From Paracidovorax citrulli (GTDB lineage: Bacteria > Pseudomonadota > Gammaproteobacteria > Burkholderiales > Burkholderiaceae_C): a stretch of DNA of 64,000 nucleotides. Location of the stretch: contig NZ_FNEY01000008.1 of the NCBI RefSeq assembly GCF_900100305.1, positions 62,001 through 126,000 on the forward strand, given 5' to 3'. Position 1 is the stretch's first letter. The number at the start of each line of letters is the position of its first letter. A model generated the notes under the pieces. It made no database searches, was not told the DNA's origin, and was given only the letters and a program-made list of their open reading frames with translations. A program made the position numbers and the translations under genes. Shown one piece after another: positions 1-64,000 of this stretch.

Positions 1-299
1 CCCTGGGTGTCGATGGTGCGGCGCAGCAGCAGGCCGTCCTCCGGTGGAATACCCGCATCGTCCAGCCAGGCCGCGATGGCAGGAGTGCCATCGAATTCCG
101 CGCACAGGTCCGTGGACGCCGCGCCTTCGCGTACCACCCCCGGATCGGCGCGCGCGCCCAGCAACAGTTGCAGCGCATCGATGAGGATGGACTTGCCGGC
201 GCCGGTTTCGCCGGTCAGGACGGTGAATCCGGAATGGAGGTCCAGCTCGAGGGACTCGACGATCACGAAATCACGCAGCGCAATCCGCTTCAACGCCAT
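1..299 (-). CDS. recN: DNA repair protein RecN, N-terminal part (runs off the left edge)
   Basis: RecN is an SMC-like ATPase that acts in recombinational double-strand break repair. Only the first 99 or so residues lie in the window. They begin with MALKRIALRDFVIVESLELD, the usual RecN N-terminus, and carry a Walker A motif GETGAGKS near residue 35. The ATG at 297-299 lies two bases after the stop of nadK, so the two genes are probably one transcript. The rest of the gene is outside the window. Identification is firm. Confidence 0.93.
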   Translation of the reverse strand, partial: MALKRIALRDFVIVESLELDLHSGFTVLTGETGAGKSILIDALQLLLGARADPGVVREGAASTDLCAEFDGTPAIAAWLDDAGIPPEDGLLLRRTIDTQ

Positions 300-301
300 G
301 C

Positions 302-1198
302 TCAGTAGCCTCCTTCGTTCCAGCGGAGCTTCTTGCGCAGCGTGGCGAAGTAGTTCCAGCCGCGCGGATGGAGAAAGCGCGCCCGGTAGTCCGAGCGCTG
401 TACCAGGATGCGGTCGCCGTGCTGCAGGGACGCGAGGGACTGCATGTCGAAATTCGCGCTGACATCGCGCCCGCTGACGACTTCCACGGCCACTTCCATG
501 CTGTCCGACAGTACGATGGGCCGGTTCGACAGCGTATGCGGCGCGATCGGCGCCAGCACCCAGCCGGGAATCGTCGGGTGCAGCATCGGGCCGCCTGCGG
601 ACAGGGCATAGGCGGTGGAGCCCGTGGGCGAAGCGATGATGAGGCCGTCTGCGCGCTGGTTGGAGACGAAATGGCCGCCCACTTCCACGCGCAGTTCCAC
701 CATCCCGGAGGTGGACCCGCGGTTGACCACCACGTCGTTCATCGCCAGTGCCTCGAACACGCACTGGCCCTGGCGCATCACCCGGGCCCGCATGAGGGGG
801 CGCAGGTCTTCCTCGTACTCGCCGCGCAGCATGGGTTTGAGGACCGTCGGGTACTCGCCCAGGGGAATGTCGGTGATGAAGCCGAGCCGGCCCTGGTTGA
901 TGCCGATCAGCGGCGTGCGGTACTGGGCGAGCTGCCGGCCGACGCCCAGCATCGTGCCGTCGCCGCCCACCACGAGGCAGAGATCGCAGTCCAGCCCGAT
1001 GCGCTCCACGGAAAGCGCCGGGTAGTCGGTGAACCCCGTGTTCGCGGCGGTATCCGCCTCGAGGGCGACCTCGCACCCCTCGTTGGCCAGGAATCTGGCG
1101 ATGCCGTCCAGCGCGTCGCGCGAGCTGTCGGACATGCCTGCAGAAGTGGGCGCCTGGTACTTGCCGACGAGCGCCACGCGTTGGAACCTGAGCTTCAT
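302..1198 (-). CDS. nadK: NAD kinase
   Basis: This enzyme phosphorylates NAD to NADP in the cytosol. The 298-residue product has the diagnostic GGDGTML motif, the [10 protein letters not shown] segment and the [16 protein letters not shown] block of bacterial NAD kinases. I place the start at the ATG at 1196-1198, which gives [17 protein letters not shown] and matches the family's usual beginning; an upstream in-frame TTG at 1228 would add ten unlikely residues. No clear Shine-Dalgarno sequence precedes the ATG. The gene is transcribed away from hrcA, with only 29 bases between the two starts, and reads directly into recN. Confidence 0.95.
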
Positions 1199-1210
1199 CG
1201 CGGAAATTAG

Positions 1211-1224
1211 ATCATTAAAATGAT
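1211..1224. promoter_or_regulatory. Inverted repeat between nadK and hrcA
   Basis: ATCATT-AA-AATGAT is a perfect 6-bp inverted repeat with a 2-bp centre, placed in the 29 bases between the divergent ATG codons. It is the only AT-rich part of the spacer, so it probably overlaps both promoters or acts as an operator. It does not resemble the CIRCE element bound by HrcA. Confidence 0.4.
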
Positions 1225-1227
1225 TCA

Positions 1228-2232
1228 ATGCTCGATGACCGTGCCAAGTTGTTGCTCAAAGCGCTGATCGAGCGCTACATCGCCGACGGCCAGCCGGTGG
1301 GATCGCGCACCCTGTCCAGGTCGTCGGGGCTGGATCTTTCGCCGGCGACCATCCGCAACGTCATGGCCGACCTGGAGGACATCGGGCTGATCGCCAGCCC
1401 CCACACCTCGGCGGGCCGCATCCCCACGGCCAAAGGCTACCGTCTGTTCGTTGACACCATGTTGACGGTGCAGCGCGGCGAGCTGTGCTCCCCCGAGCTC
1501 GCTCCCGACCAGCCGCAGAAGGTCATCGCGAACGCGGCGCAGCTGCTGTCCAGCCTTTCGCAGTTCGTGGGCGTCGTCATGGCTCCGCGCCGGCCGTCGG
1601 TCTTTCGCCACATCGAGTTCCTCCGCCTTTCGGAGCGGCGCCTGCTGGTCATCATCGTCTCGCCGGACGGCGACGTGCAGAACCGCGTGATCTTCACCGA
1701 AGTGGACCATTCCCAGTCCCAACTGGCCGAGGCCGCCAACTTCCTCAACAGCCATTATTCCGGCCTGGGGATGGAAGAGGTGCGCGAGCGGCTCAAGACC
1801 GAGGTGGACCAGTTGCGCGGAGAGATCGCTTCCCTCATGCAGGCCGCGGTGAACGTCGGCTCCGAGGCCATGGCCGCCTCGCAGGAGGAGGTGGTCATCT
1901 CCGGCGAGCGCAACCTGCTGGCCCTGAGCGATTTCTCGAACGACATGGGCAACCTGCGCAAGGCCTTCGACCTCTTCGAGCAGAAGACCCAGATACTGCG
2001 CCTGCTGGACGTCTCCAACCGGGCCGAGGGTGTGCGCATCTTCATCGGGGGCGAAAGCCAGGTCGTGCCGTTCGAGGAGCTCTCGGTGGTCAGCGCCCCC
2101 TACGAGGTGGACGGGCAGGTCGTGGGCACGCTGGGCGTCATCGGTCCTACGCGCATGCCCTACGACCGCATGATCCAGATCGTGGACATCACCTCCAAGC
2201 TGGTGACCAACGCGCTGAGCCATCGTCGCTAG
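1228..2232 (+). CDS. hrcA: Heat-inducible transcription repressor HrcA
   Basis: HrcA represses groE/dnaK-type heat-shock genes by binding CIRCE operators and depends on GroEL for its active fold. The 334-residue protein has the N-terminal winged helix (GSRTLS, then [13 protein letters not shown] near residues 38-50), the [16 protein letters not shown] segment, and a GAF-like C-terminal half ending in VTNAL. Length is normal for the family. The ATG at 1228 has no Shine-Dalgarno sequence and is very close to the divergent nadK start, so translation may be from a very short leader. No CIRCE repeat is visible upstream, so autoregulation is not supported here. Confidence 0.96.
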
Positions 2233-2295
2233 GGTGCCCGGTCCGGATGACGCGGCATGCGGCCATGGCGGACCGGAAAGCCGGGGGCGGACGGT

Positions 2296-2697
2296 TTACC
2301 GGCCGTCGCTCCAGGTACCTGCCTTGATCACGGTGGTCGAGGTTTCGCAGGCTTGCCGCTTCTGCTGGATCGCATCGGCCGACAGCCCGTAATAGTAGGC
2401 ATCGAGCGGCCGGCCCATCAGTCCCTTGCATGCACCGCTGGCAGGCCGCGGACATTGGCGCATCAGTGTCACCTTCCCCGGTTTCCCAACGAGCCCGGCC
2501 GATGCCTGTGCTACCGCATCGCAACTGCTCTTGAGTTGCTCCGCCGTGACGTCGGACGAGAACTCCATGCAGTCTTTCACCGCAGTCCCGGCACCCGCGA
2601 CGGAGATGGTGCCCTCGATCACGCAGGCGCGGTTGGCGGACCAGGCCGCAGGGGCGACGAGCAGGCCGACGGCAAGCAGTGGGGCGGCAATCCTCAT
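2296..2697 (-). CDS. Small secreted cysteine-rich protein of unknown function
   Basis: The 133-residue product starts with a clear Sec signal peptide: MR, then a hydrophobic run IAAPLLAVGLLVAP, with cleavage predicted after AWSA. The mature part has six cysteines (in ANRAC, VKDC, KSSC, RQC, GAC and QAC), suggesting three disulfides in the periplasm. I do not recognise a named family. The start at 2697 is preferred over upstream in-frame codons because it begins the signal peptide directly. It stands alone between hrcA (convergent) and the LuxR-type regulator. Confidence 0.7.
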   Translation of the reverse strand: MRIAAPLLAVGLLVAPAAWSANRACVIEGTISVAGAGTAVKDCMEFSSDVTAEQLKSSCDAVAQASAGLVGKPGKVTLMRQCPRPASGACKGLMGRPLDAYYYGLSADAIQQKRQACETSTTVIKAGTWSDGR

Positions 2698-2845
2698 GTT
2701 TTCTCCAATTTTCGGGATGGCGGAAGGCGGAAACGCGGATTTATACGTGGTGGCCCCTTCGTCCGGTGCCCCGCCATGGCAGGAATTGCGTAACCCGTTG
2801 TATCGCTGGCGCAGTTCGAGGCTGGTTCCGCAGTAACCCGATGGC

Positions 2846-3568
2846 TCAGGACCCATCGACCCGCACACCGCGCAGCCTGGAGATCAATTCCACGCGATTG
2901 CTCACCCCGAGCTTTTGCAGGATGGCCGTCAGGTGTTCCTTCACCGTGTGCTCCGAGAGATGCAGCGCATTCGCGATGGGTTTGTTGGGCAGCCCCTCCA
3001 GAACCAAGGCGAGGATCTGGCCCTGGCGCGGGGTCAGGCCGAGATCGACGGGAGCGAGATGGATCTCCCGCAGAGGCGTGGCGCCGAGGGCTGCGGGGGA
3101 GAGGGATGCCGTTGCCCCCGGGTCGAACCAGGAGGCGCCATCGAGCACGGCATTGACGGCGGCATGGAATGTCTCGGGCGATTCCCGCTTGTGGACGAAC
3201 CCGTGCGCTCCACTGGCCCGGACCTTGAGCACGATGGCCGGATGGTGGTCCGCGCTCATGATCAGCATGCGTGTTTCCGGAGACATCGCGAAGAGATTGC
3301 CGATGAACGACGTCGCTGCGCCCTCCGCGAGCCAGAAATCCACCAGGGCGAGGACCGGGGAACCATGCGAGGCAATGATGCGCAGGGCCTCGGACGTCTC
3401 GTGGGCGTGGCGGACGTCTGCCAGGCGGGGATGGCCGCGCAGGAACTCGGCCATGCCGCGTCCGACGAGGGGATGGTCATCCACGACCAGCGCGCAGCGC
3501 GTCAGCGGAAGACGGGAGGAGGCGGGCAAGGGCATATGACGTTCTGGCGGTAGGGGCCGGATCGTCAT
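2846..3568 (-). CDS. LuxR/NarL-family response regulator
   Basis: This is a two-component response regulator with an N-terminal receiver and a C-terminal LuxR helix-turn-helix. The receiver shows the acidic pair in VVDDHP, the phospho-acceptor Asp in LALVDFWL and the conserved Lys in VHKRES. The output domain has LTPRQGQILALVLEG, followed by the recognition helix in LSEHTVKEHL. There is no adjacent histidine kinase, so its partner and target are unknown. The start is uncertain: ATG at 3568 gives 240 residues, and an ATG at 3535 would remove eleven. No strong ribosome site separates them. Confidence 0.85.
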   Translation of the reverse strand: MTIRPLPPERHMPLPASSRLPLTRCALVVDDHPLVGRGMAEFLRGHPRLADVRHAHETSEALRIIASHGSPVLALVDFWLAEGAATSFIGNLFAMSPETRMLIMSADHHPAIVLKVRASGAHGFVHKRESPETFHAAVNAVLDGASWFDPGATASLSPAALGATPLREIHLAPVDLGLTPRQGQILALVLEGLPNKPIANALHLSEHTVKEHLTAILQKLGVSNRVELISRLRGVRVDGS

Positions 3569-3682
3569 AAGCAACGCGCCCGCGATCGCGAGGTTAACCC
3601 ATGAGCGGAGGTGGGCGAGTTACAAACTACTGCCGAGGCGTATGGGTGAACAGACTGCCCCGATGCCGGTCCGCATCTCACG

Positions 3683-3708
3683 CATGGCTTTCCGGCATGG
3701 CTTTCCGG
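3683..3708. repeat. Tandem duplication of a 13-bp unit
   Basis: CATGGCTTTCCGG occurs twice back to back, at 3683-3695 and 3696-3708, in the non-coding stretch before tRNA-Ile. The remainder of 3569-3760 shows no gene I can support. Confidence 0.8.
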
Positions 3709-3760
3709 ACTGCCGATACGCGGCCATACCGGTGCTCCAGGAAGCCGCTGGCGCCTGTTT

Positions 3761-3790
3761 TTGCCGCGGTCCAGCCGGCTATGCGACAAT
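3761..3790 (+). promoter_or_regulatory. Probable sigma-70 promoter of the split tRNA-Ile gene
   Basis: TTGCCG (3761-3766) and GACAAT (3785-3790) are separated by 18 bases. They sit about ten bases upstream of the first tRNA nucleotide, the expected position for a tRNA promoter. The -10 is weak, so this is a prediction. Confidence 0.45.
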
Positions 3791-3800
3791 CGGAGGCTGT

Positions 3801-4136
3801 GGGCCGTTAGCTCAGTTGGTTAGAGCAGAGGACTTGACGGGGAGGTTCCTGTCCCCAGGCGACGGCCTGGGAATGGAGCGGCACCCAATGGGTTGCTCAA
3901 GGTAAGTTCACTCTGCCTTGAAGTAGAACTTCTCAAATTCGGTGAACGCTACTGCGCGTCCTGCGCGCTATGCCAACGCCGAGCGAAGCCCTCCGCAAGG
4001 AGGGAACGTGTAGAGACTCGACGGGAAGGCCGAAAGGCAAGACAGAGTCCAGGCCACGAACCGGAAACGGGCGGCGAAAGCCGAAGTGGCACGCATAATC
4101 CTTTGGTCGCTGGTTCGAGCCCAGCACGGCCTACCA
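3801..4136 (+). tRNA. tRNA-Ile(CAU), interrupted by a group I intron
   Basis: The exons are 3801-3834 and 4094-4136. Joined, they make a complete 77-nt tRNA with encoded CCA. The acceptor GGGCCGT pairs with ACGGCCT, the D stem is GCTC/GAGC, the anticodon stem GAGGA/TCCTT, and the T stem GCTGG/CCAGC with loop TTCGAGC. The anticodon loop reads CTCATAA, so the anticodon is CAU. The acceptor and body resemble minor tRNA-Ile, whose C34 is changed to lysidine by TilS so that it reads AUA, rather than tRNA-Met. The intron sits between U33 and C34, so splicing must precede anticodon function. Confidence 0.93.
3835..4093 (+). ncRNA. Group I self-splicing intron (259 nt, no ORF)
   Basis: The boundaries follow from the tRNA: the 5' exon ends in U and the intron ends in G, as group I introns require. 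Visible helices are a P1 candidate (exon AGGACT 3829-3834 with GTTCCT 3845-3850, U.G at the splice site and one C/U mismatch), a hairpin 3854-3871 (CCCAGGC-GACG-GCCTGGG), GCGCG/CGCGC at 3954-3968, CCCTCC-GCAA-GGAGGG at 3989-4004, a P7 pairing GACTC (4015-4019) with GAGTC (4045-4049), and GAAA-capped hairpins at 4029-4038 and 4072-4083. The core (CAAATTCGG, AACGCCGAGC, GTAGAGACT) resembles the well-studied Azoarcus tRNA-Ile intron. No homing endonuclease is encoded. Confidence 0.92.
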
Positions 4137-4403
4137 CATACACGAAAAACCGGGGCGACACGCTTCGCCCGATGCCGGCTCGGGGCGCATGGCGCCCTGA
4201 ACGTCCCGCCACCCAGAAGCCGGGTGTTTCCGCACGGCTCCTGGCGCTTCGTGGCGGATGTCGATGCCGCCAGTGTGGCCAGCACCCGCGTTTCGCTTGC
4301 TGCTTCACGGGTTCGCCCCGAAGACGACAGTGCGCATCCGCTTCGATATGGTGCCCTTGATCTCCCGCCCTTCGAGATCAATCCCTGCTATCGGAAGGTG
4401 CCC

Positions 4404-5381
4404 ATGAAAAAACTGACATCGTTTCTGTTCGCGCTGTCGCTCTCCTTCGCTGGCGCGGCCGGTGCCGTACCCATCGCTGCCGGCAAGCAGCGTTTCCTGG
4501 GGTGCGCCTACAGCGCCCCGGAGGCGCGGGATTTCGACAAGTACTGGAACAAGGTCACGCCCGAAAACGCCGGGAAATGGGGCAGCGTGGAGGCGGTTCG
4601 CGGCCGCATGGACTGGAGGGCTCTCGACGAGGCCTACAACTTCGCCAAAAAGAACCACATGCCTTTCCAGTTCCACCAACTGATCTGGGGCAGCCAGCAG
4701 CCGACCTGGGTGCGGACGTTGCCGCCGGCAGAGCAACGTGCCGCGATCGAGCATTGGTTCGCCTCGGTGGCGCAGCGCTACCCTGACATCGATTTCATGG
4801 AAGTGGCCAACGAAATACTGCCGGGCCACAACCAGCCCGACGGCAGGTACCCTGACAGCGGCAATTACATGCAGGCGCTGGGTGGTGCAGGTGCCTCCGG
4901 CTGGGACTGGGTTCTGCAGGCGTTCCGGCTGGCGCGGCATTACTTTCCCCGGTCCAAGCTGATGATCAATGACTTCGGCATCACTGGCAGCGCCAACGCC
5001 ACCCGCCAATATCTCCGGATCATTCAGTTGCTGCAGCGCGAACATCTGATCGATGGGATCGGCCTGCAGGAACATGCCTTCGAGACCGCTTACGCGCCCA
5101 TGTCGCTGCAGCGCTCCAATCTCGACATCCTGGCTTCCACCGGCGTGCCGATCTACGTCACCGAATTCGATCTGGACGGGGCGACCGATGCCCAACAGTT
5201 GGCCAGCTACCAACGCATTTTCCCGATGTTCTGGGAACACCCGGGCGTACGCGGCGTGACCCTGTGGGGCTTCCGGCCCGGCCTGTGGCGCGACGCCGAA
5301 CGTGCCTATCTGGTCCGGCAGAACGGCATGGAGCGCCCGGCGCTGGTGTGGCTGCGCAACTACGTGGCGAGCAGGTCGTGA
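4404..5381 (+). CDS. Secreted endo-1,4-beta-xylanase, GH10
   Basis: This enzyme hydrolyses internal beta-1,4 bonds of xylan outside the cell, which fits a plant-associated lifestyle. The 325-residue product has a Sec signal peptide (MKKLTSFLFALSLSFAGAAG) and a single GH10 barrel, with no carbohydrate-binding module. The catalytic acid/base is the Glu in EVANEI and the nucleophile the Glu in YVTEFD. Typical GH10 landmarks TPENAGKWG, FQFHQLIW and TLWGF are also present. A GGAAGG sequence lies six bases before the ATG at 4404. The open frame extends upstream into the tRNA, but that part is not coding. It is monocistronic and about 270 bases after tRNA-Ile; that gap holds only a GGGCGA/TCGCCC hairpin near 4157-4176. 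Confidence 0.94.
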   Translation: MKKLTSFLFALSLSFAGAAGAVPIAAGKQRFLGCAYSAPEARDFDKYWNKVTPENAGKWGSVEAVRGRMDWRALDEAYNFAKKNHMPFQFHQLIWGSQQPTWVRTLPPAEQRAAIEHWFASVAQRYPDIDFMEVANEILPGHNQPDGRYPDSGNYMQALGGAGASGWDWVLQAFRLARHYFPRSKLMINDFGITGSANATRQYLRIIQLLQREHLIDGIGLQEHAFETAYAPMSLQRSNLDILASTGVPIYVTEFDLDGATDAQQLASYQRIFPMFWEHPGVRGVTLWGFRPGLWRDAERAYLVRQNGMERPALVWLRNYVASRS

Positions 5382-5436
5382 TGCGGTGCTCGGCGTGCTG
5401 AAGGGTTCAACGCGGTGTTTGAATCCGTGCGCAGGG

Positions 5437-6114
5437 TCAGATCTTCCGTCCGTTCCAGATCCAGATGACTTTGCCCAGGATCTCTACCGCGTGCTTGCCG
5501 TCCAGCACGTCCACCGTCTTCACGGTGGGGTTGTCGCTGCTGATCTCGTAGGCCCCGTCCAGACGCTGGCGCACCCGCTTGATGAAGAGGCGGTTCTGGG
5601 CCGCCAGCACATAGACCCCGTCCACCTCCAGGGTGCGTACGCCCGCGTCCACGAGGAGCACGTCGCCATCCAGGAACGTGGGCTCCATGGAGTCCCCATA
5701 GGCATGGATGAAGCGCAGGTTATCCGGCGTGCTCAGGCCGCGCAGCGTCCTGCCGATCCATGCCGGCGACAACGTGAGGTGACCGACCATGACATCTTCA
5801 GGGACCATCTCGCTCCCGGTGCCCATGGACGCGGTGTTCGCCAATTGAGGCACCGACACGCTGCTTTCCGGTGAAGGCGGCCGGGCAGTCGTTTCCCCGC
5901 GCCTGGTCGCCGGCCCGTCGCCCGTCAGCACCCAGGCGGCCGAGCAACCGATGAGCTCCTCGGCCTTGAGTGCCCCCGCCTTGGAAACTCCCCGCACCTC
6001 CCAGTTCTTGAGATTCTGGGGCGACTCCCCGAGCAGCCGGGCTACTGCGGACTGGCCTGCAACATCCCTGATCTCGGACGCGGCTTGGTAAAGGCGGGCG
6101 GTGCTCTCATGCAT
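5437..6114 (-). CDS. Phage-type transcriptional repressor with S24 (LexA-like) peptidase domain
   Basis: The 225-residue protein has an N-terminal helix-turn-helix region (GQSAVARLLGESPQNLKNWE) and a C-terminal S24 domain. The catalytic Ser is in GDSMEPTF and the general-base Lys in LFIKRV, the arrangement of CI- and LexA-type repressors that self-cleave on RecA stimulation. It is probably the master repressor of a prophage, now largely lost, or of a nearby element. The ATG at 6114 is chosen; a TTG at 6132 would add six residues. It is transcribed away from a cluster of AT-rich palindromes (6131-6187) that are probably its operators. Confidence 0.85.
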   Translation of the reverse strand: MHESTARLYQAASEIRDVAGQSAVARLLGESPQNLKNWEVRGVSKAGALKAEELIGCSAAWVLTGDGPATRRGETTARPPSPESSVSVPQLANTASMGTGSEMVPEDVMVGHLTLSPAWIGRTLRGLSTPDNLRFIHAYGDSMEPTFLDGDVLLVDAGVRTLEVDGVYVLAAQNRLFIKRVRQRLDGAYEISSDNPTVKTVDVLDGKHAVEILGKVIWIWNGRKI

Positions 6115-6130
6115 GGCTTCATTGTGCCCC

Positions 6131-6187
6131 AATTAAACAAATTGTTTTAAACAAAAGTTGGACTTTTGTGTAAACGTGATGTTTAAT
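6131..6187. promoter_or_regulatory. Palindrome-rich operator/promoter region of the S24 repressor
   Basis: Three inverted repeats lie within 57 bases: TTGTTT-T-AAACAA at 6142-6154, CAAAAGT-TGG-ACTTTTG at 6152-6168, and TAAAC-gtgat-GTTTA at 6171-6185. TTAAACAA at 6133-6140 provides a further half-site. The stretch is far more AT-rich than its surroundings. Multiple related half-sites beside a CI-type gene are typical of a phage operator array controlling both directions. Confidence 0.7.
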
Positions 6188-6265
6188 CAATGAACGCGAG
6201 TTCGGTACGGCAGCGCGGCCGCTACGGAGTTCGACAGCCCTTGGAAGGTTTCCGTACCACGAACC

Positions 6266-6841
6266 ATGACTACGAGGATGGCCATGCCCCCCTGCAATTT
6301 TTCTGCACTCGAAGAGGCGTACAGCTCCGCCGCCAACGCTTCCGACCTGCGCTTTTGTGTCCGCGAGAGCTCTCCCCATGCACCTGCCGATGTCCTGGTC
6401 GCGGCCGGTTGGAGCCGCTCCCACATCGGTGGATCGCTCCTGCGGCTGCGCGCGGAACATGATGCTGCTGCGCGGAAGGCCGACGGGGGCCGCGCACCGG
6501 AGCGGGTGTGCCGTCCCGCTCGCCTGCGGGCGCTGCCGGAAGTGCACGGGCAGCTTGCCGCGCAGGCGGCCCGATGGAGCATGGATTCTCCCGAGATCGT
6601 GTCGGCCGCCGTGCTCCGCTGGTGGCTGCAGCCTGCATGTTCCAGGTGCCTCGGCAGGAAGTTCCAGCCCCTGCCTGGTACGGATCGGCTTTCCCCCAGG
6701 AAGTGCGTGGCATGCAATGCTACCGGCCTGTCCAGCGTCCCGCATGGCGAGCCGGGACGCCGCCTTGCCAGCTTTATCGACGACTGCGTGCAGAGCGCCC
6801 TCCAATCCATGCACTCTGTCCTGGGCGGACGTGACGCCTGA
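6266..6841 (+). CDS. Hypothetical protein with a four-cysteine zinc-finger-like motif (prophage remnant)
   Basis: The 191-residue product is not recognised as a named family. Near its C-terminus it has two CxxC pairs, CSRCLGRKFQ and CVACNATG, about 20 residues apart, which would form a zinc ribbon or DnaJ-like knuckle. Small proteins of this kind are common in phage regulatory regions. It is divergent from the S24 repressor across the operator cluster, the position of an early or antitermination gene. The start is uncertain because three ATG codons lie within 18 bases (6266, 6278, 6284). A terminator follows after about 145 bases. Codon bias in this frame favours it over the overlapping minus-strand frames. 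Confidence 0.55.
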   Translation: MTTRMAMPPCNFSALEEAYSSAANASDLRFCVRESSPHAPADVLVAAGWSRSHIGGSLLRLRAEHDAAARKADGGRAPERVCRPARLRALPEVHGQLAAQAARWSMDSPEIVSAAVLRWWLQPACSRCLGRKFQPLPGTDRLSPRKCVACNATGLSSVPHGEPGRRLASFIDDCVQSALQSMHSVLGGRDA

Positions 6842-6986
6842 CCGTGATCGCATCAGTTGATCGCAGAGGGTGCTGATCCTCTCGCGCAACGCCTCTTCGT
6901 CGAACGCCCGCAACGACAGCCTGGCCATTGGCCTGTAGCGATTGCGGTAGCCCTCGAAGAAGAAGCTCGCCCGAAATTTCCCAAAG

Positions 6987-7016
6987 CCTGCAGGGCTCGC
7001 TCTGCAGGCTTTTTTC
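6987..7016 (+). terminator. Rho-independent terminator
   Basis: GCCTGCAG (6987-6994) pairs perfectly with CTGCAGGC (7003-7010) around an 8-nt loop, followed by six T residues and preceded by AAA. It ends transcription from the CxxC protein gene. Apart from this hairpin, 6842-7132 holds nothing I can support as a gene. Confidence 0.85.
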
Positions 7017-7132
7017 ATTCCTCCGAGGCACTCATGGCGTTGGTCGTGTAACGCCCGAGGCTGCAGGAAGACGCAGTTGGCGGCGCAAGCCGCGACCCAT
7101 GCAAACGCGCTCACGCGCAACGAGGAGATGCC

Positions 7133-7444
7133 ATGAAAACCAAAACCACGGACGCTGAAAAGCACTTGAAGTTCGACGCGACGATCAGCGTGGGCACGAT
7201 CTGCCAGTTGCTTGCGTTCATCGGATCGGTGGCTCTGGCCTATGGCTCGTTCAGCGAAGAACGTGCCCGGCAGGACAGCCGCATCGCGCAGGCAGAGGTG
7301 GTGGCCGCAAGGGAGCGGGAGTCCGCGCGTGAGGACATCCGGGAGGTCAAGGCCCGTATGGAAACCTTGGAGCGGAGCCATCAGAACGCCAGGGAGTCCC
7401 TGGCAGCGCTGCAGTCATGCACCGGGGCAAGCTCTACCAGATAG
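7133..7444 (+). CDS. Small membrane protein with coiled-coil tail, probably phage-derived
   Basis: The 103-residue product has a polar N-terminus, one hydrophobic segment at about residues 20-40 (TICQLLAFIGSVALAYGSF), then a long charged helix rich in Glu, Arg and Ala that should form a coiled coil. That layout is seen in phage holin-like or accessory lysis proteins, but no family can be assigned. A strong ribosome site, GAGGAG, precedes the ATG. It follows the terminator at 7016, so it needs its own promoter, and it lies just before tRNA-Arg. Confidence 0.6.
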   Translation: MKTKTTDAEKHLKFDATISVGTICQLLAFIGSVALAYGSFSEERARQDSRIAQAEVVAARERESAREDIREVKARMETLERSHQNARESLAALQSCTGASSTR

Positions 7445-7552
7445 AAAATTCCAGAAGTCTTCCGGCACGGTGAATTTCTGTACTACAATAGCGTTCTGCT
7501 TCTGATGCGACGGACTTGATCCAAATGGTCAAAAAAGTTTCTCAGAAGTTTT

Positions 7553-7580
7553 TTGAAGAGTGGCAAAAACATGCTATAAT
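7553..7580 (+). promoter_or_regulatory. Sigma-70 promoter of tRNA-Arg
   Basis: TTGAAG (7553-7558) and a perfect TATAAT (7575-7580) with a 16-bp spacer end ten bases before the first tRNA base. Confidence 0.8.
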
Positions 7581-7590
7581 TCAAAGCTTA

Positions 7591-7667
7591 GCGGCTGTAG
7601 CTCAGCTGGATAGAGTACTTGGCTACGAACCAAGGGGTCGTGGGTTCGATTCCTGCCAGCCGCACCA
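7591..7667 (+). tRNA. tRNA-Arg(ACG)
   Basis: This is a complete 77-nt cloverleaf with encoded CCA. The acceptor is GCGGCTG/CAGCCGC, the D stem GCTC/GAGT, the anticodon stem CTTGG/CCAAG with loop CTACGAA, and the T arm closes around TTCGATT. The anticodon ACG, whose A34 becomes inosine, decodes CGU, CGC and CGA. It has its own promoter and terminator, and prophage-like genes lie upstream. Confidence 0.97.
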
Positions 7668-7675
7668 AATGGTAA

Positions 7676-7706
7676 GCCTCGTGATGTCAAAGTCACGAGG
7701 CTTTTT
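7676..7706 (+). terminator. Rho-independent terminator after tRNA-Arg
   Basis: GCCTCGTGA (7676-7684) pairs with TCACGAGGC (7693-7701) around an 8-nt loop, followed by TTTTT. It lies nine bases after the tRNA. Confidence 0.9.
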
Positions 7707-7763
7707 CCATTTTCTGCCAGCCGCCGCTGGTGGTCGCCATCACACCTGGAGCCGACCGATCTC

Positions 7764-8333
7764 ATGAGCAAGGCCTTCACCAAGGAAACCGACAACGCTC
7801 CGGACGACGATGCGGAGTTCCCGTCCGCGCCCCCGTTGCCGGCCGGCAGCAAGAACTACATGACGCCGGCAGGCTATGCCCGCCTGCGGTCCGAGCTGCT
7901 CGACCTGATGGACAACGAGCGGCCCAAGGTGGTGGAGGTCGTCCACTGGGCGGCGAGCAATGGCGACCGGTCCGAGAACGGCGACTACCTCTACGGCAAG
8001 AAGCGGCTGCGGGAAATCGACCGGCGCATCCGGTTCCTGACCAAGCGGCTGGATCTCGCCGAGGTCGTGGACCCGTCGCTGCACCATGGCAGCGACCAGG
8101 TGTTCTTCGGTGCCACCGTGACCTACGTGGACGATCTGGACGTGGAGCGCACGGTCACCATCCTGGGCATCGACGAGGTGGACACCAGCCAGTCGCAGGT
8201 GAGCTGGGTGTCTCCCGTGGCGCGGGCGCTGCTCAAGGCGCGCGAGGGCGACGAGGTCCGGCTGGGCACGCCCGGCGGGCTGCGCGCGCTGGAGATCCTG
8301 CGGGTCGAATACCCGGCCGTGGCGCCGACCTGA
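7764..8333 (+). CDS. greB: Transcription elongation factor GreB
   Basis: GreB enters the RNA polymerase secondary channel and stimulates transcript cleavage in backtracked complexes. The 189-residue protein has an extra acidic N-terminus of about 30 residues, then the GreA/GreB coiled coil. The coil carries SENGDYLYGKKRLREID, the GreB signature with the catalytic acidic tip, and a C-terminal FKBP-like domain follows. The start ATG at 7764 gives MSKAFTKET; an alternative would shorten only the variable N-terminus. It is convergent with spoT across a strong hairpin. Confidence 0.93.
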   Translation: MSKAFTKETDNAPDDDAEFPSAPPLPAGSKNYMTPAGYARLRSELLDLMDNERPKVVEVVHWAASNGDRSENGDYLYGKKRLREIDRRIRFLTKRLDLAEVVDPSLHHGSDQVFFGATVTYVDDLDVERTVTILGIDEVDTSQSQVSWVSPVARALLKAREGDEVRLGTPGGLRALEILRVEYPAVAPT

Positions 8334-8347
8334 CGCCTTTGTGTTGT

Positions 8348-8380
8348 CGTCTTCACGTGCCCATTGAGGGCACGAAGACG
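8348..8380. terminator. Long hairpin between convergent greB and spoT
   Basis: CGTCTT (8348-8353) pairs with AAGACG (8375-8380) and CGTGCCC (8356-8362) with GGGCACG (8368-8374), separated by a two-base bulge and a 5-nt loop. There is no T-tract on either strand, so it is a candidate bidirectional or Rho-assisted end rather than a classical terminator. Confidence 0.55.
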
Positions 8381-8444
8381 GACATCGAGACGGTCGCAAA
8401 GACGAGCGCTTGACGGGGGGGCGGAAGGGCTCCCGCCCGTCGCC

Positions 8445-10712
8445 CTACAGCGACGGCAGGATGCGGAACGCGCGCAGCACGGCCGTGGTGCGGCGCAGGT
8501 TGCGCAGCGCCGCTTCGATATGGGCCTGGTCGCGCACGGCCACGACCAGCCGGAGGTCGGTGGTGTCCATGGCCTTTTCCTCGTCCATGTCGACGTGGAC
8601 GATGTCGGCTTCGGAGCTGGCCAGTTCCGCGGCGATGCGCGCGAGCACGCCCTTGCCGTTGGTGACCGTGACGACGATGCCCGTCTCGAACATGCGGGTG
8701 GGCTCGTCCGCCCAGTCGACGGTGATGAAGCGTTCGCTGTCCTTGTGCTGGAGCTTCTTGGCCACGCCGCATTGCGCGTTGTGGACCACGAGGCCCTCGC
8801 CGCGGCCGAGGTAGCCGACGATCGGGTCGCCCGGCACCGGCCGGCAGCAGCTGGCGTACTGCACCGAGGCGTTCTCGCTGCCGTCGAGCGTGACGCCGCC
8901 CTGCGAGACGTTCTCGTGCGAGGTGTAGCGCTCGCGGGTCAGCAGCAGCGCATCCGGGCGGTGGCCGTGCTCGGCCATCAGCACCATGAGGCGCTTGGCC
9001 ACGATGCCGGCGATGCGCTTGCCCAGGCCGATGTCGGTCATGAGTTCGGTGCGCGTGCGGTTGCCGGTGAAGCGCAGCAGCTTGTCCCAGAGGGCCTGGT
9101 TCTCGTCTTCCGAGGGCAGGCGCTCCAGCCCTTCGGCGCGCAGGGCCTGGGTGAGCAGCTTCTCGCCCAGGCCTGCGGATTCGGTGTGGGCGAGCGTCTT
9201 GAGGTAGTGGCGGATCTTCGAGCGGGCGCGCCCGGTGCGCACGAAGCCCAGCCACGCGGGGTTGGGCGTGGAGACGGGCGCGGTGATGATCTCCACCACG
9301 TCGCCGTTCTTCAGCTCGGTGCGCAGGGGAACCTGCTCGTTGTTGATCTTCGCGGCCGTCGCCCGGTCACCCACGTTGCTGTGGATGGCATAGGCGAAGT
9401 CCACGACGGTCGCGCCGCGGGGCAGGGCCATGATCTGGCTCTTGGGCGTGAACACGTAAACCGCGTCCGGGAACAGGTCCACCTTCACGTGGTCCCAGAA
9501 TTCGGCGGCGTCGCGCGTCTCGTTCTGGATGTCCAGCAGCGACTGCAGCCATTTGGTGCCCAGGCGTTCGGCCGTGCCGCCCTCGGCGTTCTCGGCCTTG
9601 TAGAGCCAGTGCGCCGCAACGCCGGCCTCGGCCACCACGTGCATCTCCTCGGTGCGCATCTGGAACTCGATGTTGACGCCGGAGGGGCCCACGAGCGTGG
9701 TGTGCAGCGATTGGTAGCCGTTGAGCTTGGCGATGGCGATGTGGTCCTTGAACCGGCCCGGCACGGGCTTGTAGAGCTGGTGGAGGACGCCCAGTGCGGT
9801 GTAGCAGTCGGTCACCGACGACACGATCACCCGGAAGCCGTAGATGTCCGTCACCTGGGCGAAGCTCAGGTGCTTGGTGTCCATCTTCTGGTAGATGGCG
9901 TAGAGCGTCTTTTCGCGGCCGGCGAGCCGGGCCTTCATGCCGATGCGGGCGAAGGCGGCGTCCACCTCGGCCTGCACCTTCTGGATGAGGTCGCGCCGGC
10001 GGTTGCGCGCCTTGTTCACGGCCTTGGAGAGGGTGGCGTAGCGCCAGGGATGCAGGTGCCGGAAGGACAGGTCCTGGAGCTCGCGGTAGGTCTGGTTCAG
10101 GCCCAGGCGGTGGGCGATGGGGGCGTAGATCTCGAGCGTCTCGGATGCGATGCGGCCCCACTTGGTGCGCGGCATGTCCGAGAGCGTGCGCATGTTGTGC
10201 GTGCGGTCCGCCAGCTTGATGAGGATGACACGCACGTCGCGCGCCATCGCCAGCAGCATCTTGCGGAAGGACTCGGCCTGGTTCTCCTCGCGGGTGTTGA
10301 ACTGCAGTTTGTCGAGCTTGGTGAGGCCGTCCACGAGTTCGGCGACCTGCGGGCCGAAGCGTTCCAGCAGGTCGGCCTTCGTGACGCCGCAGTCTTCCAT
10401 CGCATCGTGCAGCAGCGCTGCCATCAGGGCCTGGGCGTCGAGCTTCCAGGTGGCGCACTGGGCGGCCACCGCGATGGGATGGGTGATGTAGGGCTCGCCG
10501 CTGCTGCGCAGTTGCCCCAGGTGGGCCTTGTCGGCGAATTTGTAGGCCTGCCGCACCTGCTCGATGCTGGCCGCATCGAGGTAATCGAGGTTCTCGGTGA
10601 GCGAGGCGAAACTGGCGGCGGCCGCATTGGCGGCCGCCGCGGACGCGCCCGCCGCCGGGGCGCTGCCGGGGCGCGGCTCCGGGGCGGAGGGTTTGGTCAG
10701 GACCTCATTCAT
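8445..10712 (-). CDS. spoT: Bifunctional (p)ppGpp synthetase/hydrolase SpoT/Rel
   Basis: The 755-residue protein makes and degrades the alarmone (p)ppGpp. An Ala-rich N-terminus precedes an intact HD hydrolase domain (HDAMED at about residues 102-107). The synthetase domain follows, with YGFRVIV and YQSLHT, then TGS, helical, zinc-finger (CCRPVPGD) and ACT domains at the C-terminus. Because the HD residues are kept, it should hydrolyse as well as synthesise. It lies downstream of rpoZ, but a terminator between them indicates at least partly separate transcription. Start at 10712 gives MNEVLTKPSAP. Confidence 0.96.
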   Translation of the reverse strand: MNEVLTKPSAPEPRPGSAPAAGASAAAANAAAASFASLTENLDYLDAASIEQVRQAYKFADKAHLGQLRSSGEPYITHPIAVAAQCATWKLDAQALMAALLHDAMEDCGVTKADLLERFGPQVAELVDGLTKLDKLQFNTREENQAESFRKMLLAMARDVRVILIKLADRTHNMRTLSDMPRTKWGRIASETLEIYAPIAHRLGLNQTYRELQDLSFRHLHPWRYATLSKAVNKARNRRRDLIQKVQAEVDAAFARIGMKARLAGREKTLYAIYQKMDTKHLSFAQVTDIYGFRVIVSSVTDCYTALGVLHQLYKPVPGRFKDHIAIAKLNGYQSLHTTLVGPSGVNIEFQMRTEEMHVVAEAGVAAHWLYKAENAEGGTAERLGTKWLQSLLDIQNETRDAAEFWDHVKVDLFPDAVYVFTPKSQIMALPRGATVVDFAYAIHSNVGDRATAAKINNEQVPLRTELKNGDVVEIITAPVSTPNPAWLGFVRTGRARSKIRHYLKTLAHTESAGLGEKLLTQALRAEGLERLPSEDENQALWDKLLRFTGNRTRTELMTDIGLGKRIAGIVAKRLMVLMAEHGHRPDALLLTRERYTSHENVSQGGVTLDGSENASVQYASCCRPVPGDPIVGYLGRGEGLVVHNAQCGVAKKLQHKDSERFITVDWADEPTRMFETGIVVTVTNGKGVLARIAAELASSEADIVHVDMDEEKAMDTTDLRLVVAVRDQAHIEAALRNLRRTTAVLRAFRILPSL

Positions 10713-10753
10713 ACCCTGAAATGTAGCGTGCCCGTGCCCAGCCGGCCGAAGGC

Positions 10754-10779
10754 AAAAAAAAGCACCGCCTGGCGGTGCT
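10754..10779 (-). terminator. Rho-independent terminator after rpoZ
   Basis: On the minus strand AGCACCGC pairs with GCGGTGCT around a 3-nt loop (10761-10779), followed by seven T residues (10754-10760). It separates rpoZ from spoT, which many related genomes co-transcribe. Confidence 0.8.
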
Positions 10780-10816
10780 GTTGATCGGAGGCGCGCTGGA
10801 TGCGCGGTCGTCAGGA

Positions 10817-11020
10817 TCAGCCGGGCACCTTCTTGAGCATCTCCAGGCCGATCTTGCCTTCTGCGATCTCGCGCAGCGCCGTCACGGCGGGCTTGTTGCG
10901 GCTCTCGATCTTCGGGGCGTGGCCCTGGCTCAACATGCGCGCGCGGTACGTGGCTGCCAGGACGAGCTGGAAACGGTTCGGGATGTGCTCGAGGCAGTCT
11001 TCAACGGTGATGCGTGCCAT
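10817..11020 (-). CDS. rpoZ: RNA polymerase omega subunit
   Basis: Omega helps fold and assemble the beta' subunit of RNA polymerase and forms part of a ppGpp binding site. The 67-residue product starts [20 protein letters not shown] and contains the [10 protein letters not shown] segment and LREIAEGKI typical of proteobacterial omega. It lies 18 bases downstream of gmk and is followed by a terminator. The gmk-rpoZ-spoT order is the conserved proteobacterial arrangement. Confidence 0.96.
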
Positions 11021-11038
11021 GCGGATTCTCCTGGCGGT

Positions 11039-11659
11039 CTAGACGATATTGAGGGATTCGAAGGTGTCGGCCCGGGCCCGGCGCTGGGCTGCGTACTTGA
11101 GCCGCTGGGCGTGAACGACGGTTTTCAGGTCGAAAAGCGCCCGTTCGAAAAGCTCGTTGATTATAACGAAGTCGAATTTGGCGGCCTGCGCCATTTCGAC
11201 GGCCGCATTCTTGAGCCGCAACTCGATCACGTCGGGAGCATCTTCGCCGCGGCGCTCCAGCCGCGAGCGCAGTTCTTCCCAGCTCGGCGGCAGGATGAAG
11301 ATGAGCACGGCGTTGGAAAAGGCTTCCTTCACCTGCATGGCCCCCTGGAAGTCGATCTCGAGAATGACGTCCGCGCCCTGGCCGATGCGCTCCTCGATGC
11401 CCTTGCGGGAGGTGCCGTAGCGGCGGCCGTGGACGTGCGCCCACTCGATGAAGCCGTTGGCGGCGACCATGGCGTCGAACTCCTGCTCCGAGGTGAAGAA
11501 GTATTCGCGCCCATGCCGTTCCTGGCCGCGCGGCGGGCGCGTGGTGTGGGAAACGGAGGGCTGCACGTGGGAGTCGAGTTCGAGCAGGGCCTTGACCAGG
11601 CTCGACTTGCCTGCGCCGCTCGGCGCCGCCACTACGAAGAGATTTCCGGGATAGTCCAT
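11039..11659 (-). CDS. gmk: Guanylate kinase
   Basis: This enzyme phosphorylates GMP to GDP in purine salvage and synthesis. The 206-residue protein has the P-loop [10 protein letters not shown] near residue 12, the GMP-binding [11 protein letters not shown] and HGREYFF segments, and the [10 protein letters not shown] motif. The ATG at 11659 starts [17 protein letters not shown]. It lies between yicC and rpoZ, with about 43 bases to yicC. Confidence 0.96.
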
Positions 11660-11702
11660 ACGGGATGTGCGCGGGCCGCTATCAAAACAGGAGAATTATC
11701 GC

Positions 11703-12614
11703 TCACTCGATGTTCTGGACCTGCTCGCGCATCTGCTCGATGAGCACTTTCATGTCCACGCTGATGCGGGTCAGTTCCATGGCGGCGGACTTGGAGCCGA
11801 GGGTATTGGCCTCGCGGTGCAGTTCCTGGATGAGGAAGTCCAGCCGCTTGCCGATCTCCCCGCCCTTCTTCAGCAGGCGCTCGATCTCGTCGAGGTGGGA
11901 GTCGAGGCGCGTGATCTCTTCCGCGACGTCGATGCGGATGGCGAAAGCGGTGGCTTCCGCGAGGGCGCGGTCCTGTGCGGCTTCGGGCACCGGCACGCCT
12001 TCGGTCAGCGCCATGGCTTCCTTCCAGCGCTCCAGGAAACGCTGGCGCTGCTGGTCCACGAGCTGGGGCACCAGGGGCGCGGCCTGTCGTGCCAGGTCGC
12101 GCAGTTGCTTCAGGCGGTCCTGCAGCATGGCGGAGAGCCGCTTGCCCTCGCGCTCGCGCGCCGCCACCAGGTCTTCCAGTGCCCGCTGGGCGAGGGCCTG
12201 GATGCCCTCGGGGCTCCAGGACGCGGAGGACGCCGCGGAACCCGCGCACAGGCGCAGCGCGTCGGCCACGGACAGTGGCGCGGCGGACGGCAGCCAGGCG
12301 CGGACGGAATCCTGCGCCGAGTTGAGTTGCTGCAGCATGCGCGCGGAGGGCGGAGCGATGAGGCCCTGGGCCTCCGATTCGATGGAGGCGCGCACCTCCA
12401 CCTTGCCGCGCTTGAGATGCTGCGTGACGAGGGCGCGCAGGCCGGGTTCCTGGGCCCGGAGTTCATCGGGCAGGCGGAAGGAGAGATCCAGGAAGCGGCT
12501 GTTGACGGAGCGGATCTCGATACCCAGGCGGGCGGGGCGGGCACCGCTGTCGGCATCGGTGGCGGAGGCTTCGAGCTGGGCGCTCGCGTAGCCGGTCATG
12601 CTGTAAACTGCCAT
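11703..12614 (-). CDS. yicC: YicC family endoribonuclease
   Basis: The 303-residue protein begins MAVYSMTGYAS and has the EIRSVNSRFLDLSFRLP block of the YicC N-terminal domain. Its DUF1732 C-terminal domain contains KGGEIGKRLDFLIQELHREANTLGSK. YicC proteins have been reported as RNases involved in small-RNA turnover; that role is taken from the family. The start at 12614 is chosen because it gives the conserved MTGY beginning; the open frame extends 42 codons further without coding signs. It is divergent from the kinase gene with 85 bases between. Confidence 0.92.
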   Translation of the reverse strand: MAVYSMTGYASAQLEASATDADSGARPARLGIEIRSVNSRFLDLSFRLPDELRAQEPGLRALVTQHLKRGKVEVRASIESEAQGLIAPPSARMLQQLNSAQDSVRAWLPSAAPLSVADALRLCAGSAASSASWSPEGIQALAQRALEDLVAAREREGKRLSAMLQDRLKQLRDLARQAAPLVPQLVDQQRQRFLERWKEAMALTEGVPVPEAAQDRALAEATAFAIRIDVAEEITRLDSHLDEIERLLKKGGEIGKRLDFLIQELHREANTLGSKSAAMELTRISVDMKVLIEQMREQVQNIE

Positions 12615-12699
12615 CGGACTTTTTCGGTGATTGCTTGCGATCCGGCGATTATCCGGGTTCCTTTTCCCGATCGGGACGCGTCCAGGTTTTTTCGCGAAT

Positions 12700-13722
12700 A
12701 TGTCAAAAATCAAGCCGGCCCCCCTGCCGCCCGACACCATGCTGGGCGGCTACCGCGTGGTACGCCGGCTCTCCTCCGGCGGCTTCGGCGTCGTGTACCT
12801 CGCAGTCGATGCGGAAGGCCAGCAGGTCGCCATCAAGGAGTACCTGCCTTCCTCCCTCGCCACGCGCTCGCCTGGCGAGCTGCTGCCCAAGGTGCCGCCC
12901 GAGAAGCTGTCGCTCTATCGACTCGGGCTCAAGAGCTTCTTCGAGGAAGGCCGCGCCCTGGCCCAGATATCCCACGCCTCCGTGGTCAGCGTGCTCAACT
13001 TCTTCCGGGAGAACGAGACCGTCTACATGGTGATGAACTACCTGGAAGGCGCCACGCTGCAGGATTTCATCATCACCGCGCGCGACCTGAAGACGCAGAA
13101 GGTGTTCCGCGAATCGACGATCCGCTCGCTGTTCGACGAGGTGCTGCGGGGCCTGCGCATCGTGCACCAGCACAAGATGCTGCACCTGGACATCAAGCCG
13201 GCCAACATCTTCATCACCGACGACAACAAGGCCGTGATGATCGACTTCGGGGCGGCGCGGGAGGTGCTGTCGAAGGAGGGCAACTTCATCCGGCCGATGT
13301 ACACGCCCGGCTTCGCGGCGCCGGAGATGTACCGGCGCGATTCCTCCATGGGTCCTTGGACCGACATCTACGCCATCGGCGCCTGCATCTATGCCTGCAT
13401 GCAGGGCTTTCCCCCGAACGAGGCGCCGCAGCGCGCCGAGAAGGACCGGCTGTCGCTCGCCCTGAGCAAGCTCCGGGGCGTCTATTCCGACAACCTCATC
13501 GAGGTGGTGGAGTGGTGCATGGCGCTCGATCCGCTCTCGCGCCCGCAATCCGTCTTCGCGCTGCAGAAGGAGTTGAGCCGCGAGGGCGAGCGCCGCTATA
13601 CCAAGCTGTCCGTCGGCGAGAAGATGCGGCTGCAGCTCGACACCCTGGTGTCGGATACCAAGAAGAACGTGCAGAAAGTGGGCGAGGCCACGCGCATCGG
13701 CGCAGGGGCGAAGCAGAAATGA
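12700..13722 (+). CDS. Eukaryotic-type serine/threonine protein kinase
   Basis: The 340-residue cytosolic protein has a complete kinase domain. It shows the Gly-rich loop LSSGGFGVVYLA, the catalytic Lys in VAIKEYLP, the loop HLDIKPANIF (with HLD in place of HRD), DFGAA as the Mg-binding motif, and TPGFAAPEM in the P+1 region. There is no transmembrane or extracellular sensor region. The stop overlaps the ATG of the following PP2C phosphatase (ATGA), so the two form an opposing pair. Substrates are unknown. The ATG at 12700 is preferred over 12631 because the domain begins soon after it. Confidence 0.9.
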   Translation: MSKIKPAPLPPDTMLGGYRVVRRLSSGGFGVVYLAVDAEGQQVAIKEYLPSSLATRSPGELLPKVPPEKLSLYRLGLKSFFEEGRALAQISHASVVSVLNFFRENETVYMVMNYLEGATLQDFIITARDLKTQKVFRESTIRSLFDEVLRGLRIVHQHKMLHLDIKPANIFITDDNKAVMIDFGAAREVLSKEGNFIRPMYTPGFAAPEMYRRDSSMGPWTDIYAIGACIYACMQGFPPNEAPQRAEKDRLSLALSKLRGVYSDNLIEVVEWCMALDPLSRPQSVFALQKELSREGERRYTKLSVGEKMRLQLDTLVSDTKKNVQKVGEATRIGAGAKQK

Positions 13723-14633
13723 AATTCTCGGTCTTCCAGGTGAGCCGCCGCGGCGGCCGCGAAATCAACGAGGACCGGATGGGCTATTGCTATACCCGGG
13801 AGTCCAGCCTCTTCGTGCTGGCCGACGGGATGGGGGGGCATCCGGACGGAGAGGTAGCCGCGCAGATCGCGGTGCAGACGGTTTCCGCCGCATTCCAGCG
13901 CCAGGCCAAACCCGTGCTGCCCTCGGTGGACGTCTTCCTGGCCGAGGCCCTGCTGGCCGCGCACCACCAGATACTGCGGTATGCCAGCGACCGGGGCATG
14001 CTGGACACGCCCCGCACCACGCTCGTGGCGGCGGTGGTGCAGTCGGGTAGTGCGAGCTGGGTGCATTGCGGGGACTCCCGCCTCTACATGGTCCGCTCCG
14101 GCGAACTGCTCACGCGCACCCGCGACCATTCCTACATGGAGCTGCGCAATGCCTCCCTGCCCGGCATGGACCGCATGAACCGCAACGTGCTGTTCACCTG
14201 CCTGGGGTCTCCGACCAAGCCCATCTACGACATCACGGGCCCTGTCGCGCTGGAGCAGGGCGACCGGCTGCTGCTGTGCTCCGACGGACTGTGGGGTGCG
14301 CTGGACGATGCTTCCATCGCGCGCCAGCTCGGGAGGCTGCCGGTATCCCAGGCGGTGCCGGAACTGGTGGAGGACGCCCTGCGCAGGGCGGGGGATAGCA
14401 GCGACAACGTCACGGTGGTGGCCATGGAGTGGGAAACTCCGGATACCTTCGAGTCCACACAGGGTATATCGACGCACAGCATCGGCGACGACGGTTTCGC
14501 CTCCACGATCCAGGCCGGACCGTTCGAGGCCGGTGCGGGCGACGAGCTGGACGATCTCGACGACGAGGCGATCGAACGCTCCATCGCCGAGATCAACGAG
14601 GCCATCCGCCGGTCGGCCGCGCGCAAGACCTGA
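13719..14633 (+). CDS. PP2C-family serine/threonine phosphatase
   Basis: The 304-residue protein has the metal-binding motifs of PP2C phosphatases: REINEDRMG, VLADGMGGH, VHCGDSRLYM and GDSSDNVTVV. After residue 240 a Ser/Asp/Glu-rich tail follows, with DELDDLDDEAIERSIAEIN. It should reverse phosphorylation by the kinase encoded immediately upstream, whose stop overlaps its ATG by four bases. Translational coupling suggests that a fixed kinase:phosphatase ratio matters. Confidence 0.92.
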   Translation: MKFSVFQVSRRGGREINEDRMGYCYTRESSLFVLADGMGGHPDGEVAAQIAVQTVSAAFQRQAKPVLPSVDVFLAEALLAAHHQILRYASDRGMLDTPRTTLVAAVVQSGSASWVHCGDSRLYMVRSGELLTRTRDHSYMELRNASLPGMDRMNRNVLFTCLGSPTKPIYDITGPVALEQGDRLLLCSDGLWGALDDASIARQLGRLPVSQAVPELVEDALRRAGDSSDNVTVVAMEWETPDTFESTQGISTHSIGDDGFASTIQAGPFEAGAGDELDDLDDEAIERSIAEINEAIRRSAARKT

Positions 14634-14782
14634 AAGCCCACGGCGCGGGCTGGCCGGGCGCGACGTCTGGCGCTGCCTGAGCCTGCGTTGCGTCCTCCGG
14701 TGCGGATCGCGCGCCTTCCATGCCGGTCGCGGGCCGGATGGCCCATTCACTCCCTTTCACGCCCTTTCACGCGGTGCAACCC

Positions 14783-15544
14783 ATGCCTTCATCTTCCCTT
14801 TCCCATCCTTTCGAGCGCAGCGCGGGCCGCGGCGTCGATGCCCTGCGCCCCGTGCGCATCACCCGCCACTACACCATGCACGCGGAAGGCTCGGTGCTGG
14901 TCGAGTTCGGACATACGAAGGTGCTGTGCACGGCTTCTGTCGAGGAGCGGGTGCCGCCGCACAAGCGCGGCAGCGGGGAAGGCTGGGTGACGGCGGAGTA
15001 CGGCATGCTGCCGCGCGCGACGCACACCCGCAGCGACCGCGAGGCCGCGCGGGGCAAGCAGAGCGGCCGCACGCAGGAAATCCAGCGCCTGATCGGCCGC
15101 AGCCTGCGGGCGGTGTTCGACCTGCGCGCGCTGGGCGAGCGCACCATCCAGCTCGATTGCGACGTGCTGCAGGCCGACGGCGGTACGCGCACGGCGGCCA
15201 TCACCGGTGCCTGGGTCGCCGCGCACGACGCCGTGTCGGCCCTGCTGGCGGGCGGGAAGATCGCCGCGTCGCCCATCACGGCGCCGCTGGCGGCCGTGTC
15301 CGTGGGCATCGTGCAGGGCACACCGCTGCTCGACCTGGAGTACACCGAGGATGTGCAGTGCGACACCGACATGAACGTCGTCATGATGGGCGGCGGCCGG
15401 TTCGTCGAAGTGCAGGGGACGGCGGAAGGCATCGCGTTCACGCGCAGCGAGATGGACCGGCTGCTCGACCTGGCCGCCCGGGGCGTGGACGCCCTCATCG
15501 CCCTGCAGCGGCAGGCGTTGTCGGCGCCGGCATCCGGCCTGTGA
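14783..15544 (+). CDS. rph: Ribonuclease PH
   Basis: RNase PH trims tRNA 3' ends phosphorolytically. The 253-residue protein has the [12 protein letters not shown] start, the [18 protein letters not shown] core, the [21 protein letters not shown] segment and the [19 protein letters not shown] active-site block. The ATG at 14783 is chosen because it gives the family's usual length. The gene lies 26 bases before rdgB, and rph-rdgB-hemW is a common beta-proteobacterial order. Confidence 0.96.
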
Positions 15545-15570
15545 ACCCCTTTCCCGAAAGCATTCCCACC

Positions 15571-16170
15571 ATGAAACTCGTCCTCGCATCCAACAACCGC
15601 GGCAAGCTGGCCGAGCTGCAGAGCATGTTCTCTCCCCTGGGCGTGGAGCTGGTACGGCAGGCGGATCTCGGCGTGGGCGAGGCGGACGAGCCCTTCCATA
15701 CCTTCGTGGAGAATGCGCTGGCCAAGGCGCGTTTCGCCGCGGAGCACACCGGGCTGCCGGCGCTGGCCGACGATGCGGGCCTGTGCGTGGATGCCTTCGG
15801 GGGACAGCCGGGCGTGCAGACGGCTTATTACGCCACCCGTTTCGGCTACGAGAAGGGCGACGCGAACAACGTGCGTGCGTTGCTGGAGCAGATGCGGGGC
15901 GTCGCTTCGCGGCGGGCGGCGATGGTGAGCACGCTCGTGGCCGTGCGCAGTCCCGACGATCCGGAACCTCTCATCGCCGTGGGCCGGGTGGTCGGAGAGA
16001 TCGCCACGGAGCCGCGCGGCGACGGGGGCTTCGGCTTCGATCCGGTGATGTTCATCCCGGAGTTCGGCAAGACGTTCGCCGAGTTGCCCGTGGAGGTGAA
16101 GAACGCGCACAGCCACCGGGGGCGGTCCGCGCAGCAGATGCTCGCGCTCATGCGGGAACGCTGGTTCTGA
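15571..16170 (+). CDS. rdgB: dITP/XTP pyrophosphatase RdgB
   Basis: This enzyme removes non-canonical purine nucleotides (dITP, XTP) from the pool by hydrolysis to monophosphates. The 199-residue protein starts MKLVLASNNRGKLAEL, the substrate-loop signature of the HAM1 family, and carries TFVENALAKAR, ADDAGLCVDAFGG and GGFGFDPVM. The start at 15571 is unambiguous. It sits between rph and hemW in the same orientation. Confidence 0.96.
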   Translation: MKLVLASNNRGKLAELQSMFSPLGVELVRQADLGVGEADEPFHTFVENALAKARFAAEHTGLPALADDAGLCVDAFGGQPGVQTAYYATRFGYEKGDANNVRALLEQMRGVASRRAAMVSTLVAVRSPDDPEPLIAVGRVVGEIATEPRGDGGFGFDPVMFIPEFGKTFAELPVEVKNAHSHRGRSAQQMLALMRERWF

Positions 16171-16240
16171 TCCACCCGGCACCCCGGCCCGAACGCCTTT
16201 TCCCCTCCGGCATTTCCCGTCTTCCTCTGCTTTCCATCCC

Positions 16241-17491
16241 GTGTCCATTCCCATCGTTCCTGCCGCCACTCCGGGCGCCGAAGAGGCGCCAGCCCCGCTG
16301 CGCGATGTGCGGCATTCGATGCGGCCCGGCGTCCTGAGCCTCGGCGCTCCGCCACCGCTGTCGCTGTACGTGCACCTGCCCTGGTGCCTGAAGAAGTGCC
16401 CCTACTGCGACTTCAGTTCGCACGAGGCGCGTGGCGGCGCGGGGGCGCTGCAGGAGCAGCGCTACCTGGATGCGCTCATGGCGGACCTGGAAGCCGCCCT
16501 GCCGCTCGTCTGGGGGCGCACGGTGCACAGCGTGTTCATCGGCGGGGGAACGCCCAGCCTGTTCTCGCCGCAAGCCATCGACCAGCTGATCGGCGGGGTG
16601 CGGGCGCGGCTGCGGCTCGAGGCGGACGCCGAGATCACGCTCGAGGCCAATCCCGGGACCTTCGAGAAGGACCGTTTCCGCGCCTACCGCGCGGCCGGGG
16701 TGACGCGGCTGTCCGTCGGCGTGCAGAGCTTCGACGACCGCTTCCTGCAGGCGCTGGGGCGGGTGCATGACCGGGCACAGGCCCTGGCTGCGGTGCAGGA
16801 GGCCGCGCAGGCGTTCGATACGTTCAACCTCGACATCATGTACGCGCTACCCGGGCAGAGCCTGGAGGACCTGGGGCGCGACGTGGCGCTGGCGCTGTCG
16901 CTGCAGCCGCCGCACCTGTCCATCTACCACCTGACCATCGAGCCCAACACCTACTTCGCCAGGTTCCCCCCGGTGGTGCCGGAGGACGATCTGGCCTATG
17001 CCATGCTGGACCGGATCACCGCGATGACGGAGGCGGCGGGGCTGCGCCGCTACGAGATTTCTGCCTATTCCCGCTCAGGGCACCAGTGCGTGCACAACAC
17101 GAACTACTGGCAGTTCGGGGACTATCTCGGCATCGGCGCGGGGGCGCACGGCAAGCTCAGCTTCGCCCACCGCGTGGTGCGGCAGGTGCGGTTCCGCGAT
17201 CCGCAGCGCTACATGGAGCAGGCCCTGGCCGGCAATGCCGTGGCGCAGGACCACGAAGTGCGCAGGGCGGATCTGCCGTTCGAGTTCATGCTCAATGCGC
17301 TGCGCCTGCGCGAGGGCTTCGCGCTGCAGGATTTCATGGACCGCACGGGACTGCCATTGAGCGCCATCGCGGGCGCGCTGGACGAGGCCGGGCGCAAGGG
17401 CCTCATCGTGAGGGATGCTGCGCGCGTACGCCCCACGGAGCGCGGGTTCGATTTCCTCAGCGACCTGCAGGAGCTATTCCTGGCGGACTGA
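16241..17491 (+). CDS. hemW: Heme chaperone HemW (radical SAM)
   Basis: HemW is a radical-SAM-family heme carrier once annotated as an oxygen-independent coproporphyrinogen oxidase. The 4Fe-4S cysteines are in WCLKKCPYC (CxxxCxxC), and FIGGGTPSLF and LSVGVQSFDD are the expected SAM and core motifs. The start is a GTG at 16241 giving MSIPIVPAATPG. An ATG 26 codons later (MRPGVLSLG) is equally plausible and would still retain all motifs. The C-terminal region contains the family's HemN C-domain. Confidence 0.92.
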   Translation: MSIPIVPAATPGAEEAPAPLRDVRHSMRPGVLSLGAPPPLSLYVHLPWCLKKCPYCDFSSHEARGGAGALQEQRYLDALMADLEAALPLVWGRTVHSVFIGGGTPSLFSPQAIDQLIGGVRARLRLEADAEITLEANPGTFEKDRFRAYRAAGVTRLSVGVQSFDDRFLQALGRVHDRAQALAAVQEAAQAFDTFNLDIMYALPGQSLEDLGRDVALALSLQPPHLSIYHLTIEPNTYFARFPPVVPEDDLAYAMLDRITAMTEAAGLRRYEISAYSRSGHQCVHNTNYWQFGDYLGIGAGAHGKLSFAHRVVRQVRFRDPQRYMEQALAGNAVAQDHEVRRADLPFEFMLNALRLREGFALQDFMDRTGLPLSAIAGALDEAGRKGLIVRDAARVRPTERGFDFLSDLQELFLAD

Positions 17492-17524
17492 GCGGGGTTG
17501 CGGTGCGGGCTGCGGCCCGGCAGG

Positions 17525-17860
17525 TCAGCCGCAGCGGGCCGCGACGATGCGGCCGGAGGCGTCCACCTCGAGATTGAGGCGCTGCGGGTCATATTCCTTG
17601 GTGACGATCTGCCCGGGGCGCAGCAGCCGTGCCAGTTGGGCCCCGGACCGCACGCGCGCATCCTCGACCACTCTCGCGGTGCCGTTCTGGCCGATCAGGG
17701 CCTGGGCCGGCTGGGCGTTGCAGGTGCCACCCATGGGGGCGCCGGTCGGGCCGACCGGCGCGGGCGCGGGCTGTCCGCCCCACGGCATGTTCGCCGTGCT
17801 GCAGCCACCGGCGAGGAGTGCGAAGGCGGCGGTGGCGAGAAGGCTGGCAGTGGTGCGCAT
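17525..17860 (-). CDS. I78-family peptidase inhibitor, predicted lipoprotein
   Basis: The 111-residue product has a signal peptide ending in a lipobox LAGGC, so it is probably anchored in a membrane facing the periplasm. Its C-terminal half (CNAQPAQALIGQNGTARVV through LNLEVDASGRIVAARCG) matches the peptidase inhibitor I78 fold, with the two cysteines that bracket it. Such proteins inhibit serine proteases in some species; the target here is unknown. The ATG at 17860 starts MRTTASLL; an in-frame ATG at 17878 would add six residues. It is convergent with hemW. Confidence 0.8.
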   Translation of the reverse strand: MRTTASLLATAAFALLAGGCSTANMPWGGQPAPAPVGPTGAPMGGTCNAQPAQALIGQNGTARVVEDARVRSGAQLARLLRPGQIVTKEYDPQRLNLEVDASGRIVAARCG

Positions 17861-17976
17861 GGATGGAAGCTCCGTCATCTGAAAAGGTGGGCAGGGTGTC
17901 TGGTGCCTGACCTTAGCGCAGCGGGCTGCCCGGGAACGTCACGAGCGGTAACACGGGGCTGCCGCGGGCGGTGGCG

Positions 17977-19365
17977 TCACGGATGGTGCGCAGCCGCGGC
18001 CGAGGTTTCCAGCCCGAGGGCCCGGATGCGCGCGGCGGCTGCATTGGCTTGCGACGCCGAGGTGAACGGGCCGGCGCGCACCCGCAGCAGTTCGCGGCCA
18101 TCTGCCGCGGTGACCGGCTGCGTGGCCGCCGGAATGCCGGCCCGCCGGAGCATGCCGTGCGCGCGTTGCGCATTCGCGGGCTCGGCGAAAAGGCCGACGT
18201 TGATGTAGAGCTTGCGCGTGGGCGCCGCCGCGGAGTCGGCGCGGTCTGCCGTGGCAGCCGCCGCCGGGCGCGAAGCCGCGGAGCCGGCCGCGCGGCGAGA
18301 GGCGGCGCTGGCCGGTGCCTGGGCGGGACGGGTGGCGGTGGGTGCTGCTGCCGAGGCCGCCGCAGACCGCGATGAAGCGGCGGATGCAGCGGATGCCGGC
18401 GCCACGGCCGGAGAGACCGCGGAAGCTGCCGGGACGGGACTCGCCATGGCCCGGGGTGCCGCGCTGGCAACCTGCCGGGGCAGCACGGGCAGGGATGCGG
18501 CCGCCGGGCTGGTGCTCGGCGGCACGGCCGGCCTGGAACTTGCCGATGCCGGTGCCGACGCCTGCGCCGCGGGAGCAGCGGGCCGGGATGCCCCGTCGGC
18601 CGGCTCGGCTGCCGATGGCGCGGAGGCGGGGGCCGCGGCGGGGACGGAGGCCGGACCGGCGGTGCCTGCGGAAGCTGATGTTTCCCCGGACAGCCCGGAG
18701 GGCGCGCCGGACGCAGGCTCCTGAACGGCGGAGGCGGTGGCCCGTGGGCCCTCCGCGGCAGCAGGCGGCGCGTGGGGGGCGGTGGCAGACCCCATGGCGG
18801 ACAGATCCGGCTGGAACAGCAGCAAGGCGGCCAGCAGCAGGGCCAGCATGGCGTTGGCCGCGCCGATCCACACGAGCCGGCGCTGCGTCGGCGCATTGTG
18901 TTCCAGGCGCTCCTGGGCCTGGGCGAGCGTGGCGGAGGCGGCCAGCGCCTTGGTGATCCGCTTGCGGATCTCGCCGTGGACGATGGCGTTGCCGTAGAGC
19001 CCCGGGATCACGGTGGCCGCCAGCAGCACCGCCAGGCCCAGGCCGGCGAGCACCGGAAGCGGCCAGGTGCCGGTGTAGCGGCCGACCGCGACGGCCAGGA
19101 GCGCCAGGCCCTCGAGTGCGGCGACATAGACGAGCGCTGCGCTCCACAGCTGCCGGAACACCATCCAGTTGAGCGTGAGCAACGCGGCCGCCCAGTTCCA
19201 TCCGGGCAACGTGCGGCCTGCTTCGTCGAAGCGCTCGAAGGCGGGCAGGTACCGCGCCGCGCCGATCGGACCCAGGGCGGCGCGGTACAGCGCGGCCATG
19301 GTGCTTTCGGTGGAGCGTCGGGCGGTGGTGGCGGCTGTGACCGCGTAGGCCGATGGTGCGGACAT
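17977..19365 (-). CDS. Membrane protein with C-terminal SPOR domain
   Basis: The 462-residue protein has an N-terminal region with several hydrophobic segments (about residues 55-130 and 163-185) resembling DUF2628-type membrane domains. A linker of about 170 residues made almost entirely of Ala, Pro, Ser and Thr follows. The C-terminus is a SPOR-like domain (LYINVGLFAEPANAQRAHGMLRRAG onward), which binds denuded septal peptidoglycan. I infer an envelope or cell-division-associated role. The linker is compositionally extreme, so its length may vary among strains. No operon partner is evident. Confidence 0.75.
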   Translation of the reverse strand: MSAPSAYAVTAATTARRSTESTMAALYRAALGPIGAARYLPAFERFDEAGRTLPGWNWAAALLTLNWMVFRQLWSAALVYVAALEGLALLAVAVGRYTGTWPLPVLAGLGLAVLLAATVIPGLYGNAIVHGEIRKRITKALAASATLAQAQERLEHNAPTQRRLVWIGAANAMLALLLAALLLFQPDLSAMGSATAPHAPPAAAEGPRATASAVQEPASGAPSGLSGETSASAGTAGPASVPAAAPASAPSAAEPADGASRPAAPAAQASAPASASSRPAVPPSTSPAAASLPVLPRQVASAAPRAMASPVPAASAVSPAVAPASAASAASSRSAAASAAAPTATRPAQAPASAASRRAAGSAASRPAAAATADRADSAAAPTRKLYINVGLFAEPANAQRAHGMLRRAGIPAATQPVTAADGRELLRVRAGPFTSASQANAAAARIRALGLETSAAAAHHP

Positions 19366-19599
19366 GGCCCGGATTCTGGCACGGGCCGCCCGCGGTCCGG
19401 CTGGCGGCCCGGCTCGGGAACGCGCGGTTTTGTCGCCGGCGCGTGCGGGGTGGTGTCCGACAGGCGGACACCGCCGCGGCTTCCACCATGGTGGGCATGG
19501 AGGCGCCCGAGCCGCTCCTGCCCGGCCCGTCTTGCATGGGACGGGGCGGTGGCGCGGGTGCCGGGCCTTTCACGCATCTGATCGGAAAGAGGTTTCGCA

Positions 19600-20403
19600 A
19601 TGGAAACGATCGACGGTAATGGGGACATGCGGCCCCTGGCGGTGGTGACGGGAGCGTCGTCCGGTATCGGCCTGGAACTGGCACGGTGTGCCGCGCGGGG
19701 CGGTTACGACCTCGTGCTGGCGGCGGACACCCCGCTCAACGGTGCCGCCGACGCCTTGCGCGCCGAAGGCGCGGAGGTCGAGTTCATCCAGGTGGACCTG
19801 GCCACGGCCGAAGGGCTGGAAAAGCTCTGGGCGGTCATTGGCGACCGCATGGTGCATGCGCTCATGGCCAATGCGGGCCACGGCCTGGGCGGGGCCTTCC
19901 TGGACCAGCCTTTTGCCGATGTGCGCCACGTGATCGACACCAACGTGACCGGTACCGTATGGCTGGTGCAGCGCGTGGCGCAGCGCATGTGCGCGGCCGG
20001 CCGGGGACGCATCCTCATCACCGGTTCGATTGCCGGCTTCCTGCCCGGCAGCTTCCAGGCCGTGTACAACGGGACCAAGGCGTTCGTCGATTCGTTCGCG
20101 GCCGCGCTGCGCGACGAGCTGCAGGACTGCGGGGTGACGGTGACCTGCCTGATGCCGGGAGTGACCGATACCGCATTCTTCGAGCGGGCGGGCATGCTGG
20201 ACACGAAGTTCGGCACCCAGTCCGGCAAGTCCGATCCGGCCGAGGTGGCGCGAACGGGCTACGCGGCGATGGAGGCCGGCGAGGCGGATGTGGTGGTGGG
20301 GCTGGGCAACAAGCTGCAGGTGGCCCTGGCGAAGGTGACCCCCTCCCAGCTGGTCGCGGCGCAGCACCGGAAAATGGCCGAGCCCGGCACGGCCGACCGC
20401 TAG
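19600..20403 (+). CDS. Short-chain dehydrogenase/reductase
   Basis: This classical SDR of 267 residues has the NAD(P)-binding TGASSGIG motif near residue 18, NAG in LMANAGHG, the catalytic Ser in ITGSIAG and YNGTK as the YxxxK pair. The substrate is unknown. In other proteobacteria an SDR of this type is found beside the amine oxidase/DUF1365/CFA genes controlled by the RpoE-ChrR singlet-oxygen system, and here it lies beside the same genes, convergent with cfa. That makes a link to lipid modification plausible. I see no copy of the shared sigma motif in front of it, so co-regulation is unproven. Confidence 0.85.
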   Translation: METIDGNGDMRPLAVVTGASSGIGLELARCAARGGYDLVLAADTPLNGAADALRAEGAEVEFIQVDLATAEGLEKLWAVIGDRMVHALMANAGHGLGGAFLDQPFADVRHVIDTNVTGTVWLVQRVAQRMCAAGRGRILITGSIAGFLPGSFQAVYNGTKAFVDSFAAALRDELQDCGVTVTCLMPGVTDTAFFERAGMLDTKFGTQSGKSDPAEVARTGYAAMEAGEADVVVGLGNKLQVALAKVTPSQLVAAQHRKMAEPGTADR

Positions 20404-20443
20404 CGGCCGCGGCAGTGCCCCCGGAGCGGCGCGGGCAGGCCGC

Positions 20444-21727
20444 TCAACTGCCGGCGTGCTCGAGGGTGTAGAGGCCCACGTCGATGTGCCCCGTGCGGAA
20501 GCCGGCTTCGCAATAGCACAGGTAGTATTCCCAGAGCCTGCGGAACGGCTCATCGAAGCCCAGCGGCTCGATGGACGGCCAGGCGGACTGGAAGCGCTGG
20601 CGCCAGTACGCCAGGGTTTTGGCGTAGTCGGGGCCGAAGGTCTCGCTCGAGCGGATGCGCAGGCCTGCGCCCGCGGCCTGGCTGGCAAGCACCGAAGGCG
20701 AAGGCAGCATGCCGCCCGGGAAGATATACCGCTGGATGAAGTCCGCGCCCGAACGGTAGTGCTCGAAATGGCGGTCGGCGATGGTGATCACCTGGAGTAC
20801 GGCGCGCCCGCCCGGCCGCAGGCGGTCGCGCAGGGTTGCGAAGTAGGTGGGCCAGTAGGATTCGCCGACGGCCTCCAGCATCTCGATGGAGACGATGTGG
20901 TCGAAGGTGCCGGGCACGTCCCGGTAGTCCTGCAGCCGCAATTCCACGGCGTCCTGCAGCCCCGCCTGCCGGATGCGTTCCCGGGCGAATCGCAGTTGCT
21001 CCGCGGACAGGGTGATGCCCGTCACCCGGGCACCCCGCTGCGCCATGTCCTGGGCCAGGGCGCCCCAGCCGCAGCCGATTTCCAGCACGTCGTCGCCGGG
21101 CTCGAGTGCCAGGTGCTGCGCGATGCGTTCCAGCTTGACGGCCTGGGCTTCCTCGAGCGATTCCGTCCCCGTGGGATAGATCGCGCTGGAGTAGAGCATC
21201 GACGGGTCCAGCCACTGCGCGTAGAAGTCGTTGCCCAGGTCGTAGTGGAAGGCGATGTTGCGCCGGCTACCGCCGCGCGTGTTGAAGCGCAGCAGATGGC
21301 GCAGCCTGCCGGCCCAGCGCGCGGGCCAGCCGCCTTCGGTGGCGCGGCTCCAGGGGACCTCGTTGCGGCTGCCGCACTCCAGCAGGGCCGTGAGGTCCGG
21401 CGTGGACCATTCACCCTGGCGGTATCCCTCCGCCAGGCCGAGGTCGCCCCCGGCCAGCAGCCGCCACACGGGCTTCCACCCGTGCAGGACCATGGCCGCC
21501 TGCGGCCCGGGCTCTGCGCCGGCGCCATGCAGGACCCTGCCATCCGGCAGGTGCACCGAGAGCGACCCGCAGGCCATGCAGGAGAGCAGCCGGCGCAGCA
21601 GGAGTTCGAAGGGGCGTTGCAGCCAGGGCCTGCCGGCGGGTCGCCGCGCATGGGGCAGGTGGTGGGCGGTGGATTCCGTGGACAGGCCGCTCGCGGCCTT
21701 CGTGGGCGAGGTGGAAGAGGGCGTCAT
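20444..21727 (-). CDS. cfa: Cyclopropane-fatty-acyl-phospholipid synthase
   Basis: The enzyme transfers a methylene group from SAM to double bonds of membrane phospholipid acyl chains. The 427-residue protein has the NIAFHYDLGNDFYAQWLD segment, the SAM-binding VLEIGCGWGAL motif, IVSIEMLEAVGE, and YIFPGGMLPS near the active site. The start at 21727 overlaps the stop of the DUF1365 gene (ATGA); the frame stays open far upstream, but that part overlaps DUF1365 and is not coding. It is the third gene of the operon amine oxidase-DUF1365-cfa, driven from the ECF-type promoter at 23945-23973. Confidence 0.93.
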   Translation of the reverse strand: MTPSSTSPTKAASGLSTESTAHHLPHARRPAGRPWLQRPFELLLRRLLSCMACGSLSVHLPDGRVLHGAGAEPGPQAAMVLHGWKPVWRLLAGGDLGLAEGYRQGEWSTPDLTALLECGSRNEVPWSRATEGGWPARWAGRLRHLLRFNTRGGSRRNIAFHYDLGNDFYAQWLDPSMLYSSAIYPTGTESLEEAQAVKLERIAQHLALEPGDDVLEIGCGWGALAQDMAQRGARVTGITLSAEQLRFARERIRQAGLQDAVELRLQDYRDVPGTFDHIVSIEMLEAVGESYWPTYFATLRDRLRPGGRAVLQVITIADRHFEHYRSGADFIQRYIFPGGMLPSPSVLASQAAGAGLRIRSSETFGPDYAKTLAYWRQRFQSAWPSIEPLGFDEPFRRLWEYYLCYCEAGFRTGHIDVGLYTLEHAGS

Positions 21728-22539
21728 GTTTCTTCGGGGCGGATGACGGTGAGGTGCCGTGCGGGGGCCGGCGGCTTGGCATGGACTTTCGCGCCCTTGA
21801 GCCAGATCTGCAGCGCTTCCCAGTGGATGGCGCCCATCACCTTCAGCGTGAGCAGGGGATGCGTGAAGAAGGCGCGGGCGAGCGCGCCGTCCGTCAGGGG
21901 ACGCAGGCGCAGCCGCCATGCCGCGTGGAGCACGGGGCCGGCGGCGTCGCTGGCCGTCACGCCGAGCGACAGCCCATCGCCGGGGACCTGCGGGCGCCGC
22001 AGGTCGAACGCGTAGCGCAGGGACAGGGGCAGGAAGGGCGAGACATGGAAGGACTTGTCGCATCCATGGCGCTGCCGCGTGCCGTGCGCCTGCGCACCGG
22101 GCACCGCCACGAGGTAGCTGTGGCGCTCGCCGAAGGTGTTGTTCACTTCGTAGAGCACCGCGAGCAGGCCGCCGTCGGGCCGGTGGCAGGCATACACCGT
22201 GAGCGGGTTGAAGGCGTAGCCCAGGATGCGCGGCATGGTCAGCATGCGGATGGGGCCGATGCCGGTCCCGATGCCCGCCGCGGCGAGCTGGCGCTCCACG
22301 TGGCTGCGCAGGGCTTCGCCCGTGCCTGGACCGTAGTCCCGCTCGTGCAGGCTGAAGAGGTTGAACCGGTTGAGAGAGAAGAACCGCAGCCGGCGAGCCA
22401 GTTCCGGCAGTTCGTCCACGTCCAGCCAGAGGGCGTAGACGCGGTAGCGCAGGCGATGGCGTGCGGGGCGGTGGCGCTGGTGCGTGACCTCTCCGACGCA
22501 CAGGGCGCTGCCCGGCACCGGCGTGGCCGCGGGAATCAT
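21724..22539 (-). CDS. DUF1365 family protein
   Basis: The 271-residue protein belongs to DUF1365, nearly always found with a flavin amine oxidase and a CFA-type methyltransferase. It contains HRHRPARHRLRYRVYALWLD near the start, FNPLTVYACHRPDG, and KSFHVSPFLP, which carries a conserved His. The biochemical role is not established; the gene context points to modification of unsaturated acyl chains. The start overlaps the amine oxidase stop by four bases and its own stop overlaps the cfa start, so the three are translationally coupled. Confidence 0.88.
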   Translation of the reverse strand: MIPAATPVPGSALCVGEVTHQRHRPARHRLRYRVYALWLDVDELPELARRLRFFSLNRFNLFSLHERDYGPGTGEALRSHVERQLAAAGIGTGIGPIRMLTMPRILGYAFNPLTVYACHRPDGGLLAVLYEVNNTFGERHSYLVAVPGAQAHGTRQRHGCDKSFHVSPFLPLSLRYAFDLRRPQVPGDGLSLGVTASDAAGPVLHAAWRLRLRPLTDGALARAFFTHPLLTLKVMGAIHWEALQIWLKGAKVHAKPPAPARHLTVIRPEET

Positions 22540-23921
22540 GCGGAGGCTCCGGGCGCATGCGCCGGCATGCAGTGGATGCGGCCCGATGCGTTCGGCACGG
22601 ACCAGGGGCGCCGCACGCCGCCCAGGGCCTCGGCCACGGCGAGGCCTGCCTGCAGTCCGTCCTCATGGAAGCCTGCACCGAAATACGCGCCGCAGAACCA
22701 GGTGCGCCGCTGGCCCTGGAGGCTCCACAACTGCCGCTGGGCGCGCAGCGCGTCGCCGTCGAAGATGGGGTGTTCGTACGTTTGCGTGTGCAGCACGTGG
22801 CGGGGATCGGGTTCGCGGACCGGGTTCAGGGTCACGAACAGCGGCAGGTCGTCCGGGAGGTGCTGCAGCCGGTTCATCCAGTAGGTCACGCTCAGGCCGT
22901 CCGCCAGGCTGCGGTCGCTGGCGTAGTTCCAGCTGGACCAGACCGCGCGGCGGCGCGGCATCAGTGCCGGGTCGCTGTGCAGCACGGTGCGGTTGCGGCT
23001 GTAGCCGAACGCGCCCAGCCAGCGCGACTCCTCGGGCGTGGCATCGGGCAGCAGGCGCAGCGCCTGGTCGGCATGGGTCGCGATCACCACATGGTCGTGG
23101 CGGCGGGATTCCCGCGCATCGGCGGTGCGGACGTGGATGCCGCCTTCCGTGCGGCGCACCTCCACGGCGGGCCGTTCGAGCGACAGGCCGTCCTGCCCCA
23201 GGGCGGCCACGAGCTTTTCCACGTAGCGGCGGCTGCCGCCCCGTACCGTGCGCCATGCGGGCCGGTGGCCCAGGTTGAGCAACTGGTGGTTCTCGCAGAA
23301 ACGGACGAAGGACTCCGTGGGGTACTGGCCGATGCGCGCGGCGGGGGTGGACCAGATGGCCGCCGCCATGGGGTAGAGGTGGTCTTCGCGGAAGGCGCGG
23401 CCGAAGCCGCGGCGGTCCAGGTACTCATCCAGCGGCAGCAGCCCCATCTGCTGCGCGTCGCCGGGCGCGAGCCGGTAGAAGCGCACCAGGTCCCGGAGCA
23501 TGGACCAGAAGCGCGGGCGCAGCAGGTTGGCGCGCTGCGCGAACAGGCCGGACAGGCCGGAGCCGGAATACTCCAGCGCCCCGCCGTCCATGCTGACCCC
23601 GAACGACATGTCTGTGGGAACGGTTTCCACCCCGAGGTGCGCGAACAGGGCCGTGAGGTTGGGGTAGGCCGATTCGTTGTAGACGATGAAACCGGTATCG
23701 ACGGCCACGGTGCCGGAGGGGCCCGCTACCTCCACGGTGTGGCTGTGGCCGCCGGGGCGCGCATCGGCCTCGTACACGGTCACCCGGTGGCGGCTGGCCA
23801 GCAGCCAGGCTGCGGCCAGGCCGGAGATCCCGCTGCCGATGACGGCGATGTCGAGCGGGCCGTTGCGGGCTGCGCCTGCGGAGCCGCCGCCAGCGGCGGA
23901 CATGTCTGGTGTTGTTCTCAT
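22536..23921 (-). CDS. FAD-dependent amine oxidase-family protein (lipid desaturase-like)
   Basis: The 461-residue protein has an N-terminal FAD-binding Rossmann motif IAVIGSGISGLAAAWLL (about residues 25-41), a DTGFIVYNESAYPN block and a C-terminal FAD-contacting region around CGAYFGAGFHEDGLQ. This subfamily accompanies DUF1365 and CFA synthase in photo-oxidative stress regulons and is thought to oxidise acyl chains rather than amines. The ATG at 23921 is chosen because GAGGA lies just upstream; an ATG at 23903 is also possible. It is the first gene of the amine oxidase-DUF1365-cfa operon. Confidence 0.88.
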   Translation of the reverse strand: MRTTPDMSAAGGGSAGAARNGPLDIAVIGSGISGLAAAWLLASRHRVTVYEADARPGGHSHTVEVAGPSGTVAVDTGFIVYNESAYPNLTALFAHLGVETVPTDMSFGVSMDGGALEYSGSGLSGLFAQRANLLRPRFWSMLRDLVRFYRLAPGDAQQMGLLPLDEYLDRRGFGRAFREDHLYPMAAAIWSTPAARIGQYPTESFVRFCENHQLLNLGHRPAWRTVRGGSRRYVEKLVAALGQDGLSLERPAVEVRRTEGGIHVRTADARESRRHDHVVIATHADQALRLLPDATPEESRWLGAFGYSRNRTVLHSDPALMPRRRAVWSSWNYASDRSLADGLSVTYWMNRLQHLPDDLPLFVTLNPVREPDPRHVLHTQTYEHPIFDGDALRAQRQLWSLQGQRRTWFCGAYFGAGFHEDGLQAGLAVAEALGGVRRPWSVPNASGRIHCMPAHAPGASA

Positions 23922-23944
23922 TGGAGTCCTCGGATGCTGCCGTG

Positions 23945-23973
23945 CTGTACGCATCTGCCAGGCTCTTGGATTG
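23945..23973 (-). promoter_or_regulatory. ECF-sigma-type promoter of the amine oxidase-DUF1365-cfa operon
   Basis: On the minus strand GCAATCC (with CAATCC at 23973-23968) is followed after exactly 18 bases by TACAG (23949-23945), itself preceded by GCG. The same hexamer, spacing and GCGTACAG occur in front of the methyltransferase operon at 28465-28493. The predicted transcript start lies about 15-20 bases before the amine oxidase ATG, leaving room for its GAGGA ribosome site. Confidence 0.7.
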
Positions 23974-23988
23974 CGATGCCGCGGGGCG

Positions 23989-24018
23989 TGATCTAATCCA
24001 CCCATCGCTGCGTAACGG
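23989..24018 (+). promoter_or_regulatory. Probable autoregulatory ECF-sigma promoter of rpoE-chrR
   Basis: TGATCT (23989-23994) and TAACGG (24013-24018) are separated by 18 bases ending in GCG. This resembles the TGATCC-N18-TAAGA promoter known for Rhodobacter RpoE and the two other promoters of this cluster. The rpoE ATG at 24026 is so close that the mRNA would be nearly leaderless. Confidence 0.55.
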
Positions 24019-24025
24019 CAGCACC

Positions 24026-24691
24026 ATGACCATCGTCCGCAAGCCCCTGGCAGAGCAGCCTCCCGCGAGGACCGCTTCCGCTCTGCCTCCCTACCTGTCG
24101 ATTGTGTCGAAGTATCACACCGAAGGACTGCCTTCATCGCCTTCGTCGGAAGCGTGGATCGCCCTGGTGCGCGCCGTGGCCGACCACGGCGACCGGCAGG
24201 CCTTCGCGGCGCTGTTCAAGCATTTCGCCCCGCGGGTGAAGGCCTACCTGATGCGCCTCGGCCTGGCGGAGGGCGTGGCGGAAGACCTCACGCAGGAAGC
24301 GATGGTCAATCTCTGGCGCAGGGCGGGCACCTTCGACCCGGCGCATGCGGGTGTCTCCACGTGGGTGTTCACCATCGCGCGGAACCTGCGCATCGACCAT
24401 CTGCGCCGCAAGTCCAACCAGTTGTCCGAAAGCGACGACGGGCTCGACATGGCCCTGGACGACGATGGCCCCGAGGAGCTGGCCTACGCCGCCCAGTGCG
24501 AAAACGACGTGCGGCGGGCGATCGAGTCGCTCGCCCCCGAACAGGCACAGGTGCTGCGCCGCTCCTTCTTCGAGGACCAGCCCCACGCCCGGATCGCCGA
24601 GGATCTCGGCATCCCGCTGGGGACCGTGAAATCCCGCGTGCGCCTGGCCGTACGCCACCTGCGCCGCCTGCTCGGCGCCCATGCGCCATGA
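24026..24691 (+). CDS. rpoE: ECF sigma factor, RpoE/ChrR type
   Basis: This group IV sigma factor resembles the singlet-oxygen-responsive RpoE of Rhodobacter and is held inactive by the ChrR encoded next to it. Of 221 residues, region 2 spans about 55-130 (FAALFKHFAPRVKAYL, then DLTQEAMVNLWRRA and RNLRIDHLRRK). Region 4 spans about 160-215, with SLAPEQAQVLRRSFFEDQPH and IPLGTVKSRVRLAVRHLRRL. The stop overlaps the chrR ATG. The start is uncertain: ATG 24026 is nearly on top of the predicted promoter, and an in-frame GTG at 24104 still precedes region 2. Confidence 0.92.
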   Translation: MTIVRKPLAEQPPARTASALPPYLSIVSKYHTEGLPSSPSSEAWIALVRAVADHGDRQAFAALFKHFAPRVKAYLMRLGLAEGVAEDLTQEAMVNLWRRAGTFDPAHAGVSTWVFTIARNLRIDHLRRKSNQLSESDDGLDMALDDDGPEELAYAAQCENDVRRAIESLAPEQAQVLRRSFFEDQPHARIAEDLGIPLGTVKSRVRLAVRHLRRLLGAHAP

Positions 24692-25359
24692 CGATCCATC
24701 ATCATCCCGGAGATGACCTGCTCCTCGACCTGGCCGCGGGGCGGCTGCCGCCGGGGCCGGCGCTGCTGGCTTCGGTGCATGCCGAGATGTGCCCGCAGTG
24801 CGGGCAGCGCCTGAGGGCCCTGGAGGCCGCCGGCGGCGTTCTGCTGGAATCCCTGCCGCCAGAGACGCTGAGGCCCGACGCGCTTTCCCGCGTGCTGGGG
24901 GCCATCGATGCCCTTCCCGGGGACGATGCTCGCCGGCCGGGTGCGGCTGCCGAGCCGGTAGCTGGCGGCCCTGACTGGCCTGCGGGAACACCGTGGCCGC
25001 AAGCGCTGCGCGGCGTCGCGTTTTCGCCCTGGAAATGGATCGCCCCGGGCATGCGCTGGAGCCGCCCCCTCTCGCCGCCGGCCGGCGACGTGAACGTGTT
25101 CCTGCTGCGCATCGGCCCCGGCCGCAGCCTGCCTGCCCATACCCACGGCGGTTTGGAATGGACGCAGGTGCTGCACGGCGCCTTCCATGACGGACACGCG
25201 TTGTTCGGCGCGGGGGATTTCGATGCCGCCGATGGCAACGTGCATCACCAGCCGGTGGTGCAAGGGCCGGGAGACTGCATCTGCCTGGCGGCCGTCGATG
25301 GCCGCCTGCGCTTCGACGGAATGCTGGCGCGGCTGGCGGGCAGCCTGGTGGGCATGTAG
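24688..25359 (+). CDS. chrR: Anti-sigma factor ChrR (zinc-binding, cupin domain)
   Basis: ChrR binds and inhibits the ECF sigma factor and releases it on singlet oxygen or related stress. The 223-residue protein has the N-terminal zinc anti-sigma domain, with an early His in MTIHHHPGDD and HAEMCPQC (HxxxCxxC) near residues 30-38. A C-terminal cupin domain follows, with metal-ligand candidates in PAHTHGGLEWTQVL. Both parts needed for binding and for signal sensing look intact. It overlaps rpoE by four bases and is convergent with the DUF2177 gene. Confidence 0.92.
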   Translation: MTIHHHPGDDLLLDLAAGRLPPGPALLASVHAEMCPQCGQRLRALEAAGGVLLESLPPETLRPDALSRVLGAIDALPGDDARRPGAAAEPVAGGPDWPAGTPWPQALRGVAFSPWKWIAPGMRWSRPLSPPAGDVNVFLLRIGPGRSLPAHTHGGLEWTQVLHGAFHDGHALFGAGDFDAADGNVHHQPVVQGPGDCICLAAVDGRLRFDGMLARLAGSLVGM

Positions 25360-25391
25360 GGCCGGCCCCGGCGGGGCCAGGCCCCGGCCGT

Positions 25392-25811
25392 TCAGGCCGA
25401 TGCGGGCGGAAACCACCGCAGGATGACCGCGCAGGCGATCGCGCTGGCGGCCCCGGTGGCGACCGTTCCCCAGGCCATGTCCATGGCGGTGACGTGCCAG
25501 GGCCAGTCCCGCAGCACGGCCTGGTTGGTCAGCCCGAAGGTGGCATAGGCCAGCAGCCCGAGCGCAGCGCCCAGGCCCAGGGCCTGCTGCCAGCTTTGCT
25601 TTTCCACGCCCGGCACGACGGCGAAAAACACCATGCCCGCCACGTACAGCAGGTAGAACACCACCGCGGGGGCGAACGAGACGCCTTCCTGCATGAGGTG
25701 CCCGATGTTGGGACGGTACAGGCGCTGGGCCATGGTGCCGAGCCACACGGAATCCAGCGCGAGGAAGGCGAGGGCGGTGGCGGCGTAGGCGATGGCGTAG
25801 GTGCGTGGCAT
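25392..25811 (-). CDS. DUF2177 family membrane protein
   Basis: The 139-residue product has four predicted membrane segments. It begins MPRTYAIAYAATALAFLALD and has DSVWLG, YVAGMVFFAVVPG and YATFGLTNQAVLRDWP, the landmarks of DUF2177. Members are common in ChrR-type sigma regulons; their biochemical role is unknown. It ends the operon methyltransferase-DUF1295-DUF6134-DUF2177, 62 bases after the preceding gene. Its frame continues upstream without a stop, but the ATG at 25811 is the natural start. Confidence 0.85.
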   Translation of the reverse strand: MPRTYAIAYAATALAFLALDSVWLGTMAQRLYRPNIGHLMQEGVSFAPAVVFYLLYVAGMVFFAVVPGVEKQSWQQALGLGAALGLLAYATFGLTNQAVLRDWPWHVTAMDMAWGTVATGAASAIACAVILRWFPPASA

Positions 25812-25873
25812 GTCGGCTTTCGGAAGATGGAGGTGGAAGGGAACGGGGTGGGGCTGCGGGAGTGCGGATGCCG

Positions 25874-26521
25874 TCATGGAAGCCGGTAGCTGAGCTTGCG
25901 CCCGCCACGCACGGTGGAATCCAGCCCCACCCACTCTCCGGTGTCGGCTGCGTACCAGACGTCGATGGGGTTGCGGGGCCCGGTGATGCGCCAGCGCGTT
26001 GCCGCGCGGGGCTGGCCGCGCACGGTGATGGAGCCGTCTTCCTCGCGGGATATCTGCACCGGCTCGAGCTTCCCGGTCTGCGGGTCCAGCAGTTGCCGGG
26101 ATTCCAGGATGGCCGGATTCCAATAGGCGAAGCTGCGCGTGCAGGGGCCGTCCGGCGGGAATTCCTGGCGCACCGTGCTGCGGTCGCCGTCGTCGTCGGT
26201 GTCGGTCGCGATGCGCCTCAGGCAGTTGCCACGCCACTGCTCCCGGGCTTCGTGCCGGTACCGGTACACCGCGATGCCCAGCACTTTCACCGTGAAGCGT
26301 GCCGAGCTTTCCAACTGGCGGCTGCCGCCCTCCGGGGCGCCGAGCCGGAATCGGTGCTCGCCGATCGGGCTGCCGTCCAGCGACACGGCGAAGCTCCATT
26401 GCTGCTCCGTCGCGCCCTGCGCATGGGCGCCCGCCGTGGCCGCTGCCAGCAGCAGCCCGGGCCCCAGCGCCGATGCCAGCGCGACAGCCCGCAGGCGCCG
26501 GGAGCGCGCGGGCCCGTTCAC
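25874..26521 (-). CDS. DUF6134-like secreted protein
   Basis: The 215-residue product starts with a signal peptide (hydrophobic run near residues 12-30, cleavage about AHAQ). The mature part resembles proteins described as DUF6134, with WSFAVSLDGSPIGEHRFRL, VYRYRHEAREQWRGNCL and NPIDVWYA. Its function is not known; I infer a periplasmic lipid-related role from the operon. The start is a GTG at 26521 that overlaps the stop of the DUF1295 gene by four bases, so the two are coupled. Confidence 0.75.
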   Translation of the reverse strand: MNGPARSRRLRAVALASALGPGLLLAAATAGAHAQGATEQQWSFAVSLDGSPIGEHRFRLGAPEGGSRQLESSARFTVKVLGIAVYRYRHEAREQWRGNCLRRIATDTDDDGDRSTVRQEFPPDGPCTRSFAYWNPAILESRQLLDPQTGKLEPVQISREEDGSITVRGQPRAATRWRITGPRNPIDVWYAADTGEWVGLDSTVRGGRKLSYRLP

Positions 26522-27339
26522 GAGGACCTCCCGGACCGCGGCGGCATCGGGATGAAGGCGCTCGTGCGGCGCTGGTACTCGCGGTAGGCCGGCCTGCGCG
26601 AGGGCATGTCCTTTTCGAGCAGCGCCACCCCCGAGACCCGCAGGAGCAGCGTGGTCATGAGCAGGGGCGAGGCGATGCTCCAGAACGCCGGCATGCCTGC
26701 CAGGCCCAGGGCCGCCAGCCACAGGCCCCACCACACGCAGGCCTCGCCGAAGTAGTTGGGGTGCCGGGTGTAGCGCCAGAGGCCCTGGTCCATCACGCGG
26801 TCTGCTCCGCTGCCACGGCGCTTGAACCGGGCCATCTGCGCATCCCCCACGGCCTCGAACACCAGGCCGAAAACGGCCAGGGCCAGGCCGGGCAGGGCCT
26901 GCCAGGCAGGCCCCGGACGAAGAAGCGCCACCGCGGCGAAAAGAGGGGCGGATACCACCCACGCCAGCACCGCCTGCAGGCCGAAGACCAGGTACAGGCT
27001 CCTGAGCCCGAAGCGCTCGCCGTGGCGCTCCCGCATGGCCTGGTAGCGGCGGTCCTCGCCGTGGCCCCAGTTGCGCAGCGTGATGAAGACGGCGAGCCGG
27101 GCCGCCCAGGCGGCCGCCACGCCGACGGCCCACCATGCCGCGCCGCCCTCGGACGCAGGGTTCAGCCGCAGGGCATACACCACGCCGGCCCCGGCGATCA
27201 TGGGGCCCCAGACCCGGTCCACGAGGCTCGCGTCGCGGCGTGCCAGGCTGGCGGCCCAGGTGGCCAGGGCCACGCCGGCGGTCCATGCCAGGCCGCCCAG
27301 CGCGGCCTGCCAGGCGTCTGTGCCAAAGAAATCCGCCAT
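26518..27339 (-). CDS. DUF1295 family membrane protein (steroid reductase/isoprenylcysteine methyltransferase fold)
   Basis: The 273-residue protein has about six membrane segments and the C-terminal signature LWRYTRHPNYFGEACVWWG of the DUF1295/steroid 5-alpha-reductase-like family. It ends with a helix containing EKDMPSRRPAYREYQRRTSAF. Members act on lipids or isoprenoids; the substrate here is unknown. A GGGAGG ribosome site precedes the ATG at 27339. It lies 17 bases after the upstream methyltransferase gene and is coupled to the DUF6134 gene. Confidence 0.88.
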   Translation of the reverse strand: MADFFGTDAWQAALGGLAWTAGVALATWAASLARRDASLVDRVWGPMIAGAGVVYALRLNPASEGGAAWWAVGVAAAWAARLAVFITLRNWGHGEDRRYQAMRERHGERFGLRSLYLVFGLQAVLAWVVSAPLFAAVALLRPGPAWQALPGLALAVFGLVFEAVGDAQMARFKRRGSGADRVMDQGLWRYTRHPNYFGEACVWWGLWLAALGLAGMPAFWSIASPLLMTTLLLRVSGVALLEKDMPSRRPAYREYQRRTSAFIPMPPRSGRSS

Positions 27340-27356
27340 GCCGGCCTCCCGTCCCG

Positions 27357-28415
27357 TCAGGCCGCGCCGTGCGCGGGCCGCTTGTCGAACAGGTAGTGGC
27401 TGACCCACCACTGCTGGCCGTCGCCGTAGGCGAAGAGTTCCTCGACGGCCAGGAAGAAGAGACGCCAGCGGATCCACCAGGTGTCCGCCTCGTCGCCGTA
27501 CACCTGCCGGAACAGCGGCTGGAGCTCCGCGTGGTGGGCGTCCATGTTGTCCAGCCACGCCCGCGATGTCTTCGCGTAGTGGGTGCCTTCCCATCGCCAG
27601 CGCCGCGCGACGCGCAGGTCGTCCTGGCAGTGCAGTGCCAGGTCGTCGCTGGGCATCATGCCGCCCGAGAAGAAATACTCGCTCATCCAGTCGCTGGCGT
27701 CCCGGGCGACGAACGGGTAGGGGGCCTCCCGGTGGGTGAACACGTGCATGAAGAAGCGGCCGTCGTCGGCCAGCCAGCGTGCCACGTGCGAGAAGGCGCG
27801 CGGCCAGTTGCGCAGGTGCTCGAACATTTCCACCGACACGATCCGGTCGAAGCGCTCCGCGGTGTCGAAGACGTTGAAGTCGCAGGTCTGCACGCGCACG
27901 TTGCGCAGTCCCCGGAGCGCGGCCTCCGCCTCGATGTACCGGCGCTGGGAGTGCGAGTTGGAAATGGCCGTGATCGTGCTGGCCGGGTAGCGCGCCGCCA
28001 TCCACAGCGTCAGCGAGCCCCAGCCGCAGCCCAGCTCCAGGATGCGCTGGCCGTCCTGCAGGCCGGCATGCTCGCAGGTCTCGGCGAGGGCGGCCTCCTC
28101 TGCCTGCTCCAGGGTCGTGGTGCCGGCCGCCCAGAGGCAGCAGCTGTATTTGCGGTGGGGCCCAAGCACCTTGCCGAAGAATTCCGCAGGCACCTCGTAA
28201 TGCTGCTCGTTGGCTTTCTCGGGAACCAGCGCGAGCGGCGCCGAGCGGATGCGCTCCAGGAAGGCCTGGGTCTGTTCCGCCGCAGATGCCCCGTCGCCGC
28301 TGCGCAGTTCGGCGAGCCGGTCTTTCAGCAGCCGGCGGATGCCGTGCCGTACGAGCCGGTCGGGGAGCAGGCCCCGTTCGACGAGGCGGATGGCGGTGGC
28401 GGTGTTCTGCAGCAT
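27357..28415 (-). CDS. CFA-family SAM-dependent methyltransferase
   Basis: This is a second methyltransferase of the cyclopropane-synthase superfamily, 352 residues long. It has NEQHYEVPAEFFGKVLGPH in place of the classical HYDLG segment, the SAM motif ILELGCGWGSLTLWMA, VSVEMFEHLRNW and FFSGGMMPSDD. It lacks the N-terminal extension of true Cfa and resembles the type found next to DUF1295 in ChrR regulons, where methylated or furan fatty acids have been proposed as products. That role is an inference. The ATG at 28415 lies about 45 bases after the predicted transcript start. Confidence 0.88.
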   Translation of the reverse strand: MLQNTATAIRLVERGLLPDRLVRHGIRRLLKDRLAELRSGDGASAAEQTQAFLERIRSAPLALVPEKANEQHYEVPAEFFGKVLGPHRKYSCCLWAAGTTTLEQAEEAALAETCEHAGLQDGQRILELGCGWGSLTLWMAARYPASTITAISNSHSQRRYIEAEAALRGLRNVRVQTCDFNVFDTAERFDRIVSVEMFEHLRNWPRAFSHVARWLADDGRFFMHVFTHREAPYPFVARDASDWMSEYFFSGGMMPSDDLALHCQDDLRVARRWRWEGTHYAKTSRAWLDNMDAHHAELQPLFRQVYGDEADTWWIRWRLFFLAVEELFAYGDGQQWWVSHYLFDKRPAHGAA

Positions 28416-28464
28416 GCGAGGGGCTCCGGCGTGCGGCGTGCCGGATGGCCCGCCTGGTTCCGGC

Positions 28465-28493
28465 CTGTACGCGGCGGGCTCCTGTTTGGATTG
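28465..28493 (-). promoter_or_regulatory. ECF-sigma-type promoter of the methyltransferase-DUF1295-DUF6134-DUF2177 operon
   Basis: On the minus strand CAATCC (28493-28488), 18 bases, then TACAG (28469-28465), preceded by GCG. Elements and spacing are identical to the amine oxidase promoter at 23945-23973, and the spacer sequences otherwise differ, so this is unlikely to be a recent duplication. Confidence 0.7.
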
Positions 28494-28495
28494 CA

Positions 28496-28517
28496 GGACG
28501 CCGGCGTGCCGGCGTCC
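28496..28517. terminator. Perfect GC-rich inverted repeat after the LOV kinase gene
   Basis: GGACGCCGGC (28496-28505) and GCCGGCGTCC (28508-28517) are perfect complements around GT. It lies between the LOV kinase stop and the next promoter and probably helps end the kinase transcript, although there is no T-tract. Operator function is an alternative. Confidence 0.5.
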
Positions 28518-28536
28518 CGCGGCTGCCACCGCGGGT

Positions 28537-30171
28537 TCAGGTCTTGGTGCCGGTGGCGCCGTCGAGCACCATGCGCACGCGCCGTGCGAGATCCGCCAGC
28601 CGGTAGGGCTTCTTCAGGATCTCGAATTCGGTGGGCGCGACGTTGGCGAGGCTGCCCATGTCGCGGTCGAAGCCCGTGGTCAGCAGGGTATGGATGCCGG
28701 CCACCGTCTTGCGCATCTCCCGGGCCAGCTCGTAGCCGTTCAGGCCGCCGGGCATCACCACGTCGGTGAAGAGCAGGTGCGGAAGCGCGGAGGGCTCCAG
28801 GGAGCGCACGAGCTTGAGGGCCGCGTGCGCGCTGTGCGCCACGTGGACCGTGTACCCCAGGCCTTCCAGCATGGCCTGGGCGAGGTCGGCCACCTCGACG
28901 CGGTCGTCCACGACCAGCACGGTTTCCGTGCCGCCGCGCGCATGGGGGGCGAGCGATTCCACTAGTTCGGGGTGCGTGCGCCCGTGCACGGCCGGAAAGT
29001 ACATGCGCACCGTGGTGCCCACGCCGACTTCCGAATAGATCGTGACGGCACCGCCCGATTGCTTGGCGAAACCGTACACCATGGACAGCCCCAGGCCGGT
29101 ACCCTTGCCTTCTTCCTTGGTGGTGAAGAACGGGTCCATCACGCGCGGCACCATGTCGGCCGGGATGCCCGAGCCGGTATCGGTCACCGACAGGGTGGCA
29201 TAGCGGCCCGGGGGCAGGCCGGAGAAGGCATGGCCGTCCTGGGCGTGCAGCTCGATGCCGCGCGTCTCGACCCGGATGCGGCCGCCGTTGGGCATGGCAT
29301 CGCGGGAGTTGAGGAGCAGGTTGAGCACCGCCACTTCCAGTTGGGTGGTGTCCAGTTCGCAGTTGGGTACGTCGTCACCGAGCACGTAGTCGATCTCGAT
29401 CGCTTCGCCGAGCGTGCGTTCGGCCAGCGAGGCCATGCCCGTGGCCAGCGCATTCAGGCTGACGACCCGGCCCTGGAGCTTCTGCTTGCGGGAGAACGCC
29501 AGCAGTTGCTGTGTGAGCGTGGAGGCCTTGCCGACGGCGCTGCGGATGCTGTCGATGGAGCGGTCGATGTCCTCGCGACCGAGCTTCTGGCTGCGGTTGC
29601 GCACGCGCATCACGTCCAGGTGGCCGGACATGACCTGCAGCAGGTTGTTGAAGTCGTGCGAGATGCCACCGGTCAGCTGGCCGAGCGCCTCCATCTTCTG
29701 CGCCTGCGACAGCGCTTCCTCGGCGTCGCGGCGCCGGCTCACGTCGAGCTGCGAAGCGAAGAAATAGACGAGCTCGCCACGCGCGTTGTAGACCGGCGAG
29801 ATGAACAGCGCGTTCCAGAACGTGGAGCCGTCCTTGCGGTAGTTGAGCAGCTCCAGCGAGATCTCGCGCCGCTGATCGATGGCTTCGCGCAGGGCCGCGA
29901 CGGTGTTGCGGTCGGTGGCGGGGCCCTGGAGGAACCGGCAGTTGTGCCCGAGGATGTCCTGCGGCTGGTAGCCCGTCATCGCGACGAAGGCGCGGTTGCA
30001 GAACACGATGGGGTTGTCGGGCTGGCGCGGATCCGTGACCAGCATCGGCATCCGCGTGGTTTCGATGGCCGCGAAAAAGATGTCGTCCTTGTGCTCGGCG
30101 ACCTCGTTGGGAGCGCCTTCCGCGACGAAAGGACGCGCCTGGCCGGTAATGGGGGGCTTCTCGCTGCTCAT
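28537..30171 (-). CDS. LOV-domain hybrid histidine kinase (blue-light photoreceptor) with receiver domain
   Basis: The 544-residue soluble protein has three modules. A LOV/PAS domain (about 30-145) carries the flavin-binding signature GHNCRFLQG, whose Cys near residue 78 forms the light-induced FMN adduct, plus LLNYRKDGSTFWN. A histidine kinase follows, with the phospho-acceptor His in GGISHDFNNLL (about 172) and an ATPase domain with LLNSRDAMPNGG, DTGSGIP and GKGTGLGLSMVYG. The C-terminal receiver has VLVVDDRVE, Asp in LLFTDVVMPGG and the conserved Lys in LKKPYR. The architecture matches the LOV-HK-RR of Pseudomonas syringae. Its neighbour is the RpoE-ChrR cluster. Confidence 0.93.
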   Translation of the reverse strand: MSSEKPPITGQARPFVAEGAPNEVAEHKDDIFFAAIETTRMPMLVTDPRQPDNPIVFCNRAFVAMTGYQPQDILGHNCRFLQGPATDRNTVAALREAIDQRREISLELLNYRKDGSTFWNALFISPVYNARGELVYFFASQLDVSRRRDAEEALSQAQKMEALGQLTGGISHDFNNLLQVMSGHLDVMRVRNRSQKLGREDIDRSIDSIRSAVGKASTLTQQLLAFSRKQKLQGRVVSLNALATGMASLAERTLGEAIEIDYVLGDDVPNCELDTTQLEVAVLNLLLNSRDAMPNGGRIRVETRGIELHAQDGHAFSGLPPGRYATLSVTDTGSGIPADMVPRVMDPFFTTKEEGKGTGLGLSMVYGFAKQSGGAVTIYSEVGVGTTVRMYFPAVHGRTHPELVESLAPHARGGTETVLVVDDRVEVADLAQAMLEGLGYTVHVAHSAHAALKLVRSLEPSALPHLLFTDVVMPGGLNGYELAREMRKTVAGIHTLLTTGFDRDMGSLANVAPTEFEILKKPYRLADLARRVRMVLDGATGTKT

Positions 30172-30346
30172 CAGGTGGACTATACGGACAAACCAGCGGC
30201 CTGGACATTTCCCCCGGGGCGGCCGGCCTGTAGGCGCAGGCGCCGTGCGGTGCAGGTGGCGGTGGCGTCCTACGCAGCATGGTGCGACCTGCGCATGAAT
30301 GCGGGTGGCGTCCTTGCCAAGATCGGTCGGCAAAGGAGATCGGATC

Positions 30347-30823
30347 ATGTGGAATCTGGACGTGGAATGGCCCGAACTGGTGCTGCGCGGCGTGCTCGTC
30401 TATCTCGCGCTGTTGTGCATGCTCCGCGTTTCCGGCAAGCGGACGGTGGGGCAGTTCACCCCGTTCGACCTGCTGGTGATCATGCTGTTGAGCGAGGCGG
30501 CCAGCAATTCGATGACGGGAGGGGACGACTCCCTGCCGGGCGGCCTGCTGGTGTGCGCGGTGTTGATGGCGCTGAACGCGGCCGCGGGCTTCCTGAGCGC
30601 GCGCAGCCGCACGGTGGAGGCCGTGCTGGAAGGCGAGGCCGTGCTCGTGGCGCGCGACGGCCAAGTTTTCCGCGATGCGCTGCGCCGCCACCGGGTATCG
30701 CGCAGCGACTGGGAAAAAGCACTGCGCGAGGCCGACTGCGACGAGCCGGCGATACGGCTGGCTTTCCTGGAAGCGGATGGCAGCATCGTCATCCAGAAGA
30801 CACAGGGCGCGCAGGCGGAGTGA
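30347..30823 (+). CDS. DUF421 (YetF-like) membrane protein
   Basis: The 158-residue product has three N-terminal membrane helices and a small cytosolic domain. LRVSGKRTVGQFTPFDLLVIMLLSEA is the DUF421 signature. Such proteins are linked to envelope stress in other bacteria, but no activity is established. A strong ribosome site AAGGAGAT precedes the ATG at 30347. It is divergent from the LOV kinase, with 175 bases between that hold promoters for both, including a TATAGT on the minus strand close to the kinase start. Confidence 0.88.
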   Translation: MWNLDVEWPELVLRGVLVYLALLCMLRVSGKRTVGQFTPFDLLVIMLLSEAASNSMTGGDDSLPGGLLVCAVLMALNAAAGFLSARSRTVEAVLEGEAVLVARDGQVFRDALRRHRVSRSDWEKALREADCDEPAIRLAFLEADGSIVIQKTQGAQAE

Positions 30824-30956
30824 CCCGGCCGGGCGCAAAAAGGCAGGGACGGTTTCGACCATACAGATGCGCGCCGGATTCGGCGCTTTCCTACGGCGCC
30901 GGTGGACCGCGGCGGGGAATCCTTGGCGGCATCTTCATTGCCGATGCCTTCCATCC

Positions 30957-31541
30957 GTGTCTTCCGCCGCCTCCCTCCGTCAAACCCGGCTGCCGCGCAA
31001 CCGGGACGTGCTGCTCCTCGTGGACGTGGTCAATCCGTTGAACTTCCCCGGCGCCGATGTGTTGCTGCCGGGCGCCATCCGCGCCGCGCGGGCCACGCTG
31101 CGGCTGCGCGAGCAACTGGAAGGCCGCCATGTGCCGGTGATCTATGCCAATGACAACTACGGTACCTGGCACAGCGAATTCAGCGACCTGCTGGCGGCCT
31201 GCCGGCAACTGCCCGGCGCGCGCGGCGAGCTGGCCCGCCTCATGTCTCCCCGGCCGCGCGACCTGACACTGCTCAAGCCTTGCCATTCGGCGTTCCAGTC
31301 CACGCCGTTGCTCCATCTGCTGCGGCAGATGGGCACGCAGCGCGTCATCGTCGCCGGCCTGGCCGCGGACATGTGCGTGATGCTCAGCGCCACCGATGCG
31401 CGCATGCTCGGCTACGACGTCTGGGTGCCCGGGGACTGCACCGCCGCCGAAAGCCCCGCGCGCAAGCGCAATGCCCTGCGCCAGCTGGAACAGGCTTTCC
31501 GGTGCGATGTGCGGCCCGGTGCGTCGGCCTCCGGCAACTGA
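30957..31541 (+). CDS. Isochorismatase-family cysteine hydrolase
   Basis: This alpha/beta hydrolase of about 194 residues belongs to the isochorismatase/nicotinamidase superfamily. The catalytic Asp is in LLLVDVVNP, the Lys in LLKPCHSAF and the Cys in AADMCVMLSA, so it should be active. The substrate cannot be told from sequence. The start is unsure: a GTG at 30957 gives VSSAASLRQTRLP just before the domain, and an ATG at 30867 would add 30 residues of atypical sequence. Neither has a clear ribosome site. It follows the DUF421 gene by about 130 bases. Confidence 0.8.
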   Translation: MSSAASLRQTRLPRNRDVLLLVDVVNPLNFPGADVLLPGAIRAARATLRLREQLEGRHVPVIYANDNYGTWHSEFSDLLAACRQLPGARGELARLMSPRPRDLTLLKPCHSAFQSTPLLHLLRQMGTQRVIVAGLAADMCVMLSATDARMLGYDVWVPGDCTAAESPARKRNALRQLEQAFRCDVRPGASASGN

Positions 31542-31734
31542 GCCTCGGCCATGGCCGTGCCGTAAAGCCCCGCGGGCGCGCCGTGCGGATCTGGCCTGTC
31601 GCGCCCCGCGGCGGGCGGCCCGGAAACCTGCTGTGACAGTTCCGCCATGGCGGGCCGGGCTTGTCCTACGTCCGGGCCGCGGTGGGCCGCCCAGCATGGA
31701 TGCATCGCACTTGCATTGCAGAGGAGTTCTTTCC

Positions 31735-31929
31735 ATGGCGGACGACAAGACCAAGGTGGGTGGCGCGGACCGGCGGCTCATCAATCTCTCGGAAGACTAC
31801 GAAGTGCGCGACTGGGCCTCGGTGCTCAATTGCGACGAATACGAACTGCGCAGGGCCGTGCAGGCGGTGGGCAATTCGGCGGAGGCCGTGCGCAGCTACC
31901 TCGCGCAGAACCGCGAGCGCGCGCAATGA
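31735..31929 (+). CDS. DUF3606 protein (first copy)
   Basis: The 64-residue protein belongs to DUF3606, small single-domain proteins with the pattern INLSEDYEVRDWASVLNCDEYELRRAVQAVG, predicted to fold as a short helical bundle. The function is unknown; members often occur in stress-related clusters. GAGGAG lies eight bases before the ATG at 31735. A second DUF3606 gene lies 18 kb away at 49744. Its stop overlaps a possible ATG of the next gene. Confidence 0.85.
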   Translation: MADDKTKVGGADRRLINLSEDYEVRDWASVLNCDEYELRRAVQAVGNSAEAVRSYLAQNRERAQ

Positions 31930-32372
31930 CGCCCAAAGCACCGGAGCACACCATGAAGCCTGACGACGACACCTCCACCCAATCCCTGCCCGACACGTCC
32001 CGCGACGCCATCGCGGTTGCCGAGCAGGAGCGCCGGCGCGATACCGGCCACTACGACCAGTACGGCATGCGCGACGACTCCCGCCCCGCCGCCACCCCTG
32101 CCGGCGCGGAGAACCTCGCTACCGGTGAAGGCGCGCGCCGCTTCGGCGCCAGCGGCGACGAGAGCACCTACGGCAACCGCGAGCGCCAGCGTCCCGGCGA
32201 CCGGCACTCGGACCGGCTGCAGACCGGCCCGATCGCGTCGGTCGATTCCTCCGGCTCCGCGCGGGCACTGGGGCTCGACTACGGCGGCGACGAGCCCGAC
32301 GGCCCCATGCCCTCGTCCCGTCAGGGCGCGGGCCTGATCGGCGAGACGCGCGACCGCAGCCGCCAGCACTGA
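31926..32372 (+). CDS. Hypothetical hydrophilic, probably disordered protein
   Basis: The 148-residue product is rich in Asp, Arg, Gly, Ser and Pro, with almost no hydrophobic core, so it is probably intrinsically disordered. I do not recognise a family. Its start is either the ATG at 31926, which overlaps the DUF3606 stop (ATGA) and suggests coupling, or the ATG at 31953. It sits in a run of stress-type genes and could be a desiccation- or stress-related protein, but nothing in the sequence proves that. Confidence 0.6.
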   Translation: MTPKAPEHTMKPDDDTSTQSLPDTSRDAIAVAEQERRRDTGHYDQYGMRDDSRPAATPAGAENLATGEGARRFGASGDESTYGNRERQRPGDRHSDRLQTGPIASVDSSGSARALGLDYGGDEPDGPMPSSRQGAGLIGETRDRSRQH

Positions 32373-32377
32373 CCGGC

Positions 32378-33247
32378 ATGCCTGCCCGAGCGATGCATCA
32401 AGACACCTTGCACGGCGGCAACCTGCGCCCGCTGGCCTGGGCCGGCGGATGCATCGGGTTCAGCCTGGGCGGGTTCTTCGACGGCATCCTGCTGCACCAG
32501 ATCCTGCAGTGGCACCACCTGCTGAGCCGCGTGCGCTCGCCCGTGCTGGAGAACATCCGCCTGCAGATCCTGGCGGACGGATTGTTCCACGCGCTGATGT
32601 ACGTCATCGCCGCCGTGGGAATCTGGAAGCTTTGGAAGTCGCGCGCCCTGTGCGCCCTGCCACGGGCGGACCGCACGTTGTGGGGGCATGCGCTGATGGG
32701 CTTCGGCCTGTGGCACCTGCTGGATGCCGTGCTGTCCCACTGGGTGCTCGGCCTGCACCGCGTGCGCGATGCCGCCGAGATCCCGCTGCTGTGGGATGTG
32801 GGGTGGCTTGCCGTGTTCGGGCTGCTGCCTTTGTGGTTCGGCTGGCGCGCACGTCGCGGGCCCCCTGCAGGGCAGGGGGGCGCGGATGTTCCCCGTCCGC
32901 AGGACGGCAGCGTGCCCGCGCGGAGTCCCGGCACGCCGGGCCGGTGGCTGTCCGCCGTGCTGATCGTGACCGGTGCCGCGCTCGCCTCCGTGTGGCCGCA
33001 GGCCGGACGCGGCGGCGATGTGATGGTGCTGTTCGGACCCGGCGTCCCCGCTGCGGCGGCCATGGAGCGGTTGTCCGCAGTCGATGCCCGCGTCATGTGG
33101 GCGGACCGTTCCGGTGCCCTGTGGGCCGTGCGGCTCGAAGACCCTGCGGCGGCCCGCCGGCTGTACGGGCAGGGCGCGTGGCTGGTAGGCGACTCGCGCC
33201 TGCGCTGGGGGTGCCTGTCCTGGATGGGTGCCGGTCCGTCCACGTGA
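32378..33247 (+). CDS. DUF2243 membrane protein with C-terminal extension
   Basis: The N-terminal 165 residues match DUF2243: GFSLGGFFDGILLHQILQWHH, then HALMGFGLWHLLDAVLSHW and several membrane helices. After a Gly/Pro-rich linker comes another hydrophobic segment (about 190-205) and a soluble domain of about 80 residues containing MWADRSGALWAVRLED, which is not part of the usual family. The many His residues in the membrane part (HQILQWHH, HLLDAVLSHW) suggest heme or metal contact. It lies upstream of an orphan oxidase subunit I, which fits a respiratory link. Confidence 0.8.
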   Translation: MPARAMHQDTLHGGNLRPLAWAGGCIGFSLGGFFDGILLHQILQWHHLLSRVRSPVLENIRLQILADGLFHALMYVIAAVGIWKLWKSRALCALPRADRTLWGHALMGFGLWHLLDAVLSHWVLGLHRVRDAAEIPLLWDVGWLAVFGLLPLWFGWRARRGPPAGQGGADVPRPQDGSVPARSPGTPGRWLSAVLIVTGAALASVWPQAGRGGDVMVLFGPGVPAAAAMERLSAVDARVMWADRSGALWAVRLEDPAAARRLYGQGAWLVGDSRLRWGCLSWMGAGPST

Positions 33248-33324
33248 CGGCCGGCTGGAAAAAAGTTTCGCCGGTGCGCAGGGGTGCCGAAGGGGGCCCG
33301 ACCTGCCGCGCCATTGACTCGCTG

Positions 33325-33352
33325 CCATGCGGCCGCTGCCGCTGCCGCATGG
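33325..33352. repeat. Inverted repeat upstream of the DUF4142 gene
   Basis: CCATGCGGC (33325-33333) and GCCGCATGG (33344-33352) are perfect complements around 10 bases, between DUF2243 and the DUF4142 start at 33389. It could be an attenuating hairpin or an operator; there is no T-tract. Confidence 0.5.
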
Positions 33353-33388
33353 AATTTCCCCGGTTGTTTTGCAAAAAGGAGTATCGCC

Positions 33389-34012
33389 ATGAACCAACGC
33401 TATCTGCTGATCCCCGCCACCATCGCTTTCGCCTGCGCCCTGCATGCCACGGGCACGCAGGCGCAGACCGCCCCTACGCAGACGCAGCCCGGCGCGGGCG
33501 CCGCACGCTCGGTGGACGGAGCGGAGGGCCAGGCGTCGCGCCTGACACGCGCCGAGAAGTCCTTCCTGGACGATGCCGCCCACAACGGCCATGCGGAAGT
33601 CAAGAGCAGCCAGCTGGCCCTGCAGAAGGCCCAGAACCCGAAGGTGCGTTCGTTCGCCCAGCAGATGGTGGACGACCATACCAAGGCCAACCAGGAACTG
33701 GCCGCGCTGGCGTCCGGAAAGAACGCGCGTGTGCCCGACGGCCCGTCGCTGATGCAGGAAGGCAAGCTCAAGCTGCTGGGCACCGCCGACGGCGCGGACT
33801 TCGACAAGCGCTACATGGAAACCATGGGCCTGCAGGCGCACCGGGACACGATCGAGCTTTTCGAAAAGGGCGCCCGCGATGCGCGCGACCCGGAGGTGAA
33901 GGCTTTCGCGCAGAAGACCCTGCCGAAGCTGAAGCAGCATCTGGAGATGGCGCAGCAGCTGGCCCAGGAAGTGGGCGTGAGCGCGGACAAGGCCGCGGCC
34001 AGCGGCAAGTGA
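33389..34012 (+). CDS. DUF4142 periplasmic ferritin-like protein
   Basis: The 207-residue product has a signal peptide (MNQRYLLIPATIAFACALHATGTQA) and a DUF4142 four-helix domain with EKSFLDDAAHNGHAEVKSSQLAL, FAQQMVDDHTKANQEL and AHRDTIELFEKGAR. The positions of Asp, Glu and His are those of ferritin-like folds. Members are induced in general stress responses in other bacteria; no reaction is known. An AAAAGGAG ribosome site precedes the ATG. It lies 28 bases upstream of the oxidase subunit I gene. Confidence 0.88.
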   Translation: MNQRYLLIPATIAFACALHATGTQAQTAPTQTQPGAGAARSVDGAEGQASRLTRAEKSFLDDAAHNGHAEVKSSQLALQKAQNPKVRSFAQQMVDDHTKANQELAALASGKNARVPDGPSLMQEGKLKLLGTADGADFDKRYMETMGLQAHRDTIELFEKGARDARDPEVKAFAQKTLPKLKQHLEMAQQLAQEVGVSADKAAASGK

Positions 34013-34040
34013 TCCGGCAGGCACGATCGGACCCCGCACC

Positions 34041-35750
34041 ATGACGCATTCCGCCGTGCCTCCTTCCGGCACCGTGCAGGCGCCGGGCCCTGCTGCTGCC
34101 GCAGCGGTGGCCGGGGCCGCCGCTATCCCGGCCAGCGGGCACGGCGACGGACACCACGGCACCCATTCCGAAGCGCACGGCCCCGTGCCGACGGGCTGGC
34201 GCCGCTGGCTGAACGCCACCAGCCACAAGGACATCGGCACGCTGTACCTGCTGTTCAGCTTCGCGATGTTCATGGTCGGGGGCGTGTTCGCCATGCTGAT
34301 CCGGCTCGAACTGCTGCAGCCGGGCCTGCAGATTCTCAACCCGGAGACCTACAACCAGCTGGTCACCATGCACGGCCTGGTCATGGTGTTCGGCGCGATC
34401 ATGCCGGCGTTCGTGGGCTTCGCGAACTGGATGATCCCGCTGCAGATCGGCGCGTCCGACATGGCCTTCGCGCGCATGAACAATTTCAGCTTCTGGCTGC
34501 TGTTCTTCGCGGGGCTGCTGCTGCTCGGCTCGTTCTTCACCACGGGCGGTGCCGTGGCCGCCGGCTGGACCCTCTACGCGCCGCTCACCCTGCAGATGGG
34601 GCCGGGCATGGACATGGCGATCTTCGCGATCCACCTCATGGGCGCGAGCTCCATCATGGGCGCGATCAACATCATCGTGACCATCCTCAACATGCGTGCG
34701 CCGGGCATGACGCTCATGAAGATGCCGCTGTTCTGCTGGTCCTGGCTGATCACCGCCTACCTGCTCATCGCGGTGATGCCCGTGCTCGCGGGCGCCATCA
34801 CCATGACGCTCACCGACCGGCACTTCGGCACCACCTTCTTCAACGCATCGGGCGGCGGCGACCCGGTGCTCTACCAGCACATCTTCTGGTTCTTCGGGCA
34901 TCCGGAGGTGTACATCATGATCCTGCCGGCCTTCGGCATCGTGAGCCACGTCATCCCCACCTTCGCGCGCAAGAAGCTCTTCGGCTACAGCTCCATGGTG
35001 TATGCGCTCGCGGCCATCGCCATCCTGTCGTTCATCGTCTGGGCGCACCACATGTTCGCCACCGGCATGCCCGTGACCGGCCAGCTGTTCTTCATGTACG
35101 CCACCATGCTCGTGGCCGTGCCCACCGCCGTGAAGGTCTTCAACTGGACCGCCACCATGTGGCGCGGCTCCATGACCTTCGAGACCCCGATGCTGTTCGC
35201 GGTGGGCTTCATCTTCGTCTTCAGCATCGGCGGCCTGAGCGGCGTCATGCTCTCCATCGCGCCGCTCGACCTGCAATACCACGACACCTATTTCGTGGTG
35301 GCGCACTTCCACTACGTACTGGTCGCCGGGTCGCTCTTCGCGATGTTCGCGGGCTACTACTACTGGGTGCCCAAATGGACGGGCGTGATGTACTCCGAGC
35401 GGCGCGGCCAGTGGCATTTCTGGACGTCGATCGTCTCGCTGAACGTCACTTTCTTCCCCATGCATTTCCTGGGACTGGCCGGCATGCCGCGGCGGTACGT
35501 GGACTACGCGGCGCAGTTCACCGATTTCCACGCACTGACCAGCGTCGCGGCCATCGTTTTCGGCTTCTCCCAGGTGTACTTCCTCTTCGCCGTGCTGCTG
35601 CCGGCGCTGCGCCACCGCGGCGCGCCGGCCGGCGCACGGCCGTGGGAAGGGGCAGAGGGGCTGGAGTGGGAAGTGCCGTCACCGGCGCCGATGCACACCT
35701 TCGTCACGCCGCCGCGGCTGGATGCCAGCGCCACGCGGGTGGTGGCGTGA
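34041..35750 (+). CDS. ctaD: Cytochrome c oxidase subunit I (orphan heme-copper oxidase)
   Basis: The 569-residue integral membrane protein has 12 expected helices. It carries the low-spin heme ligand in MHGLVMVFG, the Cu-B/Tyr crosslink motif in FFGHPEVYIMILPAFG, the HHMF Cu-B histidines, and the final heme ligands in VAHFHYVLVAG. A His/Gly-rich N-terminal leader of about 50 residues precedes HKDIGTLYLLF. No subunit II or III gene lies next to it; instead the stop overlaps a DUF2244 gene. It may use subunits encoded elsewhere or act as part of an alternative oxidase under stress. Confidence 0.93.
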   Translation: MTHSAVPPSGTVQAPGPAAAAAVAGAAAIPASGHGDGHHGTHSEAHGPVPTGWRRWLNATSHKDIGTLYLLFSFAMFMVGGVFAMLIRLELLQPGLQILNPETYNQLVTMHGLVMVFGAIMPAFVGFANWMIPLQIGASDMAFARMNNFSFWLLFFAGLLLLGSFFTTGGAVAAGWTLYAPLTLQMGPGMDMAIFAIHLMGASSIMGAINIIVTILNMRAPGMTLMKMPLFCWSWLITAYLLIAVMPVLAGAITMTLTDRHFGTTFFNASGGGDPVLYQHIFWFFGHPEVYIMILPAFGIVSHVIPTFARKKLFGYSSMVYALAAIAILSFIVWAHHMFATGMPVTGQLFFMYATMLVAVPTAVKVFNWTATMWRGSMTFETPMLFAVGFIFVFSIGGLSGVMLSIAPLDLQYHDTYFVVAHFHYVLVAGSLFAMFAGYYYWVPKWTGVMYSERRGQWHFWTSIVSLNVTFFPMHFLGLAGMPRRYVDYAAQFTDFHALTSVAAIVFGFSQVYFLFAVLLPALRHRGAPAGARPWEGAEGLEWEVPSPAPMHTFVTPPRLDASATRVVA

Positions 35751-36295
35751 TGGCCGAGGCGGAGGTGAGGGCCCGGCCTGCCGGCGCCGCACCCCTGCCG
35801 GTCCGGCACTGGAGGCTCGCCCGCAGTCCTTCGCTCACACCCGCGCAATACGGCGCCGTGTTCCTGGGCACGGCCGGCCTGATGCTGTGCTTCGCCGCTG
35901 CCTTCGGCGCGGCGGGCTACTGGCCGATCGCCGTCTTCTATTTGCTGCTGGTCGCCGGGCTGGCCGGTGCCTGCTGGAGCGGAGCCCGGCATGCCCTGGA
36001 CGGCGACCTCATCGTCCTGCTCGACAACGGAGAATTGGAGATTTGCTGTCTCCGCGGCGCACAGGAGCAGCATTACCGGTTCCCGGCCGCCTGGTGCCGT
36101 GTCGAGTGCGTGCCTGGCCGCCACCGCGCGGAACGTTCCGGGTTGTGCATCGCATGCGGCCGCCACCGCATCGCCCTGGGCGCATGGGGATCTCCTCGTC
36201 GCGCCGACCGACTGGCGGGGGAGATCCGGGCTGCAGCGGCCACGCTGGCCCACGAGGTCCATGCACGGGAGCTTTCGGCGCCGCTCAGGCCATGA
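35750..36295 (+). CDS. DUF2244 integral membrane protein
   Basis: The 181-residue product has two close membrane helices (about residues 45-83) and a soluble C-terminal domain, the DUF2244 layout. Members often lie beside cytochrome oxidase genes. Its ATG shares one base with the ctaD stop (TGATG), so translation is coupled and a role in the same complex or its assembly is likely. Two cysteines in GELEICCLRG and one in LCIACG are notable but not a clear metal site. Confidence 0.82.
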   Translation: MAEAEVRARPAGAAPLPVRHWRLARSPSLTPAQYGAVFLGTAGLMLCFAAAFGAAGYWPIAVFYLLLVAGLAGACWSGARHALDGDLIVLLDNGELEICCLRGAQEQHYRFPAAWCRVECVPGRHRAERSGLCIACGRHRIALGAWGSPRRADRLAGEIRAAAATLAHEVHARELSAPLRP

Positions 36296-36353
36296 GCTCG
36301 CGGCTGTCTGATACCGCGTTCACCCGAAGGCCCGGATCGGCTCTGGCGGACGT

Positions 36354-37487
36354 TCAGAAAACGTCCCGCCCCGCTCCCCGCGCGATGATGCGCAGATCGG
36401 CACCGACCCGATCGATGTCCTGCCATGCCATCGCATGGGCCCCGGCCAGCGTGCCCGGCGGGCCCCATTGCGCCATGCCACGGCCGGCTCCGAGCAGCGT
36501 GGGCGCCATGTACAGCAGGATCTCGTCCACCAGCCGGGCACGCACGAGCGCGCCGTTGAGCCGGGCACCTGCTTCCACGTGCAGTTCGTTCACGCTGCGC
36601 TGGCGCGCCAGGTCCTGCAGCACCCAATGCAGGTCGATGTGCCCGTCGCCTGCCATCGGCGCGGCGATGACCTGTGCGCCGCGGTCCTGCAGAACTGCTG
36701 CCTTCGCAGAATCGGCACTGGCCGTGTAGATCAGTATCTGGCGCTGGGGCACTTCGAAGAAGCGGGCGCCTGGCGGTGTCTGAAGATGGCTGTCGATGAT
36801 GGCCAGATGGGGCTGGCGTGGCGTCTCGGCCTCCCGCACATCCAGCCGGGGATCGTCCGCAAGGATGGTGCCGATGCCGGTGAGCACGGCACAGGCGCGG
36901 GCGCGCCACGCGTGCCCGTCGGCGCGCGCTTCGGGCGAAGTGATCCACTGGCTGGTGCCGTCGGGCAGTGCGGTGAATCCATCCAGCGACGTGGCTGCCT
37001 TCATGCGCACCCAGGGCAGGCCGCGCTGCATGCGGCTGAAGAAGCCGATGTTGAGTTCCCGCGACGCCGCGGCGCCCGGGCCTACTTCGACTTGTACGCC
37101 CGCTCCCCGGAGACGCTCGAAACCCTGTCCCGCCACCAGCGGATTGGGATCGGCCAGCGAGGCGACCACGCGGGCGATGCCTGCTTCCACCAGCGCATCG
37201 CAGCAGGGGCCCGTGCGGCCGTGGTGGGAGCAGGGCTCCAGGGTGACGTAGGCAGTGGCGCCGTGCGTGGCATGGCCCCGGGCCCGGGCATCGCGCAACG
37301 CCATCACTTCTGCGTGGGGCCCACCGGCGCGCTGTGTCGATCCCTGGCCGATGATCTGCTGGCCGGCGTTCACCAGCACGCATCCCACGCGGGGATTGGG
37401 GGAGGTCCTGTAGAGCCCGTCTTCTGCCAGCTGGAGCGCAAGCTGCATCAAATCGGCGGGGGAGGCAGGAGCGGAGGGCACGGACAT
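36354..37487 (-). CDS. ribD: Bifunctional diaminohydroxyphosphoribosylaminopyrimidine deaminase/5-amino-6-(5-phosphoribosylamino)uracil reductase
   Basis: RibD carries out the second and third steps of riboflavin synthesis. The 377-residue protein has the N-terminal deaminase with zinc ligands in GPHAEVMAL and LEPCSHHGRTGPC, and the reductase from about residue 145 (PWVRMKAATSLDGF, VLTGIGTILADDP, ELHVEAGARLNGAL). The ATG at 37487 starts MSVPSAPASPADLM. The gene stands alone here, convergent with DUF2244 and divergent from the pilin operon by 80 bases; other riboflavin genes are not in the window. Confidence 0.93.
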   Translation of the reverse strand: MSVPSAPASPADLMQLALQLAEDGLYRTSPNPRVGCVLVNAGQQIIGQGSTQRAGGPHAEVMALRDARARGHATHGATAYVTLEPCSHHGRTGPCCDALVEAGIARVVASLADPNPLVAGQGFERLRGAGVQVEVGPGAAASRELNIGFFSRMQRGLPWVRMKAATSLDGFTALPDGTSQWITSPEARADGHAWRARACAVLTGIGTILADDPRLDVREAETPRQPHLAIIDSHLQTPPGARFFEVPQRQILIYTASADSAKAAVLQDRGAQVIAAPMAGDGHIDLHWVLQDLARQRSVNELHVEAGARLNGALVRARLVDEILLYMAPTLLGAGRGMAQWGPPGTLAGAHAMAWQDIDRVGADLRIIARGAGRDVF

Positions 37488-37567
37488 CCCGGTATTTTGC
37501 GCCGACTGGTCGGATAGGCCCGCCGAACGGCATCGCCAGCGGAAAGCGGCCGGCCTAAGATTCCGGC

Positions 37568-38245
37568 ATGGACCATAACAGTTTGTTGTACTCCTTACGT
37601 TCGCGCTGGCGGACGGGAGACGCATCGCCACGGCGCAGGGAGTCAGGGTTTACCCTGGTGGAGGTGCTGGTGTCGATCGTGGTGCTCTCGTTCGGCATCC
37701 TGGGGCTGGTCGGGGTGCAGGCCTTCGCGCTGCAATCGACCCGGGAGGCCCGCCTGCAGGCCCAGGCGGCCAACCTGGCGCGGGAGATGACTGAACTGAT
37801 GCGGGGAAACAACCAAATTGCCATCAAGAGCGATGCCAGTTTGAATCCGTATCTCATCAATCTGCAGAGCCCGTTGAGCCCGGCTACCGCCAATTATTGC
37901 CTGGGCGTGGCCTCGTCGTCCGCGTGCGCGGATGGGACGGCTGTGGCGCGTGCGGAACTGACCGATTGGCTTACGCGGCTGGATGCGGCCCTGCCCGGAG
38001 CGCGGGTGGTCATCTGTTTCGACAAGGCGCCCTACGACAGCAACGGCATGCCGCGATGGGACTGCACTCCTGGAGCCGCTGGCGTGGATGAGGTGGCGGT
38101 CGTCAAGATCGGTTGGACCCGCAAATCCACGCTGCGCGCGTCTGCCACCAGTGACGGCGTGGAAACCGCCACGGCCAGCGGCAGCTATCCCTACGTGGTG
38201 TTTCCCGTCACGAGCGGCAACCCGGTGGAAGCCCCTTCGCTATGA
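37568..38245 (+). CDS. pilV: Type IV pilus minor pilin PilV
   Basis: The 225-residue prepilin has a long leader ending in RRRESG, cleaved by PilD before FTLVEVLVSIVVLSFGILG, with the +5 Glu present. The mature part follows the PilV pattern (QSTREARLQAQAANLAREM) and ends in a globular domain. It is the first gene of a six-gene operon for the minor pilins and adhesin that prime pilus assembly. The ATG at 37568 is the only good start in this frame. Its stop overlaps the pilW ATG. Confidence 0.9.
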   Translation: MDHNSLLYSLRSRWRTGDASPRRRESGFTLVEVLVSIVVLSFGILGLVGVQAFALQSTREARLQAQAANLAREMTELMRGNNQIAIKSDASLNPYLINLQSPLSPATANYCLGVASSSACADGTAVARAELTDWLTRLDAALPGARVVICFDKAPYDSNGMPRWDCTPGAAGVDEVAVVKIGWTRKSTLRASATSDGVETATASGSYPYVVFPVTSGNPVEAPSL

Positions 38246-39291
38246 CTCGCTTTTCCCATCCCGTGACCCGCCGGTTACGGCAGAACGGCCTCACGCTCGT
38301 GGAGCTGATGGTCGCCATGGTCATCAGCCTGCTGATCGTGCTGGCCGCGGCGGTGAGTCTCGTGGTCGCCCGGCAGGGCTTCAACAACGTCGATGCCGCA
38401 TCGCAACTGCGCGACAACGCCCGCTTCGTGGAAGACATGGTCCAGCGCCTGGGTGTGCAGGCGGGCTACCGCGACCTGTTCCATGCCGCCTACGAACAAA
38501 GTGCCAGCACCACCGGGATCGATCCGTCGGCGGTGCCTAATACCTTCGTCTATGGGTTCAACAACAAGGCGCGCGCATCCGCTGATAACTGGTATGAAGC
38601 GAGCACGAACCGCACATCGGGCAGTGTGGGGTATGGAAGCGACGTGCTCGTGCTGCGTTTTCAGCCCGCGACGTCCAACAGCGAGGCCGCCAAGACGGAT
38701 AAGGGCATGATCGACTGCTCCGGCAACACGCCCCAGGTCGGTGCGAAGGACCGCTATGACCGGGTGACAAGCGTGCTGCATGTCGCGATCAGCAACGACG
38801 GCGAGCCGGCGCTGATGTGTACGACCTGGATGCGCGATCCCGGGACAGAAGCTCTCACCAAATCCGACCCGCTTCCCCTGATCTCCGGCGTCGAAAATTT
38901 CCAGGTGCTCTACGGCGTTGACGGCATTTCCGCCAACAATGCCACGATGCCCGCGGCTTCGACAGCGGACAGCGTGCAGGACCGCTTCCTGCGCGCCGAC
39001 CAGATCACGGTGTCGAACCCATTGGTGTCGGCCGCGAACTGGCGCCGTGTGCGCAGCATCCGCATTGGCATGGTATTGCGGGGCGCTCCGAACTCGGCCG
39101 TGGACCGTACATCCCAGACTTTCTATCCCCTGGGCACCGCGAAAGGGTCGAGCGGGGGGAGCGTCGGCAGCATGTTTGCCGATGCCACCAACGACCCCGG
39201 CACCGTATTCACACCGACGGCGGACGGCCGGTTGCGGCAGGTGGTCACCTTCACAGTGCATTTGCGCAACAACCAGCGGGAGCCTGAATGA
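38242..39291 (+). CDS. pilW: Type IV pilus assembly protein PilW
   Basis: The 349-residue minor pilin has a leader ending in LRQNG before LTLVELMVAMVISLLIVLAA, with Leu at +1 and Glu at +5. A large globular domain follows, with four cysteines or fewer. PilW primes pilus assembly with PilV, PilX and PilE and links to PilY1. The start overlaps the pilV stop by four bases, and its stop overlaps the start of pilX. Confidence 0.9.
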   Translation: MTRFSHPVTRRLRQNGLTLVELMVAMVISLLIVLAAAVSLVVARQGFNNVDAASQLRDNARFVEDMVQRLGVQAGYRDLFHAAYEQSASTTGIDPSAVPNTFVYGFNNKARASADNWYEASTNRTSGSVGYGSDVLVLRFQPATSNSEAAKTDKGMIDCSGNTPQVGAKDRYDRVTSVLHVAISNDGEPALMCTTWMRDPGTEALTKSDPLPLISGVENFQVLYGVDGISANNATMPAASTADSVQDRFLRADQITVSNPLVSAANWRRVRSIRIGMVLRGAPNSAVDRTSQTFYPLGTAKGSSGGSVGSMFADATNDPGTVFTPTADGRLRQVVTFTVHLRNNQREPE

Positions 39292-39935
39292 TGTCCCGTT
39301 CTCACCTCGAAGACCAAGTATGGGGCGTGGTTTCCCGTCGCCAGGCAGAGGCAGGCATGTCGCTGATCGTCGTCCTGCTGATCCTGGTAGTGGTATCCAT
39401 CCTGGGCGTGGCGGGCATCCAGATCTCGATGATGGGCGAGCGCTCGACCCGCAACGACCGCGACAAGCAGGTGGCGTGGCAGTCCGCGGAGGCGGCGCTC
39501 ATCGATGCGGAACTGGACATCCTGGGCAAACCCGATGCCTCCACGGTGACCAAGCGTGGGGAAGTGTTCAAGCGCGGCAGCACGGACGTCGGGAAATTTC
39601 TTCCGGGTTGCGGCGGCGATCGGGACGCCAAGAACCTGGGCCTGTGCTATTCCCCGTCCGGGGCGGCGCCTGCATGGCTGACGGTGGATCTGGCGGCATC
39701 CACCAATCCCCAGTCCGTGGCTTTCGGCACGTTTACCGGGCGTGCGTTTCCGTCGGGTCAGGCTGGCCTGCAGCCCGCTGCGCCGCCGCGCTACGTGATC
39801 GAACTGGTCGAAGACCCCACAGACGCCCGCACCACGGCGCCCAAGGACCGCAAATACATCTACCGCGTGACCGCCATGGGATTCGGCCCCAGTGCCTCCA
39901 CCCAGGGCGTACTGCAGATCGTCTACAGAAACTGA
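39288..39935 (+). CDS. pilX: Type IV pilus assembly protein PilX
   Basis: The 215-residue protein has a leader ending in RRQAEAG before MSLIVVLLILVVVSILGVAG. Met stands at +1 and no Glu at +5, which is normal for PilX and suggests a capping position in the pilus tip. Downstream is SAEAALIDAELDILG. The start overlaps pilW by four bases; pilY1 begins seven bases after its stop. Confidence 0.88.
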   Translation: MMSRSHLEDQVWGVVSRRQAEAGMSLIVVLLILVVVSILGVAGIQISMMGERSTRNDRDKQVAWQSAEAALIDAELDILGKPDASTVTKRGEVFKRGSTDVGKFLPGCGGDRDAKNLGLCYSPSGAAPAWLTVDLAASTNPQSVAFGTFTGRAFPSGQAGLQPAAPPRYVIELVEDPTDARTTAPKDRKYIYRVTAMGFGPSASTQGVLQIVYRN

Positions 39936-39942
39936 GCCCGCC

Positions 39943-42900
39943 ATGAACTCCCAGAGTCCATTCCTCCGGCCCTCCCCGCGCCAGCGGGGCTTCATCAACA
40001 AGCCCTTCGTCGGGGCCGTGGCCATCCTGGCAGGCCTCGCCGCGTTGGGAACATCGTTTATGGCGATGGGGACGGGCTCTCCCGTCACCACGCCGCCGAT
40101 CAATCTGTCCAGCGACCCGCTGTACGCGGTGAACGTGAAGGACAAGCCCACGATGGCCCTGGCGCTGTCGGTGGAGTTCCCTACGGTGGGCGCGCAGTAT
40201 GTCAATGTGCCCGACACGAACAGCGACGACTCTTATGCCAACACCAAGGAATACCTCGGCTATTACGATGCGGAAAGCTGCTATCGATACAACGATGCGC
40301 CGACCGAAACGCCGGAAAGTGGAAGAACAAGTGCCGACTACAAGCGCTTCGATCCCATCGGAAAGGCCACCAACCGCAAGTGCAGCGATGCGTTCAGCGG
40401 CAATTTCCTGAACTGGGCCACCAATTCTGCCGTGGACATGCTGCGCCTCGCGCTTTCAGGCGGCGACCGCTATGTGGATACCTCGACGCTGACTATCCTG
40501 CAGCGGGCGGTATTGCCGAACGGGGACCCCACCTGCATGTGGAACTCGAACAATTTCCCGGCGAAACGGCTGGCGAAGGATGGAGGAGGGGCGAACTCCT
40601 ATTGGGGGGCTGTTCCGGCTGCCATGATCACCGGCGCCAACGGCAGCGACATCTGGGTGGCCAATACGCTGAACCGGGTGTACTTTCGGGCGGGGTCTTC
40701 CGCTACGGGATCCTGCTCGGACACCAGTGGATACACGCTCGGGGCACCTACCACGGCACAGAGCCGTGGCACGACCGACTATCAGAACAACAAGCCCTTG
40801 CCCAGCGATGCCGTGCTGTGCACGGTGGAAGGCGCAATGTGCAACTTCACTGGCGTGCGCGAAGTATGGTTTGGCATTCCCCCAAACCCTCGAAACCGGC
40901 TCCAGAACTGGGCCGTCGTTCCCGCTTCCAACGGCATCAATTGCAATTTCCTGGTGATTGGGGATCCCGCGCCCGGTTCGAGCAAGAGTTGCTATACGCG
41001 CCCTTACACGGGCACATGGCAGCCTCCAAGCACGACGCTCAATTCCGACGGCTTCTTTTACTCCCGGGTGCAGGTGTGCAACAAATCCGGGGATGCTCTG
41101 CAGGATGTCCGGGATTACGGACTGTGCCGCCAGTATCCGAATGGGAACTACAAGCCCGAGGGTGTGATCCAGAAGTATTCCGACCAGCTTCGGCTATCCG
41201 CGTTCGGATATCTCATGGACCAGACCGCCAGTTATGACAACGGTCGTTATGGTGGGGTGTTGCGGGCGCCGATGAAATACGTAGGCCAGAAGAAATTCGA
41301 TGAGCTCGGCAGGGAGGAAACCTCCACGAACGCCAAGGCCGAGTGGGATATCAATACCGGTATTTTTCGGAAAAATCCAGAATCTGACACGGTTTTTGGC
41401 GTCAGTGGGGTGATCAACTACCTGAATCAGTTCGGTCGCACCGGGCCCGTTCCTGGACGATACAAGAAATTCGACCCTGTGGGTGAGCTCTATTACCAGA
41501 CGCTGCGTTATATGCAGGGCCTTCCGCCGACAGGAGATGCCGTTTCAAACCTGGGCACGCCATCCGCCAGCAATGCCTTGTACGATGGCTACCCCGTCTA
41601 TGCGGACTGGACCAATATCGATCCCTATGGTGGATCGCGGTCTCCTTCGGAAGACTATTCATGCGTGCGCAGCAACGTGGTGGTGATCGGGGATATCAAT
41701 ACCCATGATGGTAATTGGCGCAACATTCCATCGGCCGATGATCCCGCCAACAATGTCACCAACTTCCGTACTTGGCATACACTGGTCCAGAACTTTGAAA
41801 AAGGGGTGGCTACCAGATATATTGACGGTCAAGGGGTGACGCGCACATCGTCCAACCCCAATGCTGCCAATACGAGCGTTCCTTCAAACAGCCAGACCAG
41901 CCAGATCATGGGTTATGCCTACTGGGCACATACACAGGACATCCGTGGCAGGCGTTGGACCGCCGCACCTGCCAAGCAGCGTCCGGGGTTGCGTGTGAAG
42001 ACTTTCCTCTTCGACGTGAACGAATATGGCCGGCAGAACGATGCGAATGTGCGCAGGAGGAGCAACCAGTTCTTCATGGCTGCCAAATATGGGGGATTCA
42101 CTTCCACATCCCCCGATCCTGAGAAATCTGATGTGCCGTTCAACAGCTACGGCAATCCGTTCCGAAGCCAGGCCAGAAGTGATGACAAACCGGACAATAA
42201 CGTATGGCAGAAGCCCGGTGCCGCAGGAGAAGCGTCCACTTACTATCTGCAAAGCGATGCGCGCGGAGTGCTGGCTGCATTTCAGGCCATCTTTGAAAGT
42301 GCCAGCGGCAGTGCCCGAAGCATCGCGGGAAGTGCTTCGCTTTCGAACGTCCAAGCGAGTACCGACAATTTTCTGTATTCCGCGAAATTCGATGTGGCCT
42401 CCTGGACGGGCGATGTGATCGCGGAGCAGATCACGCGAACCGGGACGGGCGCATCGGCCCGCCTGGCCGTAGCGACGACCCCTACGTGGAGCGCCGCTGC
42501 GCGCCTCAAGCTCAAAAATGCAGCGGACCGCAAGATATTCGCGGGCCATGGCAGCCGGCAAGCCGCGACGGAGTTCACGTGGGCCGGTATCGATGGCAAG
42601 CCGATGCAAGCGTCCTTGAGCAAGGCATCTCCGGGCGCTACGGCAGACTCGTTGGGTCCGGACCGGTTGAATTACCTGCGCGGCGTGCGCACGAATGAAG
42701 GCTCCGGTGCACAGTTCCGGGTCCGTACGGAATTGCTGGGGGATATCGTGAATTCCGGCGTCACATTCTCCGGCCCGCCGGCAACTGCATTCACGGGTAA
42801 CAGCTACGCCTTGTTCAAGGCTGAGAACGCCAGCCGTGCTCCCGTCGTATTCGCCGGTGCGAACGACGGCATGCTGCATGCGTTCGCGGCCAAGACCGAC

Positions 42901-44445
42901 CCTGGCAATGGAATCACTGCGGGGGACGAACTATTTGCCTACATCCCGAGCTGGATGGGCCCAAAGCTCTCCGCACTGACGGCGCCGACCTATGTGAACA
43001 ACCACCAGGCTTACGTGGATGCGCCGTCGGCCGTCGGCGAAGCACAGGTTGCCTTCACCGCAGGCGCTGGAAGCAGGTCGGACTGGAAGACGGTGCTCGT
43101 TTCCGGAACGGGCGCGGGAGGCCGGGGCGTTTTCGCGCTCGATGTTTCCAAGCCGGAAAGTTTCGCTGTCGGCAATGCGATGTGGGAGTTCACCGGGGCC
43201 GACGACGCGGATATGGGCTTCGTGGTCGGGCGTCCGCAGATCCTGAAATTCCGGACCGGCGCCGATACCTACCGCTGGTTTGCAGTGGTGGCCAGCGGTG
43301 CGGACAACTACACCAGCACATTCGACAACGGCGGGGGTGGCGGCCGTCCTGCGTTGTTCCTGCTGGCACTGGACAAGGCAACCGGCGCTGCTTGGGTGGA
43401 AGGGACCAACTACTTCAAGTTGATTTTCCCTGTGGACACGAGTCTGGCGGCCACCGTGGCCACCGGCATGGCGAACTTCACTCCACTCTACGCCCGTGGC
43501 GGCGAAGTGACACAGATCTATGCTGGTGACCTGCATGGCAAGGTGTGGAAACTGGACTTCACTTGTACCAAGACCGGGGCTGACGACACTTCGTGCACAT
43601 ACGGCTACAAGACAACCAACAACTGGACGGTCGCCAACCTGAGCAGTTTCGGTGCCAGCGGAACACCGTATCCGTTCTTCATCGCCAAGGACACTTCGGG
43701 TAAGACGCAGCCGATCACCTCGGCGCCCCAGCTCTTCACCGGTCCGATCGTGAACGGTAAAGAGACTTTCTACGTATTGATCGGCACAGGCAAGTATCTG
43801 GAGGCATCCGACCGGACTTCCACCAACACCCAAAGCGTGTATGCCCTCTACGACAACGGCTCTTCAACGGTCGATTCCGACACGCCTGCTGCGGCCATTT
43901 CCGGACGGGGCAGGATGGCCGCCGGGACGGTGGATACCTCTGCGCGAACGGTGAGCGTCGCCAGTTTCAAGTGGGGTCGTCCCGTTAGCGATGGCGATAC
44001 CACCCAGAGGGCCGGTTGGTACATCGATCTGCCGAGTTCCGGCGAGCGGTCCGTCAGCGGTTTCACGGACCTCGGGGGGTTGAATGTGGCCTTCAGCACG
44101 GTGATCCCCGGCGATATCGGGGCAGCGGGCTCTTGCAGCACCAATTCAGGTTCCGGACGCCAGTACACGATGGACGTCACGGCGGGGAACGGCAGCACCG
44201 CGGATTCTCAGGTGGGGCTCTTGAGCGCCTTCGTGGTCATCGAAGATACCGCCAGCTCCACGGTGACCAATTACGATAACAGCGGTCAAGCCGTGCGCAC
44301 GATCATGAAGCGCAGCCTGCAGTCCGGCTCCTCGGGCGTCTCCGAAGGCAAGAGCAGCCAGGTGCAGGAAGTGGTCGGCCGGCTCAGTTGGCGACAAATC
44401 TATGACTACCGGGAACTCCGGAAGAAAGCGACGACTACTCCATGA
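39943..44445 (+). CDS. pilY1: Type IV pilus tip adhesin PilY1
   Basis: The 1500-residue secreted protein has an N-terminal signal-anchor (hydrophobic near residues 22-40), a large variable region with repeated aromatic and Cys residues, and a C-terminal beta-propeller that begins about residue 830. The propeller carries APVVFAGANDGMLHAF, GRGVFALDVSKP and YAGDLHGKVWKLDF. The segment SGNFLNWATNSAVDMLRLALSGG is a PilY1 hallmark. The stretch before YAGDL lacks the Asp-rich calcium loop of Pseudomonas PilY1. No von Willebrand A motif is evident. It overlaps pilE by four bases. Confidence 0.92.
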   Translation: MNSQSPFLRPSPRQRGFINKPFVGAVAILAGLAALGTSFMAMGTGSPVTTPPINLSSDPLYAVNVKDKPTMALALSVEFPTVGAQYVNVPDTNSDDSYANTKEYLGYYDAESCYRYNDAPTETPESGRTSADYKRFDPIGKATNRKCSDAFSGNFLNWATNSAVDMLRLALSGGDRYVDTSTLTILQRAVLPNGDPTCMWNSNNFPAKRLAKDGGGANSYWGAVPAAMITGANGSDIWVANTLNRVYFRAGSSATGSCSDTSGYTLGAPTTAQSRGTTDYQNNKPLPSDAVLCTVEGAMCNFTGVREVWFGIPPNPRNRLQNWAVVPASNGINCNFLVIGDPAPGSSKSCYTRPYTGTWQPPSTTLNSDGFFYSRVQVCNKSGDALQDVRDYGLCRQYPNGNYKPEGVIQKYSDQLRLSAFGYLMDQTASYDNGRYGGVLRAPMKYVGQKKFDELGREETSTNAKAEWDINTGIFRKNPESDTVFGVSGVINYLNQFGRTGPVPGRYKKFDPVGELYYQTLRYMQGLPPTGDAVSNLGTPSASNALYDGYPVYADWTNIDPYGGSRSPSEDYSCVRSNVVVIGDINTHDGNWRNIPSADDPANNVTNFRTWHTLVQNFEKGVATRYIDGQGVTRTSSNPNAANTSVPSNSQTSQIMGYAYWAHTQDIRGRRWTAAPAKQRPGLRVKTFLFDVNEYGRQNDANVRRRSNQFFMAAKYGGFTSTSPDPEKSDVPFNSYGNPFRSQARSDDKPDNNVWQKPGAAGEASTYYLQSDARGVLAAFQAIFESASGSARSIAGSASLSNVQASTDNFLYSAKFDVASWTGDVIAEQITRTGTGASARLAVATTPTWSAAARLKLKNAADRKIFAGHGSRQAATEFTWAGIDGKPMQASLSKASPGATADSLGPDRLNYLRGVRTNEGSGAQFRVRTELLGDIVNSGVTFSGPPATAFTGNSYALFKAENASRAPVVFAGANDGMLHAFAAKTDPGNGITAGDELFAYIPSWMGPKLSALTAPTYVNNHQAYVDAPSAVGEAQVAFTAGAGSRSDWKTVLVSGTGAGGRGVFALDVSKPESFAVGNAMWEFTGADDADMGFVVGRPQILKFRTGADTYRWFAVVASGADNYTSTFDNGGGGGRPALFLLALDKATGAAWVEGTNYFKLIFPVDTSLAATVATGMANFTPLYARGGEVTQIYAGDLHGKVWKLDFTCTKTGADDTSCTYGYKTTNNWTVANLSSFGASGTPYPFFIAKDTSGKTQPITSAPQLFTGPIVNGKETFYVLIGTGKYLEASDRTSTNTQSVYALYDNGSSTVDSDTPAAAISGRGRMAAGTVDTSARTVSVASFKWGRPVSDGDTTQRAGWYIDLPSSGERSVSGFTDLGGLNVAFSTVIPGDIGAAGSCSTNSGSGRQYTMDVTAGNGSTADSQVGLLSAFVVIEDTASSTVTNYDNSGQAVRTIMKRSLQSGSSGVSEGKSSQVQEVVGRLSWRQIYDYRELRKKATTTP

Positions 44446-44936
44446 CAGTCCATCGTTCAAACCGTGGTTTTTCCCTGCTGGAGCTGATGATCGTTGTGGC
44501 GGTGGTCGGCATCCTGGCTGCGGTAGCTTACCCCGCCTATACCGACTCCGTGCTCAAGGGGCGGAGGGCCCAGGCGCGCACGGCTCTGGCGGAGCTGATG
44601 CAGCAGCAGGAGCGATTCCTGACGCAGCGCAATTGCTACCTCGGATTCAGCAACAGCGGAGGCACTGCGACCGCCACGGCGAATACGGCTTGCGGTATCG
44701 CGGCATCCTTCACCGTGCCTTTCAAGACGTATGCGGGAGAAAGCCTCGGCTCGGCCAGCTACCAGCTGTCGGCCACGACCTGCAGCAGCACCCTGACGCT
44801 GTCGGACTGTGTCAAGGTGGTGGCCAGCCCGGTCAAGTCGGACCCTGCCGTGGGTGATCTCTCTCTCACCAGTACGGGGGTCAAGTCGTGTACGGGCACG
44901 GCCAGCAGCACCAATCCCAAGCTGTGCTGGCCATGA
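44442..44936 (+). CDS. pilE: Type IV minor pilin PilE
   Basis: The 164-residue prepilin has a short leader MTVHRSNRG before FSLLELMIVVAVVGILAAVAYPAY, with Glu at +5, and a YxxR-like QQERFLTQRNCYL region. Four cysteines follow, which should form the C-terminal D-region disulfide. It is the minor pilin following pilY1, not necessarily the major pilin. The start overlaps pilY1 and the stop overlaps fimT. Confidence 0.9.
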   Translation: MTVHRSNRGFSLLELMIVVAVVGILAAVAYPAYTDSVLKGRRAQARTALAELMQQQERFLTQRNCYLGFSNSGGTATATANTACGIAASFTVPFKTYAGESLGSASYQLSATTCSSTLTLSDCVKVVASPVKSDPAVGDLSLTSTGVKSCTGTASSTNPKLCWP

Positions 44937-45538
44937 GGAATAATCTGCACTGCGGATCGCAGGCCAGCCAGGGCCCCAGGATTGCCAGGCGGCACCGGGG
45001 GTTCACCCTGATCGAGCTCATGGTGACGATGGCGCTGGTGGCCGTGCTGCTGCGCATCGGCATCCCGAGCTTCGTGAGCTTCCAGCGCAATTCCGAACTG
45101 ACCTCCGCCGCCAACGGGCTGCTTGCGAGCGTCAATTCGGCCCGCACGGAGGCCATGAAGCGCAACATGAACGCGGGGTTGGTTCCCACCACGGGCAGTT
45201 CATGGGGAGGAGGGTGGACCGCATTCGTGGATATCGATGGCAATGGTTCCTTCGACGCGGCCAAGGACCTGGTGGTGTCAACGCAACCGGCGCTGGCGTC
45301 TTATTTTTCCGTGACCGGTACAGGCACCGCGACAGGCGATACCCCCTCCATCACCTTCAACTCTTCAGGTTATGTGAAGGATTTCGGCAACGTCACCCTG
45401 GAAATCGCGCGCAACGATCTTTCCGATGCGGCGCTGCTGGAGCAGACGCGACGGGTTGTCATCTTCAAGACGGGCCGCGTGCGCGTCTGCAAGCCGACGT
45501 CCGCGACCGATGCCGCGTGCTCCAGCGGCGGGAGCTGA
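44933..45538 (+). CDS. fimT: GspH/FimT family pseudopilin
   Basis: The 201-residue protein has a leader of 22 or so residues ending in RRHRG before FTLIELMVTMALVAVLLRIGIPSF, and the GspH domain with SELTSAANGLLASVNSARTEA and VVIFKTGRVRVC. It is the last gene of the minor pilin operon; in Pseudomonas fimT/fimU lie at the other end. The ATG at 44933 overlaps the pilE stop. The operon meets cheB convergently after about 40 bases. Confidence 0.88.
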   Translation: MRNNLHCGSQASQGPRIARRHRGFTLIELMVTMALVAVLLRIGIPSFVSFQRNSELTSAANGLLASVNSARTEAMKRNMNAGLVPTTGSSWGGGWTAFVDIDGNGSFDAAKDLVVSTQPALASYFSVTGTGTATGDTPSITFNSSGYVKDFGNVTLEIARNDLSDAALLEQTRRVVIFKTGRVRVCKPTSATDAACSSGGS

Positions 45539-45577
45539 CGATCCGCCGTCCGGCTTCTGGCGGCGGGTCTCCTCCCG

Positions 45578-46654
45578 CTACACCCCCCCGATCTCCCGCC
45601 AGATCGCCGACAGCGGCAGGACCTTGTCCACGCCCCCCCGCTTGATCGCCTCCTTCGGCATGCCGAAGACCACGCAGCTCTCTTCGTCCTGGGCGGTGGT
45701 GCGGGCGCCGGCCTGATGCATCTCCAGCAGGCCGGCGGCGCCGTCGTCGCCCATGCCGGTCATGATGATGCCGTGGGCGTTGGCACCCGCGCACTTGGCC
45801 ACGGAGCGGAAGAGCACGTCCACCGACGGGCGGTGGCGGTTGACGAGCGGGCCGTCCACCACTTCCACGTGGTACTGCGCGCCGCTGCGGCGCAGCAGCA
45901 TGTGGCGCCCGCCGGGGGCGATCAGCGCGCGGCCCGGCACCACGCGGTCGTTGTTCTCCGCTTCCTTGACGGCGATGCGGCAGAGGCCGTCGAGGCGGCT
46001 GGCGAAGGCGGCGGTGAATTTTTCCGGCATGTGCTGCACGATGACGATGCCGGGGCACACGCGGGGCAGGGCGGTGAGCACTTCTTCCAGCGCCTGCGTG
46101 CCGCCCGTGGAGGTGCCGATGGCCACCACGCGCTCGGTGGTCTGGGTCATCGCGCGGCCCGCGCCGGGCGGCAGGATGGCGTCGGCGGTGTTCTTGCCGG
46201 TGGGTGCGGGCGGCACGGCGGGGTCCCCGGCCCGGCGGGCCAGGCGCCGTACGTTGGCGCGTGCCGCGGCGCGTACGGTGGAGACCAGTTCGTCCGCGGA
46301 CTCGGTCAGGAAGGTCTTGAGGCCCAGCCGGGGTTTGGTCACGATGGCCACCGCGCCGGCGGCGAGCGCCTCCATGGTGGTCCTGGCGCCTTTTTCCGTG
46401 AGCGTGGAGCAGATGACGACGGGCGTGGGGCGCTCGGCCATGATCTTGCGCAGGAAGGTGATGCCGTCCATGCGCGGCATCTCGACGTCCAGCAGGATCA
46501 CGTCCGGCCACTGGTGCTTCATGCGCTCCATGGCCAGCAACGGGTCGGCTGCCGCGTACAGCACCTCGATGCCGGGGGCCTCCCCGAGCAGGCCGGTGAG
46601 TACCTGGCGCACGACGGCGGAATCGTCCACGACGATGACTTGGATGGGTTTCAT
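45578..46654 (-). CDS. cheB: Chemotaxis response regulator protein-glutamate methylesterase CheB
   Basis: CheB removes methyl groups from chemoreceptors when phosphorylated by CheA. The 358-residue protein has a receiver ([12 protein letters not shown], phospho-acceptor Asp in [11 protein letters not shown]) and a C-terminal esterase with Ser in [11 protein letters not shown], His in IVQHMPE and Asp in [10 protein letters not shown]. The ATG at 46654 overlaps the ancestral cheD stop. It is the last gene of a truncated chemotaxis locus that lacks cheA, cheY and receptors in this window. Confidence 0.95.
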
Positions 46655-47198
46655 GGGATGTTGCGTCTGCTGTGAAGCGCTGGTGGGGCAGCCGGCTGCG
46701 GCGACTGCAGTGCGGCCGGGGGATCTGGCGGACCCAGACCGCGCCGCTGGCGACGTCGAATACCACCTGCCGGTGGCCGTCGCCGAAAAGATGTTCGCTG
46801 CGGACCCCGATGCCCCGACCGGCCAGCAGGTGCCGCGCCGCGTGGCCGTTGCGGGTGCCGACGGCGTCCATCACGGACCGCGGGCGGGTGGGAAACATGT
46901 TGCCGCCACCGAAGATCTTGGCCTCGCATTCGGCGATGGGTACGCGCTGGCGCCGCAGGCCGCGCACCATCAGCTCCAGCGCCTCGTCTCCATAGCGGCC
47001 GTCCAGTTCGCCGGGCCGGGCGGGGCGGCCGCGGTCGGCCAGCAGGAAATGCGACATGGCGCCGATGCGGCGCGCGGGATGCCACAGCGTGATCGCTACG
47101 CAGGAGCCCAGCATGGTGCGCAGCCGCATGGTGTCGTCACCCACGAAGTATTCCCCCGGCTGCAGAAAGACGTCCATGGGCCTGTAAGACGTCGGCAC
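46651..47198 (-). pseudogene. cheD: Chemoreceptor glutamine deamidase CheD, with a frameshift near the 3' end
   Basis: CheD deamidates chemoreceptor glutamines. Its core is complete: LQPGEYFVGDDTMRLRTMLG, SCVAITLWHP, GAMSHFLL and the block ending [14 protein letters not shown]. After that the reading frame fails to stop and runs through cheB out of frame for over 370 codons. Moving by one base at a run of five Gs (46718-46722 on the plus strand, Cs in the gene) gives [20 protein letters not shown] and a stop overlapping the cheB ATG. The single-base loss is either real or a sequencing error. The GTG start at 47198 follows a GGAG site. Confidence 0.75.
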
Positions 47199-47213
47199 GC
47201 GCGGCTCCGGTCG

Positions 47214-48017
47214 TCATGGCTTGCGGTAGACCGAGGGCGCGACCTGCTCCATGGCGGCGTCGATGCCGTGCAGGCTCTCCGAGTGGCCGATATAGAGGTA
47301 CCCGCCCGGGCGGATGAACGAGATCACGCGGGCCACCACGTCGCGCTTGGTGTCGCCGTTGAAGTAGATCATCACGTTGCGCAGGAACACGACGTCGAAG
47401 CTGCCCAGGTCGGGGAGTTTCGTGTTCAGGTTGGCGTGGAGGAAGCGCACCTTCTGGCGCAGTTCGCGCGCCACCAGCAGCGTTCCCGCCTGGGGCCCCT
47501 GGCCCTTCAGGCAGAAGCGCCGCAGGTAGGGTTGGGGAATCTGGCGGGCGCGCTGCTCGGGGTAGTGGCCGGTGCGGGCCTTGTCCAGCATGCGCGTGCT
47601 GATGTCGGTGCCCACCACCTCGAATGCCTGGCCGCCGCGGCAGTCCGCCAGGACCATGGCGATGCTGTAGGCCTCTTCGCCGCTGGAACTGGCGGCGCTC
47701 CACACGCGGAAGGGCGAGGCGCCGCCGGGCTGTTGCGCGGCGCTGCGCAGCAGCTCGAAATGCCGTGCTTCGCGGAAGAAATAGGTTTCGTTGGTGGTGA
47801 GCAGGTCGATCGCCATCTGCACTTCGGCGGGATCCTGGCCGCTTTGCAGCAGCGCGAAGTATTCCGCGTACCCCGCCATCCGGGTCGCGTGCAGGCGCTT
47901 GGCCAGGCGCCCGCAGACGAGGGCTTTCTTCGCCGGGGACAGCGTGATGCCGGCCGCATCGAAGATGAAGCGCTGGAAATGCCCGTAGTCGCGATCGGAG
48001 ATGGTTCTGTTTGGCAT
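47214..48017 (-). CDS. cheR: Chemotaxis protein methyltransferase CheR
   Basis: CheR methylates chemoreceptor glutamates using SAM. The 267-residue protein has an N-terminal helical domain (FIFDAAGITLSPAKKALV), LLTTNETYFFREARHFELL, SAASSSGEEAYSIAM, VVGTDISTRMLDKAR and FLRNVMIYFN, which together form the SAM site. It lies 13 bases after the EAL gene stop and 15 bases before cheD. Motifs are all intact, unlike its upstream neighbours. Confidence 0.95.
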   Translation of the reverse strand: MPNRTISDRDYGHFQRFIFDAAGITLSPAKKALVCGRLAKRLHATRMAGYAEYFALLQSGQDPAEVQMAIDLLTTNETYFFREARHFELLRSAAQQPGGASPFRVWSAASSSGEEAYSIAMVLADCRGGQAFEVVGTDISTRMLDKARTGHYPEQRARQIPQPYLRRFCLKGQGPQAGTLLVARELRQKVRFLHANLNTKLPDLGSFDVVFLRNVMIYFNGDTKRDVVARVISFIRPGGYLYIGHSESLHGIDAAMEQVAPSVYRKP

Positions 48018-48030
48018 GGGGGGACGGTGG

Positions 48031-49136
48031 TCAGCTAAGCCGCAGGGAGTCCAGGCGCGACCGGTGGGTCCGGTTCCAGGAGTGCAGGTCCTCGCCGGGC
48101 ATCGCCTTGGCGATCAGCCATCCCTGGGCGCTGGTGCAGCCGAAATCCTGCAGCAGCCGCCAGTCCTCCATGTGCTCCACGCCCTCGGCCACGGTGGTGA
48201 GGTTGAGTCCCCGTGCGAGGTCCAGCGCCGATTCCAGGATCACCCGCAGGCTTTTCCGGCGATGGGCGCCGTGCACGAACGAGCGGTCTATCTTGAGTTC
48301 GGTGAAGGGAATGCGCGACAGCTGCCGCAGCGAGGAGAAACCGGTGCCGTAGTCATCGATGGACAAACCGAACCCCTTGAGCCGCAGGCGTACCAGCGCA
48401 GAGTGGGCGGCGCTGCAGGTTTCCACCATCGATCCCTCGGCGACCTCCAGCATCAGTTGCGAAGGCGCCAGGCCGTACCGCATCTGCTGCGCGCAGATCT
48501 GGTTCACGATGTCCGGCGAGGCCAGCAACTGCGGAGACAGGTTGATGGCCAGCGTGAGCCGCATGCCGCGCGATTGCCAGGCGGCGCACTGCAGGAAGCT
48601 GCGCTCCATCATGGCCAGCGTCAACTCGTGGATGAGCCCCACGCGTTCGGCCAGCGGAATGAATTCGTCCGGCGGCACCATGCCCAGGACCGGATGGTTC
48701 CAGCGCGCCAGGGCCTCGACACCTCGCAGCATGCCGGTCCGGGTGTCCACTTTCGGCTGGAAGTGGGGCGTGATGCCTCCGCCCCGGATGGCCTGCTCGA
48801 GCATCGCCGCGTCGATCGGCATGCGGGGGGCGCGGCGCCGGTCGGCGGCGGGCGCTGGCGGAGACGGCACCTCCCGCAGGATCGCCTGCAGATCGCTGCT
48901 TGCCAGCGGCTTGTGCAGCGCGCGCACGACCGACGTGCCCAGCGACTGGACGGAGTCCAGGCCTCGCGGCCGTGGCGCGCCTCCCGTACCTGCCCGGCCC
49001 CCAGGGCGTGGCAGAGCCGCACGGCATGCTGCCGCTGCGTCGCGCTGTCGTCCACGACGAGGATCGAACAGGCGGCCGCGGGCGGCTCCTCCCCGGATGG
49101 GAACGTGCCGGGCGGGGTCAGGTCAGGTGGGGTCAT
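48031..49136 (-). pseudogene. REC-EAL c-di-GMP phosphodiesterase gene with internal receiver deletion and frameshift
   Basis: The 5' part (49136 to about 48960) encodes a receiver start (CSILVVDDSATQRQHAVRL to ARHGREA), then the frame shifts. The other frame resumes exactly there as LDSVQSLGTSVVRALHKPL, the end of a receiver, followed by a complete EAL domain. About 45-50 residues including the phospho-acceptor Asp are missing. The EAL part has GVEALARWNHP, LAINLSPQ, SIDDYGTGFSSL, ELKIDRSF and TVAEGVEHM, so a protein restarted at the GTG at 48927 (298 residues) could still hydrolyse c-di-GMP. Its stop is 13 bases before cheR. Confidence 0.8.
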
Positions 49137-49321
49137 TCCGGGGCGGGCGTGGCCGGGCAGTGGGAGTGTCGGCGGGGCTCGGTCGTATCGGCCGGCAGCC
49201 GGGCCAGTTCAGCCAGGGCCTGCGCGGAAAAGGCGCGGTCCAGGTCCAGCAGGACCACCAGGCGCTCGCGCACCTTGCCCATGCCCTGGATCCACGACAA
49301 TGAGTCGGCGGTGAAGATCAT
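49133..49321 (-). pseudogene. cheW: cheW 3' remnant
   Basis: The last 62 codons read MIFTADSLSWIQGMGKVRER, then LVVLLDLDRAFSAQALAELA. This fits the C-terminal strand and helix of CheW-like coupling proteins, normally about 160 residues. The N-terminal two thirds are missing. The stop overlaps the ATG of the REC-EAL gene, as expected for an original operon. The missing part is replaced upstream by unrelated sequence that includes an M20 peptidase fragment. Confidence 0.6.
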
Positions 49322-49385
49322 CGTGCAGCCGCGGCTGAAGTAGCCCGGGCCACCGGCGGCGGGATGGCGTCCGGGCCCACCGCGG

Positions 49386-49514
49386 GAACCGCTCCGCCAG
49401 CTGGCACCAGAAGGCCGCCCCGTAGGGCAGGATGCCATTGAAGTCATACCCGGGGTTGTGCAGGCCGCGCCCGCCTTCCGCAGGGCCGTTGCCGGTGCGC
49501 AGGAGCGCCCCGGG
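49386..49514 (-). pseudogene. Fragment of an M20-family amidohydrolase C-terminus
   Basis: One minus-strand frame reads PGALLRTGNGPAEGG, then LHNPGYDFNG and PYGAAFWCQLAERF. This closely follows the end of hippurate hydrolase/M20 amidohydrolases, where a metal-binding His lies in the LHNP motif. About 43 residues are recognisable, with no upstream peptidase and no start. It lies directly upstream of the cheW remnant and marks a rearrangement joint. The rest of 49322-49743 shows nothing I can support. Confidence 0.6.
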
Positions 49515-49743
49515 CCGGGGTTCGACCTGGCGATGCACCGGATCATCGCCGCGAAGGCCGGGATGGGGTTGCCGTCGTGCCTGCGTGCCTGGTGGAGCGC
49601 GAACTGTCGGGCGGTGCCCGCAGGGGCGTGGTCGTTGCACGGCCCTGTCTGCCTTCCCTGATGGTGCATCGGCCTACAGCGGGGGTACACGGGGCCACTT
49701 ACTCTTGTATCTCGCCAAGTCGTCAACCAGACCAGGAGTGAAT

Positions 49744-49959
49744 ATGCAGTCATCCGCAGGCAAGCCGGACCTTGTGAACCTCGATGATCCCGATTCCGTC
49801 GCGCGATGGGTTCGGGAACTGGATACCACCGAGAGCCAGTTGAGAGATGCCGTCGCCCAGGTGGGGACGAAGGGCGCCGATGTCGAAATGCATCTCAAGG
49901 GCGCACGCAGCTCGACCAATGAAGACCGGATGAATCAGGCGCCTGCCGGGAGCCGATAG
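49744..49959 (+). CDS. DUF3606 protein (second copy)
   Basis: The 71-residue protein has the DUF3606 pattern (VNLDDPDSVARWVRELDTTESQLRDAVAQVG) with a basic tail. AGGAGTG lies just before the ATG at 49744. It is more diverged than a recent duplicate of the copy at 31735 would be. The function is unknown. It stands between the decayed chemotaxis end and a membrane histidine kinase, with its own promoter region in 49680-49740. Confidence 0.82.
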   Translation: MQSSAGKPDLVNLDDPDSVARWVRELDTTESQLRDAVAQVGTKGADVEMHLKGARSSTNEDRMNQAPAGSR

Positions 49960-50120
49960 ATCACCGGGGTGTGGATAACCGGGCTATGGGCCCTGCCTCT
50001 CGACGACACGTGGTCGGAGGACCGGATGCGCCCCGTGGTTCCGGGGCCGTGCCGGGCGAGCCGCCGCTGAAAATCCGGCGAAGCCTCCTCGGAGCTTGAT
50101 ATTTCCACGTGGAAACCGCG

Positions 50121-51608
50121 ATGTCATCAGCCGCTGAAACCAGGGACAGGAGCCTCTCCAACGCACACACTGGTTTTGCGGCGCTGGCCTCCGCCATCAG
50201 CATCCTGTCGCTGGTGGGGTGGCTGACCAATCAGCAATCCCTCACCAGCCTCGCGGCAGGCCGGCCGCCTCTTTCCGTGATGACGGCTGTCATGGTGTTG
50301 CTGGGCGTGGTGGCGGTGCTGGCGTCTCCGCTGAAAGGCGCCATATCGTGGATTTTCGGCATATTGGTGGCAATGGGTGGCGTCGCCATCCTGATCGCTC
50401 GCGCAACGGCATTCGCGGCAGATATCGAGCTGCCTTCGGGAATCTGGTCTTCGGCACTCACCGGGCTCATGTTCCTGTTGACCGGTACATCATCGGCCAT
50501 GATAGGCAGGCGACTTTTCGTCGAAGGCCAGCTCGTCGCCGTCGGTCTTTTGCTGGCCTCCGTGCTGTTGGGGCTGGGGCATCTTGTGCCGCTCAGTGTC
50601 CTGTACCGATATCTGCCGGGCACAGGGGTTTCGATTCCCACGATCATCTGCTTTGTCTCTCTGGCCATCAGCGGTCTTCTGGCATGTCGGCACAGCGGGA
50701 TTGCCGCTTCGCTGTCGTCGGGGGGCGCCACAGGCAGGCCGGGCCTGAAAATGCTGCTGACGGGCGCTGCCTGTGTGCTGGTGGCCAGTGCCGCCGTGCT
50801 GGAAAGCCTGCGCGCGCACGTCATCGACGCCGAAACGGCCATCATGCTCCTGTGCTGGTCCGCGCTGGCGGCCTTGGGCGGGACGTTATGGGCCCTGGCG
50901 ATTGCCGCCGACAGGGCCGAACAGGCGACAGAGAATTCCAACCTGGAAAAAGAAAGGCTGCGCCAGACATTTGCCGCCGCCGTGACGCATGACTTGAGAA
51001 ACCCCCTTCAAACCGCGATGCTTGCGGCCAACCTGCTGGCGAAGCTGAACGACGACCCGAAATTCGCCGGCCTGCTCGCGAGGCTCCAGCGCAGTCACAA
51101 GCGCCTGGACAGGATGCTCAAGGCATCGCTGGACAAGATCGCGTTGGACAGCGGAAAAGAGATGGCGGCCAACAAGTCCCTCGTGGACCTGCACAGCGTC
51201 ATTGACGAGGTGGTGAGCGAGAACCTGGCCGTTCTCGAGGAACGGGTCACCATAGAAGGCCATGGCACCGGCCATTGGGATGCCGATGCCATTTTCCGGG
51301 TGGTCGAGAATCTGCTGCTCAATGCCCTCAAGTATGGCAACCCCGGCACCGTCATCGAGTGCTCCATCCAGAGCTCGGCCACGCACGTCCAGTTGCTGGT
51401 TCACAACTCAGGGCCTCCCATTCCGCAAAGCGACTGGAGCAGGATCTTCGAGCCCTTCACGCGGGGGCAGAATCACCAGGGCAGAACGGGTTGGGGCGTG
51501 GGCCTCGCTTTCTCCCGGATGGTGGCAGAGAAGCACAACGGTACATTGACGGTCGTTCGCTCGGACGAACATGGCACCGTTTTCCAATTGACCTTGCCGT
51601 TGGAATGA
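50121..51608 (+). CDS. Orphan membrane sensor histidine kinase
   Basis: The 495-residue protein has eight or so predicted membrane helices in its first 260 residues (MASE-like, no large periplasmic loop). A HisKA domain with the phospho-acceptor His in AAVTHDLRNPLQTAM and an ATPase domain with ENLLLNALKYG, FEPFTRG and GWGVGLAFSRMVAEKHNG follow. No response regulator gene is adjacent. A multi-helix membrane sensor suggests it detects a membrane-soluble or membrane-state signal. The ATG at 50121 is preferred over a GTG at 50109; neither has a good ribosome site. Confidence 0.88.
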   Translation: MSSAAETRDRSLSNAHTGFAALASAISILSLVGWLTNQQSLTSLAAGRPPLSVMTAVMVLLGVVAVLASPLKGAISWIFGILVAMGGVAILIARATAFAADIELPSGIWSSALTGLMFLLTGTSSAMIGRRLFVEGQLVAVGLLLASVLLGLGHLVPLSVLYRYLPGTGVSIPTIICFVSLAISGLLACRHSGIAASLSSGGATGRPGLKMLLTGAACVLVASAAVLESLRAHVIDAETAIMLLCWSALAALGGTLWALAIAADRAEQATENSNLEKERLRQTFAAAVTHDLRNPLQTAMLAANLLAKLNDDPKFAGLLARLQRSHKRLDRMLKASLDKIALDSGKEMAANKSLVDLHSVIDEVVSENLAVLEERVTIEGHGTGHWDADAIFRVVENLLLNALKYGNPGTVIECSIQSSATHVQLLVHNSGPPIPQSDWSRIFEPFTRGQNHQGRTGWGVGLAFSRMVAEKHNGTLTVVRSDEHGTVFQLTLPLE

Positions 51609-51641
51609 TCCGGGCCTCGCCGCAGGCCCGGGGCCGAGGCG

Positions 51642-52310
51642 TTACTGCTCCAGCGTTGCTCCGCGATCCCCCTGCCCGAACTTGCCTCCGATTTCAGGCG
51701 CCGGGTGCCCGCCTGCGGCGTCCTGACGCGCGAACGCGTTGCGACCCAGTTCACGCGCGGTGGCGATGTGGGATGCAGCGCTCGCGCCGTCGGTGCCATG
51801 GAGGATCGTGGAAGTGGCCACCCTGGCGCCGCAGTAGTCGAAGATGCCATGATCGATCTGCGTGCGCAGCGCCTTGCCGTAGCCGTGCCGCGCATACGTT
51901 CCCTCGTCGGCACCTCCGATGCCGAGCAGGTGGACCGCAAGACGCCCGAGCCGCTTCTCGATGGCACCTTCCGGCGTTTGCGAGTAGGCCCACCCGTTGG
52001 AGAAAACGCGGTCGATCCAGCCCTTGAGCTGCCCTGGAAACGACCACCAGTAAACAGGATAGACAAGCACCAGCGCATCGGACCGGTCGATACGCTCCTG
52101 CTCGCGCAGAACGTCGGGCGGGGCGGACGCCTTCATGAAGAACGTGGCCCGGTCCGCAGGGTTGAATGCAGGCTGGAACCCCTCTGCCGCAATGTCCGCC
52201 ACCTCCGTGGTGTGCTGGCCGGGCGCTTCGACGCCCTCGGCAAACGAGCGCGCGACGGCATGGGTGAGCGACCGGGGATCGGGGTGGCTGACGACGATGA
52301 GGGCGTGCAT
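51642..52310 (-). CDS. NAD(P)H:quinone oxidoreductase, flavodoxin-like fold
   Basis: The 222-residue FMN- or FAD-dependent enzyme belongs to the flavodoxin_2 family (MdaB/KefF/NQO type) and reduces quinones by two electrons. It starts MHALIVVSHPDPRSLTHAVA, with VYPVYWWSFPGQLKGWIDRVFSNGWAY as the flavin-binding signature and HLLGIGGADEGTY. It is divergent from a TetR gene across 72 bases that contain inverted repeats, so TetR repression relieved by electrophiles or quinones is likely. Confidence 0.88.
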   Translation of the reverse strand: MHALIVVSHPDPRSLTHAVARSFAEGVEAPGQHTTEVADIAAEGFQPAFNPADRATFFMKASAPPDVLREQERIDRSDALVLVYPVYWWSFPGQLKGWIDRVFSNGWAYSQTPEGAIEKRLGRLAVHLLGIGGADEGTYARHGYGKALRTQIDHGIFDYCGARVATSTILHGTDGASAASHIATARELGRNAFARQDAAGGHPAPEIGGKFGQGDRGATLEQ

Positions 52311-52329
52311 GGGACATCCTTGTGGCGAA

Positions 52330-52381
52330 GTTAAATTACCATTCGTATATTAGCACTGCAAACTACTTTTGGTAGGTTAAC
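52330..52381. promoter_or_regulatory. Probable TetR operator and divergent promoters
   Basis: GTTAAATTACC (52330-52340) and GGTAGGTTAAC (52371-52381) form an inverted repeat matching at 9 of 11 positions and framing the AT-rich centre. A shorter repeat CTAC-TTTTG-GTAG lies at 52363-52375. The region sits between the divergent starts at 52310 and 52383 and is much more AT-rich than its surroundings. Confidence 0.6.
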
Positions 52382-52382
52382 C

Positions 52383-52994
52383 ATGTCAAGCCATCCGAAG
52401 AAGCCGGACGCAGGCCGTGCGATCCAGCGGCGCCTGCCCAAGGAGGCCCGGCAGCGCCAGTTGCTGGATGTCGCGTGGTCCATCGTGCGCAGCGAAGGCA
52501 GCGATGCGCTCACGCTGGGCCATCTGGCCGAGCGCGCGGGCGTGACCAAGCCCGTCGTCTATGACCATTTCGGGACGCGCAACGGTCTGCTGGCGGCGCT
52601 CTACGAGGAGTACGACGGCAGGCAGCATGCGCGGCTGGACGAGGCCCTCGCCGCCTGTACCAGGACGCTTCCGGCGGTGGCCCAGGTCATCGCCGCGAGC
52701 TACGTCGGGTGCGTCATGACCATGGGCCGGGAAATGCCGGGCGTGAGCGCGGCGCTGGCGGGCTCACCCGAGCTGGACGCCTTGAAGAAGGCGCATGAAA
52801 CCCTCTTCATGGACAAGTGCCGCCACGCGCTCGAGCCTTTTGCGAAGAAGCCTTTGAAGCAGGCCGCGATGCGCGCCATGCTGGGGGTGGCCGAGGCGGT
52901 GTCCTTCGCGGCACTGGCAGGGGAGGTGGAACCCGTGGACGCGGAGGAGGAGATCTACGACGCGATCCGGCGGATCACGCGCAGGGGTGGATAA
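52383..52994 (+). CDS. TetR-family transcriptional regulator
   Basis: The 203-residue protein has an N-terminal TetR helix-turn-helix (LLDVAWSIVRSEGSDALTLGHLAERAGVTKPVVYDHFGTRNGLL, residues about 27-70) and a C-terminal ligand-binding region that is not assigned. It is divergent from the quinone reductase gene and ends in a terminator. The usual arrangement is that the regulator represses both its own gene and the divergent enzyme. Confidence 0.92.
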   Translation: MSSHPKKPDAGRAIQRRLPKEARQRQLLDVAWSIVRSEGSDALTLGHLAERAGVTKPVVYDHFGTRNGLLAALYEEYDGRQHARLDEALAACTRTLPAVAQVIAASYVGCVMTMGREMPGVSAALAGSPELDALKKAHETLFMDKCRHALEPFAKKPLKQAAMRAMLGVAEAVSFAALAGEVEPVDAEEEIYDAIRRITRRGG

Positions 52995-53029
52995 GCCCCC
53001 CGCACTGCGCCGCGCGCGAGGGGCTTTTT
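52993..53029 (+). terminator. Rho-independent terminator after the TetR gene
   Basis: AAGCCCC (52993-52999) pairs with GGGGCTT (53020-53026), followed by TTT; the 20-base GC-rich loop may pair further. The hairpin begins at the tetR stop codon and probably also serves the convergent lipoprotein gene. Confidence 0.65.
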
Positions 53030-53039
53030 CAGCATTGCC

Positions 53040-54089
53040 TCAATTCGGGAAGGCGACGCCGACCAGCGGACTGCGCAGGCTGGCCGCGTTGCGCGCCGAC
53101 AGGGTGTAGGTGCTGCCGTCGTCGGTCGAGAGGTCGCTCACGAAGAAGAAGCCTTGCGCGGCACGCTGGTTCATGGCGGCCAGCTTCTGGTCCGCCGACT
53201 GCTCCAGGTTGACGGCGCTCAGGTCGTATTCGACGGCGCCGTTCTGCGCCGAGCTTTTCTCGAAGACCTGCCCGATGGCGCCACCCTGCAGCGAGAACGC
53301 GCCCAGGTAGAAACCGCCCTGCGCGCCCTGTTCGTTCAGCCGCTGGCGCAACGCGTCGCCGCTGGCCATGCCGCCGGAGCCGGACACGGGGATCACGGTG
53401 TAGGAATAGGTGGTGGCGCTGGAGTCCCTGGCGTAGAGGTTGAAGCTGTCCTGGCCCGCGCCGATCGGGCCGACCAGCCGGAAGCCCCGTGCGCCCTCGG
53501 CGTTCAGCTGGGCCTGGAAGGCATCGCTGCCCAGGCTGCCGGAGATGGCCTGCCGCTCGTAGGAGTAGGTGGCGCCGCGCGTCGCGTCGCGCACCGTGAG
53601 CAGGCTGATGCCCGGGCCGTCGCCGGACATGGTGGGCCCCTTGAAGACGAAGCCGCGTGCGCCCTGCTGGTTGAGCTGGGCCACCAGACCATCGCCCGAG
53701 TTAGCCTGCGCCACTGTCTCATAGGTCAGCCGCGAGCTGGCGTGCGCGGTGTCGGTCACGTAGAAGTCGTTCTGCGCGCTGCCCCCCGTCACCATGGCCG
53801 ACAGGTAGGCATAGCCGCGCGAGCCCTGGTCGTTCATGGCGGCCAGCAGCGCAGCGCCGGAGGCGGCGGGCTGGGCGATGTACTGGCCGGTGACCTGGGA
53901 TGGAGTGGTGCCGCCCCCGCCATTGCCGCCACCGCCGCCACCGCTTCCGCCGCCGTCCACGCCTCCACCGCCGCCGCCGCCATTTCCTCCGCCACCGAAG
54001 GCGTCTCCTCCGCCGCCGCCTCCGCAGGCGGCCAGGCAGGCGGTCAGGGCAAGGGCCGCGGCGCGGCGGGTCATGGCGAGAGCATTCAT
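53040..54089 (-). CDS. Gly-rich lipoprotein with five tandem repeats
   Basis: The 349-residue product has a signal peptide with lipobox LAAC followed by a linker of about 45 residues that is mostly Gly (runs at about residues 22-65). The rest is five repeats of about 50 residues, each carrying a version of LNxQGARGF...G...: MNDQGSRGYAYLS, LNQQGARGFVFKG, LNAEGARGFRLVG, LNEQGAQGGFYLG and MNQRAAQGFFFVS. Each also has a Tyr-rich strand (SYxYxVI). I do not recognise a named family. It should be anchored in the outer membrane, with the repeats held away by the flexible linker. Confidence 0.72.
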   Translation of the reverse strand: MNALAMTRRAAALALTACLAACGGGGGGDAFGGGGNGGGGGGGVDGGGSGGGGGGNGGGGTTPSQVTGQYIAQPAASGAALLAAMNDQGSRGYAYLSAMVTGGSAQNDFYVTDTAHASSRLTYETVAQANSGDGLVAQLNQQGARGFVFKGPTMSGDGPGISLLTVRDATRGATYSYERQAISGSLGSDAFQAQLNAEGARGFRLVGPIGAGQDSFNLYARDSSATTYSYTVIPVSGSGGMASGDALRQRLNEQGAQGGFYLGAFSLQGGAIGQVFEKSSAQNGAVEYDLSAVNLEQSADQKLAAMNQRAAQGFFFVSDLSTDDGSTYTLSARNAASLRSPLVGVAFPN

Positions 54090-54349
54090 GGAAATCCTTG
54101 GGTTACGGAGTAAGGGGGGCCGGCGGCAGCCCGTCCTGTTGCATCGTTCGTTGCGACACATCGGACCGCACGCCCGTTGCAAGGGAAAATTATTTGCACC
54201 AAGGCTCAGCGGCCCTTACCCCACCAGAGCATGGTTTGTGTTTCACGCTGTAGCCCGGCGGATTCATCACGTGTCCGGTCGAAGGCTGGAAGCTCTCGGG
54301 TTTCCCGCCTTCAGGCCCTGCCAGTGCCTGCATTTGCTGACACCTTCCG

Positions 54350-54645
54350 CGCGATGCCTGCGCCATGTCGTGGCATGCCGGCTGGAAAACGAGTTCGCCA
54401 CGATTCCTGACCTTCGCTACGAAGTGGATTTGCTGGTCACCGATGTGGACTGCGTGCGGAGGCGGCTGGGGTTCAACTGCTCGCCCCCGGGGCGAGTTCC
54501 TGGGCCTGCGCGTGAACGGCAGGAGGGGCGTGTTGTGGAAGAACGTGTTCTATCTACGAGCTTCGCGATCGCAGGATCACCCGGGTCTGGTCCGTCATCG
54601 ACAAGTCGGCGATTGAAGCGCAACTCTCGTGAGCTGGAGGCGGAT
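54350..54645 (+). pseudogene. Decayed SnoaL-like ester-cyclase gene
   Basis: Three plus-strand frames in turn give segments of a SnoaL/ester-cyclase-like protein: IPDLRYEVDLLVTDVDCVRRRLGFNC, then PRGEFLGLRVNGRR and ENVFY-like KNVFY, then ELRDRRITRVWSVIDKSAIEAQLS. Several frameshifts and a missing N-terminus make it non-functional. The rest of the stretch 54090-54784 has no further gene I can support. It forms the left border of the acquired AAA/protease pair. Confidence 0.65.
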
Positions 54646-54784
54646 GGCCGCCGCGAGCTGCGCTACGCTGGCCGGCCATTCGGCTGAAGCAAGAGGCGTT
54701 CGGAGTAGCCTCGGCATCGCCAAGTGCGAGAGGCTAAAATACCCGAGCAAACACGCAGTTTTGGGCTTTTGAAAGGAGGCGGGC

Positions 54785-55795
54785 ATGTCGACCAAACAAG
54801 TTCTGGCTCTCCTGAACTCTCATGTAGATGGAGACGAAGAGCAACTGCTCTCCATTGCGTTGCAAATAGCGGCACAAGAAGCGCGTCAAGGGCGCGCTGA
54901 GGACGCAGATAAGCTCAAGCGCCTGGTGCAGAAAGCGCGCGACCAACGCCGTGCTGGCTCCGTTTCGACTGGTCAAACACCTATTCCTCTCACACGCCCG
55001 AAGGGCGAACTGCAAAGTCTGATCGAGAGCTCCTATCCTAAAACCACCTTGTCTAACATGGTGCTATCGGAAGAAATCGCAGATCGACTCGAGCGTATCG
55101 TCCGTCAACAGACTGGACGCCAGGTGCTTCGGGAGCATGGGCAGATACCCGCTTCGCGCATCTTGTTAGTAGGGCCACCTGGCACAGGCAAGACTATGAC
55201 GGCATCAGCCCTCGCCGGCGAGTTGCGTCTGCCTTTGTTCACTGTGCGTCTAGAAGCCCTGTTCAGCCGCTTTCTCGGTGAGACGGCGGCGAAACTTCGA
55301 TTGCTGTTTGATCAGATTTCACAGATCCGTGGTGTGTATCTCCTCGACGAGTTCGATGCAATCGGCGCGCGCCGCGGCGATCCAAACGACATCGGCGAGG
55401 TCCGCCGCGTGCTTAATTCCATGCTGACATTCATGGAAGAGCCCAATATCACGGATAGTGTGGTGCTTGCTGCTACCAATCACGTCGAGATCCTGGATGA
55501 AGCGTTGGCTCGTCGATTCGACGAGGTCGTTGACTATTCCTTGCCTGACAAAAACTCTGCACGGGCCATTTTGGAGCGGAGGATGGGAAGGTTCAAATTC
55601 TCAGCCCGGTCGTGGCCATCATTAGACTCCGCATTGAATGAACTCAGCCAAGGAGAACTCGTAAGGGCTGCTGACTCCGTCCTCAAGGACGCCATCCTTG
55701 AGGGCGTTTCCAAGGTGTCTCCTGCCGCGTTGCGGCAAGCTTTAGACAACCGGCGTTTACTCAAGAAAAAATTTCAACGCTCCGCTCATAATTAA
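54785..55795 (+). CDS. ietA: AAA+ ATPase, IetA-like (defence/toxin-antitoxin partner)
   Basis: The 336-residue ATPase has an N-terminal helical region of about 80 residues, Walker A GPPGTGKT at 130-137, Walker B VYLLDEFD near 185-192, sensor AATNH and ALARRFDE with the arginine finger. It is followed after about 38 bases by a subtilisin-like protease gene. This pair corresponds to IetA-IetS, described as a toxin-antitoxin on a Ti plasmid (IetS protease toxin, IetA antitoxin) and later as an anti-phage system. A strong AAAGGAGG ribosome site precedes the ATG. GC content is clearly below that of its neighbours. Confidence 0.88.
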   Translation: MSTKQVLALLNSHVDGDEEQLLSIALQIAAQEARQGRAEDADKLKRLVQKARDQRRAGSVSTGQTPIPLTRPKGELQSLIESSYPKTTLSNMVLSEEIADRLERIVRQQTGRQVLREHGQIPASRILLVGPPGTGKTMTASALAGELRLPLFTVRLEALFSRFLGETAAKLRLLFDQISQIRGVYLLDEFDAIGARRGDPNDIGEVRRVLNSMLTFMEEPNITDSVVLAATNHVEILDEALARRFDEVVDYSLPDKNSARAILERRMGRFKFSARSWPSLDSALNELSQGELVRAADSVLKDAILEGVSKVSPAALRQALDNRRLLKKKFQRSAHN

Positions 55796-55833
55796 TTCAT
55801 TGATCGCGGTACCAAGTGGGGGATGGACTATAC

Positions 55834-58386
55834 ATGCCAGGGACTAATGATTTCGATATAAGAAACCGCCCTCATATCCCGATTGAACGCTTTCGCGAGT
55901 CAAGCACGTATACATACCCTTCACGAAACCAAAAACGAAAGCCTCTGAGAGGAGACTATGCTGCTCACGCGGCTAAATTGCTGGAACAGTTGAGCTCTGC
56001 ACTTGGTGACCTACCGCCAAGAAGTACAGATGCACGCAGAATTGTTCCGGGGCTCAAGCTTGGAACCGTTGTCGAAGTCACAACGATCGCGCCCTCTGGT
56101 CCCCGTGCACAAGCAGCCAAAATTCCTGCGTCGCTCGATTTCCCTGTTCAGGATGTCGTAGTACTTCGGGCGGAACGCAACAGCGACCGAACCGAATCTG
56201 CCCTCTTGTTTGTTCCGGATGATGCGCGAGCCTTCCTGAAAGACCGCATTACCGAATATGGGAGAGCTCCGGATCCAGACCATCGTCCCGACATCAACCG
56301 CTTTGAAATCCTAGAGCAGGTTGATGCCGCAGGCCCCGAGGCTTTGTTTACCGGTTCGGTGGACCTAAACGATCCCGCTATAGTGTGGTGGGAGCTTTGG
56401 GTTCGTCAACCGACTGTGCAGATCGATCAGATCGTGGCTGCGGCTCGCACGGCGCAGATTGACGTGCATGAGGATCGTCTGCTATTTCCTGATACGGCAG
56501 TTCTGTTCCTGCATGCGGCAGCCGCCACAATTGCCGCATTTGCCACGAGCTTGCCAGGTGCTATTACCGATATTCGCCAGGCGACGGGAACCATTGAGAC
56601 CTTTCTGACACAAGGGCGGTCGGCCATCGGGCCGCAGCAATGGATGCATGACTTGGCGGATCGGGTAGTTCCAGCGACTGATGGTGCTCCCGTGGTATGC
56701 CTGCTCGACACCGGAGTCTCCGCGCGGCATCCGCTCATTGCCCCTGCGCTTCGCGGCGCTTGGTCATACGATGAGGCTTGGGGCGTGGATGACCATGGCC
56801 TTCACGGCGGCCATGGGACTCCGCTTGCTGGCTTGGTACTTTACGGGGATCTCGAGCCACTCATGAACGACTCGCGCTACGTGTTTCTTACGCATGATGC
56901 AGAGTCGATGAAGTTACTGCCGCCGCGTGGATTTCCACCCACGAAGCCTCCCAGCTATGGGGTGGTAACGCAGGGAGCGGTCAGTGCGGTGGAGATCGAG
57001 CGCCCCGGAGCCAAACGGATATTTTGTATCGCATGTTCGACAGAAGACTTGCCGCCCGACCGTCCGTCGACTTGGAGTGGTGCGCTTGACCAAATCGCTT
57101 CTGGCTCGATGCCTGGTGAGGCTAGTGCTGTGCCTACAGCTCTGGAGCGGCCTAAGCGACTGCTGGTCGTTGCCACCGGCAATGTACAAAACGGCATGAT
57201 CCCGGACGTGCTCACATCGCAACCACTTGAAGATCCTGCGCAGAGCTGGAACGCTTTGACTATTGGTGGGTTCACCCGCAAAGATTTACCTCCCCGCACT
57301 CCTACAGGACTTAAGCCAGCGGTGCCTGCCAATCATCGAAGTCCTTTCAGTCGCGGCTCGCAGTCCTTGCCCAGCGATTTAACACCAATCAAGCCCGAAG
57401 TGCTGTTTGAAGCCGGCAACATGCTTGCCGATGCGTCCGGCTTCTGTGAGTGGGGTCCTTCAGTGTCTTTGCTGTCGACCGGCTCAAACGTTGCGCATGA
57501 GCCATTGGTGCCAATGTGGGCTACCAGCGCGGCAACGGGCATGGCGGGGCATTTCTTAGGTCGTCTGCAGGCAGCGTTGCCTAGCTTCTGGCCGGAAACA
57601 CTTCGCGCACTTGTTGTTGATTCCGCCCGATGGACAGAGCCCATGCGAAAGAAACTAATCGGTACCGGAGCACATTGGAAGACCGGTACAAAAAAGCAGT
57701 TTCAAGCACAGCTTCGGGAGGTCGGCTACGGGGTTCCAGATCTGGAGCGGGCTACCTTGTCCGCTGCCAACGATGCCACCTTAATTGCACAATCGGAAAT
57801 CCAGCCTTATGCGTTGGGATCCGATGGAAAAACAGGTGTCTTTAATCAAGTTCATTTCTATGACTTGCCATGGCCTAAAAGCGCGCTAGAACAACTAGAG
57901 AATGAAGTGGTTTCGATGAAGGTCACGCTGTCGTACTTCATCGAGCCGAATCTGACCGGTAAGGCGGCGACTAGACCTGAGACCTACCGTTCTTTCGGTT
58001 TGCGCTTTGAGATGAAGAAGCGAGGCGAGACGAATGCCCGGTTTAAGCATCGCATCTCGTCAAGCCAACAAAAGGATGGCTCAGAAAGCGAGCAGGAGGC
58101 TAGTTATTGGCTGCTAGGATCAAAAGCATTCCAGGCAGGCTCTCTTCATTGTGACGTCTGGCGTGGGCGAGCGATTGAACTGGCGGGTCACGACGCGATT
58201 GCGATATATCCGGTGGGGGGCTGGTGGAAGTCCCACTCCGGGCAACGACGTGTCAATAACAGGGCTCGATATTCCTTGGTTATCTCAATTTCCGCACCTG
58301 GTTGCGCGGTGGACCTTCATGCTGAAGTAGAGGCATTGGTTCACGCAAAAGCGATTGAGGTTGCGGTTGAGGCTACTAACGCTTGA
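55834..58386 (+). CDS. ietS: Subtilisin-like serine protease, IetS-like
   Basis: The 850-residue S8 protease has no signal peptide, so it acts in the cytosol. With numbering from the ATG at 55834 the catalytic triad is Asp 292 (CLLDTGVS), His 327 (GGHGTPLAG) and Ser 565 (ATSAATGMAG), with the oxyanion Asn about 450 (VVATGNVQ). About 280 residues of unknown fold precede the protease and about 260 follow it. In the known system the protease is toxic and restrained by the AAA partner, and phage infection is thought to release it. A GTG at 55816 is an alternative start. GC is low, suggesting recent transfer. Confidence 0.88.
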   Translation: MPGTNDFDIRNRPHIPIERFRESSTYTYPSRNQKRKPLRGDYAAHAAKLLEQLSSALGDLPPRSTDARRIVPGLKLGTVVEVTTIAPSGPRAQAAKIPASLDFPVQDVVVLRAERNSDRTESALLFVPDDARAFLKDRITEYGRAPDPDHRPDINRFEILEQVDAAGPEALFTGSVDLNDPAIVWWELWVRQPTVQIDQIVAAARTAQIDVHEDRLLFPDTAVLFLHAAAATIAAFATSLPGAITDIRQATGTIETFLTQGRSAIGPQQWMHDLADRVVPATDGAPVVCLLDTGVSARHPLIAPALRGAWSYDEAWGVDDHGLHGGHGTPLAGLVLYGDLEPLMNDSRYVFLTHDAESMKLLPPRGFPPTKPPSYGVVTQGAVSAVEIERPGAKRIFCIACSTEDLPPDRPSTWSGALDQIASGSMPGEASAVPTALERPKRLLVVATGNVQNGMIPDVLTSQPLEDPAQSWNALTIGGFTRKDLPPRTPTGLKPAVPANHRSPFSRGSQSLPSDLTPIKPEVLFEAGNMLADASGFCEWGPSVSLLSTGSNVAHEPLVPMWATSAATGMAGHFLGRLQAALPSFWPETLRALVVDSARWTEPMRKKLIGTGAHWKTGTKKQFQAQLREVGYGVPDLERATLSAANDATLIAQSEIQPYALGSDGKTGVFNQVHFYDLPWPKSALEQLENEVVSMKVTLSYFIEPNLTGKAATRPETYRSFGLRFEMKKRGETNARFKHRISSSQQKDGSESEQEASYWLLGSKAFQAGSLHCDVWRGRAIELAGHDAIAIYPVGGWWKSHSGQRRVNNRARYSLVISISAPGCAVDLHAEVEALVHAKAIEVAVEATNA

Positions 58387-58422
58387 GTCGGCACGTGGTG
58401 GGGGCATCTCTGCTCGCGTGTC

Positions 58423-58772
58423 ATGATGAATCCAGAAGTTAGACTGCCTCAACCCCTGGAGTGCATAGTCCTGATGGACTGCTTGCGGCGCAGGCCGGCT
58501 TCGGGCCTGATCTCTCACTGCGACAGGAGCAGCCAGTACTACAGGCAGGATTTCCGGGACAGGCTGCAAGCCTGGGCACAGCGCAACTCAAATGTTATGC
58601 AAGGGCAACTGCTGGGACAACGTATCACAGAGAGTCTGTGGAACTGACTGACGACCGCTTGCTTTCATGGACAGCGGTTTTCCACGTGAGAGCAGGCAAG
58701 TTCATGCACTGGGTCGCCTTCCACAACCGCTCGCGACTACATTCAGCTCTGGGCTACCTCAGCCCGATATAG
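58423..58772 (+). mobile_element. IS3-family transposase remnant (orfB C-terminus)
   Basis: Two frames give the end of an IS3-type integrase domain: GLISHCDRSSQYYRQDFRDRLQ, then QLLGQRITESLW, and finally FHNRSRLHSALGYLSP, the classic C-terminus. Frameshifts and loss of the DDE core make it dead. I see no complete terminal inverted repeat. It lies directly after ietS and before tRNA-Ser, so it may be a trace of how the pair arrived. Confidence 0.75.
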
Positions 58773-58863
58773 CACGAACAAGGCTGGTTGGCGGATTAGC
58801 GAAAATCTGCCGCTTGACGACCGGCTATGCCCTCCGGGTTTCAGGGGCAACCTCAGTGGTATC

Positions 58864-58951
58864 TGGCGGAGACTGTGAGATTCGAACTCACGGACGGTTG
58901 CCCGTCGGCAGTTTTCAAGACTGCTGGTTTAAACCGCTCACCCAAGTCTCC
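58864..58951 (-). tRNA. tRNA-Ser(UGA)
   Basis: Read on the minus strand this is an 88-nt class II tRNA with encoded CCA. The acceptor GGAGACT pairs with AGTCTCC, the anticodon stem is GCAGT/ACTGC with loop CTTGAAA, and there is a long variable arm CGACGGGCAACCGTCC. The anticodon is UGA. It lies between the IS3 relic and the urease genes. tRNA-Ser genes are frequent integration sites, which suits its place at the edge of the acquired segment. Confidence 0.95.
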
Positions 58952-58993
58952 GCAGGCTGCAGGGTTCGCATTCTAGCCGCGTGGCGCAGCCCC

Positions 58994-59683
58994 TCAGCCC
59001 CGCCCCGCCTGCAGCAACCCCTTCTTCTCGATGAACTCGATCACCTGATCCAGCCCCTGCCGGGTCTTGAGGTTGGTCATCACGAACGGCTTGAGTCCCT
59101 GTGCGGTGGTGCGCATGCGGCGCGTGTCCGCCTCCATCACGTCCAGGTTGGCGCCCACGTGCGGGGCGAGGTCGGTCTTGTTGATGACGAAGAGGTCGCT
59201 CTTGGTGATGCCCGGGCCGCCCTTGCGGGGGATCTTCTCGCCGGCGGCGACGTCGATGACGTAGATGGTGAGGTCGCTCAGCTCGGGGCTGAAGGTGGCT
59301 GCCAGGTTGTCGCCGCCGCTTTCGACGAAGACGATGTCGGCATCGGGGTATTGCGCGAGCATGCGGTCGATGGCCTCGAGGTTGATGGAGCAGTCCTCGC
59401 GGATGGCGGTGTGCGGGCAGCCGCCGGTTTCCACGCCCATGATGCGTTCGGCGGGCAGGGCGCCGCTGACGGTGAGCAGGCGCTGGTCTTCCTTGGTGTA
59501 GATGTCGTTGGTGATGGCGACGAGGTCGTATTTGTCGCGCATGGCCTTGCAGAGCATTTCCAGGATGGTCGTCTTGCCGGAGCCGACGGGGCCGCCGATG
59601 CCGATGCGCAGCGGGGGCAGGGGCTTGGTGCGGTTCGGGACGTGGTGCAGGGGCGAGGTGCTGGTGTGGGCGGTCGTGTTCAT
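58994..59683 (-). CDS. ureG: Urease accessory GTPase UreG
   Basis: UreG is a SIMIBI GTPase that delivers nickel to the urease active site together with UreF, UreD(H) and UreE. The 229-residue protein has the P-loop [13 protein letters not shown], the nickel-binding CPH in [29 protein letters not shown] and the base-specificity [10 protein letters not shown]. The N-terminus has extra His residues ([17 protein letters not shown]). It is the last gene of the urease operon in this direction, four bases after ureF. Confidence 0.96.
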
Positions 59684-59687
59684 GGCG

Positions 59688-60443
59688 TCATGAGCGGAAA
59701 AGGCGGGAATACTGCGTTTCGTGGCGGGCCGAGAGCACGGCCAGCATGGGGGAGAAGGCCTGGCGCTCCGCCTCGCCCAGCTGCATGGCGTGGGCCACGG
59801 CGCCGGGAATGGCCGCGGCGAGCCGCGCGAGGATGCGCTGGCCGGCGCTCTGGCCCAGGGGCACGGCCTTGATGGCGGCCTGCACCATGTTCTCGGCCCA
59901 GCCGAAGGCGCAGGCGAGCAGCACGTCTTCGGCGCGCGCCTGGGTGCGCGCGGCGGCCAGGGCGAAGGCGACGGGGTAGGTGGGCGGCAGGGCGGCGAGG
60001 CGGGCGACGTCGGACAGGGCCTCCGCATCGCCCGCGTGCTGGTTGCGCAGCCAGTCGGCGAGGGAGCGGCCCATCTGCTCGGTCTGCAGGCGCAGTTCGC
60101 TGGTTTCTCGGGTGTGCAGCACCCAGTCGTTGAGGGCGCGCACACGCTCCGCGTCGCCCGCGCGCCAAGCGGCGAGGGCCTGGTGGACGACGGCGAGGTC
60201 GCCGCGGGCCTGGGTGAGCATGAGCTGTTCCTGCAGCCAGGCGGCGGCTGCAGACTCGTTGGTGACGCCCGCGCATTCGACGGCGATCTCCAGGCCTTCG
60301 GAGTACGAGAAGCCGCCCACGGGCAGGGCGGGCGAGGCGAGCCAGATGAGCTGCAGCAGGCTGGCCGCGGGCAGGCCTTGTGGCGCCGATGCCGGATCAG
60401 GTGCTGCGGAACCGGCGGGAGCGGGATCGGGTGCAGGCGCCAT
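59688..60443 (-). CDS. ureF: Urease accessory protein UreF
   Basis: UreF is the helical scaffold that gates UreG activity. The 251-residue protein has [24 protein letters not shown], the core signature, and [19 protein letters not shown] Pro/Ala-rich N-terminal tail of about 30 residues precedes it. The ATG at 60443 is chosen because the longer open frame upstream overlaps ureE. It lies seven bases after ureE and four before ureG. Confidence 0.94.
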
Positions 60444-60450
60444 GCGCGCG

Positions 60451-61083
60451 TCAGCGGGCGAGGGAATGCGGATGGGCGTGGCCATGGTCCTGGCCGTGAT
60501 CGTGGTGGTGGCCGCAGTCGTGGTCGTGGCTGTGCTCGTGGTCGCAAGCTTCGGTGCCATGCGCGTGAGCATGGGCGTGGTCATGCCCGTGATCGTGATG
60601 CGGATGGTCATGGCCGTGCCCGTGCCCTCCCGCCGCATACGCGCCGCCTTCGGGCTCGAAAGGCGCCTGCTGCTCGGTGACGATGAGGTGCATGGCGCGC
60701 AGCATGTCGGCGAGCACGTGGTCGGGTTCGATCTGCAGGTGGTCCGGGCGCAGTTCGATCGGCACGTGGCGGTTGCCGAGGTGGTAGGCGGCGCGGGTGA
60801 GGTCGAAGGGGCTGCCGTGCTGCGTGCAGTGGGTGATGCGCAGCACGGCCTGGGGCGCGGCGACCACGCGGACCATGCTGCCGTCCTCGGCCACCAGCAC
60901 GTCGCCGCCGCGCACGACGGTGCCGCGGGGCAGGAAGACGCCCAGTTCGCGCCCGGTGGAGTCGGTGGCGGCGAAGCGGCTTTTCTGGCGCACGTCCCAG
61001 TCGAGTTCGACGGTGGCGGCGCGCTTGAGCAGGACGGGGGCGAGGCCGTGGCCCTGGGGAAGGAGTTTGTTGGCGGTCAGCAT
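60451..61083 (-). CDS. ureE: Urease accessory protein UreE with a His-rich nickel-binding tail
   Basis: UreE is the nickel metallochaperone of urease assembly. The 210-residue protein has the UreE N- and C-domains ([35 protein letters not shown], with the conserved YHLGNRH His). The tail after residue 150 contains more than 20 His residues alternating with Gly, Asp and Ala. Such tails store nickel and are variable among species. It lies 97 bases after the acetyltransferase gene. Confidence 0.95.
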
Positions 61084-61180
61084 GTCGGTGTCCTGGGCGG
61101 CGAAAACGCCATTCTGCGGCTTGGCGGCCCTGTCCGGGCGCCTGGGGCCGGCCGGCGGGCGCCTGGCGGATGCGTGTGGG

Positions 61181-61687
61181 TCAGAGCGCGCGCGTCATGA
61201 AGTGGCTGGCCGGGTCGGGGCCGTAGCTGCCGAACGGCGCGCAGTCTTCGAAGCCGTGGCGTGCGTAGAGCGCGCGGGCCGGTGCGAAGAAGGGCTGGCT
61301 GCCCGTCTCCAGGCTGATGCGCGCGTGGCCGGCGGCGCGTGCCTCGGCCAGGGCGTGGGCCAGCATGCGGGCGGCGATGCCCTGGCCGCGCAGGGCGGCG
61401 GCCGTGCGCATCGACTTGAGTTCCGCATGGCCGGCGTCCAGCCGCTTGAGTGCCACGGTGCCGGCCAGGCGGTCGCCGTCCGGCGTGTCCAGCCAGGCGC
61501 TCCAGAAGCGGATCTCCGGGCGGCGCAGGCCGTCGAGGTCGAGCGCGTGCACGCTCTCGGGCGGCGAGATGCGGCGCATGTCGGCCAGGTGCTCCTGCAG
61601 GAACACGGCGATGCGCGGATCGCTCAGGTCGTCCAGGCGGATGCGCAGGAGCGGGGCGGTCGTGGAGGCTGGGGTGGGCGCGTTCAT
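61181..61687 (-). CDS. GNAT-family N-acetyltransferase inside the urease operon
   Basis: The 168-residue protein has the GNAT fold with acetyl-CoA binding motif LRGQGIAARMLAHALAEAR and GSQPFFAPARALYARHGFEDCAPF. The closest recognisable relatives are PhnO/ElaA-like small acetyltransferases acting on small molecules. It sits between ureC (8 bases upstream) and ureE, so it is transcribed with urease. What it acetylates and why it belongs here are unknown. Confidence 0.88.
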   Translation of the reverse strand: MNAPTPASTTAPLLRIRLDDLSDPRIAVFLQEHLADMRRISPPESVHALDLDGLRRPEIRFWSAWLDTPDGDRLAGTVALKRLDAGHAELKSMRTAAALRGQGIAARMLAHALAEARAAGHARISLETGSQPFFAPARALYARHGFEDCAPFGSYGPDPASHFMTRAL

Positions 61688-61695
61688 CGGCGGGC

Positions 61696-63414
<1,719 letters not shown>

Positions 63415-63469
63415 GGTGTGGTCTTGCCTTTCCGGGGGCGTGGCTTGGGGCGTGAAGAGGCGGGGCGGG

Positions 63470-63820
63470 TCAGGGCTGCTGCGGCAGGCCGGGGGCGGTC
63501 TCCGCAGTGCCTGCGTCCAGCGGCCCCTGGATGTCGCCGCGGAAGCCGTACACCGTGCGGCTGCCGGCGAAGTCCACCAGTTCGACGGTGCGTTGCTGGC
63601 CCGGCTCGAAGCGCACGGCGGTGCCCGAGGTGATGTTCAGCCGCATGCCGCGCGCGGCCGCGCGGTCGAAATCCAGGGCGCCGTTGGTCTCGGCGAAGTG
63701 GTAGTGCGAGCCGACCTGGATCGGCCGGTCGGCGCTGTTGCGCACCACCAGGGTGACGGTGCGCCGGCAGGGGATGAGTGGGTGCTCGCCGTCATCGACC
63801 AGCAGTTCGCCCGGGACCAT
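63470..63820 (-). CDS. ureB: Urease subunit beta
   Basis: The structural beta subunit of urease is 116 residues, starting [15 protein letters not shown]. It has [37 protein letters not shown] and [12 protein letters not shown], the family's highly conserved blocks. The tail of about 15 residues is Ala/Thr/Pro-rich. It follows the ureJ-type gene by 26 bases. The ureA and ureD genes are expected beyond the right edge. Confidence 0.96.
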
Positions 63821-63846
63821 GGTGCGCTCCTTGCCTCGGTTTGCGG

Positions 63847-64000
63847 TCAGGCCAGGCCGCCCAGCAGGGCGAGGCCGAAGAGGCCGACGGCGGCGCCGGC
63901 CGCGCGCGGCAGCCAGCGGTTGGCGCCGCGCAGGGCCACGCCCAGGCCGATGCCGCCGGCATGCAGGGCCACGGTGGCGGCGAGCATGCCGGCCAGCGTG
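63847..64000 (-). CDS. ureJ: HupE/UreJ-family nickel permease-like protein, C-terminal end
   Basis: The last 50 codons of a membrane protein read [20 protein letters not shown] and end [11 protein letters not shown]. The pattern of small residues and the ALHAGGIG segment match the HupE/UreJ family, which is associated with nickel uptake for hydrogenase and urease. The gene runs off the right edge. Its place upstream of ureB supports a urease role. Confidence 0.8.

Follow-up and report, generated by a model that had tools for sequence, protein, structure and literature searches.

The locus described here spans positions 19,600 to 30,171 of a 64,000-nucleotide stretch of Paracidovorax citrulli DNA, referred to below as the window. 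It is composed of genes for a sigma factor and its anti-sigma factor, two sets of putative lipid-modifying enzymes and, at one end, a histidine kinase. All domains and gene families that an earlier note had named from the letters alone were recovered by Pfam about where that note had placed them. The features are as follows:

19600..20403, forward strand: SDR oxidoreductase (PF00106)
20444..21727, reverse strand: predicted UfaM-type fatty-acyl methyltransferase, here called CFA1 (PF02353, 287.8 bits; Cfa active-site residues replaced)
21724..22539, reverse strand: UfaO-like DUF1365 protein (PF07103, 267 bits; DUF1365 is UfaO in PMC7380195)
22536..23903, reverse strand: UfaD-like FAD desaturase/oxidase of the amine oxidase family (PF01593; the order D-O-M is also found in related loci)
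23948..23973, reverse strand: putative sigma site CAATCC-N16-CGTA of the ufaD-ufaO-ufaM (ufaDOM) operon (motif scan)
23989..24014, forward strand: putative sigma site TGATCT-N16-CGTA of rpoE-chrR (motif scan)
24026..24691, forward strand: ECF sigma factor RpoE, ECF11 group (nearest solved relative 2q1z_A)
24688..25359, forward strand: ChrR anti-sigma factor (TIGR02451, 175.5 bits; cut-off 124.5)
25392..25811, reverse strand: DUF2177 membrane protein (PF09945; low-confidence predicted model, mostly helical)
25874..26521, reverse strand: DUF6134 protein (PF19630; low-confidence predicted model, all-beta)
26518..27339, reverse strand: DUF1295 steroid-reductase-like membrane protein (PF06966, 210.8 bits)
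27357..28415, reverse strand: coclaurine-N-methyltransferase-like methyltransferase, here called CFA2 (PF02353, 154 bits; PDB 6gkv)
28468..28493, reverse strand: putative sigma site CAATCC-N16-CGTA of the CFA2 operon, between the kinase gene and CFA2 (motif scan)
28537..30171, reverse strand: LOV hybrid histidine kinase (LOV-HK), with the architecture LOV(PAS)-HisKA-HATPase-receiver (NF010076, 878 bits; cut-off 631)

The closest PDB chain to the sigma factor is 2q1z_A (149.6 bits; the next chain scores 70.8 bits), which we take to be RpoE/SigE of R. sphaeroides, and among PDB chains the sigma factor and ChrR are both closest to the solved RpoE-ChrR pair. ChrR scores above the cut-off of TIGR02451 but below that of the narrower equivalog NF051881 (169 of 300 bits), and its alignment to 2z2s_B retains the His/Cys and cupin positions that presumably serve as metal ligands. 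A SigE-like sigma factor, a two-domain ChrR (zinc anti-sigma and cupin domains) and promoters of the TGATC(C) type are the marks of the ECF11 group, to which the pair is assigned from its sequence.

The predicted promoters have the form YRATCY-N16-CGTA, which precedes all three operons, i.e., rpoE-chrR, ufaDOM and CFA2-DUF1295-DUF6134-DUF2177. This motif was derived from the window itself, where it occurs three times compared to 0.27 expected; since three matches were reached in 0 of 100 shuffles, the sites are not due to chance. A Rhodobacter-style motif, TGATC-N18-TA, gave 2 matches in the window against 1.6 expected and was abandoned in favor of the window-derived motif. The latter corresponds to the consensus TGATCC-N16-CGTA reported for the P. 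syringae RpoE-ChrR sigma factor (PMC5507510).

Conservation of the motif was assessed in 23 ChrR-type and 10 other loci, hand-chosen from Paracidovorax and from the 111 of 150 family genomes in which DUF1365 is present. With at most one mismatch, the motif is found upstream of 22 of 23 rpoE homologues, 21 of 23 ufaD homologues (8 exact) and 17 of 18 CFA2 homologues (15 exact), where 10 of the 23 loci are from Paracidovorax and hence non-independent. At the same threshold it precedes 4 of 22 DUF2177 genes, 2 of 20 DUF1295 genes and 13 of 201 other genes (11 in shuffled sequence). In L157 and L158, where CFA2 was not called, the motif precedes DUF1295. Exact sites with a spacer of 14, 15, 17 or 18 number zero in the related loci. 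The shared promoter thus places the three operons in one predicted RpoE-ChrR (ECF11) regulon. The SDR gene, which the earlier note had counted as a member of the cluster, probably lies outside it: the sigma site precedes 0 of 5 SDR-labelled genes in related loci, and among the gene-called Paracidovorax loci the gene is found only in the window and in four others (L056, L057, L160 and L161).

In the window and in related loci, the CFA, FAD amine oxidase and DUF1365 families occur together, in the order D-O-M. In R. sphaeroides, UfaM, UfaD and UfaO are enough for the formation of furan fatty acids (PMC7380195). The likeness of the window proteins to these three enzymes rests on their families, gene order and active-site residues. 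Because both methyltransferases match PF02353, the usual annotation would have the cluster produce ordinary cyclopropane fatty acids, as a membrane change in response to oxidative stress. We consider this reading very improbable. In CFA1, the residues at positions that we take by role to be the Cfa active site are exchanged (C to S, EH to EA, H to Q); all 34 CFA1-type proteins, that of the window included, carry E-A and Q at those sites, and a separate CFA of the same genome, on contig C56, keeps the full active site. CFA1 is therefore predicted to be a UfaM-type enzyme rather than a cyclopropane synthase, the residue losses being those expected for UfaM.

The arrangement resembles the R. sphaeroides regulon, which also has a sigma/anti-sigma pair, with ufaD-ufaO beside rpoE-chrR and UfaM as a member of the regulon (PMC7380195, PMC6852236). 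The differences are that ufaM adjoins ufaD-ufaO in the window, unlike in R. sphaeroides, and that CFA2-DUF1295-DUF6134-DUF2177 is absent from those rows of the R. sphaeroides regulon table that were examined (PMC7074977); nor do the R. sphaeroides genes RSP1087-1089 (SDR, hypothetical, GPH transporter) belong to this second operon. Two Paracidovorax loci, L149 and L150, carry ufaD-ufaO-ufaM without rpoE-chrR or the CFA2 operon within the 19.5 kb examined.

The description of CFA1 and CFA2 as two CFA-family methyltransferases holds at the level of PF02353, but CFA2 stands closer to coclaurine N-methyltransferases than it does to Cfa. Its best PDB match is the coclaurine N-methyltransferase 6gkv (242.5 bits), compared to 108 bits for Cfa (6bqc), and on these scores a plain cyclopropane synthase was rejected. 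Of 44 plasmid records, seven loci of alpha-, beta- and gammaproteobacterial origin were examined, and CFA2 adjoins DUF1295 in all seven; the same loci contain an FAD oxidoreductase (7), DUF1365 (6) and a sigma factor with an anti-sigma factor (5). The structure models of DUF6134 and DUF2177 are weak (mean pLDDT 55.5 and 57.2, respectively); DUF6134 is possibly exported, judging from its N-terminus.

A tentative reading of this second operon, and one that we doubt somewhat more than we favor, assigns CFA2 the role that FufM plays in R. palustris, so that the operon would complete the synthesis of dimethyl furan fatty acids rather than act on a different lipid. FufM, which shares 26% identity with UfaM, is a second methylase and has the furan fatty acid as its substrate (PMC7380195). 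The identities of CFA1 to CFA2 (33%) and to the C56 CFA (39-40%) parallel those of UfaM to FufM (26%) and to RPA3082 (38%; PMC7380195), and CFA2 has a sigma promoter in common with ufaDOM. The likeness, however, rests on these identity patterns, not on a direct comparison with FufM, and FufM alone converts the monomethyl furan to the dimethyl product (PMC7380195), which leaves DUF1295, DUF6134 and DUF2177 without a role.

The kinase at the end of the locus is, from its full-length match, assigned to the known family NF010076 (PRK13557), and it carries the LOV cysteine (GHNCRFLQG), the HDFNN motif and the receiver Asp. The family architecture is also that of the P. syringae LOV-HK, and the window kinase differs from the family only in its place beside the regulon. 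A possible hairpin lies 3' of the gene and is not taken to be a terminator.

It was this place that had led the earlier note to propose a dedicated coupling of blue-light sensing to the lipid regulon, to be doubted if LOV-HK and cluster rarely co-occurred in related genomes. Ten genes in related loci carry the label LOVHK and nine of these are true LOV-HK; the motif lies upstream of 0 of the 10, and on this count membership of LOV-HK in the sigma regulon was rejected. One match in L057 lies further 5' of LOV-HK, beyond the counted stretch. At E<=1e-120, LOV-HK is found in only 29 of 399 genomes, against 111 of 150 family genomes for DUF1365. It adjoins the cluster in 13 of 17 Paracidovorax genomes and in one other genome, G056, and in other genera it mostly sits at a distance from the cluster. 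In 77 of the best 80 LOV-HK loci among genome contigs there are no rpoE, chrR, ufa or CFA2-operon genes within at most 10 kb on each side; a few of these 77 have distant SDR-family matches only (29-37% identity). Among 31 LOV-HK genomes outside the 13 Paracidovorax with adjacency, 12 also harbor a ufaD of 63-75% identity, and the two genes are adjacent only in G056. Together, these counts (77 of 80, 29 of 399 and 1 of 12) largely amount to the rarity that the earlier note had named as speaking against its proposal.

A link of this kind, with the kinase as a blue-light sensor that would prime or tune the RpoE-ChrR lipid regulon, either through a phosphorelay or because transcription reads through into the CFA2 operon, is possible, but the data do not point to it and we regard it as unlikely. 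The adjacency is kept in 13 of 17 Paracidovorax although the other flank has changed (a cydAB cluster in L156-L159; DUF421 or isochorismatase in L056, L057, L160, L161 and the window), and it is kept in L157 and L158, where CFA2 was not called. Such retention is more than a mere neighbor need show. In addition, LOV-HK lies on the same strand as CFA2 with a gap of 121 bases, but CFA2 has its own sigma site in this gap, LOV-HK has none, and a separate DNA-binding response regulator was not found among the 20 window genes scanned. The second adjacency, in G056, lies at the opposite cluster end and was gained separately according to a tree of 54 rows (the window and hand-picked relatives, with near-identical doubles and L050_13173 dropped) in which the position of long rows, including L036 (G056), is unsure. 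Because the chance of such an event is about 0.1 by rough arithmetic (approximately 24 kb in a 5.5-Mb genome, some 20 placements), it is weak evidence on its own, and it is set against the lack of adjacency in 11 of the 12 genomes with both genes and in 77 of the best 80 loci.

Precedents for light control exist elsewhere: the P. syringae RpoE-ChrR sigma factor has a binding peak and a site ahead of PSPTO_1900-bphO-bphP, a set that contains a gene for a photoreceptor kinase (PMC5507510), and in Pseudomonas a LOV protein controls light-inducible genes including ufaM (PMC9758184). Both the window and the latter system, PmSB-LOV-PmlR2, come from non-phototrophs that have a LOV photoreceptor as well as a furan-fatty-acid locus; in Pseudomonas, however, a short LOV protein binds a LitR repressor (PMC9758184), whereas the window has a hybrid kinase beside an RpoE-ChrR regulon. 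With this LOV control published and UfaM, UfaD and UfaO characterized (PMC7380195), it goes too far to call the locus an undescribed system, for which the earlier note had seen it as the best candidate. The suggestion that LOV-HK replaces a LitR/photolyase partner holds for LitR, for which a query from L041 (E<=1e-15) gave 0 of 17 Paracidovorax genomes in a search with no positive control genome but with a query that clusters with 3 proteins from other loci; it fails for photolyase, which all 17 of 17 carry at sites apart from the cluster. The locus thus departs from the Pseudomonas LOV/LitR type both in LitR and in its photoreceptor, which is tied to the cluster only in part of Paracidovorax (13 of 17) and not across relatives. 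We infer that LOV-HK is a lineage-specific neighbor that lies outside the sigma regulon and has an upstream region of its own.

The locus as a whole is thus probably a three-operon RpoE-ChrR singlet-oxygen regulon with LOV-HK as its neighbor. Of the reading in the earlier note, the part that is supported is acyl-chain modification under RpoE-ChrR in an organism devoid of photosynthetic reaction-centre genes (PF00124 in 0 of 17 Paracidovorax genomes; the Synechococcus control was positive); the dedicated coupling to the kinase is not supported. From the gene families, promoter sites, conservation and active-site changes, which are direct results, we infer the inducer and the chemistry. Photo-oxidation would destabilize ChrR and thereby free RpoE, which would transcribe rpoE-chrR, ufaD-ufaO-ufaM and CFA2-DUF1295-DUF6134-DUF2177. 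UfaM would methylate a cis-unsaturated phospholipid chain, UfaD would then desaturate this chain, and UfaO (DUF1365) would add oxygen to yield the furan fatty acid. The second operon would carry out a further methylation, and probably a reduction, of a membrane lipid, and the LOV hybrid kinase would stay outside the sigma regulon.

A similar set of families is found in Chlamydomonas, where Table 5 of PMC4067076 lists 104 SAK1-dependent singlet-oxygen genes. At the level of annotation (Tables 5 and 9), the CFA (CFA1), coclaurine-N-methyltransferase-like (CFA2, i.e., CPLD27), DUF1365, DUF2177 and DUF1295 families are common to alga and window, and they occupy rows 2, 11, 18, 22 and 25 of Table 5 (PMC4067076). 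Apart from DUF6134, the second operon's families rank with the strongest of these algal genes, as do UfaM- and UfaO-like genes; Table 5, many rows of which are unannotated, has no entry annotated as UfaD-like or DUF6134-like (PMC4067076). Chlamydomonas is a eukaryote with a different regulator. Among the literature matches listed, in which papers with just two search terms may be missed, only PMC4067076 concerns DUF1295 or DUF2177.

This overlap suggests a lipid module shared by bacterium and alga, part of it without a known product. In its broadest form, to which we give slightly less than an even chance, Proteobacteria and green algae would share a singlet-oxygen lipid module of furan enzymes (UfaM, UfaO) and a second arm making an uncharacterized methylated lipid. 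The second arm would consist of the coclaurine-N-methyltransferase-like enzyme and DUF1295, often with DUF2177, and with DUF6134 in many Burkholderiaceae loci. The regulators would be interchangeable, and photoreceptors such as LOV-HK would occasionally be recruited to its side; beside the module lie RpoE-ChrR in the window and, in certain plasmid loci, two-component or TetR genes.

Attention thereby shifts from a weakly linked LOV kinase to the lipid enzymes. These enzymes probably remodel the membrane fats of this plant-associated bacterium once light gives rise to reactive oxygen. Little is known of how cells devoid of chlorophyll forestall singlet oxygen generated by light, or of what DUF1295, DUF2177 and DUF6134 do. 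Should the second operon truly belong to the regulon, as its promoter indicates, it would offer a direct genetic handle on an uncharacterized lipid modification, which, provided that the shared module is real, a green alga apparently employs under this stress as well.

The cluster is part of contig C48 in a genome of 4.85 Mb, and all genes that the earlier note had named in it are borne out by gene calls and Pfam matches. Its layout is as follows:

One flank of rpoE-chrR: amine oxidase, DUF1365 and CFA-family genes, in families and order those of ufaD-ufaO-ufaM (the CFA-family gene, CFA1, at 20444-21727, minus strand)
24026-25359: rpoE-chrR, the centre of the cluster
Opposite flank, before the kinase: DUF2177, DUF6134, DUF1295 and a second CFA-family gene (CFA2, 27357-28415, minus strand)
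28537-30171, minus strand: LOV hybrid histidine kinase (LOV-HK), outermost, past CFA2

In Rhodobacter sphaeroides, formation of methylated furan fatty acids needs no more than UfaM, UfaD and UfaO, the last a DUF1365 protein (PMC7380195), and furan lipids exert feedback on the turnover of ChrR (PMC6852236). CFA1 carries Ser, Ala and Gln at the positions where the genome's other CFA has Cys, His and His, and among 34 CFA1-type proteins (that of the window included) Ala and Gln are found in all 34 and Ser in 31. The replaced Cys, His and His take part in holding bicarbonate. Judged from sequence, the CFA1 residues are more in keeping with methylation of the UfaM type than with cyclopropane synthesis.

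The top match of both regulators in a PDB chain search was the solved RpoE-ChrR pair (149.6 bits for the sigma factor and 115 bits for ChrR), and ChrR exceeds the TIGR02451 cut-off. A candidate sigma site, YRATCY-N16-CGTA, was derived from the divergent rpoE/ufaD spacer and the gap upstream of the second CFA gene; it matches three times in the window, where 0.27 matches are expected (three or more in 0 of 100 shuffles), and 12 times genome-wide, compared with once for the reversed pattern. In 23 ChrR-type loci of relatives, 10 of them Paracidovorax, the exact site is located upstream of rpoE (22/23), CFA2 (15/18) and ufaD (8/23), and also of DUF2177 (4/22), DUF1295 (2/20) and a single one of the 201 other genes; spacers of 14, 15, 17 or 18 gave no exact match in these loci. 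With at most one mismatch the counts are 22/23, 17/18 and 21/23 for rpoE, CFA2 and ufaD, respectively, and 13/201 for other genes, against 11/201 in shuffled upstreams. The same consensus, TGATCC-N16-CGTA, is reported for the Pseudomonas syringae RpoE-ChrR sigma factor (PMC5507510), and for V. cholerae, in which ChrR mediates the action of blue light, a comparable motif, TGATC-N18-CGTAT, is given (PMC5241685). These counts, together with the matching published consensus, place three operons in the predicted regulon. Two Paracidovorax loci with the kinase elsewhere (L149, L150) have ufaD-O-M and a sigma site, with no rpoE-chrR in the 19.5 kb taken.

The furan genes are also found without the second arm, i.e., eight Burkholderiaceae loci (L038, L039, L041, L162-L164, L166 and L167; L149 and L150 set apart) contain ufaD-O-M but lack both ChrR and CFA2 within the DNA taken. 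Varying combinations of glutathione peroxidase (GPX), a GPH-type transporter, DUF3833 and an SDR accompany them, and a MerR-B12 (LitR) cluster protein is found in four of the eight, as assigned by scanning one member per protein cluster. These gene sets resemble the RSP1087-1091 set of R. sphaeroides (PMC7074977).

CFA2 retains the Glu-His pair and among PDB entries matches coclaurine N-methyltransferase (6gkv, 242 bits) better than Cfa (6bqc, 108 bits). In R. palustris the furan is methylated by FufM, a second methylase that is 26% identical to UfaM (PMC7380195); because FufM adds a methyl group to the furan, CFA2 may be its counterpart. The second operon is widely distributed. CFA2-like proteins are encoded in 44 plasmid records (E<=1e-40), of which seven regions were opened (Shinella, Rhizobium CIAT894, Rhizobium leguminosarum, Caballeronia, Burkholderia anthina, Cupriavidus and Acinetobacter). 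Here, the CFA2-like gene adjoins DUF1295 in 7/7, accompanied by an FAD oxidoreductase (7/7), DUF1365 (6/7; absent from R. leguminosarum), sigma and anti-sigma factors (5/7), a second CFA gene (4/7) and DUF2177 (3/7). The sigma/anti-sigma pair is replaced by a sensor kinase with its response regulator in the Acinetobacter region and by a TetR gene in that of Cupriavidus. On the Acinetobacter plasmid (L186), which is classed as mobilizable, the lipid cluster and this two-component pair are accompanied by a photolyase, an acyl-CoA desaturase and a lipocalin.

In Chlamydomonas, singlet-oxygen induction of 104 genes depends on SAK1, and 37 of these are within the top 10% of induced genes (PMC4067076). 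Five of them, ranked by induction in Table 5 as CFA1 (row 2), CFA2 (11), DUF1365 (18), DUF2177 (22) and DUF1295 (25), belong to the same families as UfaM, CFA2, UfaO, DUF2177 and DUF1295 of the window, as matched by annotation rather than sequence; the CFA2 locus appears in Table 9 as the coclaurine N-methyltransferase CPLD27. UfaD-like or DUF6134-like annotations are absent from the 104 entries of Table 5, and the link to Rhodobacter drawn in the relevant portion of that report concerns CFA genes only (PMC4067076).

The kinase is a full-length match to NF010076 (878 bits against a cut-off of 631). It shares 97% identity with its counterparts in Paracidovorax cattleyae and Paracidovorax oryzae, which places the source organism near these two species within the genus. 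Nearly all extracted orthologs have the motifs of the LOV Cys, the kinase His and the receiver Asp. One genome (G068; L050 11225-14717) has two divergent copies, with the LOV Cys found by motif search in only one. The LOV-HK/CFA2 gap contains a sigma site and, in the window, also a possible GC-rich hairpin. At two loci (L157, L158) this site is kept between LOV-HK and DUF1295 where no CFA2 gene is called, and in L157 the gap seemingly holds CFA2 remnants, as seen by eye. A CCTACA box, which may be a site for a regulator of LOV-HK, is located shortly upstream of the kinase in the window (30220-30245) and, by eye, in 7 of 29 related upstreams from several separate clades (L036, L060, L123, L156, L159, L161, L171).

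The earlier note had proposed that this kinase couples light to the lipid cluster. Its gene observation stands; the case for coupling is weak, since the sigma site is found upstream of none of 10 LOV-HK genes (nor of 5 SDR genes) in the 23-locus comparison, and since kinase and cluster are independent units, brought together at least twice, as follows from their scattered co-occurrence and from separate clades in the kinase tree. LOV-HK (E<=1e-120) is present in 29/399 genomes of a family sample and 8/399 of an order sample. All 17 Paracidovorax genomes have LOV-HK and DUF1365, adjacent in 13 and apart in 4. Among 31 LOV-HK genomes outside the adjacent Paracidovorax, ufaD is found at 63-75% identity in 12, at 46-53% in 9 and not in 10; G056 is the only one with the kinase close to ufaD, at the cluster's opposite end. 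In the tree, the Paracidovorax and G056 adjacencies fall in separate clades, although the position of the long G056 branch is unsure; the kinases of the four Paracidovorax without adjacency group at two other points. G056 has a second PAS hybrid histidine kinase (L036 14842-17301), encoded on the other strand ~1.6 kb past LOV-HK. The kinase position is constant in nine adjacent Paracidovorax loci (window included) while far-side genes vary between groups, a mild hint that the adjacency is useful.

Precedents for light input exist. In P. mendocina, light-inducible genes under a short LOV protein and the LitR repressor form two regions, one containing ufaM, and in P. putida ufaM is light-induced via LitR homologues (PMC9758184); the P. 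syringae RpoE-ChrR sigma factor has a binding peak upstream of bphO-bphP (PMC5507510). Judged by the LOV/LitR control of ufaM and this peak, light input to such regulons is already known in kind, and the proposed LOV-kinase coupling would plausibly be a variant of it. The best-supported description of the locus is a furan-lipid singlet-oxygen regulon joined by a second, uncharacterised lipid operon, and it is this second operon that deserves tests.
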